NCBI RefSeq assembly: GCF_009696315.1
Contig: NZ_VUMG01000002.1
Location: 620,001-684,000 of the forward strand
Reading direction: 5' to 3'
Source of the DNA: Cutibacterium porci
GTDB taxonomy: Bacteria > Actinomycetota > Actinomycetes > Propionibacteriales > Propionibacteriaceae
DNA length: 64,000 nucleotides
Every line of letters starts with the position of its first letter. The stretch's first letter is position 1. A program made the translations under genes and the position numbers. Below are positions 1 through 64,000 of the stretch, piece by piece. The notes under the pieces are model-generated. The model ran no database searches. It had not been told where the DNA came from and saw only the letters and a program-made list of their open reading frames with translations.

Positions 1-1560
1 CGCCTGCTCAATGCGCTTATCCTCGCCTTCCTTGCCATACTTGGCCCAATCGACTTCACCGGCATACAGCACAGCGTTGCGACCACGACCGATGTCAATA
101 AAGGCAGCCTCCATCGACGGCAGGACGTTCTGCACCTTACCAAGGTAGATATTGCCGATTGACGAGGTAGCAGAGGCGCGGTCAACGTAATGCTCGACGA
201 GCACCCCGTCTTCCAATACTGCCAACTGGGAGTAGTCATCAGACTGACGCACAACCATCTTGCGGTCGACCGACTCGCGACGAGCAAGGAACTCCGCGTC
301 AGTGATGACGGCGCTGCGACGACGCCCGGCAGCTCGTCCCTCCCGACGGCGCTGCTTTTTAGCCTCAATGCGAGTGGAACCCTCGATTCCGGTGACCTCA
401 TCGGCCACTGACTGACGTGACCGCGGCTCACGCACCTTGATCACGACGTCACTGGGATCATCGTCAGAACCGCTGATGTCTTCACCACGACGGCGGCGGC
501 GACGACGACGGCGATGGGTGGTATCCGAATTGCTCGACTCGGAATCACCGTCAGAGCTGGTTTCGTCGTCGTTGTCGCTCGACTCATCGACCGATGTGTT
601 GTCCTCGGTGTCGTCGCTACGACGGCGACGACGCCCACCCCGACGCCGACGACGACGATTCTGGCCATCCTCGTCGCTAGCCTCCTCATCGTCACCGACA
701 ATCGGCTCCTCCACCGCATCAGTGGTGCCGCGATCGGATTTCTCATCCTTCTTGTCGGGGTTGTGACGGTTGTCGACGTCGCTCTGATCGTCCTTACTTT
801 CGGCTGCCTCACTCACGGTCTGCGACGAATGACCGCCGGCCTCGGAGGGGCGAGTCGCACGACGACGGCGGCGCTTCGGCAAGGCGGACTCGCCGCCACC
901 AATCTCGGCGGCGAGGGAGTCGAGAATGTCGTCTTTTGAGCGCTCCTCGCCGTCGCTGAGACCAAAGGGATGAGCAAGGGCACCTTCAACCTTGCGGCTA
1001 CGGGCCCGAGCTTTTGCCTTCGTCAAAGCAGCATTGATGAGGTCGTCGTCAACGGGCTTCGTTTGCGTGGCTTCTTCCTCGGTCGCGTCCGCAGCTTTCT
1101 CCACACTCCGAGGAGAACGACGGCGTGTGGCACGACGACGCTGAGAAGTTCCCCGCTCAGACTCGGTGGACGGCGCGGCACCACGACGGGTGCGGCGCGG
1201 CTTGTCCTCAGCCTTCCGATCCTCAGGCGTCTTGTCCTCGGACTTCTGATCCTCAGTCTTGGGCTGCTGCGATGCCGACTCTGGGACGTCGACCGCCACC
1301 GCTTTTGCGACCTGAGGCACACTCGTCGCCTTGCGACGCCGTCCCATCGGAGGACGCGGCAGATCAGATGCGTCAACATCAGAGGTGATAATCGAACCAC
1401 CCGATCCGGCGGCGGTAATCGTCACTGGAGCGCTCGTCGTCTCAACGGGGGCTGGGGCTCCAGCCGGCCGCGACGCCGCGCGGCGACGTCGAGAAGCAGA
1501 AACTTCAGTGATGGAATTCTCGCCAGAATCCAATGTGGTGTTGTTAGTCTCGTCGAGCAC
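1..1560 (-). CDS. rne: Ribonuclease E/G family protein, N-terminal part (cut by window edge)
   Basis: Single-strand-specific endoribonuclease for mRNA decay and rRNA processing. The first 520 residues lie in the window; the catalytic core is beyond position 1. Residues about 1-430 are a low-complexity extension alternating Arg-rich runs with Asp/Glu/Ser-rich runs, as in other actinobacterial RNase E proteins, where such extensions are disordered RNA- and protein-binding regions. From about residue 435 the S1 RNA-binding domain begins (IGNIYLGKVQNVLPSMEAAF, then FIDIGRGRNAVLY). The GTG start at 1558-1560 is preceded by AAGGAG at good spacing. The neighbouring radical SAM pair upstream is its usual actinobacterial context. 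The family call is firm; E versus G follows from the long extension. Confidence 0.93.
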   Translation of the reverse strand, partial: MLDETNNTTLDSGENSITEVSASRRRRAASRPAGAPAPVETTSAPVTITAAGSGGSIITSDVDASDLPRPPMGRRRKATSVPQVAKAVAVDVPESASQQPKTEDQKSEDKTPEDRKAEDKPRRTRRGAAPSTESERGTSQRRRATRRRSPRSVEKAADATEEEATQTKPVDDDLINAALTKAKARARSRKVEGALAHPFGLSDGEERSKDDILDSLAAEIGGGESALPKRRRRRATRPSEAGGHSSQTVSEAAESKDDQSDVDNRHNPDKKDEKSDRGTTDAVEEPIVGDDEEASDEDGQNRRRRRRGGRRRRRSDDTEDNTSVDESSDNDDETSSDGDSESSNSDTTHRRRRRRRRRGEDISGSDDDPSDVVIKVREPRSRQSVADEVTGIEGSTRIEAKKQRRREGRAAGRRRSAVITDAEFLARRESVDRKMVVRQSDDYSQLAVLEDGVLVEHYVDRASATSSIGNIYLGKVQNVLPSMEAAFIDIGRGRNAVLYAGEVDWAKYGKEGEDKRIEQA

Positions 1561-1826
1561 TGTGCTCTCCTTGGCCTTTCGGCACGGTCAGTGCCCACCC
1601 GGGTCACGGTCCTGCGGGAATCCTCCCGCGGATACACGCCTCGCACTATTACTGACGACGTCGTTCCCCGGCATGGGGCAAAAGCTTGCGGTGAGCCCTC
1701 GAGTCCCCCGCGGTCGCCTCTCGGCGTCGCGGTATGAACCGTCGAGTGGGGTGGCACCCCGTTCACCTAGTCCCAGTATGTCACGTCCCCTGGATCAATG
1801 CCAGATTTCGCACACCCGCTGATGCC
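1561..1826 (-). other. Structured leader/intergenic region upstream of rne
   Basis: This 266-base gap separates the radical SAM-associated gene from rne. It holds several short inverted repeats, including GCGGGA/TCCCGC at 1614-1629 and GGCAC/GTGCC about 30 bases closer to the start. No gene is seen. RNase E mRNAs are autoregulated through structured leaders in enterobacteria; a similar role here is only inference. Confidence 0.4.
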
Positions 1827-2561
1827 TCACCACACTGTCACGGCAGCACCGGTGAAGGGATCCGCCAACACAGCCCCGCTAGCATCCTCATCCCAGATCC
1901 CTTGAGCCAGCCGCGTTACCCGGGCCCCGTCAATCCCCGGACACGTTTGAGCTAACGCGCGCAGCACGTCATCGGGGCGTACCAACGGCGTGACGTGGCG
2001 CAGCATAAGACGCACGTGCCCATCTACGACGTCCAGTCCGATAAGGGCGGCACGCACATCAAAAGTACGCATACCTGACTTTGTCATTCGCTGTACTTCG
2101 ACGGCATCAGCTGCCATGACGGCGTCTACTGCCTCCGCCAGTCCCGGCGCATCGCGCACGGGCTCAATTAGCCACGCGGACGCCGTCAACAACTCTGTGA
2201 AAGGAGTGCGATCGGTCTCGACGACCTCCAGGACATCCATTCCCGGTGGCATTTCACGACTCAAGGCCGTCAGAACCTTCTGAGGATCACACACCTGAGC
2301 TAGTGCGACTTCAAGATACTCCGCCTCCGACGCTGCCCCGGTTGCTGCGGCGTTGGCGTAGGAGATGCGCGGGTGAGGATTAAATCCTGACGAATACGCC
2401 ATCAGGATATGCGCCCGGTTGAGAGCCCTCTCAAAAGCGCGAGCAAAATCACGGTGCGACATGAATCTTGCGGTACCACGCTTGGCGTAGCGCATCCTTA
2501 GACGCTGCTTGGGCGGAGCCTGTTGTTCTGGCTGTTGTTGCGCGCGCTTCGACACTGTCAC
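1827..2561 (-). CDS. TIGR03936 family radical SAM-associated protein (DUF2344)
   Basis: A 244-residue protein with the family N-terminus (LRMRYAKRGTARFMSHRDFA) followed by the FNPHPRISYANA block. It has no CxxxCxxC itself; members act with, or are fused to, the radical SAM protein encoded just upstream. Its ATG overlaps that gene's stop (2558-2561), so the two are translationally coupled. The pair usually precedes rne in actinobacteria, which suggests a role linked to tRNA/rRNA modification or RNA handling, but no reaction is established. The family call is secure; function is unknown. Confidence 0.88.
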   Translation of the reverse strand: MTVSKRAQQQPEQQAPPKQRLRMRYAKRGTARFMSHRDFARAFERALNRAHILMAYSSGFNPHPRISYANAAATGAASEAEYLEVALAQVCDPQKVLTALSREMPPGMDVLEVVETDRTPFTELLTASAWLIEPVRDAPGLAEAVDAVMAADAVEVQRMTKSGMRTFDVRAALIGLDVVDGHVRLMLRHVTPLVRPDDVLRALAQTCPGIDGARVTRLAQGIWDEDASGAVLADPFTGAAVTVW

Positions 2562-4510
2562 TCCCCCTCAGACGGTGCTAAATCAGGTGCCACTGGCGTC
2601 AGCGGAATCAACGGATGACCCGACGGGCCCACCTGGATCTCGGTGCCCATGTGCGGACACACCCCGCAGTCGTAACACGGATTCCAGCGACAGTCGTTGA
2701 CAGCCTCGCCATCCAGGGCGTCCTGCCAGTCGTCCCACAGCCAGTCACGATCCAGTCCAGAATCCAAGTGATCCCAAGGCAGCACCTCCTCATAGTCACG
2801 CTCACGGGTAGTAAACCAATCCAGCGAGACGCCTAGCGGCTCCAATTCCTGCTCACAGCAGGCCACCCAGCGGTCGTAGGAAAAGTATTCGTTCCAGCCG
2901 TCAAAAACTCCCCCGTCACGCCACACAGCCTCAATGACATTGCCGACCCGGCGGTCGCCGCGCGAGAGTAGTCCCTCGATAATTCCAGGACGCCCATCGT
3001 GGTACCGCATACCTATCGACCGACCGAATTGACGGTCAGCACGAATAGAGTCGCGCAACATTGAGAGGCGATGATCGACTTCATCAGCGGAGGCTTGAGC
3101 CGCCCACTGAAATGGAGTGTGAGGCTTGGGTACAAAACCACCAATAGAGATCGTGCAGCGAATATCTTTACGCTTGGCGGCGGCCCGACCAGCCTCGATG
3201 ACGTGGGAAGCCATGTCGTGAATTCCCAACACATCCTCGTCAGTCTCTGTCGGCAATCCGCACATGAAATACAGCTTGACCTGACGCCAGCCATTTCCGA
3301 AAGCGGTAGCAACCGTGCGAATGAGATCTTCCTCGGTCACCTGCTTATTAATGACTCGACGCATTCGCTCCGAGCCGCCCTCGGGGGCAAAGGTCAGACC
3401 GGAGCGACGACCGTTACGGCTCAACTCGTTGGCCAGGTCGATATTGAACGCATCGACGCGGGTGCTCGGCAGGGACAAAGACACGTTCGTACCTTCATAA
3501 CGGTCGGCCAATCCCTTAGTAATGTCGGAGATCTCTGAATGATCGGCACTAGACAAACTCAGCAGCCCGACCTCTTCCAGGCCAGTTGCCTGCAGCCCGT
3601 CGTTCACCATCTGGGCAATGGTGTCAATAGACCGCTCTCGCACTGGGCGGGTGATCATCCCGGCCTGACAGAAGCGACAACCACGAGTGCAGCCCCGAAA
3701 GATTTCCACCGAGTATCGCTCGTGAACAGTTTCAGCAACCGGCACGATGGGGCGTTTCGGGTACTGCCACTCGTCGAGATTCATGACAGTGTGCTTGCGG
3801 ACAGTGAACGGCGCTTCTGGACGATTCGGGGCCACCCGTCCAATTGTTCCGTCGTCGAGGTATTCGACGTCATAAAAAGACGGCACGTAAACGCCGCCCG
3901 TCTCAGCGAGTCTTACGAGCAGACCTTCACGGCCACCGGGACGGCCCTCGCCCTTCCAACCCCTCATGATCTCGGAAATCTCCAGACAGGCCTCTTCGCC
4001 GTCACCGAGGACAGCAGCATCTATGAAGTCGGCTACCGGCTCGGGGTTAAATGCGGCGTGGCCACCAATGAGGACGATGGGGTCATCGTCGGTCCGTTCG
4101 GCTTGACGAACGGGGATACCGGCCAGATCGATCGCGTTGAGCATGTTGGTGTAACCCAACTCCGTCGACAGCGAAATAGACATGATGTCGAAATCGCGAA
4201 CCGGCCGGTGCCCATCAAGGGTGAACTGGGGAATCCCGGCTGCCCTCATCTGCTTCTCCATATCCGGCCACACCGAATACGTACGCTCAGCTAGGATCCA
4301 GTCCCGTTCATTAAGCACCTCGTAGAGGATGGCCACACCCTGGTTAGGCTGGCCAACCTCATACGCGTCGGGGTACATCAACACCCAGTGGACGTCAACG
4401 TCCTGCCAGTCCTTGACAATGCTGTTGTGCTCGCCACCCACGTACTGGATGGGCTTATTGACTCGGGCCAGCAGCGGTTCAATCCGACCGAGGAGATCCT
4501 GGGTACTCAC
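2558..4510 (-). CDS. TIGR03960 family B12-binding-like / radical SAM protein
   Basis: A 650-residue protein. Residues about 40-200 form a cobalamin-binding-like fold (LMYPDAYEVG, IVLIGGHAAFNPEP). The radical SAM domain follows, with the 4Fe-4S cysteines in CTRGCRFC at residues 274, 278 and 281. A C-terminal Cys cluster (NPCYDCGVCPHMG) near 615-625 could bind metal. The length matches the family. It is transcribed with and overlaps the DUF2344 partner. The substrate is unknown; the chemistry (SAM cleavage to a 5'-deoxyadenosyl radical) is inferred from the motif. Confidence 0.92.
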   Translation of the reverse strand: MSTQDLLGRIEPLLARVNKPIQYVGGEHNSIVKDWQDVDVHWVLMYPDAYEVGQPNQGVAILYEVLNERDWILAERTYSVWPDMEKQMRAAGIPQFTLDGHRPVRDFDIMSISLSTELGYTNMLNAIDLAGIPVRQAERTDDDPIVLIGGHAAFNPEPVADFIDAAVLGDGEEACLEISEIMRGWKGEGRPGGREGLLVRLAETGGVYVPSFYDVEYLDDGTIGRVAPNRPEAPFTVRKHTVMNLDEWQYPKRPIVPVAETVHERYSVEIFRGCTRGCRFCQAGMITRPVRERSIDTIAQMVNDGLQATGLEEVGLLSLSSADHSEISDITKGLADRYEGTNVSLSLPSTRVDAFNIDLANELSRNGRRSGLTFAPEGGSERMRRVINKQVTEEDLIRTVATAFGNGWRQVKLYFMCGLPTETDEDVLGIHDMASHVIEAGRAAAKRKDIRCTISIGGFVPKPHTPFQWAAQASADEVDHRLSMLRDSIRADRQFGRSIGMRYHDGRPGIIEGLLSRGDRRVGNVIEAVWRDGGVFDGWNEYFSYDRWVACCEQELEPLGVSLDWFTTRERDYEEVLPWDHLDSGLDRDWLWDDWQDALDGEAVNDCRWNPCYDCGVCPHMGTEIQVGPSGHPLIPLTPVAPDLAPSEGE

Positions 4511-4555
4511 AAACGGCCATGGTAGGCGGTGATACCCAGATCGTGGAATCGCGCG

Positions 4556-4972
4556 TTACCCCAGGTTGGGGAACCACAGACCAATCTCGCGCTCGGCAGA
4601 CTCGGGGCAATCGGACGCATGCACAAGGTTATGGTTCTTCTGGGTGCCGAAATCACCGCGAATCGTTCCGGGTAGGGCCTCAGCGCAATCTGTTTTCCCA
4701 TTCATGGCACGCACGACCGAGATAGCCTTACGCCCCTCAAGCACCACGGCGACCAGCGGCCCGGACGTGATGAACTCCTCCAACGGCGTGTAGTAATCCC
4801 GACCGACGTGCTCGGCATAATGCTCGCGGGCCATAGAAGCGTCAATCGTGCGCAGCTCCATTGCTCGCACCGTCAAACCTTTGGCCTCATACCTACCGAT
4901 GATCTCACCGATGAGATGGCGCCTCACGGCGTCCGGCTTCAGCAGAACCAAAGTGCGTTCCTCGTCACTCAT
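4556..4972 (-). CDS. ndk: Nucleoside diphosphate kinase
   Basis: Transfers the gamma phosphate from ATP to NDPs through a phosphohistidine, balancing the NTP and dNTP pools in the cytosol. The protein has 138 residues, normal for the family. The N-terminus TLVLLKPDAV and the active-site block NLVHASD with His118 are intact, as is PGTIRGDFG. It lies downstream of folC and the DUF4233 gene on the same strand, the common actinobacterial order folC-DUF4233-ndk. Confidence 0.97.
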   Translation of the reverse strand: MSDEERTLVLLKPDAVRRHLIGEIIGRYEAKGLTVRAMELRTIDASMAREHYAEHVGRDYYTPLEEFITSGPLVAVVLEGRKAISVVRAMNGKTDCAEALPGTIRGDFGTQKNHNLVHASDCPESAEREIGLWFPNLG

Positions 4973-5004
4973 GGGCCCAACCTATCGCAGCGAGGATCGC
5001 CGCC

Positions 5005-5394
5005 TCACCGCACCTCAGGGTTTCCGTCGATACGCCTTCCCAGCACCATCACTGACACCCAGATAGCGGCGAAGATGATCCCGACAACGTACATCATCGG
5101 CGTGGCTAACCCGAGCAGAATGCCAAAGGCTTGCAGGGCCCATGACAGCACGTATCCCCATGCTCGGGGCACACCGATGGCGCACACGATTGAGACAGCC
5201 ATGCCAACACATCCCAGCATGACCGACACGGCAGTGCTGATTCCAGAGACGAGGATCATACCCGGAATGGCCAGGCCAAAGACGATGACCTCGAAAGCGA
5301 GGAAGCTCACCACAACTTTCGTCATCGGGTTGTCGGCAGGAAGAGTGAGGATCCCACCCTTCCTCGCACCGGGCCGTGCATCCACCGTCACCAA
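5005..5394 (-). CDS. DUF4233 domain membrane protein
   Basis: A 129-residue integral membrane protein with four predicted hydrophobic segments (for example VVVSFLAFEVIVFGLAIPGM and YVVGIIFAAIWVSVMVLG). It starts inside the end of folC (7-base overlap) and so is translationally coupled to it. The folC-DUF4233 arrangement is conserved in actinobacteria. No function is established. No signal peptide apart from the membrane segments. Confidence 0.85.
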   Translation of the reverse strand: MVTVDARPGARKGGILTLPADNPMTKVVVSFLAFEVIVFGLAIPGMILVSGISTAVSVMLGCVGMAVSIVCAIGVPRAWGYVLSWALQAFGILLGLATPMMYVVGIIFAAIWVSVMVLGRRIDGNPEVR

Positions 5395-6848
5395 CCCCTG
5401 TCGTCGCTCGCGCCATCGTCGGGCATGTCATCGTCAGGCAAAGGCTCGAGTCGGTGGCCCTCCATCGCCGTGATCTGATCCTCGGAGAGGTCAGGAGTTT
5501 CAACCACAGCAGTCTGCGGGGGATCAAGCATCGTGCCGTCGGGACGAAGAATGGCTCGAGCGCGTCCGGCCAAAACCACTGATCCGGCAATGAGAACCCC
5601 AGCGCCCGGACCGCAGGAATCCGCAATCCGAAACGCCTCTTCGAGTGCTTCGGGGACGTCAGCAACGCGAGTGAGATGATCCGAATCCCAATGCGCCGAT
5701 GCCTTCTCTGCTAACTCGTCAACACTGAGGGCGCGGGGAAGATCCGGCATTGAGGTGGCGACGAGGTAGCTCACCGAATCCGATAGCACCGACAGCACAC
5801 CGTCAATATCCTTGTCAGCCATTGCTGCCACGACTGCAATAAGGGGCTCAGCCTCGAAGGACTCACGCAACCCAGCCATCGCTGAGGTTGCACCGTGGGG
5901 ATTATGGAACGTATCGAGAATGACCAACGGGGAGCGTCGCACCACCTCAAGGCGAGCTGGAGCTTCCACAGCTGCCAGCCCTTGCTCAATAATCGCGGGG
6001 TTAAGCGCCCCGGTGAGGGCCTCGACGGCTGCAACCGCCTGGGCGGCGTTATGGGCCATGTGTTCGCCAAAGACCGGTAGAAACAGCTCCCCGAGCGGTC
6101 CAGATGCTGTCTGGAGACGAAGAACCTGGCCTCCGACGGCGCTGCGACGATCCAACAAGGCCCAGTCAGGGCCTTCCAACAACGGCTTGACGCCGGCATC
6201 GGCACATTGAGCCAATAGCACCGGAGCAGCTTCTGCCACTTGGCCAGCAATGACTGGGGTACACCCAGGTTTGATAATTCCAGCCTTCTCAGCAGCGATC
6301 TTGTCGATGGTGTTGCCAAGAATGTGCATGTGGTCCATGGCAACCGGGGTGACGACCGCGACGGTGGCATCGGCAACGTTCGTCGCGTCCCAGCGTCCCC
6401 CCAGGCCCACCTCGACCACAGCGACGTCCACCGGGGCGTCAGCGAAGGCGGCGAAAGCCATCGCCGTCATGACTTCAAAAAACGTCATCTCAATGCCGTC
6501 GATGTGCTGAGCGTCAACTAAACCCACCATCGGCTCAATCTGACGCCACGTCTCGTCGAAGAGGTCGTGGCTGATTGGACGACCGTTGATACAGATGCGC
6601 TCAGTAACGTCAACGAGGTGCGGAGAACAGTATCGACCCACTCGTAGACCTGCCGACCGCAGCAACGAGTCGACCATGATTGCCGTCGAGCCCTTGCCAT
6701 TGGTACCAGCAATCTGGATGACGGGGCAGGCCTGCTGCGGGTTCCCGAGCAGGTCGAGGAGGGCTCGCTCCCGTTCCAAACCGGGCCCGATGCGATGCTC
6801 GGGCCAGCGAGCGGTTAGCTCAGCGACGAGCTGGTCGTGGCCGCTCAA
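5388..6848 (-). CDS. folC: Bifunctional folylpolyglutamate synthase / dihydrofolate synthase
   Basis: Adds L-Glu to dihydropteroate and then further Glu residues to reduced folates, using ATP. The 486-residue protein has the Mur-ligase-type ATP site IAGTNGKGSTA near residues 47-56 and the downstream HNPHGA block in the glutamate ligase domain. An acidic C-terminal tail (DDDMPDDGASDDRGW) extends past the conserved fold. It overlaps rbpA by ATGA at 6845-6848 and DUF4233 at its 3' end. Confidence 0.95.
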   Translation of the reverse strand: MSGHDQLVAELTARWPEHRIGPGLERERALLDLLGNPQQACPVIQIAGTNGKGSTAIMVDSLLRSAGLRVGRYCSPHLVDVTERICINGRPISHDLFDETWRQIEPMVGLVDAQHIDGIEMTFFEVMTAMAFAAFADAPVDVAVVEVGLGGRWDATNVADATVAVVTPVAMDHMHILGNTIDKIAAEKAGIIKPGCTPVIAGQVAEAAPVLLAQCADAGVKPLLEGPDWALLDRRSAVGGQVLRLQTASGPLGELFLPVFGEHMAHNAAQAVAAVEALTGALNPAIIEQGLAAVEAPARLEVVRRSPLVILDTFHNPHGATSAMAGLRESFEAEPLIAVVAAMADKDIDGVLSVLSDSVSYLVATSMPDLPRALSVDELAEKASAHWDSDHLTRVADVPEALEEAFRIADSCGPGAGVLIAGSVVLAGRARAILRPDGTMLDPPQTAVVETPDLSEDQITAMEGHRLEPLPDDDMPDDGASDDRGW

Positions 6849-7201
6849 TAGATGACCTCACCATCGCGGCGACGCTGACGCAGGTTTTCCAGTGCCTCGG
6901 CAAGAATCGCAGCCGCCTCGGCCTCACTGCGACGCTCTTTCACATAGGCGAGATGAGTCTTGTAAGGCACAATCTTGGGTGGGGCAGGCGGATTCGCCTG
7001 ATCGCGGTTGGCCGGCAAACCGCACTTGGGGCAATCCCAGGTGTCAGGGATCTCAGCCTCGGCCGCGAAGGCCGGACGGATCACGTGGTGGTTGGCACAA
7101 AAGTACGAAACGTACTCACGAGGGGCAGCCTCGCCACGCTCTGCCTCTCCCATGGGGCCGGCACCGACGCGACTTCCACGGATGGCACTTCCACCGGACA
7201 T
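6845..7201 (-). CDS. rbpA: RNA polymerase-binding protein RbpA
   Basis: An actinobacteria-specific transcription activator that binds the principal sigma factor and core RNA polymerase and stabilises open complexes. The 118-residue sequence carries the family N-terminus (AIRGSRVGAGPMGEAERGE), the central barrel with two Cys pairs (YFCANHH and CPKCG) and the C-terminal sigma-interacting segment (THLAYVKERRSEAEAAAIL). Its stop overlaps the folC start, so it heads the rbpA-folC-DUF4233-ndk run. Confidence 0.96.
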   Translation of the reverse strand: MSGGSAIRGSRVGAGPMGEAERGEAAPREYVSYFCANHHVIRPAFAAEAEIPDTWDCPKCGLPANRDQANPPAPPKIVPYKTHLAYVKERRSEAEAAAILAEALENLRQRRRDGEVIY

Positions 7202-7229
7202 TCGTTCACTCTCCTCGAGGGGTCACAAA

Positions 7230-7245
7230 GCTGCCTGAGGGCAGC
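7230..7245 (-). terminator. Hairpin downstream of secG
   Basis: Perfect 6-bp stem GCTGCC/GGCAGC with a 4-base loop, followed on the minus strand by TTTGT. It lies between the secG stop and the rbpA start and fits a weak intrinsic terminator. Confidence 0.5.
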
Positions 7246-7316
7246 ACTATTAGGGGTTGGGAAGATCGCACCTTCCCCATACGATCCGGCGCGGCAAACG
7301 GCCGCTCGATTCCGGC

Positions 7317-7616
7317 TCAGGAATGGCTGTAAAGCACGAGCAAGACGACGATTGAAACCAGCCACATCAGGCCTATCACAATCGTCAACCGGTCCAAATT
7401 TCGCTCAGCCACGGACGTTCCGCCCATCGAGGTCGACACGCCGCCGCCAAAAAGGTCCGACAAGCCGCCACCCTTGCTCTTATGAAGCAGGACGAAGAGG
7501 GTAAGGATGACACTGAGCACACACAGGATGATCGACATCGTCAGTACAGGCCAGGTCATAAGGGGAGCCGAAATCACGTCGTACAGGGTAACCCACGTAC
7601 CGTCACTTCCCCACAT
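7317..7616 (-). CDS. secG: Preprotein translocase subunit SecG
   Basis: Small accessory subunit of the SecYEG channel in the cytoplasmic membrane. The 99-residue reading frame has two membrane segments (about residues 22-43 and 78-97) flanking the conserved glycine-rich cytoplasmic loop LLHKSKGGGLSDLFGGGVS. The N-terminal 19 residues exceed the usual length; Met20 would give a normal 80-residue SecG, but neither start has a strong SD (GGGG lies 6 bases before the first ATG). It sits downstream of tpiA, a conserved actinobacterial position. Confidence 0.93.
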   Translation of the reverse strand: MWGSDGTWVTLYDVISAPLMTWPVLTMSIILCVLSVILTLFVLLHKSKGGGLSDLFGGGVSTSMGGTSVAERNLDRLTIVIGLMWLVSIVVLLVLYSHS

Positions 7617-7670
7617 TGGAACCCCGGATTATGCACGAATTCCACATTTCGCATCGGGGATGGACAGCAA

Positions 7671-7700
7671 CGGTCCCCACACCACAGGGTGCGGGGACCG
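7671..7700 (-). terminator. Intrinsic terminator-like hairpin after tpiA
   Basis: Stem CGGTCCCC-CA paired with TG-GGGGACCG (11 positions, one mismatch) around a short loop, between tpiA and secG. The U tract is poor (TTGCTGTCC), as is common in high-GC bacteria. Confidence 0.6.
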
Positions 7701-7715
7701 TCTGAAATCAGCTGA

Positions 7716-8495
7716 TCAGGCCTGGTAGAAGGTCACGATCTTGGAGAAATCGCCTGCCTTGAGTGAGGCTCCGCCGACGAGCGCGCCGTCGACGTCAGGC
7801 TTGGCCATGATCTCAGCGACGTTGGCCGGCTTAACCGAGCCACCGTACTGAATGCGCACCGCCTCGGCCGTCGGAGCGTCATAAAGCTCCTTCACAGCCT
7901 CGCGGATGGCCTGGCAAACCTCCTGGGCATCATCTGCCGTGGCGGTCTCACCGGTGCCGATGGCCCAGATGGGCTCATAGGCGATAACGAGCTTGGCGAC
8001 CTGCTCGGCGGGGATGCCGTCGAGGTCGGCCTTGATCTGGCCGACGGTATGCTCAACGTGCTTGCCAGCCTTGCGAACCTCAAGGGCTTCACCGCAACAG
8101 ATGATCGGGGTCATACCGTTCTCGATGGCTTTCTTCGCCTTAGCATTGACCAGCTCATCAGATTCACTGTGGTACTCGCGACGCTCGGAGTGGCCCACAA
8201 CGACGTAGCTACAACCCAGCTTTGACAGCATGGTGCCGGACACCTCACCGGTGTAGGCACCGTCGTCATGAGCGGAAATGTCCTGTGCGCCATAAGCGAT
8301 CGGCAACTTGTCGCCATCGATGATGGTGGCCACAGTGCGGATATCGGTAAACGGCGGGATGACGACAGCTTCCGACTTAGCAGAGTCGTATCCGGCGGCC
8401 TTAAGGGCCTCACCGAGATCCTGGACGAGAGAGGTAGCGGCAACGTGGTCAAGATTCATCTTCCAGTTGCCGGCCATGATCGGGGTACGGGACAT
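7716..8495 (-). CDS. tpiA: Triosephosphate isomerase
   Basis: Interconverts dihydroxyacetone phosphate and glyceraldehyde 3-phosphate. The 259-residue TIM barrel keeps Lys12 (GNWKMN), His102 (VVGHSERR), Glu174 ([11 protein letters not shown]) and the phosphate-binding YGGSVKP. Its ATG overlaps the pgk stop by one base (TGATG), so it is the last gene of gap-pgk-tpiA and is followed by a hairpin. Confidence 0.98.
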
Positions 8496-9703
8496 CAGTT
8501 GTTCTCCTTGAGTACTGCGATTCCGGGCAGCTCCTTGCCCTCCATAAGTTCAAGAGAGGCGCCGCCACCAGTAGAAATGTGACCAAACTGGTCGTCAGCG
8601 AAGCCGAGGGCGCGCACAGCGGAGGCGGAGTCTCCACCGCCGACTACTGAGAGGCCTTCGACCTCGGTGAGGGCCTGGGCAACGGCCTTAGTACCGAGCT
8701 CAAGACCCTTGATCTCAAAGACGCCCATCGGACCGTTCCAGAACACCGACTTGGCACCCTTGATCGCCTCGGCGTAAGCCTTCTCCGTCTCCGGGCCAAT
8801 GTCGAGGCCCATCTTGTCGGCCGGGATAGCGTCGACAGGGACGACGTCGACCTCACCGACAGTGTGAGCATCGAAGTCAACGTCGGAAGCGACGCGGACG
8901 TCGGTTGGCAGCAGGATCTGCTTGCCGGCGGCCTTGGCAGCCTCAAGGTACTTCTTGCACGCATCAATGGACTCGTCGTCGACCAGCGACGTGCCAACCT
9001 CCAGGCCCTGGGCCTTGAGGAAGGTGAAGAGCATGCCTCCACCAACTACCAGGGTGTCGGCGACCTTGAGCAGGTTATCAATGACGGCGAGTTTATCGGC
9101 AACCTTGGCCCCACCGAGGACAACGACGAACGGACGCTTCGGATCGGCCGTCAGGCCCTCAAGGACCTCGACCTCCTTGGCAACGAGAGAACCGGCAGCA
9201 CTCGGCAGCAACCTGGCGACGTCATAGACGGACGCCTGCTTGCGGTGCACGACACCGAAACCATTGGAGACGTAATAGTCGCCAAACGAGGCGTACTTCT
9301 TGGCAAGCTCAGTGCGCTCGGCTTCGTCCTTGCTGGTCTCGCCCTTCTCGAAGCGAACGTTTTCAACCAAGGCGATGTCGCCGTCAGCCAGCGACTCAGA
9401 CGTCTTCGTGGCAGAGGGGCCGACGACGTCCTCGGCAAGCTTGACGTCAAGGTTCATGAGTTCACCGAGGCGCTTGGCCACTGGAGCCAGCGAGTACTTG
9501 GGATCGACGGCCCCCTTCGGGCGACCAAGGTGAGCAAGCACGGTGATACGAGCGCCAGCCTCGTGCAACTGAGTCAAGGTAGGCAGGGCGGCCTTGATGC
9601 GGCCGTCATCGGTGATCTTGTCGCCGTCGAGCGGGACGTTGAAGTCGCAACGGATAACAACGCGCTTACCGCGCAGATCTCCGAGATCCTCAACAGATTT
9701 CAT
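8495..9703 (-). CDS. pgk: Phosphoglycerate kinase
   Basis: Makes ATP from 1,3-bisphosphoglycerate in glycolysis. The start at 9701-9703 gives the family N-terminus [25 protein letters not shown] and 402 residues, with AAAGGG about 8 bases upstream; the longer open frame upstream is not coding. Seen: the substrate block RCDFNVP, the nucleotide region [10 protein letters not shown] and the C-terminal VVGGGDSA.. GGGASLE..EGKELPG. Overlaps tpiA by one base. Confidence 0.97.
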
Positions 9704-9771
9704 GTAGAAGCCCTTTCGTGAAGTAGTAGTCGTGAACGATATTTCGCAGCCATCACGGCCCGGGTATAGGT

Positions 9772-9805
9772 GACGGCCCCGCGCCCGCATGGGCACGGGG
9801 CCGTC
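9772..9805 (-). terminator. Strong hairpin between gap and pgk
   Basis: Near-perfect 15-bp stem (GACGGCCCCGCGCCC with GGGCACGGGGCCGTC, one wobble) and a 4-base loop just after the gap stop. It would terminate or attenuate transcription from gap into pgk or protect the gap mRNA 3' end. No U tract. Confidence 0.65.
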
Positions 9806-9825
9806 ATCAGCTCACGATGGTGAGA

Positions 9826-10965
<1,140 letters not shown>

Positions 10966-11066
10966 TCAGGTCGACGCACAAATGACCAGAAGGTTGCGCT
11001 GATGACTTCCCAAGTGGGAATGGAATCGGTCTTAAATTGCACGGCACAACTGCGCTGTAACGCCTT

Positions 11067-12056
11067 TCAGGCGCGATCATCACGCATCTCTGGTGGAAGG
11101 CTCTCCAGAGTCGTCGGCTCCCCATTGCTTCGCGCCGTCTTGTCGGCAAGGGCCAACAAGCGGCGAATCCGCCCAGCAATCGCATCTTTCGTCAACGGAG
11201 GCTGGTGAACTTTACCCAATTCCTCCAAACTGGCATTTCGGTGCTCAAGTCGAAGTCGACCCGCCTCTCGCAGATGGTCTGGAACAGAATCCCCCAGAAT
11301 TTCTAGCGCCCGTTCCACCCGCGCACTCGCAGTAACGGCGGCTCGCGCAGAGCGACGGAGATTAGCGTCGTCGAAATTAGCCAACCGATTAGCAGACGCC
11401 CGTACCTCTCGACGCAACCGACGGTCTTCCCAAGCCAGTACGGATTCGTGAGCCCCCATCTGGGTGAGCATCGCCGAGATAGCGTCCCCATCGCGGATCG
11501 TCACCCGGTAGACGTGGCGAGACTCACGCTGCTTCGCGACAATGTCCAGACGCCGAGCAGCTCCAGTGAGGGCCATAGCGGCTTCCTCACCGGGAGCGGT
11601 GATTTCCATCGCCATCGAACGTCCGGGTTCGGTGAGCGATCCGCGGGCTAAGAACGCTCCGCGCCATGCTGCCGCCTGACAGCATCGTCCGCCACCGACG
11701 ACGGACACTGGAAGACCCCGCACCGGGCGCCCACGACGGTCAAGCAGCCCGGTGAGACGAGCCAAATCGGCGCCACCACGCACCATTCTCACGAGGTAGC
11801 GGGTGTTGTTGTGCAAGCCGGCACCATTGACGACCACGAGGTCAGTGTCGAGTCCGAAAACCTCCTGAATGGATTGACGCAATCGACGTGCGGCTCCTCC
11901 GGTATCGACCTCCGCCTCGATCGTGAGGTGGCGATGCTGCACCAGGTGAATGCCACCTGCGAATCGCAGGGTAGCCGCGATCTCCGCCCGACGGCAGCAC
12001 AGTTTCTGTACCGGCACCGTCGCGAGTTCGTTCTTCACCTGCAGGGTGAGCGCCAT
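11067..12056 (-). CDS. whiA: DNA-binding protein WhiA
   Basis: A 329-residue WhiA protein: an N-terminal LAGLIDADG-like domain without nuclease function ([23 protein letters not shown]) and a C-terminal helix-turn-helix ([30 protein letters not shown]). WhiA is needed for division or sporulation control in Streptomyces and binds upstream of division genes. It is downstream of yvcK and rapZ in the conserved rapZ-yvcK-whiA order. The preceding 55 bases hold no other gene. Confidence 0.95.
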
Positions 12057-12112
12057 GTGGGTCTAGCCTCCGGAAGGGTAAACGGGAATAACAAGGTGAT
12101 CTTAGGCGACAA

Positions 12113-13075
12113 TCAGCGGGGCTGAACTCCCATGATGTTGGCATACGCTGACGCCAACCTCAGCGGATCATGCCGAGCCGAACCATCACGCATAGCGAGA
12201 TCGTCAACGACGATGTCTGCGCCGAGATTGCGCGCATACGCTTCCAGATGAGGGTCCTGTCCGGCAAACCCGCGATCGACGAGAATGACATCGAAACGCA
12301 TCCGCGGCTCATGCTCCGCGATGACCTCCAAATGACGTGCTGGGCTAAACCCATCAGTTTCGTCAGCACCGGAGACGTTGAGAGTGAGGATCTTCCGTGC
12401 CTTCGATTCAAGAATTGCGTCGACGATCTGCGGGACGAGCAGGTGAGGCATGACAGATGTGAACCATGAGCCTGGACCAAGTACGAGGTTGTCAGACGCA
12501 CGAATCGCCTCCAGTGCCTGCGGACACGCATCCGGTTCAGACGGTGCTAGCGCCACTTTCAGGACCTCTGCCCGGGTCTTCGCGACGGTGGCCTGACCAG
12601 TCAAGGTGTATTCCTCATCCGGCCGGTTCGGATCAAGACCGACGACCTGAGCGCTGATGTCCAGCGGTGTGAGGGACATCGGCAAGACGCGCCCACGAAC
12701 GTCGAGGAGCTGACCCACCATGTCAAGACCGGAGACCGGGTCACCAAGTTCTTGCCACAATCCGGCAATCAGTAGGTTGCCAATGGCGTGACCGGCGAGT
12801 TCGCCGGTGCCATTAAATCGAGCCTGCAGAACTTCAGCCCATGTGCGACCTAACCGGTCGTCGGCACACAAGGCGGCGAGAGCCCGGCGCAGATCCCCGG
12901 GGGGCAAAATGTCGAACTCTTCGCGTAACCGGCCTGAAGACCCGCCGTTATCAGCGACGGTGACAACAGCGGTCAGATTGTCAGTAAGTCGGCGCAGTGC
13001 TCGCAGCGAAACGGCCAGCCCGTGTCCGCCGCCGAATGCAGTGACGACCGGCAGCGTGGAGGGGGTTGACACCAT
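12113..13075 (-). CDS. yvcK: YvcK/CofD-like protein (gluconeogenesis factor family)
   Basis: Member of the YvcK/CuvA group, which binds UDP-sugars and controls peptidoglycan precursor flow. Visible: the nucleotide-binding TAFGGGHGLAVSLRALRR, the ADNGGSSGRLR block and GDLRRAL. The chosen ATG at 13073-13075 (320 residues) lies 6 bases after AAGGA; an ATG two codons earlier overlaps the rapZ stop as ATGA but is too close to the SD. The reading frame continues upstream inside rapZ without coding meaning. Confidence 0.92.
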   Translation of the reverse strand: MVSTPSTLPVVTAFGGGHGLAVSLRALRRLTDNLTAVVTVADNGGSSGRLREEFDILPPGDLRRALAALCADDRLGRTWAEVLQARFNGTGELAGHAIGNLLIAGLWQELGDPVSGLDMVGQLLDVRGRVLPMSLTPLDISAQVVGLDPNRPDEEYTLTGQATVAKTRAEVLKVALAPSEPDACPQALEAIRASDNLVLGPGSWFTSVMPHLLVPQIVDAILESKARKILTLNVSGADETDGFSPARHLEVIAEHEPRMRFDVILVDRGFAGQDPHLEAYARNLGADIVVDDLAMRDGSARHDPLRLASAYANIMGVQPR

Positions 13076-13077
13076 CG

Positions 13078-13953
13078 TCATTCCTTCCCGAGATCTCGAT
13101 GCAGGACGGTGGTGCGGTGCCCGCGAGCCGCTAGTCGAGCGGACAACTCTTCGGACATGGCGGTACTGCGATGCTTTCCGCCCGTGCAACCAACGGCCAC
13201 CGTGACCTGCTTCTTGCCTTCCCGAAGATACCCCGGAGCCATACCAATCAGGAGCTCTTCAACTCGGTCGATGAATTCTCTAGCGCCAGCTTGGGCCATG
13301 ACATACGACGCAACGTCAGAGGACAGGCCCGTCTTAGGACGCAGCTCAGGAACCCAATACGGGTTCGGCAAAAAACGAACGTCAAAGACGAGGTCGGCGT
13401 CAATCGGGACACCGCGCTTGAACCCGAAAGACATCACCTGGAATGCCAGCCCTTCGTCAGTCCCCTCAGCGAAGGCGTGGTCGATGCGTTGGGCTAGCTG
13501 GCGGGCGGTAATCGAGGTGGTGTCGATGACGAGATCAGCTTCGGCCCGCAGGTCGGACAGCATTCTCCGTTCCAGGGCAACGGCGTCGAGTAGATGGCCA
13601 CCTTGCTGTAGCGGCAATGGGCGACGACTGGACTCCTGACGGCGCACAATCGTTTCATCAGAGGCCTCCAAGAAGACAATGGCAGGCTCTATTTCGCGCT
13701 CGTCAAGGGCATCGACGGCCACTGTCAAGGTGTCGAACATGGTGCGGCTGCGCACATCGAGGACTACCGCCAGACGATCAATGTCATTGGCGGAGATTTC
13801 GTCAACAAGGGCACCCAGCATGGCGGGCGGAAGATTGTCGACGACGTACCAGCCGAGGTCCTCCATGGCGTGGGCCGCCGTACGACGACCAGCACCGGAA
13901 ATACCGGTGATGATGACAACTCGTGGGGTCTTCGTCGTCTGCTCGGTGCTCAC
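13078..13953 (-). CDS. rapZ: RNase adapter protein RapZ / YvcJ family NTPase
   Basis: A 291-residue P-loop protein. The Walker A region reads GISGAGRRTAA with Arg in place of the usual Lys, as in other actinobacterial members. The C-terminal domain carries the conserved GCTGGKHRS. In E. coli RapZ delivers the sRNA GlmZ to RNase E and senses glucosamine-6-phosphate; in Gram-positives the partner is uncertain. Sits between uvrC and yvcK, all minus strand. Confidence 0.94.
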   Translation of the reverse strand: MSTEQTTKTPRVVIITGISGAGRRTAAHAMEDLGWYVVDNLPPAMLGALVDEISANDIDRLAVVLDVRSRTMFDTLTVAVDALDEREIEPAIVFLEASDETIVRRQESSRRPLPLQQGGHLLDAVALERRMLSDLRAEADLVIDTTSITARQLAQRIDHAFAEGTDEGLAFQVMSFGFKRGVPIDADLVFDVRFLPNPYWVPELRPKTGLSSDVASYVMAQAGAREFIDRVEELLIGMAPGYLREGKKQVTVAVGCTGGKHRSTAMSEELSARLAARGHRTTVLHRDLGKE

Positions 13954-13974
13954 GGCTCAAGGGTAGTGCCGTTA

Positions 13975-15990
13975 TCACCCCTCATCCGGGCCGTCAGCGT
14001 CAACAATTTCACCAGTAGCGGTATTAATGGCCTCAGCTGGCGTGTTCTGTGAGAGGGCCGCAATAACCTCGCCGGCTAATTTCGGCCCGAAGCCTGGCAC
14101 TTCCGCGATGTCATCAACGGTGGCCTTTCGTAGCGCCCGCACCGATCCAAAGTGAGAGATAAGCGATTTGCGTCGAACCTCCCCTAACCCGGGCACGCCG
14201 TCGAGGACGGACTCCACCATGGCCTTAGACCGCTTCGAGCGGTGAAAGGTAATAGCAAAACGGTGCGCCTCGTCGCGTAAACGCTGTAACAGATAAAGCC
14301 CTTCGGAGGTTCGCGGCAAAATAACCGGCCATTCCTCACCAGGAAGCCACACTTCCTCCAGACGTTTAGCCAGGCCACATAACGCGATTTCATCGTCCAA
14401 TCCGAACTCCTCAAGCACCTGTTGGGCAGCATGTACCTGAGGTTCACCACCATCGACAACGATGAGGTGCGGTGCGTAGGCGAATTTCCGAGGGGCGCCG
14501 GTGGTTGGATCAATGAGGGACCCGACGTCACCGTCAGGTGTTTGGGCAGCAGCCATAGCATCGCGATCCTCAACGAGACGACGCAACCGACGGGACAGCA
14601 CCTCGTGCATTGCGGCGAAATCGTCAGACCCTTCAAAGCCCTTGATGATGAAACGACGGTATTCAGACTTGCGGGGCATGCCGTCTTCGAAAACGACCAT
14701 GGACCCGACGACGTGCGTGCCCTGAATATGGGAGATGTCGTATGACTCCATCCGCAATGGGGCACGGTCCAAACCGAGTGCTTCCTGGATGTCCTCAAGA
14801 GCGCGGGTACGAGTGGCGAGGTCAGAGGCCCTCTTAAGCTTATGCTGAGCAAGGGTTTCCTGGGCATTGCGGGTGACGGTGTCCATGAGGGTCGCTTTGT
14901 CGCCGCGACGCGGGACGCGAATCTCGACGTGGGAGCCCCGCTCAGAGCTGAGGATCGTCGCCATGACGTCAGTGTTCGTGGGGGTGACCGAGACAAGCAC
15001 CAGCGGCGGAATCGCATTTCCGCGCCCGTCGTCGCGGATCTGGCCGTCGCTGGCATTGACGCCGTACAACTGGGTAAGGAACGTCTCCATGAGTTCGGCC
15101 TCGCCGGCGTCATCGGCGCGATCGGCGACCCAACCACGTTCGCCACGAATGCGGCCACCTCGAACATGGAAGATTTTGACGCCGACCTCCAGCGGATCAA
15201 GGGCCATCGAGATCACGTCAGCGTCGGTGCCGTCACCAAGGACCACAGCATTGCGCTCTAAAGTTTTCGATAGCGCACCCAGGGAATCTCGGATGACCGC
15301 AGCGCGTTCGAATTCGAGATTTTCAGCCGCCTCCGCCATCTCAGATTCGAGCCGCTTGACGATTTTCGTCGTGCGCCCGGCCATAAAATCACAGAACTCA
15401 TCAGCGATAGTGCGATGATCCTCGGGTGAAATCCGCCCCACACAGGGGGCCGAACACTTACCGATATATCCAAGCAGGCAGGGGCGACCCTGGTTTTTCG
15501 CACGATTGAAAACCCCCGTCGAGCATGACCGCATCGGAAACACCCGCAGCAAAGTCTCGACGGTGTCACGAATCGCCCAAGCCTGACCGAAGGGTCCAAA
15601 ATAACGCCACCCTTTGTGGTGTGCACCACGTCCGACAAAGACACGCGGGTACTCATCGGTCCAGGTGAAGCACAACCACGGATACGACTTGTCGTCGCGG
15701 TACATGACATTGAACCGCGGATCGAACTCCTTGATCCAGGTGTACTCCAGCTGGAGCGACTCAACTTCATTCTGAACGACAGTCCACTGGACGTGGGCTG
15801 CGGTCGTCACCATCCGCTGTGTTCGAGGATGAAGAGCCGAAATATCCTGAAAATACGAGTTCAGCCGGTTACGCAAGTTCTTAGCCTTGCCAACATAAAT
15901 CACCTGGCCATGCTCATCACTAAAGCGGTACACACCCGGCTGGGTAGGAATCGTTCCCGGGGCGGGGCGGTAACTCGACGGATCAGCCAT
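13975..15990 (-). CDS. uvrC: Excinuclease ABC subunit C
   Basis: Makes both incisions around the lesion in nucleotide excision repair. In order along 671 residues: the GIY-YIG nuclease domain ([20 protein letters not shown], about 15-50), the UVR helix pair (about 205-240), the RNase H-like 5' nuclease ([20 protein letters not shown]) and the C-terminal helix-hairpin-helix ([19 protein letters not shown]). All are intact. Head of the uvrC-rapZ-yvcK-whiA run. Confidence 0.97.
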
Positions 15991-16062
15991 AGGGTGAACT
16001 CTAGGCGCGGGCTGACGCCGAGGACGTACGCTTGAAGACGGCGCATGGTGATAGAGGTTGCC

Positions 16063-16980
16063 CTACCGACGATGGCGGGGGCGTAACCGACCGGGCGGCA
16101 GAGGCGGGGCGGGCAGGCGTTGCCCCGTTCCCTCGTACCCCACAACCTCGCCAAAGCGCTCATGCCCGGCCTCATACTGTCCGCGCGCCAGGGCTACATA
16201 TTCATGATCGGGGCCAATGAAGTTCCACCACATCACAATCTCGTCATCGAAAGGTTCCCCGCCTAGCAGAATTGCTCGTGCTGGGTCGGGCCCAGCAACC
16301 ATTGCAAGAGCCGTCATGCCGGTGTCGACGTACCCAAGCTCACCACGGTTCAAGTGCTGGCCCTCGAAAGTAATCTCCCCCGTGTCAACAAGGACGGCAT
16401 GCTCGAAATCCTCCCTCACGTTCAGGGAAAGACGTTGACCCGGATCGATATTCAGCTCGACGCCTAGCAGCGGACTGTGGGTGACAATGGGGGAAGCATC
16501 AATTCCAAGCAACTCCCCGACGAATACCAAGGCGCTACCCCCATCAAGACGTTTGGGCGCCGGAACGTAATGCTGGAACGCACGGGCGGTGTCCCGGAAA
16601 CGTTCCGGCAGCGCAATCCAAAGCTGGACTCCGTGCAGCACCTTTGAATCGGCAGTAGAGACCTCTGAGTGCATGATGCCGTGCCCAGAGGTCATGAGAT
16701 TGATCTCACCAGGATGAATGGTGGAACTCACTCCCGCGGAATCGTGGTGGCTAATGTGCCCCTGAAACAACCAACTGACGGTCTGCAACCCCGTATGGGG
16801 ATGGGGCGGTACATCCATCCTCGCCTCCGCTGAGGTCATGACGTCAGGGCCGTAATGATCAACGAAACACCACGCGCCAACGAAGGGGCGCCGCCGATGA
16901 GGAAGAGTACGACGCACTCGCGTACCCGTCTGCCTGCTGAGTTCTACAACACGTGGTGTGATTATCTGGACCTCAGTCAT
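16063..16980 (-). CDS. Pirin family protein
   Basis: A 305-residue bicupin. The metal-binding histidines are visible in PPHPHTGLQTVSW and the His/Glu pair in TSGHGIMHSE, as in pirins and YhhW. YhhW oxidises quercetin in vitro, but physiological roles vary and none can be assigned here. Monocistronic, divergent from the histidine phosphatase gene across a 480-base gap. No SD before the ATG (CGATGTTCCT), possibly a leaderless or weak start. Confidence 0.92.
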   Translation of the reverse strand: MTEVQIITPRVVELSRQTGTRVRRTLPHRRRPFVGAWCFVDHYGPDVMTSAEARMDVPPHPHTGLQTVSWLFQGHISHHDSAGVSSTIHPGEINLMTSGHGIMHSEVSTADSKVLHGVQLWIALPERFRDTARAFQHYVPAPKRLDGGSALVFVGELLGIDASPIVTHSPLLGVELNIDPGQRLSLNVREDFEHAVLVDTGEITFEGQHLNRGELGYVDTGMTALAMVAGPDPARAILLGGEPFDDEIVMWWNFIGPDHEYVALARGQYEAGHERFGEVVGYEGTGQRLPAPPLPPGRLRPRHRR

Positions 16981-17463
16981 AGGAACATCGTGTCACCACA
17001 AACCATCGGTGTGTAATGTACCGCGAAAATCATGACGTCCAGCTACTGTGGTTGACCGAGCATCGGCGGAGCGCGTCACGGATTATCGTGGCCGTCTTCC
17101 TTACTCGCCGCTGTCCACACATCATCGAGTTGAAGATGGAGACATAGTACCCACACCGGTTACAGAGGTGAGACTTTCATCGCATTCTCAATACCCAGAC
17201 CCCGCGTATTGAAGATTTGAGGGAATGTCGTATCTCTTGCCAGATCAAACCGACGCCCTCTTCGTTGCTGCATGTAATGTCGCTCCTCTCGGCGTCATAA
17301 AAAGCATGGCTGTCGCGTCTCGAATTCTCTTTAAATTAATATTTTGGCGTTCGTACGTTCGGTTCCAGGAAGATATCAGGACGCCGTCAATCCCAGAGAC
17401 GAAAAAATGAGTATCTCCACCGATGCGTCGGCCTTCGTCAGACCCCGCCGGTAGGCTGGCGTC
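16981..17463 (+). other. 483-base intergenic region, AT-richer than surroundings
   Basis: Separates two divergent genes and so should hold both promoters. Bases about 17280-17420 are clearly AT-richer, with TTTAAATTAATATTTTGG near 17329. Two short open frames exist on the plus strand (17016-17147, 43 codons; 17225-17410, 61 codons), but neither has a properly spaced SD or recognisable protein features. I see no RNA gene. Confidence 0.5.
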
Positions 17464-18210
17464 GTGCATCTTCTCCTCATTCGTCACGGCCAGTCAGAGA
17501 ACAATGCCAACGCGGCAAAATCCGTCGAAGCCTACCGCGCAGGGCGCAAACCTGACCCCGAGCTAACCGACCTCGGGCGGCGTCAGGCAGAGGCTCTCGG
17601 GACATGGATCGGATCGGTCTCCCCACGGCCAACCACGCTGTATTCCTCCCCCATGATGCGCACTATCCAGACGGCCGCCCCAGTCGCGGATGCTCTCGAC
17701 CTTCCTGTCATCGTCAATGACCTCATCTTCGAGCGGCCTGGACCAGTTCAGATCGTTGACGGCGTCGAAACCGGCCATCCCGGGTCGCCACTGTCGGCCC
17801 TGTCGGCCATCACCGACCGCGCCGTCTTCCCAGAGACGGTCACTGAGGAGGGCTGGCACGAGGCTCGGATCGAAACCGCAGCTGAGGCGGCGGATCGCGC
17901 CGGTCGTATCGCCACCTGGCTACGGGAAGCACACGACGACAATGAGTGCATCGCTCTGGTGGCCCACGGTGCCATCGGATCACTGCTCCTGTTGCATCTC
18001 ATCGCCCCGCAGCTTGCCGCTGATCTGCGCAACTACCCGATCGGCAGCGAGCCACACTGGATCGGGCTTCACAACACCGCGACGTCCATGATCGAACTGC
18101 ACCCACATGGATACGAGGTGCATTGGATCAATCGGGTGGACCACCTGATTGAGGCGGGAATGGTTCACGGCGCCGTCGCCACGTCTACCGGCAACCCCGG
18201 TACCCGCTGA
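17464..18210 (+). CDS. Histidine phosphatase family protein
   Basis: A 248-residue phosphoglycerate-mutase-like phosphatase. The catalytic LIRHGQSENN is at residues 4-13, an acidic partner lies in FPETVTEEGWHE and the second histidine in VAHGAIGS. Starts at GTG 17464. The stop is 15 bases before the Rieske gene, so the two are probably co-transcribed. The substrate is unknown; the family covers mutases, phosphatases and sugar-phosphate hydrolases. Confidence 0.9.
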   Translation: MHLLLIRHGQSENNANAAKSVEAYRAGRKPDPELTDLGRRQAEALGTWIGSVSPRPTTLYSSPMMRTIQTAAPVADALDLPVIVNDLIFERPGPVQIVDGVETGHPGSPLSALSAITDRAVFPETVTEEGWHEARIETAAEAADRAGRIATWLREAHDDNECIALVAHGAIGSLLLLHLIAPQLAADLRNYPIGSEPHWIGLHNTATSMIELHPHGYEVHWINRVDHLIEAGMVHGAVATSTGNPGTR

Positions 18211-18225
18211 GCCCAGAGGAGAAAA

Positions 18226-18630
18226 ATGTCCCCCACTCGACGCGAGGTCCTGCGCACTGTTGGAAGTATCGCAGCCCTGGCCATGACCGGAACGGTCACC
18301 GGGTGCAACACGTTCCAGAACTCCAATGACGTTCACACCGGGCCGGCAACCGTGAGGACCGCAGACGTCCCGGTCGGCGGAGGACTCGTCATCGACAAGT
18401 CCAACTTCGTCGTCACCCAACCCACTAAGGGAACCTTTAAGGGATTTGTGCGGGTGTGCCCGCACGCTGGATGCCAAGTCGATGGCGTCCGTGACGGAGC
18501 GATCCTCTGCCCCTGTCACGGATCAAAGTTCGCCATCACTGATGGTCACGTCACCCAGGGCCCGGCTACTGCCGGTCTGGGTGAGGCCACGGTCACCGTG
18601 AAGGGTGACACCCTCACCATTAGCGGTTAG
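18226..18630 (+). CDS. Rieske 2Fe-2S protein, Tat-exported lipoprotein
   Basis: A 134-residue single-domain Rieske protein. Cluster ligands are Cys77 and His79 (CPHAGC) with Cys94 and His97 (CPCHGS); Cys82 and Cys96 would form the usual disulfide. The N-terminus SPTRREVLR with a hydrophobic stretch and VTGC (Cys27) looks like a Tat signal with lipobox, placing it on the outer face of the membrane. SD AGAGGAG precedes the ATG. It is not QcrA (no multi-TM N-terminus). The electron partner is unknown. Confidence 0.88.
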   Translation: MSPTRREVLRTVGSIAALAMTGTVTGCNTFQNSNDVHTGPATVRTADVPVGGGLVIDKSNFVVTQPTKGTFKGFVRVCPHAGCQVDGVRDGAILCPCHGSKFAITDGHVTQGPATAGLGEATVTVKGDTLTISG

Positions 18631-18648
18631 TGGTCATCCAGGCCCTTC

Positions 18649-21615
18649 TCAACGCGACCTCTTACCCGAGGCCTTTTTCTTGGTCTTCCTCTTGGCGGTG
18701 GTTTTCGTCGTCCCAGTGGTTGTTGGCTCCTCGATGAGTGCGGGCTCGTCTCGAACTGGCACCTCATGCCCGTCCAAGATTTCTGACAAGTACTGCCCCG
18801 TATAGGAACCCTCCACCGCGGCGACCTGCTCGGGAGACCCTTCGGCAACGACCGTACCGCCTCCGTTGCCCCCCTCAGGTCCCATATCAATGATCCAATC
18901 GGCAGTCTTAATGACATCCAGATTGTGCTCGATAACAAAGACCGAGTTGCCTTGGTCGACGAGACGTTGCAGCACTAAGAGCAGTTTGCGAATATCCTCG
19001 AAATGCAAACCAGTGGTCGGCTCGTCGAGGACGTAGAGCGTCCTACCCGTGGAACGTTTCTGCAGCTCGGAGGCCAACTTGATGCGCTGCGCCTCACCAC
19101 CGGAAAGAGTCGTCGCAGGCTGGCCCAGCCTGACATACCCTAGACCGACCTCGACGAGGGTCTGGAAATGTCGATGGATCGAGGAAATCGGTTCGAAAAA
19201 GGTACAGGCCTCCTCGATAGGCATGTCGAGAACGTCAGCGATTGTCTTACCCTTGTAATGAACTTCCAAAGTCTCGCGGTTGTACCGGGCGCCATGACAC
19301 ACTTCACAAGGAACATAGACGTCAGGAAGGAAGTTCATCTCGATCTTGATGGTGCCGTCACCCTGACAGTTCTCACAGCGGCCACCTTTAATATTGAAAG
19401 AAAACCGCCCCTGCTGGTAACCGCGCACCTTAGCTTCGGGAGTCTGGGCAAAGAGGGCACGAATTTTGTCAAAGACACCGGTATAGGTAGCTGGATTTGA
19501 CCTCGGCGTCCGCCCGATGGGCGACTGATCCACATGAATCACCTTGTCGATTTCCTCGACACCGGTGATCGTCTCATGCTTTCCCGGTATGGCCCTGGCG
19601 CCATGGATACGGTGCGCTAACGACGTGTAAAGGATCTGGTTGACCAATGTCGACTTGCCTGAACCACTCACCCCAGTGACGACGACGAGTTGCCCCAGCG
19701 GGAAAGTGACGTCCACTCCTTTGAGATTGTTCTCACGAGCCCCCTTGACGACGAGCTCGCGCCCAGTGCGGGGCCGTCGAGTCGCCGGCAACGGGATCGA
19801 CCTCTTGCCCGACAAGTAGGCACCAGTGACGGACCTCTCGCTAGCCAGTAGGTCATCAACAGTGCCCGACACGACGACCTCGCCGCCATGTTCGCCGGCA
19901 CCAGGGCCAACGTCGACAACCCAATCTGCGGTGCGAATAGTGTCCTCATCATGCTCAACAACGATGAGGGTGTTACCGAGATCTCGCAGTCTCACCAAGG
20001 TGTCAATGAGGCGTCGGTTATCGCGCTGATGCAACCCAATGGATGGCTCGTCAAGCACATACAGCACCCCGACTAGCCCCGAGCCGATTTGGGTGGCAAG
20101 CCGGATGCGTTGAGCCTCCCCACCTGACAACGACCCCGCAGACCGAGACAGGGTGAGGTAGTCCAGACCGACGTCGACAAGGAATCGCAGCCGGGCGCGG
20201 ACCTCCTTGATAACCCGCTCTGCGATGGTGGCTTCCCGCTCGGTAAGGGACAATGCGTTGAGAAATTCCGATGCCTCCCCAATAGACATGTCCGAGACTT
20301 CGGCGATATTTCGTCCGCCGACCGTTACTGCCAGACTCGTCGGCTTGAGACGCTTACCGTGGCAATCCCGACACGGGACTTCACGCAGGTACTGGCCCCA
20401 GCGGGAGCGTGCGGCATCTGTCTCGGCCTCGTCGTAGCGTCGACGTACATAGTGCAGCACCCCCTCATAATTCTGAGAGTACGTGCGCACCCGCCCGAAT
20501 CGGTTGCGGTACGAGACCATGACTGGATCGCCGTCCCCGTGCAACACCAATTTGCGTGCCTTAGCCGGCAGTTCGGACCACGGAAGAGCCGCGTCGAACC
20601 CATGATTCTCGCCCAACCCAGCAAAAACATGTTGATAGTGGTTAGCCACTCGCGGCCCAGACCACGGCGCAATGGCACCCTCGAGCAAACTAAGCCCAGA
20701 GTCGGGAACGACCAACTCCGGGTCGACCTCAAGGGTTGCGCCCAAACCAGAACACGTCGGGCAAGCGCCCCACGGTCCATTAAAGGAGAATTGACGCGGC
20801 TCCAGCTCCTCAATGTCGATGTCGTGCTGGTTAGGGCAGGCCATTGTTTCGGAGAAGCGGCGCTCTCGGTGCGGGTCTGACGGATCACGATCAACGAAAT
20901 CGATTCCGACGATGCCGTGGGCTAGCCCCAGCGCTGTCTCCACTGACTCGGTAAGGCGCTGCTTGGCCGACGGTTTGATTGCGATTCGATCGACGACGAC
21001 GTCGACGTCATGCTTGCGCTTCTTATCCAGCGGCGGCACTTGTCCAAGTCGATGAACGTCGCCATCAACGCGTACCCGGGTGAAACCGTCAGTTGTTAAT
21101 TGTCGAAATAGCTCAACGTACTCGCCTTTACGTCCGCGAATGACCGGGGCGAGGACCTGAAACTTGGTGCCTTCATCGAGAGCCATGAGACGATCGACGA
21201 TCTGTTGTGGAGTCTGACGACTGATGAGTTCACCACACACTGGACAATGCGGCTTGCCGATACGAGCCCACAGTAGACGCAAATAATCATGAATTTCTGT
21301 GATAGTACCGACGGTCGACCTCGGATTACGAGACGTTGACTTTTGGTCGATGGAAACTGCTGGACTGAGACCTTCAATGAAATCGACGTCGGGCTTATCC
21401 ATCTGGCCAAGAAATTGGCGTGCATACGACGAAAGAGACTCGACGTATCGACGCTGCCCTTCAGCGAAGATCGTGTCAAACGCAAGAGAGGACTTACCCG
21501 ATCCTGACAGACCGGTAAACACAATCATGGCGTCTCGGGGAAGGTCCAGATTGACATTGCGCAGGTTGTGTTCCCGGGCACCCCGGACGATGATGTGGTC
21601 ACTCACAGAAGCCAT
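18649..21615 (-). CDS. uvrA: Excinuclease ABC subunit A
   Basis: Damage-recognition ATPase of nucleotide excision repair. The two ABC modules carry Walker A motifs [11 protein letters not shown] and [11 protein letters not shown], signatures [13 protein letters not shown] and [13 protein letters not shown], and zinc-binding cysteines (CPVCGE, CPTCSG, CENCQG..CEVC). About 988 residues with a Lys/Arg-rich C-terminal tail ([17 protein letters not shown]). The start is uncertain: ATG 21613-21615 or GTG 21609, neither with a clear SD. Convergent with the Rieske gene, divergent from the MDMPI-like gene. Confidence 0.97.
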
Positions 21616-21755
21616 CGTAGAGGCCAGCAAAGACAGATCCCGCCGTCTGCGCAGTTGGCAAAACGGAACACCCTGGCCTCTCCCACTGCTGTGAAACTGA
21701 CTCTCTTGCGTCGCTCATCTGGCGTGTTCCATCCCATAGCATTAGGTTGGGTAGC

Positions 21756-22499
21756 ATGAGCGCTGCCCCACGACCACCCGGTCTGTGCCCCAGCGCCTCC
21801 CTACACGAGATCCGAGCGGCCAAGAAAGAGGCCACTCAACGCCTTCTCGGCGCAACTATGGGGCTATCAGACGAGGAATGGCAAGCACCAAGTCGGCTTG
21901 CCGGATGGACTCGTGCTCACATCGCCACCCACCTGGCTCGCAATGCCGAAGCCTTCGAAGCCGTCACGAAAGCGGTCGTTGCCCACCTAGCAGTCCCTCC
22001 TCTCTATCCTTCTGACGACATCCGTGACCGTGATATCGAACGTGGTTCAGAGCGCACCGGATTGCAGTTGCAAATTGACCTCGACACCACGGCAGGATCT
22101 CTCAATACCGCTTTCGACGCACTCGACGACATGACGCCAGGCACTGTGGTGTCGCTGACCCATGACATCCGCGTCGACGTCACGGACCTCCCAGCGCTAC
22201 GACTCGCAGAGATTGCCCTTCACCACGTCGATCTCGATCTTGGGATGACCGTCGATGACCTGCCCGATGTCGTTGCGCGAACACTCTTAGAGTGGGTCTG
22301 CTTCCGCCTTCGGGATCGCCCTGAAGTCCCGGCTATGCGTATTGTCTCTGATTCTGGCTTGACAGATCGCATTGGCGGGGTCGGATTCGCGACCACGATC
22401 CATGGGCCTGATGGCGCACTGGCAGGATGGCTATCGGGCAGGGGGGGAACTGAGCGGATCGCCGGAGCTGACCAACTCGCCGTCCCTATGCTCATCTGA
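21756..22499 (+). CDS. Maleylpyruvate isomerase family mycothiol-dependent enzyme
   Basis: A 247-residue DinB/MDMPI-fold protein. Metal-binding positions are visible in GWTRAHIATHLARNAEA near residues 45-62 and in LAEIALHHVDLDLG near 150. Family members use mycothiol, the actinobacterial thiol, or are uncharacterised. ATG at 21756 preferred over the upstream TTG. Followed at 35 bases by the MBL gene, likely one operon; together they resemble a thiol-linked detoxification pair, which is inference. Confidence 0.85.
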   Translation: MSAAPRPPGLCPSASLHEIRAAKKEATQRLLGATMGLSDEEWQAPSRLAGWTRAHIATHLARNAEAFEAVTKAVVAHLAVPPLYPSDDIRDRDIERGSERTGLQLQIDLDTTAGSLNTAFDALDDMTPGTVVSLTHDIRVDVTDLPALRLAEIALHHVDLDLGMTVDDLPDVVARTLLEWVCFRLRDRPEVPAMRIVSDSGLTDRIGGVGFATTIHGPDGALAGWLSGRGGTERIAGADQLAVPMLI

Positions 22500-22534
22500 G
22501 CATCGCCGGCTCACCGTCCTAGGAAGGAATCGTC

Positions 22535-23191
22535 ATGCCGCTCTACCACGTTGATCCCGGTTCCGAAGCTGCCCTGGTGAGGGTCAACGATGACGTTGAC
22601 CTCATCAAGATCTCGGTAGGAACTATGGATAATAACGCCTACCTCATCCACCCAGGAGCTGGGCCTGCCATCCTGGTAGATGCAGCTGCCGAGCCCGGTC
22701 GGCTCAAGGCCCTGATCGGTAACGACGAGGTAGGAGCCGTTATTACTACCCATCGACATCAGGACCATACTAGGGCTCTCGCGGACATCATCACCATAAC
22801 GGGAGCCCAGCCATGGTGCGGAGAACCCGACGCCGAAGCTATTGAGGCCACCACAGGAGTAACCTGCCGCACTGTCTGGGACGGTGACCTCTTCCGTCTG
22901 GGCGATATCGAACTCGACGTCATCGGCCTAGTAGGCCACACCCGCGGATCTATTGCCTTGCGTCTGCATGGAAACCCGAGCGACCACGTCCTCACCGGTG
23001 ACTCTCTGTTCCCCGGCGGGGTTGGCAAGACCAATGGAAGCCGCGAATTCGACAGCCTCTACAACGACGTATGCATGAAGATCTTCGCGCCCATGTCCGA
23101 CATGACAGTCATTCATCCCGGGCATGGCGATGCCACAACAGTTGGTGAGGAGCGTCCCAACCTTCCGTTGTGGCGCGCCCGCGGCTGGTGA
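22535..23191 (+). CDS. MBL fold metallo-hydrolase (glyoxalase II-like)
   Basis: A 218-residue metallo-beta-lactamase-fold hydrolase with the zinc motif THRHQDH, a later His in LVGHTRGS, the bridging Asp in LTGDSLFPGG and a final His in HPGHGD. The small size and lack of a signal peptide fit cytosolic glyoxalase II-like thioester hydrolases. SD AGGAAGG before ATG 22535. Convergent with terC, with only 3 bases between. Confidence 0.92.
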   Translation: MPLYHVDPGSEAALVRVNDDVDLIKISVGTMDNNAYLIHPGAGPAILVDAAAEPGRLKALIGNDEVGAVITTHRHQDHTRALADIITITGAQPWCGEPDAEAIEATTGVTCRTVWDGDLFRLGDIELDVIGLVGHTRGSIALRLHGNPSDHVLTGDSLFPGGVGKTNGSREFDSLYNDVCMKIFAPMSDMTVIHPGHGDATTVGEERPNLPLWRARGW

Positions 23192-23194
23192 GCG

Positions 23195-24178
23195 TCAGAC
23201 TTTAGCGTCATCTTTGCGACTCTTGATGAGGCTCGCGACTGTGGTGAGAACGAGGGTTGCAACAATGACGCCCAATGACCAACCAATCGGGACCTCCGTG
23301 CTGAAGCCGAGGTGGGCGTCAAGCCCGTAATGGTGCATCGCGTGGCCAATGAGTTTGAGGGCAATAAAACCTAAAATTACGGCAAGCCCCAGCGACAAGT
23401 ACACCAAGCGTTCTAGCAGACTTCCGATCAAGAAATACAACTGGCGCAGGCCCATGAGGGCAAAGACGTTAGCGGTGAAGATGAGATACCCCTCGCTCGT
23501 AAGCCCATAGGACGCAGGAATCGAGTCGAGGGCGAAAAGCAGGTCCGTGACACCCAAAGCAACGCAGACCATGAACATTGAGGTTGCAAGAGTCTTGCCG
23601 TTCTCGCGAACGAAAAACTTTGTGCCGCGATAATCGCCAGTTGTCGGAACCGTGTTCTTGAACCATGTCATGAAACGGCCATCGACACCAGGCGTGTCAT
23701 CCTCGTCTGCATCGTCGCGGTGACGATACTCGCGCACCTGGTCAACAGCCGAGTACAGCAGGAAGGCACCGAAGATGAAGAACACCCACGCCCACGCCTC
23801 AAGAATGGCTTGCCCCAAGGCAATGAAGACGCCACGGAAAACGAGCGCGACGATAATGCCCACTAGCAAGGCAAACTGCTGAAGTTTCCGTGGAACGCGG
23901 AACCTCTCCATCAAAATGAGAAAGATGAACAGGTTGTCGATCGACAAGCTGTACTCAGTTAGCCAGACTGCAAAGAACTGTCCACCTGCAGCATGGCCTT
24001 GCAGGGTCCACACTCCCAGGCCGAACAACACCGCAAGGCCAACGAAGACGCCGACAAAAGTGACGCATTCCTTCGTGGAAGGAACATGGGGTTTTCGTCC
24101 CAGAATGAGAACGTCAAATAAGAGCAGGGCTCCCATCACAAGGATGGTGATGATCCAAACATAGGCGTGAACGTGCAA
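23195..24178 (-). CDS. TerC family membrane protein, probable manganese exporter
   Basis: A 327-residue polytopic protein with about nine membrane segments and the TerC core (LTEYSLSIDNLFIFLILMERF, DLLFALDSIPA) whose acidic residues line the ion path. The start is TTG at 24176-24178: GGAGG sits 7 bases upstream (24186-24190) and the product begins with the family N-terminus (HVHAYVWIITILVM). The longer open frame upstream runs through the leader and is not coding. Several TerC proteins move Mn2+; the probable yybP-ykoY leader upstream fits that role. Confidence 0.92.
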   Translation of the reverse strand: MHVHAYVWIITILVMGALLLFDVLILGRKPHVPSTKECVTFVGVFVGLAVLFGLGVWTLQGHAAGGQFFAVWLTEYSLSIDNLFIFLILMERFRVPRKLQQFALLVGIIVALVFRGVFIALGQAILEAWAWVFFIFGAFLLYSAVDQVREYRHRDDADEDDTPGVDGRFMTWFKNTVPTTGDYRGTKFFVRENGKTLATSMFMVCVALGVTDLLFALDSIPASYGLTSEGYLIFTANVFALMGLRQLYFLIGSLLERLVYLSLGLAVILGFIALKLIGHAMHHYGLDAHLGFSTEVPIGWSLGVIVATLVLTTVASLIKSRKDDAKV

Positions 24179-24207
24179 ACCCGGGCCTCCAAAGGGATAG
24201 AACGAAG

Positions 24208-24323
24208 GTCCGGAGGTCTCGTCCGTCCCGGTGCATCGCTTTACCGGAACTGTGCAGCCGGATCGTGATGGCACGATCGTGATGACGACCACACTTTTCT
24301 CAGGAGTACTCCCCTCCAAGGAC
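24208..24323 (-). ncRNA. Probable yybP-ykoY manganese riboswitch in the terC leader
   Basis: On the minus strand the leader contains GGAGGGGAGTA near its 5' end, GGTCGTCA in the middle and GACGAGACCTCCGGAC at its 3' end. These match the conserved 5' loop (GGGGAGUA), the GUCGUCA segment and the closing ...GACC strand of the Mn2+-sensing yybP-ykoY family. The ends pair as P1 (GTCC-TT-GGAGG with CCTCC-G-GAC). The CCTCC strand (24212-24216) could instead pair with the terC SD GGAGG, which suggests control of translation. Family assignment is by recall of the consensus. Confidence 0.75.
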
Positions 24324-24363
24324 TTCTATACTGGCACATCGGTAACCGCGACCGCGACTCTGC

Positions 24364-26469
24364 TTACCGGTTCGCCTCCACCATTTGACGCAGTTCCTTT
24401 TTCAGATCAGCAATTTCGTCACGCAGTCGGGCAGCAACCTCAAACTTGAGTTCGCCTGCGGCAGAACGCATGTCGTTGGTGAGATCGACGATAAGATTGC
24501 CCAGATCCTCTTCGGCCATCTTGGATGCGTCGAGTCGTTTACCTTGAGCTGCGCGCTGCTCGTCAGTAATCATCGAGTTGTAACCGCGGTGGCCCTTGCC
24601 ATAGTTGAATTTCTCGACGAGCTCATCAGTATCGGCACCTTCGCGGGCCAGCATTTCAGTGATGTCACCGATCTTCTTACGTAGTGGCTGCGGATCGATC
24701 CCGTGCTCCTTGTTATAAGCCATCTGGATGTCACGACGGCGGTTTGTCTCGTCAATCGCGACGCGCATGGAGTCGGTGATCTGGTCGGCGTACATGATGA
24801 CTTGTCCGTTGACATTTCGGGCAGCACGGCCCACGGTCTGGATCAGCGAACGTTCAGAACGCAAGAAGCCCTCCTTGTCGGCGTCGAGAATCGCCACCAG
24901 GGAGACTTCAGGGAGGTCAAGCCCCTCTCGTAGCAAGTTGATACCGACAAGCACATCGAACTCGCCGATGCGCAACTCTTTGAGTAGCTCAATGCGTTTG
25001 AGGGTGTCGATCTCCGAATGCAGGTAGCGGGTCCGAATCCCGTGCTCCATGAGATAATCAGTGAGATCTTCAGCCATTTTCTTCGTCAGGGTCGTCACTA
25101 GGACACGATCACCACGGTCGACTCGTGCGCGAATTTCTCCCATGAGGTCGTCAATCTGGCGACGCGTGGGCTTGACAATAATCTCCGGATCCACCAAGCC
25201 CGTCGGACGGATGATCTGCTCGACGACACCGTCGGCTCGCTCAGTCTCGTAGGAGCCAGGGGTAGCGGACAGGTAGACGGTTTGACCTATCCGCTGGGTG
25301 AACTCGTCGAACTTGAGCGGACGGTTATCCATCGCGCTGGGCAGCCGAAAACCATGCTCAACTAACGTCCGCTTACGGCTCATGTCCCCCTCATACATGC
25401 CACCAATCTGTGGCACCGTCACATGGGACTCATCAATGACAAGCACAAAATCTTCAGGGAAATAGTCAAGTAGACAGTTCGGAGCCGAGCCGGGTGCGCG
25501 ACCGTCAATGTGGCGCGAGTAATTCTCGATACCAGCGCACGCGCCAACTTGCTGCATCATCTCGATGTCGTAGGTTGTGCGCATTCGTAGCCGCTGGGCT
25601 TCCAACAGTTTCCCGTCACGCTCTAGAACGGCTAGGCGCTCTTCCAGTTCCTGCTGGATAGAGGCGATAGCCCGCTCCATACGTTCCGGGCCGGCAACAT
25701 AGTGAGTGGCCGGGAACACGTAGACCTGCTCGTCCTCACTGATGACCTCTCCCGTGAGCGGATGCATCGTTGTGAGGGCCTCAATTTCGTCGCCGAAGAA
25801 CTCGACGCGCAGCGCGTTCTCCTCGTAGACCGGAAAAATCTCGAGGGTGTCACCACGTACCCGGAAGGTGCCGCGCTCTCCTGACATGTCGTTACGGACG
25901 TACTGGTTGGTGACGAGGTCGCGCAGCAACTCATCGCGATCCCACTCTTGGCCGACCTCCAGCGGAATCATCCGATCTACGTATTCCTGAGGCGTGCCCA
26001 GACCATAAATGGCCGAGACGGTTCCCACCACAATGACGTCGCGCCGGGTGAGCAGCGAGTTCGTCGCAGAGTGACGTAACCTTTCAACTTCCTCGTTGAG
26101 GCTGGAATCTTTCTCGATATAGGTATCCGTCTGGGGAATATACGCCTCAGGTTGGTAGTAATCGTAGTAAGAAACGAAGTACTCGACGGCATTGTCCGGA
26201 AAGAACGTACGTAATTCCTGGGCAAACTGGGCAGCCAGCGTCTTGTTGGGTTGCATGACGAGCATCGGGCGCTGCAGCTTCTCCGCCAGCCACGCCACGG
26301 TGGCCGTCTTGCCAGTACCGGTGGCGCCGAGCAGAACGACGTCCTGTTCGCCGCTGTTGACCCTCTTCTCTAACTCCGCGATGGCCTGCGGCTGGTCACC
26401 AGAAGGCTGAAACTCACTGACGACGTGAAACGGGGCAACGCGGCGAGTGATGTCAGTGACAGGGCGCAT
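24364..26469 (-). CDS. uvrB: Excinuclease ABC subunit B
   Basis: Damage-verifying helicase-like subunit of excision repair. In 701 residues: Walker [12 protein letters not shown], the beta-hairpin region [20 protein letters not shown]-like VIDESH, helicase motifs [10 protein letters not shown] and QTVGRAARN, and a C-terminal UVR domain ([20 protein letters not shown]) that contacts UvrC/UvrA. Complete. A 7-bp inverted repeat (24261-24278) follows its stop. No LexA box was recognised upstream. Confidence 0.97.
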
Positions 26470-26584
26470 AGCTCCACCCTAGTTCAAGCCACCCGCGATG
26501 GGATCAGCTGAAAGCGTGCGACCGGGTTCGAGACCTCAGATCCGCAAGCCTGCATCTCCGGTCCCGATGAGCCTGGCTGGATGA

Positions 26585-26770
26585 GCCTCCCACCCGTATT
26601 GTGGAATCATCCGTGGATACTCGGACTATCTTCATGGCTCGAAGAAACATGGCAGTTCAGTTCAAGGGGTCAACTTTGTGCGCTCGCCATGCGTCAAGGC
26701 CGGCAGTTGGTCCTATGCTCGCACCGATGCAGCATGGTTCGGGAACAAGGCTTGGTACCGCACCTGCTGA
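26585..26770 (+). pseudogene. Remnant of a lactococcin 972-family bacteriocin gene
   Basis: In the frame ending at the TGA 26768-26770 the translation contains YSDYLHGSKKHGSSV, then VRSPCVKAG, SWSYARTDAAWFGNKAWY and a final RTC. This has the layout of the lactococcin 972 mature peptide (SNY.H..K.H.SSV, then a Cys/AG/W block, then GN.A.Y near the C-terminus). The frame opens right after a TGA at 26582-26584, and no start codon, SD or signal peptide is found in the 115 bases back to uvrB, so the secretion signal is lost. Downstream genes are the class that accompanies this bacteriocin family. Homology is by eye. Confidence 0.72.
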
Positions 26771-26781
26771 CAACCCCATCA

Positions 26782-26816
26782 CAGGCGGCACGCCCTACGG
26801 TGGGACGTGCCGCCTG
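26782..26816 (+). terminator. Perfect 11-bp hairpin after the bacteriocin remnant
   Basis: CAGGCGGCACG pairs exactly with CGTGCCGCCTG around a 13-base loop, 12 bases after the remnant's stop and 38 bases before the membrane-protein start. It fits a partial terminator setting a higher level of bacteriocin than transporter message. Confidence 0.65.
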
Positions 26817-26854
26817 GTACCCCTCCACGGTCCGATCAGAAGGAAGCCGCCACA

Positions 26855-28115
26855 ATGATAAGACGACCCTCACCGGTATCCCTCCCCTACTTTCTGACGG
26901 CAGTTGTCGCCGTTCTTATGGCATCATTCTGTTGGGCGCGGTAGAAACGGTGCTCCCCTCAGCTAGGCACCCCGTCATCGTTCTCGTCGAGGGAACACCA
27001 GCCCGAAACGTCTCGGCGGTCGACTCGTGGATGTCCACGTATTCGCAACGACAACATGTGGCGGTCGGGCGTTGGCAGGCCGATCTGAACAATCTGGAAT
27101 CCTCTCGGGGGCTCTATGTAGTTTCCGCAGCCGGCCGCACTCTCAATCCGTTTCCTAAGGGTTACCCGAATCTGTCATCGCACATGGTCACCCATATCGC
27201 CCACATGGATCAAGATCAATCCACCGATCGCAGCGGCGAGTACCTCGTCTGGCAACGCCGCCGATGCCACCACATTCGCCTCCGGAATGAGTGCATTGGG
27301 GTTTCGCTCCTCGGGACAAGGCCAGGTGAACCTGGGACTCGTTGCCAGCCATAATCCTGGCATCATCAAGGCGTACGGCGGGATGATGGGGGCATTGGCC
27401 GCCCTGGTCATGGCGGCGGTGTTCGCCCGGACTCGGCGTTACGGTATTCTCCGTTTGCACGGTCACTCGTGGCTACACCATGCCAGCCGAGAAACTCTTC
27501 ATGCGGTATCCGTCGCAGCGTGTAACGGCTTTGATCAGTGTGCCGATCCTCGGCTTTTACAACGGTTTAACTCAATGGATGCGATGGTTTCGCTGGTCAA
27601 TCCAGATATGGCCGTCGCAGTACTCCTCACAGTCGAGATCGTGACGTTGGGTCAAGCGCAGAAATCCTGGCTCAGGTCAAGGGTCGAATGACCAGTCTCC
27701 CGGTCTTCTCCGCCTCGTATCTGCTTCGCTTTCCGGTGGCCATGTTGGCGATACTGCTGATAGTTTCAGTCACCTCTGCCACACGGGAACTGTGGCGCTA
27801 TGAAGACCAACAAGCCCAATGGGCCACGGTCGATCGCCACGTGGGGCGGATCACATCGGCTCGGCTCTCACGACTATTTCACCTTCGGGCAGCAGTTCCC
27901 CGAACAGGGTCTGTCAGCAACGACGACCGATCCCGCAATGATCCGCGTCCCCTCAGGACTATTGCCGGGTGATGACCTCACCACAGCATTGACTACCGGT
28001 GGAATTCTCCTGCTCGATCCCAATTCCGAGTCCCGACGCGTCACGTCCAGCCCCTCGCTTGCCAGGGCAGTTGCCAGCATCTCCCCTACAGGGGCATCCA
28101 CAGCCCAGAACGCTT
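26855..28115 (+). pseudogene. Frameshifted bacteriocin-associated integral membrane protein (TIGR01654/DUF1430-like)
   Basis: ATG 26855 follows AAGGA and encodes a signal-like start (MIRRPSPVSLPYFLTAVVAV) that stops at 26942. Coding then continues in another frame (VIVLVEGTPARNVSAVDSWM to HMVTHIA, about 26940-27200), shifts again (ATTFASGMSALGFRSSGQGQ, then the membrane stretch AYGGMMGALAALVMAAVFAR, to about 27470), and later gives the stretch SYLLRFPVAMLAILLIVSVT from 27688 and the block FPEQGLSATTTDPAMIRVPS up to about 28090. At least three frame changes mean it cannot be expressed whole. The family is inferred from layout and from the bacteriocin-like remnant upstream. Confidence 0.65.
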
Positions 28116-28583
28116 CCCGACAGCGGCCACATCGTGATCGACGGCACGGACATCCTTGCCATCCCGCGTCGACGGCACAAGCGTGTCCGCCGTGAGACCA
28201 TTGGCTACCTCTTCCACGCTCTGCTCGAGAGCGCTACGGTACGCGAAAACCTAGACATCGCAGCGCACCCAAGACCCTTACTACCCAAACCCTCCTTCGC
28301 ATCCGCCTTGGAACGCGTTGGACTGCCCGGGCAGGAACAAACTCCCGTACACACCCTTAGCGGAGGCGAACAGCAGCGTGTCGCCTTGGCTCGATTGCTC
28401 CTCAAGCCGAGCCGGATCATCCTGGCCGACGAACCCACGGCCTCACTTGACCGCGACAACGAGGACATGATCCTAAATCTTCTACAAGGCCTCGCCAATG
28501 AAGGCAAAGTGATACTTCTCGCCACTCACAGCGACCGAGTCGCGAGTCGTTGTTCGCAGGTGCTGTCACTGCACCATCGCTGA
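28116..28583 (+). pseudogene. Truncated ABC transporter ATPase, Walker A missing
   Basis: From PDSGHIVIDGTDILAI the frame continues with TVRENLDIA, the signature LSGGEQQRVALARLLLKP, Walker B IILADEPTASLD and the switch histidine in ATHSD, to a stop at 28583. The N-terminal third with Walker A is gone, and the Q-loop reads YLFHALLESATV, lacking the expected Gln. The membrane-protein remnant runs straight into it, so one deletion probably removed the end of one gene and the start of the next. It cannot bind ATP normally. Abuts coaE, convergent. Confidence 0.85.
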
Positions 28584-28596
28584 TTGTCCGATCGCT

Positions 28597-29256
28597 TCAC
28601 GTCGAGAAACGAGACGACTCGCTCTCAATGATTGTCGACCATGCACGGTTAACTTTTCCCGGAAGATCCCTCAACGGCCCACTGGTGTCGATGACGATGT
28701 CGGCAGCCGCCAGACGCTCCTTGCGAGAAGCTTGAGCACGAATCCTCGCCCATGCATCGTCCTGGCTAGCCCCATCCCTCTCGACGACTCGACGAACCTG
28801 TTCGGCAGGGTCGATATCCGTAACCACCACGACGTCGAACTCGTCGGCCCGCCCAGTCTCGACAAGCAAGGGAATATCGTGGACGACGACCATGACTCCT
28901 TTGGCGATGCGGGCCTGGTCATCGACTCGACGGGCAGCCTCCTCCACCAGTGGATGGATGATGGATTCGAGGCGATGTCGGGCCCGTGAATCAGAAAACA
29001 CGATGGACCCCAAGGCGGCCCGATTCAGGGAACCATCGGCAGCAAGAATCTGTGGTCCAAAGGCCTCGACGACCTGGGCGAGGCCTTGCGTCCCAGTAGC
29101 GACGACGTCGCGAGATAGCTGATCGTAGTCGATAATGGTGGCCCCGTGGGCGGCCAGCAGCCGAGACACCGTCGATTTTCCACTGGCAATACCACCGGTC
29201 AGACCGACGCGAACCACACCATCTGGCTCAACGCCACGAATAGCCCGTTCCGGCAT
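28597..29256 (-). CDS. coaE: Dephospho-CoA kinase
   Basis: Phosphorylates the 3'-OH of dephospho-CoA, the last step of CoA synthesis. P-loop GLTGGIASGKSTVSRLL, then the conserved IIDYDQLSRDVV and VHDIPLLVETG blocks. The ATG at 29254-29256, 5 bases after AAGG, gives 219 residues; a GTG 11 codons earlier has poor SD spacing. Its 3' end is 13 bases from the decayed ABC ATPase. Downstream of rpsA, as in many actinobacteria. Confidence 0.94.
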   Translation of the reverse strand: MPERAIRGVEPDGVVRVGLTGGIASGKSTVSRLLAAHGATIIDYDQLSRDVVATGTQGLAQVVEAFGPQILAADGSLNRAALGSIVFSDSRARHRLESIIHPLVEEAARRVDDQARIAKGVMVVVHDIPLLVETGRADEFDVVVVTDIDPAEQVRRVVERDGASQDDAWARIRAQASRKERLAAADIVIDTSGPLRDLPGKVNRAWSTIIESESSRFST

Positions 29257-29358
29257 CGTCACCTTGTCACCTGTCCCCGTGTACGTCACACCCTCAGCAT
29301 AAATTGGCTGGGGCAGCCATTGTCATCACATGAGTACAGCGATAGGCTGACGCACAAC

Positions 29359-29386
29359 GAGGGTCCCACCTACCGGCGGGACCCTC
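29359..29386 (-). terminator. Terminator-like hairpin after rpsA
   Basis: GAGGGTCCC pairs perfectly with GGGACCCTC around a 10-base loop, 22 bases past the rpsA stop. No U run. Confidence 0.6.
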
Positions 29387-29407
29387 GAAGAATGGTCAAC
29401 GAACCAC

Positions 29408-30904
29408 TCAGTTGTGCGTCAGCTTGTCACGCAGGGCCTGCAAAGCCTCATCAGAGGCCAGCGAACCTTCAGTCGGGCCGCTGGTGTAAGACGACTGAGC
29501 ACCTCCATCGGCCAGAGCGGCCTCCTGATCAGCCTGCTCGGCCTCGATGACCTGCTTGCGGTGAGCTTCCCAACGAGCTTGAGCCTCGGCGTACTGCTGC
29601 TCCCAAGCGATACGCTGCTCGTCGTAGCCCGGCTTCCACTCGTTAGTCTCGGGATCGAAGCCCTCCGGGTAGATGTAGTTGCCATCCTCGTCGTAAGAAG
29701 CAGTCATGCCGTACAGCGACGGATCGAACTCGTCAGACTCGACGTCGATACCCTCGTTGGCCTGCTTGAGAGACAGCGAGATACGACGACGATCAAGGTC
29801 GATATCAATGATCTTGACCATGACATCGTCATTGACGCTCACAACCTGCTCAGGGATCTCAACGTGGCGCTCGGCCAGCTCGGAGACGTGAACCAGACCC
29901 TCGATGCCATCCTCGACGCGAACGAAGGCACCGAACGGAACGAGCTTGGTGACCTTGCCGGGGACGATCTGGCCGATCTGGTGCAGACGGGCGAATGCCT
30001 GCCACGGATCTTCCTGAGTCGCCTTGAGGGACAGCGAAACGCGCTCGCGATCCATATCGACGTCCAGCACCTCGACGGTGACAGGCTGTCCAACCTCGAC
30101 GACCTCACTCGGATGGTCAATGTGCTTCCAGGACAGCTCGGAGACGTGAACCAGACCGTCTACGCCGCCCAGATCCACGAAGGCACCGAAGTTGACGATC
30201 GAGGAGACGACACCCTTGCGGATCTGCCCCTTCTGCAGCTGGTGCAAGAAGTTCTGGCGAACCTCGGACTGGGTCTGCTCCAGCCATGCGCGACGCGACA
30301 GCACAACATTGTTGCGGTTCTTGTCGAGCTCAATGATCTTGGCCTCGATCTCTTGACCCACATACGGCTGAAGATCGCGAACCCGACGCATCTCGACCAG
30401 AGAAGCGGGAAGGAAGCCTCGCAGGCCGATGTCAACGATAAGTCCGCCCTTAACAACCTCGATGACGGTGCCGGTAACGACGCCGTCCTCTTCCTTGAGC
30501 TGCTCGATCGTGCCCCAAGCCCGCTCATACTGCGCGCGCTTCTTGGACAGGATCAAGCGACCCTCCTTGTCCTCCTTCTGCTGGACAAGGGCCTCGATCT
30601 CATCACCGACGTTAACGACCTCGAAGGGGTCCACATCGTGCTTGATCGACAACTCTTTGGACGGGATGACACCCTCGGTCTTGTAGCCAATGTCAAGGAG
30701 GACCTCATCACGGTCCACCTTGACGACGGTTCCAGAGACGATATCGCCGTCGTTGAAGTACTTGATGGTGGCGTCCACAGCGGCCAAAAAGGCCTCCGGG
30801 CTGCCAAGGTCGTCAACCGCTACGGATTCATGGGCGGTGTTGGCGGCATTCTGCTGGTCGGTGTCGACCGGGTTCGAGGTGGAGGCCTCAGTGGAGGAGG
30901 TCAT
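29408..30904 (-). CDS. rpsA: 30S ribosomal protein S1
   Basis: Binds mRNA at the small subunit. The 498-residue protein has four S1 domains (starting near residues 50, 140, 230 and 310; for example DGDIVSGTVVKVDRDEVLLDIGYKTEG and GQIVPGKVTKLVPFGAFVRVEDG), the short actinobacterial form, then a variable acidic/Gln-rich C-terminal tail. GGAG lies 10 bases before ATG. The first and second domains are the diverged ribosome-binding ones, as expected. Monocistronic with its own 3' hairpin. Confidence 0.97.
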   Translation of the reverse strand: MTSSTEASTSNPVDTDQQNAANTAHESVAVDDLGSPEAFLAAVDATIKYFNDGDIVSGTVVKVDRDEVLLDIGYKTEGVIPSKELSIKHDVDPFEVVNVGDEIEALVQQKEDKEGRLILSKKRAQYERAWGTIEQLKEEDGVVTGTVIEVVKGGLIVDIGLRGFLPASLVEMRRVRDLQPYVGQEIEAKIIELDKNRNNVVLSRRAWLEQTQSEVRQNFLHQLQKGQIRKGVVSSIVNFGAFVDLGGVDGLVHVSELSWKHIDHPSEVVEVGQPVTVEVLDVDMDRERVSLSLKATQEDPWQAFARLHQIGQIVPGKVTKLVPFGAFVRVEDGIEGLVHVSELAERHVEIPEQVVSVNDDVMVKIIDIDLDRRRISLSLKQANEGIDVESDEFDPSLYGMTASYDEDGNYIYPEGFDPETNEWKPGYDEQRIAWEQQYAEAQARWEAHRKQVIEAEQADQEAALADGGAQSSYTSGPTEGSLASDEALQALRDKLTHN

Positions 30905-31029
30905 GTAGTAGGACTCCGATTGATGTCATGTGGCTTGAAACACGCCGCAGCCCCGACCCTGGGGATCGAGCACGATCTACTCCCGTCCGAGATCGCACAG
31001 ACCACAACGCAGAAGCAAGCGTAATACCA

Positions 31030-31045
31030 TGACCCCAATGGGTCA
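31030..31045. promoter_or_regulatory. Palindrome TGACCC-CAAT-GGGTCA between rpsA and the sortase gene
   Basis: A perfect 6-bp inverted repeat in the 324-base divergent region. On the minus strand its right half forms TTGACC, which could be the -35 of an rpsA promoter with TATTAC 14 bases on (short spacing). No other element was recognised in this interval. Confidence 0.35.
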
Positions 31046-31228
31046 ACCGACCTTCCCTTCACCAACGGCGACGGCTACGCACGTCATTACCCATGAGATG
31101 AATTAAATGGGAATCCTCCATCTAAGAGGGTACCCTGCATCTGGATCCGCTCCTCGGACTCGCATCCACTTTCGGGAAAATCAACCCCGAGACTGAACCC
31201 CTCTCAAGCCTTGGAGGACATCACAGTT

Positions 31229-31996
31229 ATGGCTGACCAGTCTCCCCGACACGAAGGACCTTTCGCCGAACCAGCCCCATCGACCAGTTCAGCAGCCCAT
31301 GCCGACAACAGCGCGCGGCCGGGCGGCCCGAAGTGGCGAATCGTCTCTCTCGTGGTCGTCATCGCTCTTGTCGTCGCCGCGGTCGCCACCATCTTCATCC
31401 AGCGCGACAACAACAGTTCTGCCTCTGCCAGTGGACCGGCATCATCGGCGGCCACGGCTACGGCCCCAGATGCCTCTGGCACTTCCTCAGCCGTCAAAGC
31501 GCCGGTCCCCGCCGGCTGTATGAAGCAACCTCAACCGATCATCCCGGTGAAGTATTCGATCGACCATATGAACGTCTCGGCGAAAGTACTCTCACGCGGC
31601 GTTGATAGCACGGGAGCAGCTGGCGCCCCACCACGGGACGATCCGTCGTCGATGGCATGGTTCAACCAAGGCCCGAAGGTCGGTTCTAACAAGGGCAACG
31701 TCGTCCTCACCTCCCATACCTTCCACATTGGGGAAGCACTGGGAAACAAGTTGTACAGCAAGGATGACGGCCTCAAGCCAGGAGACATCATTCGGTTGTC
31801 CGACAAGTCCGGCAACACCGTCTGCTACCGCTACAGCCACAACACCAAGGTGTGGGTCAAGGACTACGATCCGAATTCGACGATCCTGTACAACGATAAC
31901 GGCCCGGCCCAAGCCGTGATCGTGGTCTGCTGGGATTACGTCAAAGGCAAGGGACACGAGTCCAGGATCCTGTTCTACGCCGATCCAGTCGCCTGA
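31229..31996 (+). CDS. Class F sortase
   Basis: A membrane-anchored cysteine transpeptidase of the type found in high-GC Gram-positives. About 255 residues from ATG 31229 (GGAGG 11 bases upstream): a cytoplasmic tail, one membrane segment (VSLVVVIALVVAAVATIFI), an Ala/Ser linker, then the sortase barrel with catalytic His163 (LTSHTFH), Cys234 (VVCWDY) and Arg246 (ESRILFY). No sorting-signal substrate or pilin gene lies nearby, so its targets must be encoded elsewhere. Confidence 0.9.
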   Translation: MADQSPRHEGPFAEPAPSTSSAAHADNSARPGGPKWRIVSLVVVIALVVAAVATIFIQRDNNSSASASGPASSAATATAPDASGTSSAVKAPVPAGCMKQPQPIIPVKYSIDHMNVSAKVLSRGVDSTGAAGAPPRDDPSSMAWFNQGPKVGSNKGNVVLTSHTFHIGEALGNKLYSKDDGLKPGDIIRLSDKSGNTVCYRYSHNTKVWVKDYDPNSTILYNDNGPAQAVIVVCWDYVKGKGHESRILFYADPVA

Positions 31997-32034
31997 TCGC
32001 CGCACACTCACACCGCGTCATCCCAGGCAACCCT

Positions 32035-32100
32035 AAGATGAGCGTGCACGTTCAGCCACTTCTAATGTGGCATCTATGAACCGTGGTGCACGCTCATCTT
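32035..32100. repeat. Long nested inverted repeat spanning the start of the FAD/Fe-S oxidoreductase gene
   Basis: AAGATGAGCGTGCAC (32035-32049) is the exact reverse complement of bases 32086-32100. Inside it GTTCA/TGAAC and GCCAC/GTGGC add two more 5-bp stems around a 7-base loop, with small bulges. The only plausible start codons of the next gene (GTG 32067, ATG 32076) lie within it. It may be the sortase terminator, an operator, or an RNA structure that hides the start codon. Confidence 0.75.
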
Positions 32101-34919
32101 TTCCGTCCTCCCTCCTCGACCACCTTCTGGGCAGACTTGGGAAAAGCAAGGTCAGCCAGGATCCGCTTGACCTTGCCGCAATAGCCCCTGATGCCTCTCA
32201 CTATTTACTCACCCCCGGCGTTCTCGTCCGTGCGCGATCTACCTCCGACGTGGCCGCGGCGATGGCAGCCGCCACGCGCTATAACGTGGACGTCATTTTC
32301 CGCTCTGGCGGAACAAGCCTCTCTGGTCAGGCGCTGACGAGCGGGGTCATGGTCGACACTCGGCGATCCTTCCGTGGCATCGAGGTACTCGACGACGGGC
32401 ACAAAGTTCGCATCCAACCTGGCACAACCATCGCCGCCGCTAATTCCGTTCTTGCCCGGTACGGACGAAAACTCGGCCCCGACCCGGCGTCGTCGGTGGC
32501 ATGCACCCTCGGCGGAGTGCTGGCCGACAATTCCTCGGGGATGAGCTGCGGAACCGTCGCTAACTCATATCACACCCTCGACTCCATGGTTTTCGTGCTA
32601 GCCTCGGGCACCGTCATCGACACCGCAGACCCACAGTGTGAGGACAAACTAGCCGACGACGAACCCCAGCTCGTCGAGACACTCATGGCACTGCGAGACC
32701 AATGCCGCGAACCGGCACGTGCCGACGAAATCGCTTTCCAATTCTCGCGCAAGAACACCATGGGCTACGGCCTCAATGCCTTCCTCGACTACGACACTCC
32801 AGCGCAGATCCTCTCCCACCTTATGATCGGCTCAGAGGGAACTCTCGGATTCATCTCTTCGGCCGTCATGAACACCGTGAAGATCATGCCGAACCTGGCT
32901 ACTGCCTTACTCCACTTCCCCACTCTTGATGCTGCCACGAAAGCACTTCCAGCTTTGGTGGAATCCGGAGTAGCCGTGACCGAGCTCATGGATTCCTCGT
33001 CACTCCAGCTATGTCGTGACGACCCAGCTAACGGTCACATCATCCCGCCCGCACCCGGAAGCGCAGATGCTGCCCTTCTCGTCGAATACCATTGCCCAGA
33101 TCAACGCTCACGCGACGACGCTGTCGAAGCCGGTAATGCCGTCATCGCCAATTTGGACTTGGTTAACGAGCCGACATTCACTGACGATCCTGCTGTACGT
33201 GGCCCAATCTGGACTCTACGCAATGGCCTTTATGCCAAGGTCGCTGGTACCCGGCAGTCTGGCCAGACGGCTCTGTTGGAGGACATCGCCGTTCCCGTCG
33301 AGACCCTCGCAGGGGTATGTAGCGACCTGCAACAGCTCTTTGATGAACACAACTACCCAGAGTCGATCATCTTTGGCCACGCCAAGGACGGAAATATCCA
33401 CTTCCTCGTCGTCGAAGACTTCCGTGACGAAACTGGCCTGAATCGCTACGAAAAATTCACCGAAGACATGGTTACCCTCGTCCTCAACGCCCACGGCACC
33501 CTCAAGGCTGAGCATGGCACAGGACGCATCATGGCCCCCTTCGTCGCACGCCAATACGGTCCTGATCTGTACCGGATCATGCGTCAGATCAAAGAGGCGG
33601 TAGATCCAGCGGGGGTGCTCAACCGTGACACCATCATTACCGAGGATCCGAGGCTGCACCTGAAGGAGGTCAAACTCACTCCAACCATCCAGGAGGAGGT
33701 CGATCGGTGCGTTGAGTGTGGATACTGCGAACCTGTCTGCCCGTCACGGGATCTCACATTGACCCCTCGCCAGCGAATCGTCTTGCAGCGTGCCATCGCT
33801 CAGGCACGAGTCGACGGAGATGAGGAACGTGCCATCGATCTTGAGAAGCGTGCGACTTATCCGGCAGTGCAAACCTGTGCGGTTGACGGCATGTGCCAGA
33901 CGAACTGTCCTCTACACATCAATACGGGCGATCTGGTGCGACGGCTCCGGGCGGAGCACAATCCAGCTACTTGGCAGACCGCCTGGGACCTCGCCGCCAA
34001 GGGATGGAACCCCTTCGTCACCGCTGCGAGTGCCGGGATGTCTGTCATCAAACCCGTCCCCGCGACAGCGACCAATGCCCTCGCCGGTGCGGCACGTGCT
34101 GTGCTGGGAGATGACCGCATCCCGCTAGTTTCCGATGAGCTTCCTGGTGGTGGTAGCCGACGCAGTTCTGGTCACCGCAGTGCCCCACATGGACGCCCCG
34201 AAGTGTTCTACCTGCCAGCCTGCGTCAATACCATGTTCGGGAGCGCCGTACCGGGTGAGAAATCGACTGAGTTTGCGATCATCTCTCTACTTACTGCGGC
34301 CGGGATCGGGGTGACCGTCCCCGAAGGAATTAATTCGCTGTGCTGTGGCACCCCATGGAAATCCAAAGGGATGACGAAGGGATACGCGACGATGCGTCGT
34401 CGCGTCGTCGACGTCATGCGCCGAGCCACTCAAGGCGGAGAACTGACGATCATCTCCGACGCTGTCAGCTGCTCGGAAGGATTCGTCCACGAGCTCGAGT
34501 ACGAGGCAGTGACGGGGATCCGAGTCGTTGACGCCGTCCAGTACGTTGCCGACGAGGTCCTGCCCATCATGCCAGCACTACCAAAGGTCGCATCAGCGGC
34601 ACTTCATCCGACGTGCTCGTCCACCAGAATGGGCTGGAATAACGCCCTCAAACGCTGCGCCGAAGCGGTCGCTGACGAGGTGGTCGTCGCCGACACCTGG
34701 GGCTGCTGCGGATTCGCCGGAGACCGTGGGATGCTTCATCCTGAGCTCACCGAGTCGGCTACCCGACGCGAGGCAGCCGAATTGTCGTCACACGAGTTCG
34801 ACCTCTACCTATCAGCCAATCGCACCTGTGAGCTTGGCATGGAACGAGCTACCGGGAAGCCGTGGCGTCACGTGCTCTCGGTGCTATCCGAACGAATGGT
34901 GGAGTACGCCCCGGCATGA
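32067..34919 (+). CDS. FAD-linked oxidase / Fe-S oxidoreductase fusion (D-lactate dehydrogenase-like)
   Basis: A 950-residue two-part oxidoreductase. Residues about 40-530 form a VAO-type FAD domain (FRSGGTSLSGQAL, GSEGTLGFI, the FGHAKDGNIHF block, and EHGTGR). Two 4Fe-4S motifs follow (CVECGYCEPVC from about 551; CAVDGMCQTNC from about 604), then a CCG-domain half (LCCGTPW, WGCCGFAGD) as in GlpC/LldE-type reductases. This layout fits Dld-type 2-hydroxyacid (D-lactate or glycolate) dehydrogenases that pass electrons to quinone. The substrate is not shown by sequence. Start GTG 32067 or ATG 32076; no SD. Confidence 0.88.
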   Translation: MASMNRGARSSFPSSLLDHLLGRLGKSKVSQDPLDLAAIAPDASHYLLTPGVLVRARSTSDVAAAMAAATRYNVDVIFRSGGTSLSGQALTSGVMVDTRRSFRGIEVLDDGHKVRIQPGTTIAAANSVLARYGRKLGPDPASSVACTLGGVLADNSSGMSCGTVANSYHTLDSMVFVLASGTVIDTADPQCEDKLADDEPQLVETLMALRDQCREPARADEIAFQFSRKNTMGYGLNAFLDYDTPAQILSHLMIGSEGTLGFISSAVMNTVKIMPNLATALLHFPTLDAATKALPALVESGVAVTELMDSSSLQLCRDDPANGHIIPPAPGSADAALLVEYHCPDQRSRDDAVEAGNAVIANLDLVNEPTFTDDPAVRGPIWTLRNGLYAKVAGTRQSGQTALLEDIAVPVETLAGVCSDLQQLFDEHNYPESIIFGHAKDGNIHFLVVEDFRDETGLNRYEKFTEDMVTLVLNAHGTLKAEHGTGRIMAPFVARQYGPDLYRIMRQIKEAVDPAGVLNRDTIITEDPRLHLKEVKLTPTIQEEVDRCVECGYCEPVCPSRDLTLTPRQRIVLQRAIAQARVDGDEERAIDLEKRATYPAVQTCAVDGMCQTNCPLHINTGDLVRRLRAEHNPATWQTAWDLAAKGWNPFVTAASAGMSVIKPVPATATNALAGAARAVLGDDRIPLVSDELPGGGSRRSSGHRSAPHGRPEVFYLPACVNTMFGSAVPGEKSTEFAIISLLTAAGIGVTVPEGINSLCCGTPWKSKGMTKGYATMRRRVVDVMRRATQGGELTIISDAVSCSEGFVHELEYEAVTGIRVVDAVQYVADEVLPIMPALPKVASAALHPTCSSTRMGWNNALKRCAEAVADEVVVADTWGCCGFAGDRGMLHPELTESATRREAAELSSHEFDLYLSANRTCELGMERATGKPWRHVLSVLSERMVEYAPA

Positions 34920-34939
34920 CGAGTGATGCGTAAAATCTG

Positions 34940-34967
34940 CTGGCCCGGCCGATATTGGCCGGGCCAG
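34940..34967 (+). terminator. Perfect 11-bp terminator hairpin
   Basis: CTGGCCCGGCC pairs exactly with GGCCGGGCCAG around GATATT, 20 bases after the oxidoreductase stop. Very GC-rich, no U tract. Confidence 0.7.
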
Positions 34968-35023
34968 GTGCGTATGGAGCCCGTCCGATTCTCGGACACT
35001 GACATCCGCGGAGCTCGCCAACA

Positions 35024-35067
35024 ACCAATAAATGAGAGAAATCTCTCATTTTTACCTGATAATTGGT
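35024..35067. promoter_or_regulatory. Palindromic operator-like site upstream of the hydrolase-monooxygenase operon
   Basis: AAATGAGAG-AAAT-CTCTCATTT (35030-35051) is a perfect 9-bp dyad, flanked by an outer pair ACCAAT/ATTGGT (35024-35029, 35062-35067). TGATAAT at 35057-35063 could be a -10 box, which would place the dyad over the -35 region. The form fits a dimeric repressor site (TetR- or MarR-like). No regulator gene is adjacent. Confidence 0.5.
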
Positions 35068-35130
35068 CTCCAGGCAGGTACAGTCCACTCCACCGCGTAC
35101 CACATCGCCGTTGCAACGCCGGGAGTTCAG

Positions 35131-35982
35131 ATGCTTCTCACCTCTACTACCGAAACCCGAACCGTCACCGTCGATGGTGCCGAAGTCACCTATTTCGACT
35201 CAGTCGAGACTACCGACGGGCACCGTCCGCTCGTCCTCGTCCACGGCACCTCAGGATCAACTGCCTCCCACTACGGCCAGATCTTCCCCATCCTGGCCAC
35301 CCGAACCCGTGTCATATCGGCCGACTGGTCTCCGTTGGCCGACTCCTCCGCTCCTCTCACCGTCGAAGCGCTGGCAGGCCAGGTCATGGCTACCGTCAAT
35401 GACGCCATCGGCGACGAGCCCTTCGATCTCGTCGGATATTCACTCGGTGCCGCAGTAGCCGAGTACATCGCGGCGACTCAGGGCGAGCGCGTCGCCTCCC
35501 TCGTCCTACTGGCCGGCTGGATCACCACGGATGGTCATCAGAAACTCCGTAACGGTATCTGGCGCAAGCTGTACGAGGAGAAATCTGAGGCCATTCGTCA
35601 TTACATGGCTTTCTGCGCTTTCTCCCCCAACTTCGTGCGCAAAGCCGACCCCAATATGGTCGAGGCTGCTATCGCCGCCCTACCGATCAACGAGTTCGTC
35701 GCCGCGCAGATGGACCTCAACGGTCGCGTCGACATTTCCGACGTCATCAGCAACATCTCGGCAACCACCCTCGTCGTAGCCGGGGCCGAGGACATGATGG
35801 TGCCCAAGCACCACTCCCGGGCCCTCTTCGGCGTCATCCCCGACGCCCGCTACACCGAGACCTCCACCGGCCACGGAATTCCGATGGAGCGCCCGACCGA
35901 GGTCGTCCAACTCATCGACTTGTTCATCCGTGATCCACACCGCTACCCGGCCGGGACGATCATTCCCGAGACCCACGCCTGA
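35131..35982 (+). CDS. Alpha/beta fold hydrolase
   Basis: A 283-residue esterase-type hydrolase: oxyanion region VLVHGTSGS, nucleophile elbow GYSLG, an acid in VAGAEDMMVP and the catalytic His in STGHGIPMERP. ATG 35131 is 5-6 bases after GGGAG and starts MLLTSTTETRTVTVDG; the longer open frame runs through the promoter region. Eleven bases before the monooxygenase gene. Such hydrolases often cleave the ester or lactone made by a Baeyer-Villiger enzyme, which is the likely role here. Confidence 0.9.
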   Translation: MLLTSTTETRTVTVDGAEVTYFDSVETTDGHRPLVLVHGTSGSTASHYGQIFPILATRTRVISADWSPLADSSAPLTVEALAGQVMATVNDAIGDEPFDLVGYSLGAAVAEYIAATQGERVASLVLLAGWITTDGHQKLRNGIWRKLYEEKSEAIRHYMAFCAFSPNFVRKADPNMVEAAIAALPINEFVAAQMDLNGRVDISDVISNISATTLVVAGAEDMMVPKHHSRALFGVIPDARYTETSTGHGIPMERPTEVVQLIDLFIRDPHRYPAGTIIPETHA

Positions 35983-35993
35983 GAGGAACGATC

Positions 35994-37553
35994 ATGATTA
36001 CTCCGATCAAGGTCCCCAACCTGTCGGGAGTCGACTCGCTTACTCCTGACCCGAAGTTCATCACCGAGGTTGATTTCGGTGAATCAGTACCCACCGGCAA
36101 CCACGCCGACGTCATCATCACTGGTGGCGGATTCTCCGGCATCTGCCTGGGTAGTCTGCTGCGCCGCCGCGGTCACCACGATTTCCTCATCATTGATCGC
36201 AATGAGGATTGGGGCGGCTGCTGGCTCGACAACAAGTACCCCGGCGTCGCCTGTGACGTCCCCAGCCACCTGTACTCCCTGTCCTTCGAGCTCAATCCCG
36301 ATTGGTCCCACGCCTACGGAAGCGGCGCGGAGATCTGTGAATACCTCAAGGCCGCCGCCCACAACGAGGGCCTCGACGAGCATTACCGCCCCTCGACTGC
36401 CATGGAAGAGGCCACCTGGGATCCCAAGAACGACCTATGGCACATCGAGACTCCCCGGGGCGAGTACACCTGTCACTTCCTTATCACCGGTTCAGGCCAT
36501 CTCGTCGATCCCAAGATCCCCGATATCCCCGGTATCGACGGTTTTCCTGGAACGATCCTGCACTCTGCCCGCTGGGACACCTCGGCGGACCTCACCGGGA
36601 AGAGGGTTGCCGTCGTCGGTACTGGTGCGTCCTCGATCCAGGTGACACCCGCCGTCGCCCCAATGGCTGACCAGCTCGTCGTCTTCCAGCGCACTCCGGC
36701 CTACGTCATGCCGCGCATCGATCCGCCCTACACCGACATCGAGAAAAAGACCTATCGTCGTCATCCCGACGAGATGCAGCGCGAGCGCGACGACCACTTC
36801 TGGCAGGCCGAGACACTCTACGGCGCGATGCGTCTCATTCCTGCGATGCAAGACCACGTTAAGAAGCTCACCCTCAGCCACCTGGAATCCCTCGTCGAGG
36901 ACCCTAAGATCCGACAGCTCCTCACCCCGACGTACACCCCTGGGTGCAAGCGAATCCTTGTCAGCAATGAGTACTTCAAAGCATTCAACCGTGCCAACGT
37001 CACCCTTGAGCCCTCGGCCCTTGCCTCGGTGGAGGGATCAACCCTCATCTCGGCCAACGGGGAGCGCTACGAGGCCGACGCCATCATCCTGTGTACCGGT
37101 TTCACGGTGAGTCAACCGATCTATGCCGCCCACGTCCGCAACGAGAAGAACGAAACCCTGGCAGACGTGTGGGGCAAGGGCGGAGCTCCCACCCACACGC
37201 TGGCCCAGCGTGGATTCCCGAACCTGTTCACCGTCAATGCCCGCAACACCGGATTAGGCCACAACTCCTCGGTACACATCATTGAGTCTCAGGCAGCGGC
37301 TGTGGTGCAAGCCCTCGATTACTGCCATGACACCGGGCAGACCACCTTGGAGCCGACGGCTGAGGCCGACAAAGCGTGGAATGACTGGCTGCGTAAGTGG
37401 TCCCGCAACACGGTGTGGACCTCCGACGGTGGCTGCTCGGCCTGGTACGTCGACGACCGCACCGGCCAGTTGACGGCTATCTGGCCCGACTACGCCTACG
37501 ACTTCCGCGTCCAGAACGGACACTTCGACCCAGTCTGGTTCGACATGGAGTGA
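35994..37553 (+). CDS. Flavin-containing monooxygenase, Baeyer-Villiger type
   Basis: A 519-residue NADPH/FAD monooxygenase. FAD Rossmann motif GGGFSG at 44-49, the Baeyer-Villiger fingerprint FPGTILHSARW at 184-194 (FxGxxxHxxxW) and the NADPH Rossmann motif GTGASS at 209-214 are all present, as is the ATG-like LCTGF segment. It would insert oxygen next to a ketone carbonyl, giving an ester for the hydrolase encoded just upstream. SD AGAGGAA before ATG. The substrate is unknown. Ends 12 bases before a terminator hairpin. Confidence 0.92.
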   Translation: MITPIKVPNLSGVDSLTPDPKFITEVDFGESVPTGNHADVIITGGGFSGICLGSLLRRRGHHDFLIIDRNEDWGGCWLDNKYPGVACDVPSHLYSLSFELNPDWSHAYGSGAEICEYLKAAAHNEGLDEHYRPSTAMEEATWDPKNDLWHIETPRGEYTCHFLITGSGHLVDPKIPDIPGIDGFPGTILHSARWDTSADLTGKRVAVVGTGASSIQVTPAVAPMADQLVVFQRTPAYVMPRIDPPYTDIEKKTYRRHPDEMQRERDDHFWQAETLYGAMRLIPAMQDHVKKLTLSHLESLVEDPKIRQLLTPTYTPGCKRILVSNEYFKAFNRANVTLEPSALASVEGSTLISANGERYEADAIILCTGFTVSQPIYAAHVRNEKNETLADVWGKGGAPTHTLAQRGFPNLFTVNARNTGLGHNSSVHIIESQAAAVVQALDYCHDTGQTTLEPTAEADKAWNDWLRKWSRNTVWTSDGGCSAWYVDDRTGQLTAIWPDYAYDFRVQNGHFDPVWFDME

Positions 37554-37564
37554 TCGCTGACGGG

Positions 37565-37592
37565 ATGAGGGGCGTCCTGCGATGCCCCTCAT
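37565..37592. terminator. Bidirectional terminator hairpin between convergent genes
   Basis: ATGAGGGGC pairs perfectly with GCCCCTCAT around a 10-base loop, between the monooxygenase and polA stops. Well placed to end both transcripts. Confidence 0.65.
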
Positions 37593-37606
37593 GTCGTTAG
37601 CCGGGC

Positions 37607-40282
37607 TCAGTGCGCAGCGTCGAACCACGATCGTCCGACCCCAATCGACACTGTCAGCGGGACCGACAGCTCCATAGCATGTCCCATGGCATCAGTGACG
37701 ATGTCGCGAACCTTGCTCTCCTCGCCTTCGGCAACCTCAAGGATGAGTTCATCATGCACCTGTAGCAGCACTCGGCTCGTCAAACCTGCCTCAGCAATTT
37801 TCTCATCAGTGGCAAGCATGGCTAGTTTGATAAGGTCGGCTGCCGATCCTTGAATGGGGGCGTTGAGCGCGGCGCGCTCGGCCATATCTCGACGCTGACG
37901 ATTCGTCGAGGTGAGGTCAGGTAAATAGCGACGGCGTCCCAGCAGAGTCTCGGTGTATCCCTGCCGACGCGCCTGATCGACGACCTCCTCGAGGTACTCG
38001 TGTACCTTTCCGAACCGGCTGAAATAATCGGCCATGAGTTCCTTAGCCTCACCCACACTGACCTTGAGCTGGTTCGATAGCCCATAGGCGCTCAACCCAT
38101 AGGCCAGTCCGTAGTTCATGGCTTTGATCTTCGAGCGTTGAGCCACGCTGACGTCCTCGGGGGCAACTCCAAAGACGTGAGACGCCGTCACGGTATGGAA
38201 ATCCTGACCGGATCGGAACGCGTCGATGAGAGATTGATCGCCAGACACGTGCGCCATGATCCGCATCTCAATCTGGGAGTAGTCCGCGCTCAGCAGTGAC
38301 TCATACCCCTCACCGACAACGAATCCTTCCCGAATGCGTCGCCCCTCGTCGGTACGCATCGGAATGTTCTGGAGGTTCGGGTCCTTACTCGACAACCGTC
38401 CGGTCGCGGCGATCGTCTGCATATACGTGGTGTGAACCCGACCGTCGTCACGGACCTCTTTGAGCAATCCATCGACAGTTTGGCGCAGCTTGATGGCGTC
38501 ACGGTGCTCGAGAAGATGCGCTAGAAGGGGATGCTCTGTCTTCTCATACAAGCCGGCCAAAGCGTCCGCATCAGTCGTGTACCCGGACTTGGTGCGCCGA
38601 GTCTTGGGCATGTCGAGCTTGTCGAAGAGCACTCCTTGCAGCTGCTTTGGCGAGGACAGATTGATCTGCTCACCAGCTGCTTCCCACGCAGCCTCCTGGG
38701 CCCGCATGACCCGTTCGTCGAACTCGGAACGCAGCTTTTCAAGGATATCTGTATCGACGGCGATGCCGGCGCGCTCCATCGAGATGAGGCACCGCTGCAC
38801 CCCCATCTCGACATCGCTCAGCAGCTCAGACCCGCCGTGCGCCTCGACTTCCTTCTCCAGGACGTCGGCCAGCATAGTGACGGCAACTGCTCTCTCCATC
38901 GACTCGGCAGACGAGTCATTGCCGAAGTCCAGCATCGCCTGGTCAGAATCGTTTTCTGCGCTGCCCAGAGTGATATTGAGGTGGATGCGCACCGCATCAT
39001 CAAACTTGTGAGCACGGCGATCTGGATGCAGTAAGTAGGACGCCAGCTCGGTGTCACACGTCAAGCCCGCGACCTGCCAACCGCGCTCGGTGAGAGCCTC
39101 AATCGGGCCTTTCGCCGAATGCATCGCCTTAGGTTGTTCCTCGTCAGCCAGCCAGGCAGCGAAAGACCTCTCATCTTCCGGGCTCAACTCAGCGGCGTCA
39201 AACCACGTTGCACTCCCGTCAACGCATCCCAGCGCGATAGCCTCGACATCGCCAGATCCGCTCCCCCAATGACCAGTGACGTCGACGCCGACGCGACCTT
39301 CAGCCGCAGATAGCCAGGTGCTCAATGTCCCCGGTTCCAGGACCGTCCCTGAAATATCGAGGGTGTTATCGACCTCCATGACCTCGGCATCAGATTCGGA
39401 GGCGAGTGCACGAACGCGGTCCCACAGGGTACGAAATTCCAGGGTGTCGAACACCGCGCGAGTCGCCTTGGGGTCCCAAGGCTGACGGGCCAAGTCGCTC
39501 AGCGTGACGTCAAGGTCGAGGTCGCGGATCAAAGCATTGAGTTTGCGATTACGGACGACGTCGTCGAGGTGATCGCGCAAGGACTGCCCCGCCTTCCCTT
39601 TTACAGTGTCAGCCTGACGGATAAGGTTTTCCAAACCGTCATAGACCGTCAGCCACTTCACAGCCGTCTTAGGGCCAACACCAGGAACCCCAGGTAAATG
39701 ATCGGCGCTCTCCCCCACCAAAGCTGCCAACTCCGGATACCGAGCTGGCGGCACCAGGTACTTTTCCTCGACGGTCTGCGGCGTCATGCGAGCGAGGTCG
39801 GAAACACCCTTGCGTGGGTACAACACCGTGACCTGATCGTTCACCAACTGCATGGCGTCCCGGTCCCCGGAAACGAGCAGAGACTTGAATCCCTCCGCAG
39901 TCGCACGGGTAGACAGCGTCGCGAGGATGTCGTCAGCCTCGTAGTTCTCCTTCGACAGATGCACGATATGCAGCGCATCAAGGACCTCTTTGATGAGGTC
40001 GATCTGACCGGGAAATTCCGCCGGAGTGGCGGCCCGGCCAGCCTTGTACTCGGAATACTCAGTAGTACGAAACGTGCCTCCCGGAAGATCCCATGCCACC
40101 GCAACGTGAGTGGGCTTTTCGTTGCGCAGCAGGTTGATGAGCATCGCGACAAAGCCGTGTACCGCATTGGTGTGCTGCCCCGTCGACGTGATGAAATTCT
40201 CGACCGGCAGGGCGTAAAATGCCCGGAAAGCCATGGAATGCCCGTCAAGGACCATGAGGGTGGGCTGCGTCGTCTCGCTCAT
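37607..40282 (-). CDS. polA: DNA polymerase I
   Basis: About 891 residues from ATG 40280-40282 (MSETTQPTLMVLDGHSMAFRAF). N-terminal 5' nuclease (about 1-300, with VSGDRDAMQLV and the VPGVGPKTA helix-hairpin), a central 3'-5' exonuclease-like domain, and the polymerase domain with motif A LLSADYSQIEMR, motif B RSKIKAMNYGLAYGLS and motif C QVHDELILEV. The central domain lacks the DxE of the proofreading site (RVGVDVTGHW), so proofreading is probably absent, as in mycobacterial PolA. Divergent from the thioesterase gene. Confidence 0.97.
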   Translation of the reverse strand: MSETTQPTLMVLDGHSMAFRAFYALPVENFITSTGQHTNAVHGFVAMLINLLRNEKPTHVAVAWDLPGGTFRTTEYSEYKAGRAATPAEFPGQIDLIKEVLDALHIVHLSKENYEADDILATLSTRATAEGFKSLLVSGDRDAMQLVNDQVTVLYPRKGVSDLARMTPQTVEEKYLVPPARYPELAALVGESADHLPGVPGVGPKTAVKWLTVYDGLENLIRQADTVKGKAGQSLRDHLDDVVRNRKLNALIRDLDLDVTLSDLARQPWDPKATRAVFDTLEFRTLWDRVRALASESDAEVMEVDNTLDISGTVLEPGTLSTWLSAAEGRVGVDVTGHWGSGSGDVEAIALGCVDGSATWFDAAELSPEDERSFAAWLADEEQPKAMHSAKGPIEALTERGWQVAGLTCDTELASYLLHPDRRAHKFDDAVRIHLNITLGSAENDSDQAMLDFGNDSSAESMERAVAVTMLADVLEKEVEAHGGSELLSDVEMGVQRCLISMERAGIAVDTDILEKLRSEFDERVMRAQEAAWEAAGEQINLSSPKQLQGVLFDKLDMPKTRRTKSGYTTDADALAGLYEKTEHPLLAHLLEHRDAIKLRQTVDGLLKEVRDDGRVHTTYMQTIAATGRLSSKDPNLQNIPMRTDEGRRIREGFVVGEGYESLLSADYSQIEMRIMAHVSGDQSLIDAFRSGQDFHTVTASHVFGVAPEDVSVAQRSKIKAMNYGLAYGLSAYGLSNQLKVSVGEAKELMADYFSRFGKVHEYLEEVVDQARRQGYTETLLGRRRYLPDLTSTNRQRRDMAERAALNAPIQGSAADLIKLAMLATDEKIAEAGLTSRVLLQVHDELILEVAEGEESKVRDIVTDAMGHAMELSVPLTVSIGVGRSWFDAAH

Positions 40283-40354
40283 ATCGCCGACTCTAGAGGA
40301 CGCCACGGACAACCACGTCGTGATCACCGCAGCACATAGTGGCATGCTTCAGCT

Positions 40355-40768
40355 GTGACATATTCCATTCCTGAGCATCCACTTCCCGACTGGCTTGCAG
40401 AACTCGTCAGCCCCCTTGACGACAAGCTCGGCGTCAAGGTTCGAGACATTTCACCCAACCGCTGTGTCGTCACAGCGCCGTTAGAGGGCAACACCCAACC
40501 TATGGGCCTGTGGCATGGCGGCGGTTCCGGCGTCCTCGTGGAGACCGCCGGGTCGCTAGCAGCAATGGCTCACGCCCGGACCTTCGAGCACTCGGCGGTC
40601 GGGACTGAGCTGTCGGTATCGCATGTACGGCCCCCTCATGGTCATCAGGTCATCGCTACTGCGACCGCTGTACATCTCGGTAAACGCACAACGACCCACA
40701 CCGTCGAGATCGTCGACGACGAGGGCCGTATCTGTGCCATCGGGAGAATGACCTGTCAGGTCATATAA
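40355..40768 (+). CDS. Hotdog-fold thioesterase (PaaI/MenI-like)
   Basis: A 137-residue acyl-CoA thioesterase of the hotdog fold: the WHGGGSGVLVETAGSLAA helix (usual HGG..a..aE pattern) and the strand VSHVRPPHGHQVIATAT. Similar proteins hydrolyse 1,4-dihydroxy-2-naphthoyl-CoA or phenylacetyl-CoA intermediates; which applies here cannot be told. Starts at GTG with no SD; CATGCT 6-11 bases before suggests a leaderless transcript. Convergent with the ANTAR regulator. Confidence 0.9.
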   Translation: MTYSIPEHPLPDWLAELVSPLDDKLGVKVRDISPNRCVVTAPLEGNTQPMGLWHGGGSGVLVETAGSLAAMAHARTFEHSAVGTELSVSHVRPPHGHQVIATATAVHLGKRTTTHTVEIVDDEGRICAIGRMTCQVI

Positions 40769-40787
40769 GAGGGGCCAACCACCACGA

Positions 40788-41420
40788 TTACTTCTCGTTC
40801 TCGGCGTGATCGATAACCCCCTGAGCGACCTCTCGCATTGACTTACGCAGATCCATGGCGGTCTTCTGGATCCACCGGAAGGCCTCCGGCTCAGTGAGGT
40901 CGAGGCTAGTCTGCAAAATACCTTTAGCCTGGTCGACAATCTTGCGCGACTCAAGGCGCTCCTCCAGGTCCATGACCTCGTCCTCAACACCGCGGATCTC
41001 AGCGAATCGGGCCATGGCAATTTCGATAGCCGGAATGACGTCTGAGGCGTCAAAAGGCTTGACGACGTAGGCCATCGCGCCTGCCTCTTTAGCGCGTTTA
41101 ATGAGATCGCGCTGCGAGAACGCGGTCAGCATGACGACGGCGCAAATGCGATCTTCGGCGATCTTGTCAGCCGCGGTGATGCCGTCCATCTTTGGCATCT
41201 TGACGTCCATAACGATCAGGTCGGGCTCGAGTTCGTTAGCCAAGCGGACGGCCTCCTCGCCGTCGCTAGCTTGACCGACAATCTCGTAGCCATGCTCTTC
41301 GAGCAACTCGACGAGATCGAGACGGATAAGAGCCTCGTCCTCGGCGACAACGACACGTGGATGTTCCGCCTCCGCCCCCGAGTCAGAGGTTGACCGAGTG
41401 GGGTCCTGTGGCTTGCTCAC
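40788..41420 (-). CDS. pdtaR: ANTAR-domain response regulator (PdtaR-like)
   Basis: A 210-residue regulator: a receiver domain with acidic pocket (VVVAEDEALIRLD), phospho-acceptor Asp72 (IVMDVKMPKMDG) and Lys in VVKPFDASD, then a C-terminal ANTAR domain (ESRKIVDQAKGILQ..LTEPEAFRWIQKTAMDLRKSM) that binds paired RNA stem-loops to antiterminate transcripts. GTG 41418-41420 is preceded by AAGGA at 6 bases and preferred over upstream ATG. No sensor kinase is adjacent, as in mycobacteria where PdtaS is encoded elsewhere. Symbol by similarity. Confidence 0.92.
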   Translation of the reverse strand: MSKPQDPTRSTSDSGAEAEHPRVVVAEDEALIRLDLVELLEEHGYEIVGQASDGEEAVRLANELEPDLIVMDVKMPKMDGITAADKIAEDRICAVVMLTAFSQRDLIKRAKEAGAMAYVVKPFDASDVIPAIEIAMARFAEIRGVEDEVMDLEERLESRKIVDQAKGILQTSLDLTEPEAFRWIQKTAMDLRKSMREVAQGVIDHAENEK

Positions 41421-41598
41421 GGTGATTCCTTGCATGTCGAACGTTGACAACTCGGTTTAATCTTAGTGGTTGTAACGACTTGCCGCACATGCACGTGTCC
41501 CTGACTAGCAGATTTTCTGGTCTAAGGGACTCATCTACCCGGTGGTTGCCTGTGCCGAATCGGCATCTGGGCGCAACTGTGGCACAATAGGCAAGCCG

Positions 41599-41681
41599 GC
41601 CCGAGTGGCGGAATGGTAGACGCGGCGCACTCAAAATGCGCTGTCCTTGCGGGCGTAGGGGTTCGACTCCCCTCTCGGGCA
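41599..41681 (+). tRNA. tRNA-Leu (anticodon CAA)
   Basis: Acceptor stem GCCCGAG/CTCGGGC with discriminator A. Anticodon stem GCGCA/TGCGC encloses the loop CTCAAAA, giving CAA, which reads TTG Leu. A long variable arm and the T loop GGTTCGACTCC are typical of tRNA-Leu. The genome encodes CC after the discriminator but not the final A of CCA. Confidence 0.97.
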
Positions 41682-41689
41682 CCGCCGGC

Positions 41690-42061
41690 TTACACCTGTG
41701 ACCCCAGAAATAGCCCCAGTATTGCTGCTAGTACTCCCGCAATCGCCATCCCGATGCAGTGCAACATTCCTACGAATATCCCATGCTCGGATGAGGTGCG
41801 CACTGTCTCGACAGACGCTGTGCTGAAGGTTGTGAATCCGCCACAAAATCCCGTTGCCAGCGGACCCTTGAGGTGCTGCGAAAATCCCATGTGCTGAAGC
41901 GCCACCGCAGTAATAAAACCTAATAACAATGATCCAGCCACATTAATAACAACGGTCCCTACCGGAATTGGTGCAGGAAACCGCGAGTTAAGGCGCGAGT
42001 CGAGCAGAAACCTCGTAACCGCCCCAAGACCACCGGCTAAACATATCCACACCATCGTCAT
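41690..42061 (-). CDS. crcB: Fluoride channel CrcB/Fluc, second subunit
   Basis: A 123-residue four-helix membrane protein that exports F- as a dual-topology dimer. Conserved GGLGAVTRF at the start, the central GTVVINVAGSLLLGF and TGFCGGFTTFSTAS are present. ATG 42061 is 5 bases after GGAGG and overlaps the first crcB stop by 4 bases; the longer open frame is not coding. Paired crcB genes in Gram-positives give heterodimers. It ends 8 bases from the tRNA-Leu 3' end, convergent. Confidence 0.93.
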   Translation of the reverse strand: MTMVWICLAGGLGAVTRFLLDSRLNSRFPAPIPVGTVVINVAGSLLLGFITAVALQHMGFSQHLKGPLATGFCGGFTTFSTASVETVRTSSEHGIFVGMLHCIGMAIAGVLAAILGLFLGSQV

Positions 42062-42489
42062 GATGACCTCCGGCGAACCGCCATGCGCACCGCAGCAATC
42101 ATGGACCATGCCAGCAATGCACCCACTACGACACTCGTCAAGAGGTACAAAATCCCTAATAACCATTGCCCGGACATGATGCGCTGACCGGTTTCTACCG
42201 CGAGGGTGGAATAGGTCGTAAAACCGCCCAGTACTCCGGTACCAACACAAAGCCGGACTGCGCGCCGAATACCTTCATCGGGACCAGCATGGACGAATAT
42301 CTCGAGCAGCGTCGCCAATACAAAAGCGCCAACAAGATTAATAGCCATTGTTGACCAAGGAACGCCATCTTTCGGCGCCGGCCAGACATGGGAAATTCCA
42401 GCACGCATGAGAGTGCCGAGGCAGCCACCCAGGAATACTAATCCCACCAGCACAGGACGACGATCGAGGAATCCCGATCTCATTGCCAC
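42058..42489 (-). CDS. crcB: Fluoride channel CrcB/Fluc, first subunit
   Basis: A 143-residue paralogue of the next gene: GGCLGTLMRAGI, the STMAINLVGAFVLATLLE helix and the TGVLGGFTTYSTLAVE pore motif. Starts at GTG 42489 inside the end of the universal stress gene (10-base overlap), 9 bases after AAGGA. Part of the operon under the fluoride riboswitch, which supports the F- export function. Confidence 0.93.
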   Translation of the reverse strand: MAMRSGFLDRRPVLVGLVFLGGCLGTLMRAGISHVWPAPKDGVPWSTMAINLVGAFVLATLLEIFVHAGPDEGIRRAVRLCVGTGVLGGFTTYSTLAVETGQRIMSGQWLLGILYLLTSVVVGALLAWSMIAAVRMAVRRRSS

Positions 42490-43019
42490 GGGGAGGAATC
42501 CTTCCAGTCGACGACGGATGTTGGCACCACAAGAACCGGTCGATGCTGATGGTGGGAGAGGTTGGTGGCGATAGATCCACTCACGAATTCTTGAACCCTC
42601 CGCCGCCTATGGGTCCTTGCCCCGACAACAAAGGCTGCGGCATCAATAGCGCGAGCCAAGTGAGTCAGCGCACGGTCGGGGCGTCCTGCAAGATACTCCA
42701 GCCGCCATGGAACCTCATTATCGCCGAGGACTGCGGCAATCTCATCGGTCAGCTGACGGATCCGACCAGTGTCATCTCCCACATAATCAGGGTCAATGGG
42801 GGCTGATATGACCGACCCGTCACCTCTTTCTTTCACGACGTAGCGCTGCTGATCGACATGGGCGAAAACAATTTCGGATGCCCCAGTAGCTTTTGCTAAT
42901 AGCGCAGCGGTTAAGGCCACGAGGCTCGATTGACCTGGAATGGCAGCAACAACAATGGGATGCCCATCAAAGTCGATCATCCGGGAAGGGTCCGGTTGAG
43001 GTACTGCGCAATCGTTCAT
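42480..43019 (-). CDS. Universal stress protein family protein in the fluoride operon
   Basis: A 179-residue single-domain UspA-like protein: N-terminal strand PIVVAAIPG, the helix SLVALTAALLAKATGASEIVFAHV, and the C-terminal nucleotide loop VVGARTHRRRRVQEFVSGSIATNL with PVLVVP. The usual G-2x-G-9x-G motif is altered (Arg-rich in place of the second Gly), so ATP binding is uncertain. ATG 43017-43019 follows GGAGGG. It is the first gene under the fluoride riboswitch and overlaps crcB. Confidence 0.87.
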   Translation of the reverse strand: MNDCAVPQPDPSRMIDFDGHPIVVAAIPGQSSLVALTAALLAKATGASEIVFAHVDQQRYVVKERGDGSVISAPIDPDYVGDDTGRIRQLTDEIAAVLGDNEVPWRLEYLAGRPDRALTHLARAIDAAAFVVGARTHRRRRVQEFVSGSIATNLSHHQHRPVLVVPTSVVDWKDSSPWQ

Positions 43020-43108
43020 GACCGCCCTCCAGGATCGCGTTGCGCAACATTCATGACAACCCCGCTCATTCTTTACCGGCGAGGGCAGACTCCCACCCAC
43101 GCACTTCT

Positions 43109-43173
43109 GGGTAGGAACCATCAGCCAGATCGGCAGTTTGGCATCCACGATGCCCGGTGGGATCCATCACCGT
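43109..43173 (-). ncRNA. Fluoride riboswitch (crcB motif)
   Basis: On the minus strand: GGTGATGGATCCCACC, a short hairpin (GGGCATCGTGGATGCC), AACTGCC, and GGCTGATGGTTCCTACC. These are the conserved parts of the crcB RNA in order and spacing, including the pseudoknot strands and the GCUGAUG..CCUAC 3' block. It starts the leader of the usp-crcB-crcB operon about 90 bases before the first ATG. Just after it CTACCCA can pair with TGGGTGG, a possible expression-platform hairpin that competes with the 3' end of the aptamer. Confidence 0.93.
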
Positions 43174-43230
43174 CGAAAACGTTACCAGCACGATCTGGTC
43201 ACCAACGCACTATCCACGCACCGAAAACAA

Positions 43231-43259
43231 CGACGTCCCTCACAGCATGAGGGACGTCG
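43231..43259 (-). terminator. Intrinsic terminator of pyk
   Basis: A 12-bp perfect stem (CGACGTCCCTCA/TGAGGGACGTCG) with a 5-base loop, followed on the minus strand by TTGTTTTC. It separates pyk from the fluoride operon. Confidence 0.85.
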
Positions 43260-43282
43260 CGATAATCGAGGTTCAGTTACAG

Positions 43283-44716
43283 TCAGTCATCTTCCTTGAT
43301 ACGAAGGATGCGCAGATCGTTGGTCTTGCCCGGAATGTCCATTGGGGAACCAGACAGCACGACGACGCGATCACCCACCGGAACGAAGCCCTTGTCACGC
43401 AAGTAGGCATTGACCCAGCGGTACAGCTCTTCGGCATTCTTAAACACTGGCGTGACGACGGCGTGAGCGCCCCACACCCAGGCGAGGGTCTTGGTGGTCG
43501 TCTCATCAGGGGTGAAGACGATGAGCGGCGTGCTCGGACGCAGACGCGCGATACGACGCGCAGTGTCACCGGACTTGGTAAAGGCCACGATGAACTTGGC
43601 CTCGGCGCGCTCTGCAATCTCGGCAGCCGCCTTCGACATGATGCCGCCGGTGGTGTGCGGATCCCAGTCGATCTTGGCAATCTTGTCCAGGCCGTGAGCC
43701 TCGGTGGACTCGACGATCTTGGCCATGGTACGGACGGTCTCACCCGGGAAGTCACCCACGCTGGTCTCAGCCGAGGTCATGACGCCATCGGCACCGTCAA
43801 GGATGGCATTGGCGACGTCGGCAGCCTCAGCACGGGTCGGACGGGGAGCGTGGATCATCGACTCGAGCATCTGAGTAGCCACGATGACGGGCTTAGCCTG
43901 CAAACGAGCCTTCTCGATGATCTGCTTCTGGATCAGCGGGACCTCTTCGAGCGGGCACTCAACGGCCATGTCACCACGAGCAACCATGACGGCGTCAAAG
44001 GCGTCGATGATGTCATCGAGGTTCTCGATGGCCTGAGGCTTCTCGAGCTTGGCGATAACGGGAACAGTACGCCCCTCCTCGGCCATGATCTCGTGAACGC
44101 GATTGATGTCAGAACCATGACGGACGAACGACAGCGCAATGAGATCAATACCGGCCTTGAGAGCCCAGCGCAGGTTATCCTCGTCCTTCTCGGTGAGAGC
44201 CGGAATAGACACGGCAACACCGGGGAGGTTAATGCCCTTGTGGTCACCAACCGGCCCAGCGACAGTGCAGTGACAATTGACGTCATTACCGCTCACAGAG
44301 TCAACTTGGAGGACGGTCTTGCCGTCGTCGATGAGGATGACGTCGCCCGGCTTGCAGTCCTGGGGCAGGCCCTTGAACGTAGTGGAGACGCGCTCCTGAT
44401 TACCCACAATGTCGTCAGTCGTGATAGTGAACTTGTCACCAATCTTGAGGTCGATCTTACCGTTCGACTCTCCCTCAGCCTTCTCAAACAGGCCGGTACG
44501 GATCTTCGGGCCCTGCAAGTCAGCCAGGGCAGCTACGTTGAGACCAAGCTCCTTCGAAACCGAACGGACCAGGTCAAGACGCTCCTGGTGCTCGGAGTAG
44601 TCGCCGTGGCTCATATTGAGACGGGCGATATTCATGCCAGCCTCCATGAGCTCCTTCATGGCGTCGTGGCTGGCCACAGCGGGCCCAAGGGTGTTCACAA
44701 TTTTAGCTCTACGCAC
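43283..44716 (-). CDS. pyk: Pyruvate kinase
   Basis: Makes pyruvate and ATP from phosphoenolpyruvate and ADP. The 477-residue protein has the N-terminal catalytic barrel (NIARLNMSHGDYSEH, LADLQGPKIRTG, VMVARGDMAVE, VATQMLESMI) and the C-terminal allosteric domain. GTG 44714-44716 has no SD; TATCGT about 8-13 bases upstream could be a -10 box, so the mRNA may be leaderless. Complete and followed by a strong terminator. Confidence 0.97.
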   Translation of the reverse strand: MRRAKIVNTLGPAVASHDAMKELMEAGMNIARLNMSHGDYSEHQERLDLVRSVSKELGLNVAALADLQGPKIRTGLFEKAEGESNGKIDLKIGDKFTITTDDIVGNQERVSTTFKGLPQDCKPGDVILIDDGKTVLQVDSVSGNDVNCHCTVAGPVGDHKGINLPGVAVSIPALTEKDEDNLRWALKAGIDLIALSFVRHGSDINRVHEIMAEEGRTVPVIAKLEKPQAIENLDDIIDAFDAVMVARGDMAVECPLEEVPLIQKQIIEKARLQAKPVIVATQMLESMIHAPRPTRAEAADVANAILDGADGVMTSAETSVGDFPGETVRTMAKIVESTEAHGLDKIAKIDWDPHTTGGIMSKAAAEIAERAEAKFIVAFTKSGDTARRIARLRPSTPLIVFTPDETTTKTLAWVWGAHAVVTPVFKNAEELYRWVNAYLRDKGFVPVGDRVVVLSGSPMDIPGKTNDLRILRIKEDD

Positions 44717-44833
44717 ACTGATACGATACCGCCCGAGACAACGCGGACCCGAGCCAGGAGGCCAGTCACCGTCGGATGTACATCAGACGTTCATCCCGAG
44801 TGCACAGATGACCACCGCACATGGAGCGACTGT

Positions 44834-45754
44834 TCACTCCTGCCTCACCACATCGAGAGCATGCTGGAGATCAGCTGGAAGATCAGCATGAAACGTCACC
44901 CACTCGCCACTTCCTGGATGGGTGAACGACAGCTCAGCGGCGTGCAACCACTGCCGCTCCAAGCCAAGTTCCTTCGCGAAGGCAGGATCACAGCCGTACA
45001 GCGGGTCACCACAACAGGGATGCTTGACCGCCGCCATATGTACGCGAATCTGGTGAGTTCGGCCGGTTTCCAGGTGCACCTTGAGCAAGGTCGCATGGCG
45101 GAAGGCCTCCACCGTCTCATAGTGGGTCACTGAGTGGCGGCCACCGTCGACGATGGCCATCTTCCAATCGTGACGATGGTCGCGACCTATCGGGGCATCA
45201 ATAGTGCCGCTGAAAGGGTCAGGATGGCCCTGTACTAGGGCGAAGTAGATTTTTTCAACCGTGCGATCACGAAATGCCTGCTTCAACAAGGTGTAGGCGT
45301 GCTCGCTCTTGGCCACGACCATGAGCCCCGATGTTCCGACGTCAAGACGCTGAACAATTCCTTGACGCTCCGGTGCGCCACTGGTGGAAATCGCGAATCC
45401 AGCTGCCGCGAGATGCTCAACAACGCTTGGCCCCTCCCAGCCCAGGGATGGGTGGGCAGCGACCCCGGCCGGTTTATCGACGACGACAATGTCTGAGTCG
45501 TCGTGGACGATCCGCATCCCTGCGACGATGCGCGGAGTGAAAGATGGCGTCGCAACAGGATCAGAGAGATCGACGTCGAGCATCTGGCCGGCAGCGATTC
45601 GCATCGACGCTCGGCGCACCTGCTGACCATCCAGGAAAACCCCGCCCTCGTCAATAAGGGTGGCGATCCGGGAACGGGACACGCCACTCATGCGAGCAGC
45701 GGCGACATCGACTCTTTCCCCGTCAAGGCCATCAGGTACCAACAGGACGCTCAC
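44834..45754 (-). CDS. rluD: RluA-family 23S rRNA pseudouridine synthase (RluD-like)
   Basis: Isomerises uridine in rRNA. N-terminal S4 RNA-binding domain ([21 protein letters not shown]), then the synthase domain with catalytic Asp in [12 protein letters not shown] and the [12 protein letters not shown] block. GTG 45752-45754 follows AAGGAGG; the GTG six codons earlier is the SD region itself. About 306 residues. Downstream of lspA by 24 bases, as is usual. Confidence 0.94.
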
Positions 45755-45778
45755 GTCTCCTCCTTCTCTCACACCTCT

Positions 45779-46327
45779 TTAATTGTCCACCCCAGTATCT
45801 ATCTCGTGGCGCCCGAAAATAGCCACCACCACGACGAGCACAGCCGTGCTAGTGATGAATATGTCGGCAACATTAAACACCGCGAAGTGCGGCAAACTAA
45901 TGAAGTCGACGACGTGGCCACGCAGCGGGCCGGGAGCCCGGAAAATCCGATCAGTGAGATTGCCGCAGATACCGGCAAGGAGCATGCCGCAGGCAATTAT
46001 CGACCAGCGGTGGCGCGCGCGGGGCACCCCCCATACGCATACGGCAACGAGCATTGCGATGGCGAAAAGGCTAATCACGACAGTAGCCGTCGAACCCATT
46101 GAAAAGGCCGCACCCGGATTGCGTAACAGGCGCAACGTCACCAAACCGCCGAGCACGCGTGGCGGATCGACAGGATCGAGATGGGCAACGGCCTCGGCCT
46201 TCGTCCATTGGTCGAGCCCATACCCGAGCACGGCTATCACAACCATACTGAGACGCCAGCGCCTCAGTCGCCTTCCTGCCAGCACCGCTTGGTCAAAGCT
46301 TACCGACGCTCTTGACGCTGCTTGCAT
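45779..46327 (-). CDS. lspA: Signal peptidase II (lipoprotein signal peptidase)
   Basis: Cleaves the lipoprotein signal peptide after lipid attachment. Four membrane segments; catalytic aspartates in GNLTDRIFR and FNVADIFI are present, as is the LRNPGAAFS block. The start is uncertain: ATG 46325-46327 overlaps the DksA-like gene by 28 bases and has no SD; GTG 46285 would avoid the overlap. About 182 residues as given. Confidence 0.92.
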   Translation of the reverse strand: MQAASRASVSFDQAVLAGRRLRRWRLSMVVIAVLGYGLDQWTKAEAVAHLDPVDPPRVLGGLVTLRLLRNPGAAFSMGSTATVVISLFAIAMLVAVCVWGVPRARHRWSIIACGMLLAGICGNLTDRIFRAPGPLRGHVVDFISLPHFAVFNVADIFITSTAVLVVVVAIFGRHEIDTGVDN

Positions 46328-46722
46328 TTGACACACATAGTCGCTCGCGGAAAGGCCTGCAACCGAGCCTTCCCAATAGGCTCGCCGCAGGATTCGCACG
46401 TTCCCCAGGTGCCCTCATCGAGAAGCTGGAGGGCCAGTTTGGACTGATCGTACACGGCGCGAGCATTACGGGTAACGGAAATCTCCTGGTCACGCTCGAA
46501 CTGTGAAGACCCCACATCGATAGTGTCCATTCCGGCACCGTCATTGCCTTGCTTCATGAGGTCAGCAAGGTCATTCTCTGCTTTGGCAAGGGCGGCGCCC
46601 ATCCTCTGAACGTCGGATTCAAGGGTGTCAATAATCTCGCTGACCTCGTCCGCCGTCCACGGCTCATCGCCGTCGCGCACCGGCAGGGATGCGGCAATCG
46701 CTTCGACATCGTGGTCTGACAT
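46300..46722 (-). CDS. TraR/DksA family zinc-finger regulator
   Basis: A 140-residue protein with an N-terminal coiled coil (about 25-65) and a C-terminal four-Cys zinc finger (CESCGEPIGKARLQAFP then CVKC). Like DksA, such proteins enter the RNA polymerase secondary channel; actinobacterial members are little studied. ATG 46722 is 6 bases after GGAG; the longer frame upstream is not coding. Located between divIVA and lspA, a conserved place in actinobacteria. Confidence 0.9.
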   Translation of the reverse strand: MSDHDVEAIAASLPVRDGDEPWTADEVSEIIDTLESDVQRMGAALAKAENDLADLMKQGNDGAGMDTIDVGSSQFERDQEISVTRNARAVYDQSKLALQLLDEGTWGTCESCGEPIGKARLQAFPRATMCVKCKQRQERR

Positions 46723-46880
46723 GGAACTCTCCATCGTCATGCGGGGATTGGCCCCGGCTTCATCGTGTGTGCCCTTCATGCCATCGCCTATCCGGGGTGG
46801 CATGAACTGTGGGCAGACATTACACCCATGGAACTCACTCGTCATCCCCCAAAGGCGTCGGCAGTGTCAAACGCCATAAC

Positions 46881-46922
46881 AAAAGCTCCGTGCTCCCGGT
46901 TCCTCAACCGAAAGCACGGAGC
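46881..46922 (-). terminator. Intrinsic terminator after divIVA
   Basis: GCTCCGTGCT/AGCACGGAGC outer stem with an inner CGGTT/AACCG stem, followed on the minus strand by TTTTG. Lies 20 bases past the divIVA stop. Confidence 0.8.
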
Positions 46923-46941
46923 CTTAGGACGTATGGTGGCG

Positions 46942-48027
46942 TCAGCCCTGCTGCTGGCCGCGTCCGATCAGGGCATCCAAACGTGGGGTCGAAGAGCCGC
47001 CAGGAGCAACACGATTCTCAGACTTGAGAAGCTCAGGAAGCTCGGCAGGCTCGAACACGCCCTTATCAAGATTGTCTGCTTGAGCACGCAGGTGAGAGGT
47101 GAGGGCGTCACGGTAACTCGCCTCGAAGGAACGCAGGCGATCAACACTATCGGCAAGGTGATCACGCTCGGCCTCGAGCTCACGGAAAAGCTCGGTGCGA
47201 CGAGTCTGAGCGTCGGCGTTAACTTTGTCAGCGTTGTTCTTGGCGTCAGAGGTCAACTTCTCGGCGTTCACGCGAGCGCCGGACTCGATACGCTCAGCGC
47301 GGGTCTGCGCATCAACGGTGAGCTCGTGGGCCTTGGTCTCAGCTGCATGGATCTTGCGATCAGCCTCATCCTCAGCTTCGCGAACGACGCGCTCAGCATC
47401 AGCAAGAGCAAGCTCAACCATCCGAACGACAGCTGGAGAGGCCTCAGCGCTCGTAGTGACGACGAGCTTCTTGACGCCGTCATCAGTGATCGCAGGCTGC
47501 TGGGCAACAGAGGAGGTCCGGCTACGGGACGCAAGGGCCTGAGCGTCACGAAGCTGTGCGCCCAGACGCTCATTCTCGCTGCGAAGGCGAGCGACCTCAG
47601 CTGGGTCAATATCCTGGCCAGGACGCTGCGCAGCCTGACGCAATTGTTCTACCTGAGACTGCAACGCAGCTTTCTCCTGCTCCAGCTGGTGGGCACGATT
47701 CTCGGCCTCCTGCTGAGCGGCCTTGGCGCGATCAACCTCACCAGAATCAACACGGCGATCGTTCTGCTGAGCACGGAGCTCCTCAACCTGAGCACGCAGG
47801 TGTTGATTCTCGTTGACGAGATCATGATCGGGCTTCTGGTCTCCTGGTTCGCCTGATTTGAGAGCCTCGACCTGGGCTTTGAGACGCTCATTCTCATCAG
47901 TGAGGGTCATGAACGCCGCTTCAACCTTGTCGACGAAGTCGTCGACCTCAATGGCGCGGTAGCCCTCTCCGGGGCGTTTGACCATCGGGAAACGAACCTT
48001 ACGCACCTCTTCGAGGGTCAGCGTCAT
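46942..48027 (-). CDS. divIVA: DivIVA-domain polar growth protein (Wag31-like)
   Basis: Scaffold that marks curved membrane at poles and septa. ATG 48027 (GGAG 7 bases before) starts the conserved MTLTLEEVRKVRFPM..RPGEGYRAIEVDDFVDKVEAAF. The rest of the 361 residues is mostly coiled coil (heptad-rich, about 40-130 and 190-300) with a Gln/Pro linker and a Gly/Ser-rich tail. Downstream of yggT at the end of the dcw region and ended by a terminator. Confidence 0.95.
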   Translation of the reverse strand: MTLTLEEVRKVRFPMVKRPGEGYRAIEVDDFVDKVEAAFMTLTDENERLKAQVEALKSGEPGDQKPDHDLVNENQHLRAQVEELRAQQNDRRVDSGEVDRAKAAQQEAENRAHQLEQEKAALQSQVEQLRQAAQRPGQDIDPAEVARLRSENERLGAQLRDAQALASRSRTSSVAQQPAITDDGVKKLVVTTSAEASPAVVRMVELALADAERVVREAEDEADRKIHAAETKAHELTVDAQTRAERIESGARVNAEKLTSDAKNNADKVNADAQTRRTELFRELEAERDHLADSVDRLRSFEASYRDALTSHLRAQADNLDKGVFEPAELPELLKSENRVAPGGSSTPRLDALIGRGQQQG

Positions 48028-48068
48028 TGTGCACTCCAAGATGTCGGGAACAGTCAAGACCCGTGAGG

Positions 48069-48133
48069 CGGACCACAATGGTCCGGGGTGGACACGAGAT
48101 GCCGTCAAGGCTACTCCACCAAGGCCATCTCGT
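48069..48133 (-). terminator. Two hairpins between yggT and divIVA
   Basis: CGGACCA/TGGTCCG (48069-48085) and ACGAGATG/CATCTCGT (48094-48133) are exact inverted repeats in the 148-base gap. They may end the yggT transcript; no U tract. Confidence 0.4.
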
Positions 48134-48175
48134 CACTTAAGAGGCTCAACCTCACCTTCGGGGTATGGGCACGTC

Positions 48176-48469
48176 TCAGCGCCAAAAAATGACAGCAACG
48201 ACTCGCTGGAGTATCGCCAGGAGCACGAAGACGATGATGAATCCCACCGAAAATCCGACATTGCCAAATCTCACCGGCGGCACAAGGCGATCGAAGAACC
48301 TGATGGGAGGATCGGTTACGGTATACACCACCTCAAACACCACTGCGACAACACCGCGAGGCTCAAAACCCGGTATCAGCAATGGCACCCACGACATCAG
48401 CATCCGCACGATGAGCAGCACCGTGTAGATCGAGATGATCCAGGTGAGGATTGTCCCGGCCAAAATCAT
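48176..48469 (-). CDS. yggT: YggT family membrane protein
   Basis: A 97-residue protein with two membrane segments (LAGTILTWIISIYTVLLIVRML and VGFIIVFVLLAILQRVVAVIF) around the conserved loop TDPPIRFFDRLVPP. Usually encoded between sepF and divIVA; some evidence elsewhere links it to membrane organisation at division or osmotic stress. Starts 9 bases after the sepF stop. Confidence 0.9.
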   Translation of the reverse strand: MILAGTILTWIISIYTVLLIVRMLMSWVPLLIPGFEPRGVVAVVFEVVYTVTDPPIRFFDRLVPPVRFGNVGFSVGFIIVFVLLAILQRVVAVIFWR

Positions 48470-48478
48470 GACAACACG

Positions 48479-48994
48479 TCAGGATTGGTTAAAGAACCCG
48501 CCGCTAGCGATACGGGCCTTATCTTCTGGAGTGACGTTGACGTTGCGCGGGCACAGCAGGAAGACCTTGTTCGTCACCCTCTCGATAGTTCCGCGCAGGC
48601 CAAAAATAAGGCCAGCGGCGAAATCGACGAGGCGCTTAGCGTCCGCATCGTCCATCTCGGTGAGGTTCATAATGACCGGAATGCCTTCGCGGAACTGCTC
48701 ACCGATGGTTCGCGCCTCATTGTAATTGCGCGGATGAACGGTCAGGATGCGGTTAATGTCAGCGATGCTTGGCTCCTCAAGTTCCGGACGGCGACGATGC
48801 TGGACCGACTTATGCTCCCGAACGTGCTGCTCATTGGAATCGTGATGCAACTGGGTCACCTCCGAAGATGGCTCATATCCGTCATCGGAGTAGACCTCCG
48901 TAGTGAGCTCCTCGTCCGGAAGATCCTCCTCGTCATACCGGCGATCATCAACGATCCCGACGAACGAGGCAATCTTCCTGCCGATTCCTGCCAT
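48479..48994 (-). CDS. sepF: Cell division protein SepF
   Basis: Membrane anchor of FtsZ in bacteria that lack FtsA. ATG 48994 is 6 bases after AAGGAG. About 171 residues: an amphipathic N-terminal helix ([15 protein letters not shown]), an acidic/His-rich linker, and the SepF core ([52 protein letters not shown]). No yggS gene lies between it and pgeF. Confidence 0.95.
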
Positions 48995-49124
48995 CTGGAG
49001 CTCCTTCTCGTGGGCTTGCCCCCGGACGGGGGTTCTCACCATTCAAGCCTGCCACTGATATTGCCATGGTTTAACGGGACACGCGAATGGCTGACACATC
49101 ATAAACCAGACGATTCCGTCGTCA

Positions 49125-49907
49125 CTAGACATCGCTCGCGCGCCACACCAGGCCAGCTAGCCGACCAGCACCATGATCCCGGCGATGGGAAAACAAATCC
49201 TGTCCCTCAAAGGTGCAGGGGTCCAGCCCCACAGCGGTCACACCAAGTGACTCAAGCTGGGCTAACGCCCCCGCTCCTAGATCAAGGGCCGGTGTGCCCT
49301 GCCGAGTGAAGGAGCGAGTGGCTGGATACTCCGCCCACGCCTGCTCAGCCATCTCGGCGGGAACCTCGTAGCAGCGGCCACAGATATGCGGGCCTATCCA
49401 CGCATATAACTGCGTGGCTCCCATCTCGCGCATGGCCTTGACAGTGGCCGGCAGCACACCCGCCAAGAAACCCACTCGTCCGGCGTGTGCAGCACCGATA
49501 ACTCCAGCCTTCGGGTCCGCCAGCATCACCGGCATACAGTCGGCCACTCGAATAGCCAGCGCAACTCCTGGCAGGTCAGTAACCATCGCGTCGGCAATAG
49601 GGAGCCGCGACTGTCCCTCGACACGGTCTCCAAGGTATCGCTGCGCAGTCCATCCTTCGACGTCGTCGGGGCCGACCCGCCAAACGTCGGTGCCATGCAC
49701 CTGGTGGCACACCAACACCGGCCCCAAACCTAGCCGAGATCGAAGGGCTTCAACATGCTCAAGGACAGCGGGGTCCTCATCGGTGCGACCGAGATTAAAC
49801 CCCTCGAAACCAGTACCTCCAAGTCCCTGCCCGGAAGCGTCAATACGATCAGTAAAGGCGACCCCGACACCATGATTAGCGCCGGGGTCGATAACGAATC
49901 TCAGCAC
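49125..49907 (-). CDS. pgeF: Peptidoglycan editing factor PgeF (laccase-domain family)
   Basis: A 260-residue multicopper-oxidase-like domain protein; family members remove misincorporated residues from UDP-MurNAc precursors. Metal/catalytic residues in CHQVHGTDVW, RVADCMPVML and AHAGRVGF are present. GTG 49907 starts 2 bases after the ftsZ stop. Normal length. Confidence 0.9.
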   Translation of the reverse strand: MLRFVIDPGANHGVGVAFTDRIDASGQGLGGTGFEGFNLGRTDEDPAVLEHVEALRSRLGLGPVLVCHQVHGTDVWRVGPDDVEGWTAQRYLGDRVEGQSRLPIADAMVTDLPGVALAIRVADCMPVMLADPKAGVIGAAHAGRVGFLAGVLPATVKAMREMGATQLYAWIGPHICGRCYEVPAEMAEQAWAEYPATRSFTRQGTPALDLGAGALAQLESLGVTAVGLDPCTFEGQDLFSHRRDHGAGRLAGLVWRASDV

Positions 49908-49908
49908 G

Positions 49909-51159
49909 TCACTTCAGGAAGTCGGGAATGTCGAGGTCATCATCTGGCTCCTCGGATGGGTTAACAGGCTCCACCGGCTGAGCTGCGTGCTGCGGCTGGC
50001 CGTTACCAAACGGGCTGCCCTGAGTCTGCGGGCGAATCGGCGTCGGGCGCTGGTCGTCGGCAAATTGGCGGCCGTTAGACGACGCCCCAGCCGAGGTTGA
50101 CCCGGCAGAACTCGTTCCAGCACCAAAGACTCCCGCAGACGACCGGTTGCTCATGGCCGGGCGAGAGGCAGGACGCTGACTGATTCCAGGTTGCTTGGCA
50201 CCCGTAACCTGGCCGTTCTCGAACCCAGCTGCGATGACCGTCACGCGTACTTCGTCGCCAAGAGCGTCGTCGATGATTGTGCCGAAAATGATGTTGGCCT
50301 CGTCATGGGCAGCAGCTTCAATGAGGTTAGCCGCGCTAGCGACCTCAAACAGACCCAAGTCGGAGCCACCCGCGATCGACAGCAAGACGCCACGAGCACC
50401 GTCGATGGACACCTCGAGCAGAGGAGACGAGATAGCCATCTCTGCAGCAGCCCTCGCGCGGTCCTCTCCGGATGCACGACCAATACCCATGAGGGCAGAT
50501 CCAGCGTTCGACATGACCGATTTGACGTCAGCGAAGTCAAGGTTGATCTGGCCAGGAGTGGTGATGAGGTCAGTAATGCCCGAAACACCTTGCATCAGCA
50601 CTTGATCGGCCTGTTTGAAGGCGTCAAGGATGGCAATCTGCTGGTCGGTCATATCTAGCAGCTTGTCGTTCGGGATGACGATGAGGGTATCGACCTCGTC
50701 GCGTAGATTGCCGATGCCCTGTTCAGCCTGGGAGGACCGACGGTGCCCCTCAAAGGAGAACGGACGGGTAACAACACCAATTGTCAAAGCGCCAAGGGAC
50801 CGGGCAATCTTGGCGACGACGGGAGCAGCTCCGGTACCAGTCCCACCGCCCTCACCAGCGGTGACGAACACCATATCGGCACCCTTGAGAGACTCTTCGA
50901 TCTCATCGGCATGGTCCTCGGCGGCTTGCCGTCCCTTATCCGGGTCGGCTCCGGCGCCCAGCCCTCGGGTAAGGTCCCTGCCGATGTCGAGCTTCACGTC
51001 GGCATCGCTCGTGAGGAGGGCCTGGGCATCGGTGTTGACGGCGAGGAACTCGACTCCTTTGAGTCCCGCCTCGATCATGCGGTTCACGGCATTGCAGCCG
51101 CCACCGCCTACCCCCACGACCTTGATCACGGCGAGGTAGTTCTGGGATGGAATAGCCAC
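49909..51159 (-). CDS. ftsZ: Cell division protein FtsZ
   Basis: Tubulin-like GTPase that forms the division ring. 416 residues: GTP site [13 protein letters not shown] and the signature GGGTGTG at 104-110, T7 loop [13 protein letters not shown], then a variable linker rich in Ser/Gln/Pro and the C-terminal tail [11 protein letters not shown] that binds SepF/FtsW. GTG start with GAGG 9 bases upstream. Preceded by a 122-base gap with a promoter-like pair. Confidence 0.98.
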
Positions 51160-51205
51160 TGGAGTTCTGCCTCACTCTTGTCTGACGGACCGGTCTACCG
51201 GAAAG

Positions 51206-51233
51206 GTTATGAGTAGGTCACAAGGGTGTCCAA
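51206..51233 (-). promoter_or_regulatory. Candidate ftsZ promoter
   Basis: On the minus strand TTGGAC (51228-51233) and CATAAC (51206-51211) are 16 bases apart, placing a start site near 51199, about 40 bases before the ftsZ GTG. Matches sigma-A boxes only in part. Confidence 0.4.
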
Positions 51234-51281
51234 CGCTATAGCCAACCTTGGCCTCGACCCTCAACCGCAGCTTGAGACTGC

Positions 51282-51995
51282 TCACCGTGAGGTCGGATGC
51301 TCAGGCGACGAGACGTCGTAACGAGTTGCCTTAACATGAACCATCGCCGCGGTGACCTTGGCCTTGAGAAGAGATTGATCCGCCGATCCCCACACCACTG
51401 TTCGCTTGCCAGACAGCACCACGACGATGGCATCACGAGATGTAGCTTCGATGTGATCGACGTGCTGTCTCAACTGATTAGGGAAAGAATCAGCGACAGT
51501 TGCGACGTCTCGAAGTAAGTCACGATTCCCCGATGACGTCGTCGCCCACATCACATGTGGAGTGGGTTTTGCAGCACGGTTAAAGATCGTCCCATTGGGA
51601 TCAACCCACAGGTAGCCCCCGGGGGTCTTTACCTGATACGAGATCTTCAGCTCCGTAACATCAATGACGACAGTATGCGGCCATTTTCGGTGCACGTCAG
51701 CCTGCCCGACGACATCCATGGCCGTCACGCGTGCGGCCACGTCATCGGTGTTAATCCTGGCGAGCGGCTGGCCCACGGGCACCTTGGCGGCCTGCTTGAC
51801 TTGGGATGGGGTCACAAGATGAGCGCCGTGAACCTCAACAGTGTCGACGGTCAACAACGACGAACTCCGAACAATCCAGATCGCTCCGAGCGCGAGCACC
51901 ACCACAGCGGCAACGACACCCGCAACGATCCGGTAACGCTTGTTGCGGCGTCGACGTCGCAGCTCCATCGCGACGCTGATGTCGGAAACCGGCAT
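51282..51995 (-). CDS. ftsQ: Cell division protein FtsQ/DivIB
   Basis: Bitopic divisome protein. About 237 residues: an Arg-rich cytoplasmic tail, a membrane segment (IVAGVVAAVVVLALGAIWIV), a POTRA domain (LTVDTVEVHGAHLVTPSQVKQAA) and the FtsQ domain. ATG overlaps the murC stop (TGATG), with GGAGGGG upstream. Confidence 0.93.
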   Translation of the reverse strand: MPVSDISVAMELRRRRRNKRYRIVAGVVAAVVVLALGAIWIVRSSSLLTVDTVEVHGAHLVTPSQVKQAAKVPVGQPLARINTDDVAARVTAMDVVGQADVHRKWPHTVVIDVTELKISYQVKTPGGYLWVDPNGTIFNRAAKPTPHVMWATTSSGNRDLLRDVATVADSFPNQLRQHVDHIEATSRDAIVVVLSGKRTVVWGSADQSLLKAKVTAAMVHVKATRYDVSSPEHPTSR

Positions 51996-53410
51996 CAAGC
52001 CTTCCCCTCCAGCAAGCCAACCAAAACCGGGCCAACTAAAGTGACATCTCCGGCACCAAGGGTGATGACAAGATCGCCGGGACGCACCTCTTCGGCGAGG
52101 GCCTCCGGAAGATCTTGTTTATCGGGGACATAACGGGAATCCCCTCCTGCAGCGAGAACGGCGTCATGCACCATCTTGCCAGTTACACCGGCGATAGGGT
52201 CCTCGCGAGCCGGATAAATATCAGAGACGATGACCCGGTCTGCGAGGGTCAACGCGGATCCAAATTCACCGGCGAAATCCCTAGTACGAGAAAACAGGTG
52301 GGGCTGGAAGCAGGCGATGACTCTCCCCTGCCCGGTCACGGCGCGGCGTGCTGCACCGAGAGTGGCGCGCAACTCGGTCGGGTGGTGGGCGTAATCGTCA
52401 AAAACTGAGACGTCGTTGACCCGTCCAACGAGCTGGAACCGTCGCAACGTCCCGGTAAAGGATGCAATTCCTGCCAATAGATCTTGGTGGCGAATCCCCA
52501 GCAGGGAGCCCACGCAGTAAGCGGCGGCGGCATTGGATAGGTTGTAGCGACCGGGCACCTGCAGCTCCAGACGCCCCTGGGTAGGTCCATGAACGAGTGT
52601 CGCAGAGGCCGTCGTGCCCTCAAGGTCCAGGTCGACGAGCCTGACCTCAGCTTGCTCAGATTCCCCGTAGGTAACGACTCGTACTGTGCCCGTGCTTTCT
52701 AACCGGCACGCCAAGTCGGCCGCACCCGGATCATCGACATTCGTCACGACGTAGCGAACCTCGGGGCGCGTCGCCATCGCCACGAAGCCGTCGAAGTACG
52801 CCTGACGAGTGCCCCAATTATCAAGATGATCGGCTTCCACATTGGTGACGACAACGATCTGGCTTGGGTACTGCAAGAACGACCCATCTGACTCATCAGC
52901 CTCCACCACGAAAGCTCCTCCCCCACCGAGGTGGGACGACTTGCCCGTGGCGGCCAACGGGGAGCCAATGACGTAGGACGGATCCGTACCAGCATGGTCC
53001 AGCATGATCGCAACCATGCCGGTTGTTGTCGTCTTGCCATGGGTTCCAGCGATCGAGATGCCCTCCCGGCCTAGCATGAGGGCTGCCAATGCTGCGGAAC
53101 GATGCCAGATCCGTAACCCTAACCGGTGTGCCTCAACCAACTCCGGGTTGTCGGAACGAATAGCCGAGGAGACAACAACGGTGCGAGCTCCCGCCAGGTG
53201 GGACGGATCATGACCTACCCAGGTCTGAACACCCAAATTCGCAAGATCACGTAAATTAGCTGAGTCCACCTGATCGGAGCCGCGCACATCGACTCCCATG
53301 TCGTGGTAAATCCGTGCCACACCGCTCATCCCGGCTCCACCAATAGCGATGAAGTGGACCGGTCCAATGGTCCTAGGATCAAGTAGCTCGACAGGTTCCC
53401 GCAATGACAT
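51995..53410 (-). CDS. murC: UDP-N-acetylmuramate--L-alanine ligase
   Basis: Adds L-Ala to UDP-MurNAc with ATP. ATG 53410 after GAGGAG gives 471 residues beginning MSLREPVELL, then the N-terminal HFIAIGGAGMSGVARIY, the ATP loop AGTHGKTTTTGMVA, and VFDDYAHHPTEL. Overlaps ftsQ by one base; starts 11 bases after murG. Confidence 0.97.
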   Translation of the reverse strand: MSLREPVELLDPRTIGPVHFIAIGGAGMSGVARIYHDMGVDVRGSDQVDSANLRDLANLGVQTWVGHDPSHLAGARTVVVSSAIRSDNPELVEAHRLGLRIWHRSAALAALMLGREGISIAGTHGKTTTTGMVAIMLDHAGTDPSYVIGSPLAATGKSSHLGGGGAFVVEADESDGSFLQYPSQIVVVTNVEADHLDNWGTRQAYFDGFVAMATRPEVRYVVTNVDDPGAADLACRLESTGTVRVVTYGESEQAEVRLVDLDLEGTTASATLVHGPTQGRLELQVPGRYNLSNAAAAYCVGSLLGIRHQDLLAGIASFTGTLRRFQLVGRVNDVSVFDDYAHHPTELRATLGAARRAVTGQGRVIACFQPHLFSRTRDFAGEFGSALTLADRVIVSDIYPAREDPIAGVTGKMVHDAVLAAGGDSRYVPDKQDLPEALAEEVRPGDLVITLGAGDVTLVGPVLVGLLEGKA

Positions 53411-53421
53411 GAGATATCTCC

Positions 53422-54540
53422 TCAACCAATCGTCGGGTCAATCGACGTCGCGGCCGAGATCACCCGTGCCGCCATCTCCTCCGCAGCATGAGCGGGCATG
53501 AGCCCTCGTCCCGCCGCTGACATCCGAGAAAGAACATCAGGGTTATGGATGCGAGCCGTCTCGTGAAGGAGACGCTCAGCATCGAGATCGGCATTGGCAA
53601 CGACGACGCCAGCACCGGCCGCCACCACTGATGTCGCATTGCGTGCCTGCTCGCCATTGCCGTGCGGTAACGGTACATAGATCGTCGGCACACCGACTGT
53701 CGCCGTCTCTACCACTGTTCCAGCACCGGAACGGGCCACCATAAGGTCGGCGGCCGCATAAGCACTCGCCATATCGTCAACGTATCCCACTGGTAGCCAA
53801 GAAGCTCCAGTTGACTCGTCATTCACCGCCTCGGCACCTCGGATATTCTTTGGCCCAAGCACGTGAAGAATTTGCACGCCGTCTGCAAGAAGCCGCTGTC
53901 GGGCCGCAATAACAGCGTCGTTGATGGCTACCGCCCCCTGAGAACCTCCCGATACCAGCAAGGTTGCCCGGTCAGTGTCAAGGCCAAAATCAGCACGGGC
54001 GCGAGCACGACGCTCGGCTCGAACCTGCGAACTAGCGTCAGCTAAGTCAGTAATGTGGGGCCGTAACGGCATGCCGACGAACTGCGCCTTGGGCAAGGGC
54101 GTATCGGGGAAAGCGGTACCGACGAAGACGGCGAAGCGCGCAGCAACCTTGTTCGCCAGTCCGGGAACGGCATTCTGCTCATGGATGACGACCGGAATCT
54201 TGGCTCGCTTAGCCGCTAAGTACGCCGGCAGCGACACATAGCCACCAAACCCGACGACGACGTCAGCCTGGCGCCGCTTGAGCACGTCACCAGCCTTTCG
54301 CACCGCACCAGCCAACCGGGCAGGAACCTTAAATAGCTCTGCGCTGACGGTGCGAGGCAACGGCACTGGCGGAATCATGTCAAGGTCCAGCCCCGCTTCC
54401 GGGATGACCCGTCCTTCGAGACCTTTGGGGGTGCCGATGCACGATACCGTCGCACCACGGTTTTGTAGTGCCATTGCAGTCGCTATGAGCGGTGATGTGT
54501 GGCCAGCCGTTCCTCCGCCAACCAAGACAGCGGTCACCAT
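53422..54540 (-). CDS. murG: UDP-GlcNAc--lipid I N-acetylglucosamine transferase
   Basis: Converts lipid I to lipid II at the inner membrane face. 372 residues, GT-B fold: N-terminal GGTAGHTSPLIATA, IHEQNAVPGLANK, SGGSQGA, and the donor site ARSGAGTVVETATVGVP with PLPHGNGEQARNA. Complete. Lies between ftsW and murC. Confidence 0.97.
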   Translation of the reverse strand: MVTAVLVGGGTAGHTSPLIATAMALQNRGATVSCIGTPKGLEGRVIPEAGLDLDMIPPVPLPRTVSAELFKVPARLAGAVRKAGDVLKRRQADVVVGFGGYVSLPAYLAAKRAKIPVVIHEQNAVPGLANKVAARFAVFVGTAFPDTPLPKAQFVGMPLRPHITDLADASSQVRAERRARARADFGLDTDRATLLVSGGSQGAVAINDAVIAARQRLLADGVQILHVLGPKNIRGAEAVNDESTGASWLPVGYVDDMASAYAAADLMVARSGAGTVVETATVGVPTIYVPLPHGNGEQARNATSVVAAGAGVVVANADLDAERLLHETARIHNPDVLSRMSAAGRGLMPAHAAEEMAARVISAATSIDPTIG

Positions 54541-54582
54541 GAATACTCCTCAGGGACAGACGGATGAGACAGGGGATGTAGA

Positions 54583-55851
54583 TCAGACACGGGTGCCACC
54601 ATCGACGACGCTCGTCACTCGACTCGGCTCAGTGCGTTGTATGGACGCGCGTCGAGCATCGGGCTCGGTACGGGCACAGGCCAGCAACACTCCTACGGCC
54701 AGCAGCTCCGACACCAGCGCAGATCCACCAATAGAAATGAATGGCAGAGGAACGCCCACAACCGGCAGAAGGTTTAGCGATACGGACATATTGATGAGAG
54801 CCTGAGCTGCAATCCAGGCGACGGCCGCCGACGCAGCCGAACGCCGGAACAGCGAATCGTGCCGCATCGCAGTACGCACACCGGCCCATATCAACAACAC
54901 AAACAGCACAATGACGCCAAGGGTGCCCAACAACCCCATTTCCTCACCAATAACAGCGAAAACGAAGTCGTTTTGAGCGCCGTCATATAGGCCGCCCCAT
55001 TTTTGCCGAGAGGCACCAATGCCCACTCCCCACCAACCGCCGGTCGCCAGAGCATAAATCGCCGATAGCGGCTGCTGAGAGGTGGTGGCACCATTATCTG
55101 GGTGAAAGAAAGACACCACGCGTTGGGCGCGATACGGGGTGATAGCAACAAACATCAGCACCGCTACCAGTCCCAAGCCGATAAGGAGGCCTAAATAACG
55201 CTTGGGCACTCCAAAATTCCACATCTGGGCCAGCATGATAAGCCCAATAATCATTGTGGTACCGAGGTCTCCTTGAACCATAACAAACAGACCGACGACC
55301 GCGTAGAGACCAAGGTAATACCCCACGCCCTTCCACGTCGCCATCTCCTCGCGACGCGACGACATGTAACTTGCCCCGATGAGCACCAGAGCGAACTTTG
55401 CGAATTCTGAGGGTTGTAAACTCACCGACCCCACAGACAGCCACGACTGGTTCCCTTTCCCAGCATCTGAACCCAGCGCGGTGAGCACCAGCACGAGCAT
55501 AAGGCACACTGCGGCATAGGCAATGCCGCCAAGCTTCCTCAGGTGAGCCTCCGATAGCCGCGACACCACGACGGCGCCAATGGCACCTATTACCAGAAAC
55601 AGTGCCTGACGAAACGCAAAATGATAGGGCCCGTACCCCAGAGATTGTGAATACACCGACGACGACGACAACCCCATCAGCACGCCGATACCACACAGCA
55701 GCACAGTAGAAGCGAGGATGACGTAATAGTCCAAAAACGGCTGAGCCAGTAGGTGCGATGAACTGTCACCACTATCGAGCCGCAGCAGGTGCGTCAACCA
55801 CCGTCCGGAACGTCGAGTGGCGGGATTCACAGATCTTTCAGCCATCGACAT
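54583..55851 (-). CDS. ftsW: FtsW peptidoglycan glycosyltransferase (SEDS family)
   Basis: Septal lipid II polymerase acting with FtsI. About 422 residues and ten membrane segments; conserved [44 protein letters not shown] and the C-terminal [16 protein letters not shown]. The start is ATG 55851 or 55845, overlapping the murD stop; the upstream frame reads through murD. Confidence 0.95.
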
Positions 55852-57319
55852 CTGGCCCGTCAACCTGTCGAGCAGCATTGGCGAAGTCATCACCGCGTGC
55901 GGCATAGCCCGGCCATATATCCAGACTGGCGCAGCCGGGAGCCATCAAGACGGTGTCACCGGGGCGAGCCATCCGGGCGGCCTCGTGGACCGCACGCGCC
56001 ATCGATTCGCGGGACATATCGTCAATGACGACGACCGGAACCTCTGGAGCGTGCTTAGCCAACGACGTCGCGACGATGTTGCGGTCAGTTCCCAGCACTA
56101 TTGCCCCACGCAGCTTGCTGGCATGAGTAGTCACGAGATCATCGAAGCTCGTGCCTTTGGCCTGACCACCAGCGATCCACACAATGTGCTCAAAAGCGCG
56201 CATCGACGAATTCGCAGCGTGGGGATTCGTCGCCTTGGAATCATCGACCCAGGTAATACCCCCAGCCTGATGTACCGTCTCGATGCGGTGCCCGCCAAGA
56301 TGCAAGTCACGCAACCCCTGTCCAACAGCGGTCGCGGGAACCCCGAAAGAACGAGTTAACGCCGCAGCAGCCAACGCATTTTCGACGTTGTGAGGAGCAA
56401 AGGGATGCACGTCCTCAAGACGAGCCAACTCCAGAGCCGAGGTCGCGCGCTGTTTAACGAAAGCGCGATCCACAATAAGGTCGTCCACGACTCCGATCAT
56501 GGAAGGCCCGGGAGTTCCAGTCGTGAACCCGATCGCCCGCGCTCCTTCAACGACGTCAGCCTCCTCCACCATATGCTCGGTAGCGGGGTCAGCAACGTTA
56601 TATATGCAGGAATTGGTCACTTGATGGTAAATGCGAGCCTTATCGGCAGCATAGGAACCAAACGGATCTGACTCGTGGGCGTACCACTCCAGATGGTCTT
56701 GTTGAAGGTTGAGCACGGCCGCGGAATGTAGGGATAACGAGTTCGACCAATGCAGCTGGAAGCTGGACAGCTCCACAGCAAAAACGTCGTAATCAATCTC
56801 GTCAGCCATGGCCTCTAGGATGGGGCGGCCAATGTTGCCCACAGCGCAGGCCCTCAAACCGGCGGCACGAAGAATTGACTCAGTCATCTGAGTGGTCGTC
56901 GTCTTACCGTTGGTGCCCGTAATCGCTAGCCATGGAACAATGCGATCAGGGTGCATAAGGCGCCAAGCCAACTCGGGCTCGCCCCATACTGGGATGCCGT
57001 GGGCGAGGGCCTGGGCTACCAGCGGTTGGGTAGGACGCCAACCAGGCGAGACGATGACAAGGTCGGTCTGCTCTGGGAGCGCGGATGCTGATCCGGGGCC
57101 CAGACGCACGTCAGCACCGAGGACCTCCAATAGCCCACCCTTGTCACGGTGGGAGTCGTCGTCGGAATCGTCGAGGACGAGAACCTTGGCGTCAAGCTCA
57201 AGCAATGCGTCAGCAGCGGCATAGCCAGACGTACCTAAACCAGCGACGACGACATGCACACCAGACCAGTCGAAAAGCCGGTCGGCCGTACTCAGATCAA
57301 CGGTGTTGGAAAACCTCAC
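55838..57319 (-). CDS. murD: UDP-N-acetylmuramoylalanine--D-glutamate ligase
   Basis: Adds D-Glu to UDP-MurNAc-Ala. Conserved [18 protein letters not shown] loop [14 protein letters not shown], the [11 protein letters not shown] block and [12 protein letters not shown] chose GTG 57319, whose GTGA overlaps the mraY stop (about 493 residues); ATG 57334 is possible. Confidence 0.96.
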
Positions 57320-58386
57320 TGCCCTGCCACCCATTCTGCATAGAAGATTCCTAAACCAGCTGCAACAGCCAGACCGCAAATAATCCAGAACCTGATAACA
57401 ACCGTGACCTCAGCCCACCCCTTCAACTCGAAATGATGGTGCAAGGGAGCCATCTTAAAGACTCGTTTGCCACCAGTAATCTTAAACACGCTGACCTGCA
57501 ACATTACTGAGACTGTCTCAATGACGAAGAGAGCACCGATAATCACTAGAAGAAGCTCTGTACGGCTGACGATAGCCATACCGGCAACAGCACCACCGAG
57601 AGCCAGCGATCCGGTATCACCGAGGAAGATTTGAGCAGGCTTGGCGTTCCACCATAGGAATCCGAAACATGCGCCAGCGATGGCGACGGCAACCACCGCA
57701 ATGTCGTGGGGATCACGCACCGCATAGCAGTGGCTGCCCGCAGTGGCTGGCCGAGAACACCACTGGTTGAACTGCCAGATACTTAGAAGGGTATAGGCCC
57801 CAAAAACCATCGTGGAAGCACCAGTAGCTAAACCATCAAGACCGTCGGTCAGGTTGACAGCATTTGAACTGCCAGCAATGAGAAGTATCACCCAAATGAC
57901 GCCCAGCCAGATTGGCAAGTGGAGCCAGGAAATATCGCGCAGGAAAGAAATAGCCGGCGACGCTGGCGTCACCCCGTGAGTATCAGGGAAATACATCACT
58001 CCGATAGCAAATGTAATGGCGACAAAAGCCTGGCCAAGGAGTTTTCCCTTGGGTTTAAGACCCAAGGAACGCTGTTTGGATATCTTCGTCCAGTCATCGA
58101 GAAAACCGATGAATCCCAATCCGGCAAATAGCCACAACACTAGCAGTGCCGACACGGAAGGATGGGTCCACGTGACCAGGTGTGCCACGAGATAGGCCAA
58201 CAATACGGAGACAATAATGACGACACCCCCCATCGTTGGAGTGCCCTTCTTTGTCTTGTGAGTCGTCGGGCCGTCGTCACGGATGAACTGGCCATACCCC
58301 CTGGCAGCAAGCCAGTGGATGAACCACCGCGTGCCGACAAGGGTGCCGACCATGGACACCGCGCCAGCGAGCAGGATGTTCTTCAC
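57316..58386 (-). CDS. mraY: Phospho-N-acetylmuramoyl-pentapeptide transferase
   Basis: Makes lipid I from UDP-MurNAc-pentapeptide and undecaprenyl phosphate. 356 residues, ten membrane helices; [39 protein letters not shown] and the [13 protein letters not shown] His cluster are all intact. Overlaps murF and murD by 4 bases each. Confidence 0.98.
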
Positions 58387-59840
58387 GCCTGGGCCTCCCC
58401 TTCCTCAAACACGTCGCGTCCTACTCGTTCCAAGGCCAGACCTCTCGAGGCCTTAAGTAAGACGACATCGTGCGAGGTCCAACCTATCGACTCGGCAGCC
58501 TCTTCCACCGTGGTGACGATCACACGTGCGCCTTCAGCTCGAGCACCATCGGCAATGTTCTCGGCCTCATCGCCAACGGCGATAATGACGTCGAATCCGG
58601 CCTGGGCCGCATGCCGGCCAGCCTGTGCATTAAGGCGGGCGGAGTCTGCCCCAAGCTCGAGCATGTCACCTAAGACGGCGACTCCCCTAGTCTGAGGGTC
58701 TCGCGCCCGGCGCGTCGCCAACACATGCCCCATCGCTGTCAACGACGCCGTCATCGAGTCTGGATTGGCGTTGTAGCAGTCCTCAACCAGCACCAGGCCG
58801 TCGGCACGTTCGCGCAGTTGCATTCTCATAGCTGACCGGGACACGGCGTCACTCAGCGCCTCGGAAATACGGGTGACAGCTTGGCCATCAGCCCCGTCAT
58901 TCATGGTGAGTGCCGCCAACACAGCAGCAGTGGCGGCCACAGCATTCGCGACCTGGTGAGCGCCCATGGTCTTTAGGTGAACACGACGCCGCCACGTCGA
59001 CTCGCCGCAGCGCGCGACAAGGGTGAAAGCGTGACGATCGAGGTCGTCAGCATGGATTGATTCGGCCCACACCTCAATCTCGGCATCTGGGCGACGATGG
59101 TCAGCGTCAGGGCTGAACCATGCGATATATCCGCAGGTGCGCGTTGCCATCTCAGCGACGAGGTGGTCGGCGGCGTTAAGTACGGCCCAGCCGTCAACGG
59201 TGAGAGCTTCAACAATCTCGCCCTTAGCCTGAGCAATGGCTTTGCGCGAACCAAATTCGCCCAAGTGAGCGGTTCCGACGTTAAGCACCATAGCGACATC
59301 GGGAGCAACGATGGACGTCAGCCAAGCGATGTGACCTCGACCGCGTGCGCCCATCTCCGAGACCAAATAGGACGTGTTCTCGTCGATGCGACACGCCGTC
59401 AGAGGAACTCCAATTTCGTTGTTGAACGATCCAACCGGCGCCACCGTCGGGCCGAACGCCTCGAGTATCTGGGCCAGCATGTCCTTAGTGCTTGTCTTGC
59501 CACTGGACCCAGTTAACGCGATAGTGCGCATTCCGCGGTCTCGCTCCGTTGCCACGACGTGACGCGCCAGACGAGATAGACCGGCTTGGCCGTCGTCGAC
59601 GATGAGATGCGGAATCTGTGCGCCTGTGCTGCGCGTGGCTATCACGGCAACGGCACCAGCGGCCTGGGCGGCCTGAGTAAAGTCATGACCATCGACCCGG
59701 GCTCCGGGAAGAGCAACAAACAGAGCGCCCGGAGTCGCCTGACGAGTATCAATGACGACATCCGGACCCACCTGGACAGAATCATTAACCGGTGCTGCCT
59801 CGACCCACTGAGCGAGGGTGGCAATGTCGAGAACTCTCAT
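58383..59840 (-). CDS. murF: UDP-MurNAc-tripeptide--D-Ala-D-Ala ligase
   Basis: Adds D-Ala-D-Ala to the precursor. ATG 59840 overlaps the murE stop (ATGA) and follows GGAGG; about 485 residues. Mur ligase features: VIDTRQATPGALFVAL, ATP loop ALTGSSGKTSTKDM, NFNNEIGVP-type block (SFNNEIGVPLT) and EDCYNANPDSM. Confidence 0.97.
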   Translation of the reverse strand: MRVLDIATLAQWVEAAPVNDSVQVGPDVVIDTRQATPGALFVALPGARVDGHDFTQAAQAAGAVAVIATRSTGAQIPHLIVDDGQAGLSRLARHVVATERDRGMRTIALTGSSGKTSTKDMLAQILEAFGPTVAPVGSFNNEIGVPLTACRIDENTSYLVSEMGARGRGHIAWLTSIVAPDVAMVLNVGTAHLGEFGSRKAIAQAKGEIVEALTVDGWAVLNAADHLVAEMATRTCGYIAWFSPDADHRRPDAEIEVWAESIHADDLDRHAFTLVARCGESTWRRRVHLKTMGAHQVANAVAATAAVLAALTMNDGADGQAVTRISEALSDAVSRSAMRMQLRERADGLVLVEDCYNANPDSMTASLTAMGHVLATRRARDPQTRGVAVLGDMLELGADSARLNAQAGRHAAQAGFDVIIAVGDEAENIADGARAEGARVIVTTVEEAAESIGWTSHDVVLLKASRGLALERVGRDVFEEGEAQA

Positions 59841-61426
59841 CGCGCCTGATCCTCCTCGTTCCGCCGCACCACGGCTTTCCATTCAGCCCGGATAACCTCA
59901 CGATCGTCGAAAGGCAGCACCTCACTACCGATGTGCTGCCCGGTCTCATGCCCCTTGCCGAGGACGCAGACCACATCGCCAACCTTCGCCATCCGGAGGG
60001 CTTCATTGATTGCTTCGCGGCGGCGTCCCCCGTCGACCACAATGACGTCGTCGCCAGCGGCATCGTGGGCGCCTTCCAACACAGCTGCGCGAATCACCGC
60101 CGGATCTTCAGTACGCGGGTTGTCGTCAGTAACGATGACAATGTCGGCGCGCTCTGCGGCAACCTGACCCATGGGACCACGCTTGGCCACATCGCGATCT
60201 CCACCAGCACCGAGCACAGCGAGAAGACGGCCACCATCGACTGACGTGCGAGCAGCATCAAGGGCTGATGCAATCGCCTGCGGGGTATGCGCAAAATCCA
60301 CCAGGGCCGTTGGCGCCTCAGCCCCAAGGTCGACCCGCTCCATGCGGCCAGGAACCTGAGCGGACGCCAGGCCATCTGCCACATCGTCAAACGTAAGCCC
60401 AGCAGCCTCGAGCATCGCCAAAGCCATGGCGGCATTGCGAACGTTGAACTCCCCTGGCAGGGACAACTCAAGGGTGCGCTTGCCCGACGGAGTATTGACG
60501 TCGAAAACCGCCCCAGCGGCCGCCGCATGCCACGACGTCACCTGGTAGTCAGAAGCATGGTGGATGGAGGTCGTCACAACGGTAACTCCGCTGGCCTGCA
60601 TCCGCTCAACTAGTTGACGACCACGCGAGTCATCGACATTGATGACACCAACGCGGGCCAACTCGGGAGTGAATAACCGAGCCTTGGCCTCAAAGTACTC
60701 ATCAAGAGTCTTATGGAAATCCAGATGGTCACGACCGAGGTTGGTAAACGCCACTACATCAAAACAGGTTCCGTCTACCCGCTGTAAAGCCAGCGCGTGC
60801 GACGACACCTCCATAACAACGTCGGAAGCCCCTCGCTCAGCCATCGCCGCGAATAAGCCTTGCAGGTCTGGGGACTCTGGTGTCGTGACAGTTGTGCGAG
60901 CACTGGGCAATTCATCACCGTCGAGCCGGAATCCAATCGTGCCAATCGTCCCGACATGACGACCAGCCGCTCGTAACCCGGCCTCCACGAGAAAGGCCGT
61001 GGTGGTCTTGCCGTTTGTTCCGGTGATACCAAACATTGTCATCGCATCAGAGGGATGCCCAAAGATCATGGCAGCCGCAACAGCCATGGCAGCACGCGGA
61101 TCATCCGCGACGATGACTGGTACTCCCGCACCTGCGGCCAAGGTGGCGCCCTCAACGTCAGTCAGCAGCGCTACCGCACCTGACTTGGCAGCAGACGCAG
61201 CAAACGTCGCACCGTGAGCGTGCAGCCCGTGCAGGCCGACATAGAGATCGCCTGGATGGACCTGCCGAGAATCCAAGGTGATGCCGGTAATCGTCGGTCC
61301 GTGAGCATCAGCTCGACAATCATCGAGACAGGCCACCAGATCAGCCCACGCGACAGGGTCTACCTGGGATGGGCGGAGGGCGGCACCAGCCGGTGGAATA
61401 GGGGTGGCAGTAGGTTCAGGGCTCAC
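59837..61426 (-). CDS. murE: UDP-MurNAc-Ala-Glu--2,6-diaminopimelate ligase
   Basis: Adds the third stem residue. 529 residues: ITLDSRQVHPGDLYVGL, ATP loop [13 protein letters not shown] (136-141), DHLDFHKTLDEYFEAK, and the amino-acid-selecting motif in DDNPRTEDP. DNPR is the diaminopimelate type rather than the Lys type; the DAP isomer cannot be read from sequence. Overlaps ftsI by 4 bases. Confidence 0.97.
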   Translation of the reverse strand: MSPEPTATPIPPAGAALRPSQVDPVAWADLVACLDDCRADAHGPTITGITLDSRQVHPGDLYVGLHGLHAHGATFAASAAKSGAVALLTDVEGATLAAGAGVPVIVADDPRAAMAVAAAMIFGHPSDAMTMFGITGTNGKTTTAFLVEAGLRAAGRHVGTIGTIGFRLDGDELPSARTTVTTPESPDLQGLFAAMAERGASDVVMEVSSHALALQRVDGTCFDVVAFTNLGRDHLDFHKTLDEYFEAKARLFTPELARVGVINVDDSRGRQLVERMQASGVTVVTTSIHHASDYQVTSWHAAAAGAVFDVNTPSGKRTLELSLPGEFNVRNAAMALAMLEAAGLTFDDVADGLASAQVPGRMERVDLGAEAPTALVDFAHTPQAIASALDAARTSVDGGRLLAVLGAGGDRDVAKRGPMGQVAAERADIVIVTDDNPRTEDPAVIRAAVLEGAHDAAGDDVIVVDGGRRREAINEALRMAKVGDVVCVLGKGHETGQHIGSEVLPFDDREVIRAEWKAVVRRNEEDQAR

Positions 61427-63336
61427 GGCTGGTACTCCAAAGGTTCCTTGCGCGCTTTGTCGGTGGACGGTTGCACACCGTATCGCGGTAACGCGACGGA
61501 CATGAGTTGCCGCGCCGCTGGCTGTGCCACCTCTGCGCCAGTATGTCCATTGCTAGGCTGATTGATGACAACGTAGGTGAGGATACGCGGTTTCTCGATC
61601 GGAGCGACGGCAACAAACGACGATATGTACCCGCGGTAGCAACCGCACGCAGGATCAATCCGTTGGGCAGTGCCTGTCTTGCCACCCATTCGATAATCCG
61701 GGATGGGTCGGTCCTTGACCGTAGACACCACATTTTCCATCATGTCTCGAACCTGTTCAGAGGCTTGTTGTGAAATGACTCTACGGGTCGTCGTTCCTGG
61801 TATCTCGACAGACTCACCGTGACCGTCAGTGGCCGACTTAATAATCGTCGGAGAGTGGTAGACCCCACCATTGACAATTCCAGCAACGGCAGCAGCTTCC
61901 TGAAGAGCCGTCACTGATAATCCTTGACCGAACGCAATTTGATCTCGCGTGTAGTCGGGCATCTTGGCAGTAGGGATTTGCCCACTGGCCTCACCGGGCA
62001 ATCCGATCCTGGTTGGAGCTCCTAATCCGAATGCCTTGAGATAGGACACCATCGTCGACTTGTCCATCTTTCGAGCAAGCAATGCCGTCCCGATATTTGA
62101 CGAATGCACCAGCACGCCGCGAGTAGTAAGGTGCTCGGTGCCGTGGGGCTCGGCGTCGGTAATCTTGCCGCCACCAGATGACAAGGCAGATGGGACGACG
62201 ACATGGCTATCGGGGGAAATGATTCCTCGATCGACTAACGCGGCCATCGTCAGGACTTTTTGCACCGATCCCGGTTCATACGCATCCTGGATGGCACGAT
62301 TGCGGGTCTGATTCTCCTTGGCTTTTCCAGGACTATTAGAGTCAAAAGTGGGCATTGACGCCATCGCCAAAACTTCACCATTAGTGACGTCCATCGTGAT
62401 GACTTCGCCGCTCTTCGCTTTCGCGTTCTTAAGAGCCGCATCGAGCGCCGACTGCGCCATGAGTTGAAGTTGGGAATCAATGGTAAGGGTGTAGCTCGTC
62501 CCGTCGACTGCAGGAACGAGGGTATTAGCACCCAAGGGAATACGTCCCCAGGTCGAGGCCTCGTACGATTCCTTACCCGGTATACCAGAAAGCTGCTTAT
62601 TATGGGAGTATTCAAAACCACCCGCTCCCTTGCCTTCAGCATTTACGAAGCCGACGACGTTGGAAGCGACAGACCCTGACGGATAGTTACGAATGGGATC
62701 ATTCGAGCTGAATACCCCGTACCATCCACCCTTCTTCATATCTTCTTTGATGAGGTCGAAGGTGTAGCTATCGACGTGGTGTCGCACTACCGAGTAGCGA
62801 CTTAGGTTCCCCTTAGCATCCGTGGCCGTGACGGCCTTGCGGTAGTCCTCGGGCTTTCCGCCTAGCCGCAGGGCGAAGATCTTTGCGACAGCCTTCGGTG
62901 CGGCGGCGGCCTTCTCCCGTTGCTCGGCAGTCATCGTCACCCGTTCGTCAACACCGTTGCGGGAGATCATCCGAGGATCCACAAAGACTAAAACCGCAGG
63001 CCGCGTTTGCGCCAGCACAATGCCATTGCGATCGCTGAGTTGACCTCGGTTGGGCTGCAGATCGTAGGTGTATTTCATTCTCGCCGCCGCGGACGCCGCG
63101 TAGGCGGGTGCCTTGATGGCTTGCAGTTGCAGAGCACGACTGGCCAAGCCCACAGCTAGCACGAGGAATCCCGCTAAGAAGATCGTCAAGCGGCTGCGCT
63201 GGGACCCCAGTCCGAGAGACGAATTGCGACGAGTCTGTCGACCGCGAGAGCCAGATCGCGCTCCTTTGGGGGCACGGCTGGATACGGGCGGCCTAGCGGA
63301 ACCAGGCCGAGATTGGGGGCGCCGAGAGTCGCTCAC
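61423..63336 (-). CDS. ftsI: Septal penicillin-binding protein (FtsI/PBP2-type transpeptidase)
   Basis: Class B PBP that cross-links septal peptidoglycan with FtsW. 637 residues: a basic Ser/Arg-rich cytoplasmic tail (1-48), a membrane segment (LTIFLAGFLVLAVGLASRAL, about 50-69), a dimerisation/pedestal domain, and the transpeptidase with nucleophile Ser357 (SVQK), SSN (412-414) and KTG (553-555). No PASTA domain. Overlaps ftsL by 4 bases. Confidence 0.96.
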   Translation of the reverse strand: MSDSRRPQSRPGSARPPVSSRAPKGARSGSRGRQTRRNSSLGLGSQRSRLTIFLAGFLVLAVGLASRALQLQAIKAPAYAASAAARMKYTYDLQPNRGQLSDRNGIVLAQTRPAVLVFVDPRMISRNGVDERVTMTAEQREKAAAAPKAVAKIFALRLGGKPEDYRKAVTATDAKGNLSRYSVVRHHVDSYTFDLIKEDMKKGGWYGVFSSNDPIRNYPSGSVASNVVGFVNAEGKGAGGFEYSHNKQLSGIPGKESYEASTWGRIPLGANTLVPAVDGTSYTLTIDSQLQLMAQSALDAALKNAKAKSGEVITMDVTNGEVLAMASMPTFDSNSPGKAKENQTRNRAIQDAYEPGSVQKVLTMAALVDRGIISPDSHVVVPSALSSGGGKITDAEPHGTEHLTTRGVLVHSSNIGTALLARKMDKSTMVSYLKAFGLGAPTRIGLPGEASGQIPTAKMPDYTRDQIAFGQGLSVTALQEAAAVAGIVNGGVYHSPTIIKSATDGHGESVEIPGTTTRRVISQQASEQVRDMMENVVSTVKDRPIPDYRMGGKTGTAQRIDPACGCYRGYISSFVAVAPIEKPRILTYVVINQPSNGHTGAEVAQPAARQLMSVALPRYGVQPSTDKARKEPLEYQP

Positions 63337-63791
63337 CGTTGACCCACCTCAGGCTTAGCCGTCCCTCCAATGACTCCTGGCACCTCCTTGCCATCGACCC
63401 TGGTCTGTGTTCCGATGACGTTGCCAGTGCGCAGGTCAATATAAGACCCATAAGGATTAGGCCTCATGCCGAGTTTCTTGGCCTCGTGCTGAAGGTTCTG
63501 CGGGCCATGCAGGTGATCGACCTGTGTCGTCAACACAGCCTGCTGATGGCGCAACACGTTCAGATCGCGCGTCTCCTGAGCGATTTGCATGGACTGCGCC
63601 TGAATAGTCGTATTAAGAACTAACAGTCCAGCTAATCCGGCAGCCAGCATGGCGACGACGAGAATAGCGAAGCCAAGTCGGCCCATTCGTCGTTGACCGA
63701 TCGGCAGTGCGCGCAGAGTTGGACGCGTCGAGGTAGGACGCGAGGTAGCCGCTTTGGCCTGCTGTGGACGCGGTGCTGGTTCGGCGCTCAT
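63333..63791 (-). CDS. ftsL: Cell division protein FtsL
   Basis: A 152-residue bitopic protein: a Pro/Thr/Arg-rich cytoplasmic tail, a membrane segment (LGFAILVVAMLAAGLAGLLVL, about 39-59), a coiled coil (MQIAQETRDLNVLRHQQAVLTTQVDHL) and the short motif LGMRPNPYGSYIDL. Position between rsmH and ftsI supports the call. ATGA overlap with the rsmH stop. Confidence 0.9.
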   Translation of the reverse strand: MSAEPAPRPQQAKAATSRPTSTRPTLRALPIGQRRMGRLGFAILVVAMLAAGLAGLLVLNTTIQAQSMQIAQETRDLNVLRHQQAVLTTQVDHLHGPQNLQHEAKKLGMRPNPYGSYIDLRTGNVIGTQTRVDGKEVPGVIGGTAKPEVGQR

Positions 63792-64000
63792 CGGCTCTCC
63801 TTGCTCGCATATTGACGGTTACCAGATCGGGGTCGAACCCTCTCAATGACCCGCAACCGTGCCGAGGCGGATCGTGGATTAGTGGACACTTCGTCGGCAT
63901 CAGGACGCTCAGCTCCCCGAGTAATCGGGCTGAATTGGGCAGCCATCGATTCAGGGACCATCGGTAACCCGGCTGGGGCAGTGTCGGCGCATGCCTGCCG
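63788..64000 (-). CDS. rsmH: 16S rRNA (cytosine-1402-N4)-methyltransferase RsmH, C-terminal part
   Basis: Only the last 70 codons are in the window; the 5' part is cut by the right edge. The end reads LPMVPESMAAQF, SPITRGAERPDADEVSTNPR, then SASARLRVIERVRP, the RsmH C-terminal pattern (TRGAE....E...NPRa.sArLR..E). It methylates N4 of C1402 in 16S rRNA. Position before ftsL is canonical for the dcw cluster. SD of ftsL (AAGGAG) lies in its last codons. Confidence 0.92.
   Translation of the reverse strand, partial: RQACADTAPAGLPMVPESMAAQFSPITRGAERPDADEVSTNPRSASARLRVIERVRPRSGNRQYASKESR

Follow-up and report, generated by a model that had tools for sequence, protein, structure and literature searches.

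The window, a 64,000-nucleotide stretch of the Cutibacterium porci genome (G000), carries between uvrB and coaE what is very probably the pseudogene relic of a lactococcin 972-type operon, one that was apparently exchanged between species and then broken independently in them. The interval measures about 2.1 kb and holds no recognisable intact plus-strand gene. The assembly is a 19-contig draft from the one strain of the species that was examined. The names uvrB and coaE for the two neighbouring genes follow the original prediction. The uvrB-coaE interval was inspected in all nine genomes of the genus set, G000 included. The features of the locus and its surroundings are as follows.

24364–26469, minus strand: uvrB, the left neighbour (open frame, aligned in relatives)
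26585–26770, plus strand: truncated lactococcin 972-type bacteriocin, mature part only (PF09683, TIGR01653, alignment with G001)
26590–26612, no strand: point at which about 155 bases present in G001 are missing (alignment with G001 and G005)
26782–26816, no strand: palindrome or stem-loop between the bacteriocin and the membrane gene (repeat search, folding)
about 26855–28120 (borders approximate), plus strand: membrane-protein pseudogene in several frames (frames, alignment with G001 and G005)
28116–28583, plus strand: C-terminal part of an ABC ATPase (TIGR03608, motif search)
28597–29289, minus strand: coaE, the right neighbour, convergent with the ATPase remnant (open frame, nine of nine genus genomes)

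Bacteriocin, membrane protein and ABC ATPase follow one another on a single strand, which is the order of a lactococcin 972 locus, the middle gene being assigned via relatives. G001 and G005 show the identical order at the identical place beside uvrB. The sequence is best read as a decayed lactococcin 972-type locus, because the bacteriocin profile matches, the ATPase finds its best model in this family and the relatives share order and position. The three-gene ruin of the original prediction was therefore recovered, with matches to PF09683 and TIGR03608 and with its genes ordered as in relatives. A search of 72,556 plasmid records, a set that may omit those closest to the genome of the window, gave two matches at E 0.001 (Streptomyces, 41% identical; Arthrobacter, 38%).

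The bacteriocin frame encodes 61 amino acids with 0 internal stops and has neither an ATG nor a leader, exactly as had been described for a bacteriocin-like C-terminus whose signal peptide and start are gone. PF09683 matched it at E 1.4e-12 with 48.4 bits (cut-off 22), which places the frame in the family. The other profile proposed as a check on the peptide, TIGR01653, gave E 1.5e-6 and 28.4 bits and so stayed under its cut-off of 32.1; the longer bacteriocin frame of G001 also falls just short of it (31.6 bits). The frame is the sole PF09683 match in the G000 genome (E 0.001), and none of 14 control genomes gave a match to this family. In the peptide, 50 of 52 residues are equal between G000 and G001. 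By comparison with G001 and G005, the missing 155 bases or so are those that held the leader, the start and a ribosome-site-like sequence. Leader and start are both present as sequence in G001, the leader as judged by eye. The window copy is thus a pseudogene of the bacteriocin family and no working member. Counted against a dead locus is that the peptide frame of G000 is still open. Over 52 codons this frame differs from that of G001 by 2 silent and 2 changing differences; constraint on it was considered and dropped, as these are too few to separate drift from constraint.

Behind the bacteriocin lies a palindrome of two 17-nt arms, 88% complementary, with a folding z of −2.97 (2 of 200 shuffles were equally good). 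It is also found in G001 and in G005, where the arms are perfect at 15+15; the stretches searched in L018, L019 and L020 held no repeat of this kind of length 9 or more. In the window the palindrome has no T run behind it and is absent from the output of the terminator scan, and a role as terminator was rejected on these grounds. Of the 'terminator hairpin' proposed earlier, the hairpin is real and the terminator role is not supported.

After the palindrome, plus-strand pieces occupy all three plus registers, and their DNA aligns with the G001 and G005 copies (94% and 88% in the first block), in agreement with the predicted membrane gene broken by several frame changes. Measured against these copies the pseudogene is missing about 340 bases internally and differs by short changes in length. 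None of the pieces lying between the bacteriocin and the ATPase matched a Pfam or NCBIfam family at E 0.1, TIGR01654 and PF07242 included; a Lactococcus lactis positive control passes TIGR01654. Similarly, the 312-aa frame of G001 found no Pfam or NCBIfam family and the 519-aa frame of G005 no Pfam family, and the G005 membrane copy reached 15 bits against TIGR01654. A 681-aa membrane protein of G004 scored 40 bits against TIGR01654 and 19.3 bits against PF07242, under the respective cut-offs of 189.35 and 28.2. In searches limited to those regions, the G001 and G005 membrane copies match this G004 protein at E 5e-23 and 1e-23. When the G004 protein was used in a whole-genome search none of the window pieces was found at E 0.01, and in a region-only search two of them matched weakly (E 0.010 and 0.041). 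Since the G001 and G005 copies resemble the G004 protein, itself below the TIGR01654 cut-off, sequence likeness ties the window gene to TIGR01654 weakly and through relatives. The window gene is a candidate member of TIGR01654, as had been proposed.

The ATPase tail has TIGR03608 (lactococcin 972 ABC) as its best model, with E 5.4e-43 and 146.9 bits over profile positions 50–206 of 206. Its score is under the cut-off of 254.85 and it is without Walker A, so that the fragment does not count as a member of the family; the G005 orthologue is likewise under the cut-off (207.8). An LSGGEQQR motif and a Walker B-like stretch are present, and the frame ending at 28583 contains no Walker A pattern, as predicted for this ATPase. 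Relative to G001 and G005, a loss of about 600 bases took the end of the membrane gene together with the front of the ATPase. A further 6 bases are missing inside the tail, at what is presumably the place of the Q-loop.

Within the uvrB-coaE interval the lactococcin locus occurs in G000, G001 and G005, and none of these three larger copies is whole. The 616-base interval of G006 retains a short piece of the membrane-gene region and the ATPase tail, and in G007 115 of 196 bases match the end of the locus. No remnant was found in the intervals of G002, G003, G004 and G008, those of G004 and G008 being gaps of 54 and 22 bases. Comparing the interval across the genus, as had been proposed, thus traced the locus to three genomes and short remnants to two more. 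The intact copies expected in relatives did not appear, as none of the nine genomes has a complete three-gene copy in this interval. PF09683 has six matches in total, in five of the nine genomes. G004, G008 and, as a second copy, G005 have lactococcin 972 genes outside the interval, and in the G004 and G008 loci each of the three genes, for bacteriocin, membrane protein and ATPase, has an open frame. The second G005 locus (L018 4300–6367) has its membrane gene in two frames of 438 and 248 aa, compared with the single 681-aa frame in G004. In the wider family PF09683 matched in 14 of 197 sampled genomes.

G002 (L021 4177–5250) and G003 (L022) carry a 358-aa frame between uvrB and coaE in place of the lactococcin locus, and the gap thus looks like a place where genes turn over. 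PF03601 matches the 358-aa frame in a profile search run on that of G002. In G001 (L016 2442–14608) and G005 (L017) a heme/metal island lies between the lactococcin locus and coaE; the window interval does not have it. The island comprises HtaA, Mg-chelatase-like, VWA, CobN, FecCD permease, ABC ATPase and binding-protein genes and is about 96% identical between the two genomes, compared with about 87% for uvrB. Where the lactococcin locus of G005 meets the island (L017 4943–5374) a piece of an ABC-transporter gene and a coaE 3' end are fused into one remnant. A full coaE lies 13 kb beyond it in G005, and coaE-like sequence follows the ATPase of G001 too. Possibly the island brought a coaE of its own.

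Each of the three larger copies has its own lesions. G000 has the three large losses (about 155, 340 and 600 bases) and small length changes, several of them of 6–11 bases. In G001 a whole 93-aa bacteriocin frame stands behind a ribosome-site-like sequence, single-base length changes shift the frame of the membrane gene, and the ATPase has one stop. G005 has a stop in the bacteriocin and single-base changes that frame-shift the membrane gene, and its ATPase is whole. In a three-way alignment G000 and G005 agree against G001 at three single-base length differences in the membrane gene. We read these as G001 changes, since those places are spanned by G005 frames with a match to the G004 protein. 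One 2-base difference between G001 and G005 lies in DNA lost from G000 and was counted to neither genome. Because the assignable lesions differ between G000, G001 and G005, decay looks independent in the three, which is the simplest reading. Deletion via short direct repeats was also considered. Near the ends of the three deletions the longest shared words measure 5, 5 and 6 bases, and the idea was dropped because pairs of 50-base stretches drawn at random from G001 mostly share 5 or 6.

Divergence at the locus is low. In three blocks of it G000 and G001 differ at 14 of 335, 52 of 1185 and 22 of 465 sites (about 4%), whereas their uvrB genes differ at 143 of 335 synonymous sites (43%). This disparity suggests, with uvrB as the sole yardstick, that the locus was exchanged between species after their split. 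Between G001 and G005 the differences amount to 163 of 333 synonymous sites in uvrB; in the locus they affect about 10% of all sites and in the iron island about 4%. Divergence is higher (21 of 199) in a single 200-column block of the membrane gene, near a deletion end where the alignment is uncertain. The uvrB genes of G000 and G001 are themselves less different near the locus, with 10, 15, 18, 19, 32, 25 and 32 differences per 200 bases. In the uvrB tree, where the G001 and G005 sequences are partial, G000 and G001 are joined with support of 87/86 (not starred). Low divergence from G001 also favours the earlier suggestion that decay may be recent; the open peptide frame, which had been offered as the argument for it, does not.

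Straight inheritance from a common ancestor, with the low divergence due to slow change or to older constraint, would do without any exchange and strikes us as unlikely. One old insertion fits the shared place and order in G000, G001 and G005 and the remnants in G006 and G007. G001 and G005 differ in the ATPase tail mostly at third codon positions (7, 4 and 18 for the three positions), a pattern that shows past constraint; between G000 and G001 the counts are 3, 4 and 6, with 5 silent and 7 changing codons. Against this explanation, the broken genes of G000 and G001 are far closer to each other than the synonymous sites of uvrB would lead one to expect, and in all six pairs of four genomes the ATPase tails are more alike than the third positions of uvrB. 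Could the locus merely look broken? A 257-aa frame at 26581–27354 is open, and its pieces align in G001 and G005, yet it reads the bacteriocin in another frame, matches no Pfam or NCBIfam family and has its register interrupted in both relatives. We find it scarcely credible that this frame, or any other mechanical one, represents a real gene. Sequencing or assembly faults, which would leave the species with a working operon, are very improbable as well. The genome is a 19-contig draft and some breaks involve one or two bases only, but losses of about 155, 340 and 600 bases, several more of 6–11 bases and comparable decay in relatives argue against them. Large losses and losses of 6–11 bases are atypical of sequencing or assembly errors.

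We therefore return to the reading of an exchanged and independently broken operon. Taking its working from the known family, the ancestral operon would have encoded a secreted lipid II-binding peptide, a membrane protein and an ABC ATPase. On this reading it lay between uvrB and coaE in the ancestors of five or more of the nine genus species and apparently passed among some of them after their split, the copies then breaking independently. Because all three window genes lack parts, no working product is expected, and G000 would be predicted to have no working bacteriocin, transporter or immunity. More tentatively, the uvrB-coaE gap could be a turnover site in the stricter sense that one operon was passed by recombination from one Cutibacterium species to another and repeatedly lost, with a different gene broken in each species. 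In G001 the broken ones would be the transporter and presumed immunity genes, with the peptide frame whole. This raises the question of whether a strain like G001, with its peptide frame kept and its transporter broken, still makes and resists the peptide. A caution for annotation is that the 257-aa frame should not be recorded as a gene.

Lactococcin 972 itself is encoded by the lcn972-orf2-orf3 operon on the Lactococcus lactis plasmid pBL1, according to the part of PMC4055356 used here. In contrast to that operon, the window locus is chromosomal, distant in sequence and broken. The G001 peptide matched Lactococcin 972 (PDB 2lgn) at E 0.0087. Excerpts of PMC11796350 and PMC4055356 describe the family peptide as binding lipid II, blocking septum formation and being thought to be Sec-exported, and the two further proteins as presumed to act in immunity and transport. 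The functions of B and C are given as lacking experimental verification in the sections of PMC11796350 consulted. The streptococcin B locus scbABC of S. pneumoniae is likewise a three-gene lactococcin 972-like locus, and natural deletion variants occur in part of the population (PMC11796350, in part). Its likeness to the window locus lies in gene content and deletion variants as described, not in sequence or regulation.

The loci of C. acnes are also among the closest known. Among the literature titles found, in a search run without the window's species name, none named another Cutibacterium species. Acnecins I and II of C. acnes are lactococcin 972 homologues, and acnecin I occurs in type I and type II strains, as stated in the portion of PMC12993555 available. 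An island of the present kind and its repeated loss in C. acnes are already in print: the passages of PMC4746626 drawn on here report the lactococcin 972-domain gene lost in clade II and the island in clade III. PPA_0802 is listed at 93 aa in an excerpt of PMC4289311, and a 114-aa reading in strain 266 is printed (PMC4746626, PMC4289311, both in part). The G001 frame has this printed length of 93 aa, and the 114-aa reading is open in G001 too. As in the PPA0802/indel_25 region described in parts of these two papers, the lactococcin 972-type gene of G001 adjoins an HtaA/CobN/FecCD island. The G001 layout fits indel_25, the two being likened by layout and length and not by sequence. Unlike the C. 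acnes island as far as these excerpts describe it, the window is without the iron island and has all three genes broken. The window locus is thus a real and ordinary fossil of a known kind, and the comparison across genomes gives it a mild interest. It brings one more genome to the C. acnes pattern of repeated loss already printed and extends that loss through several species of the genus.
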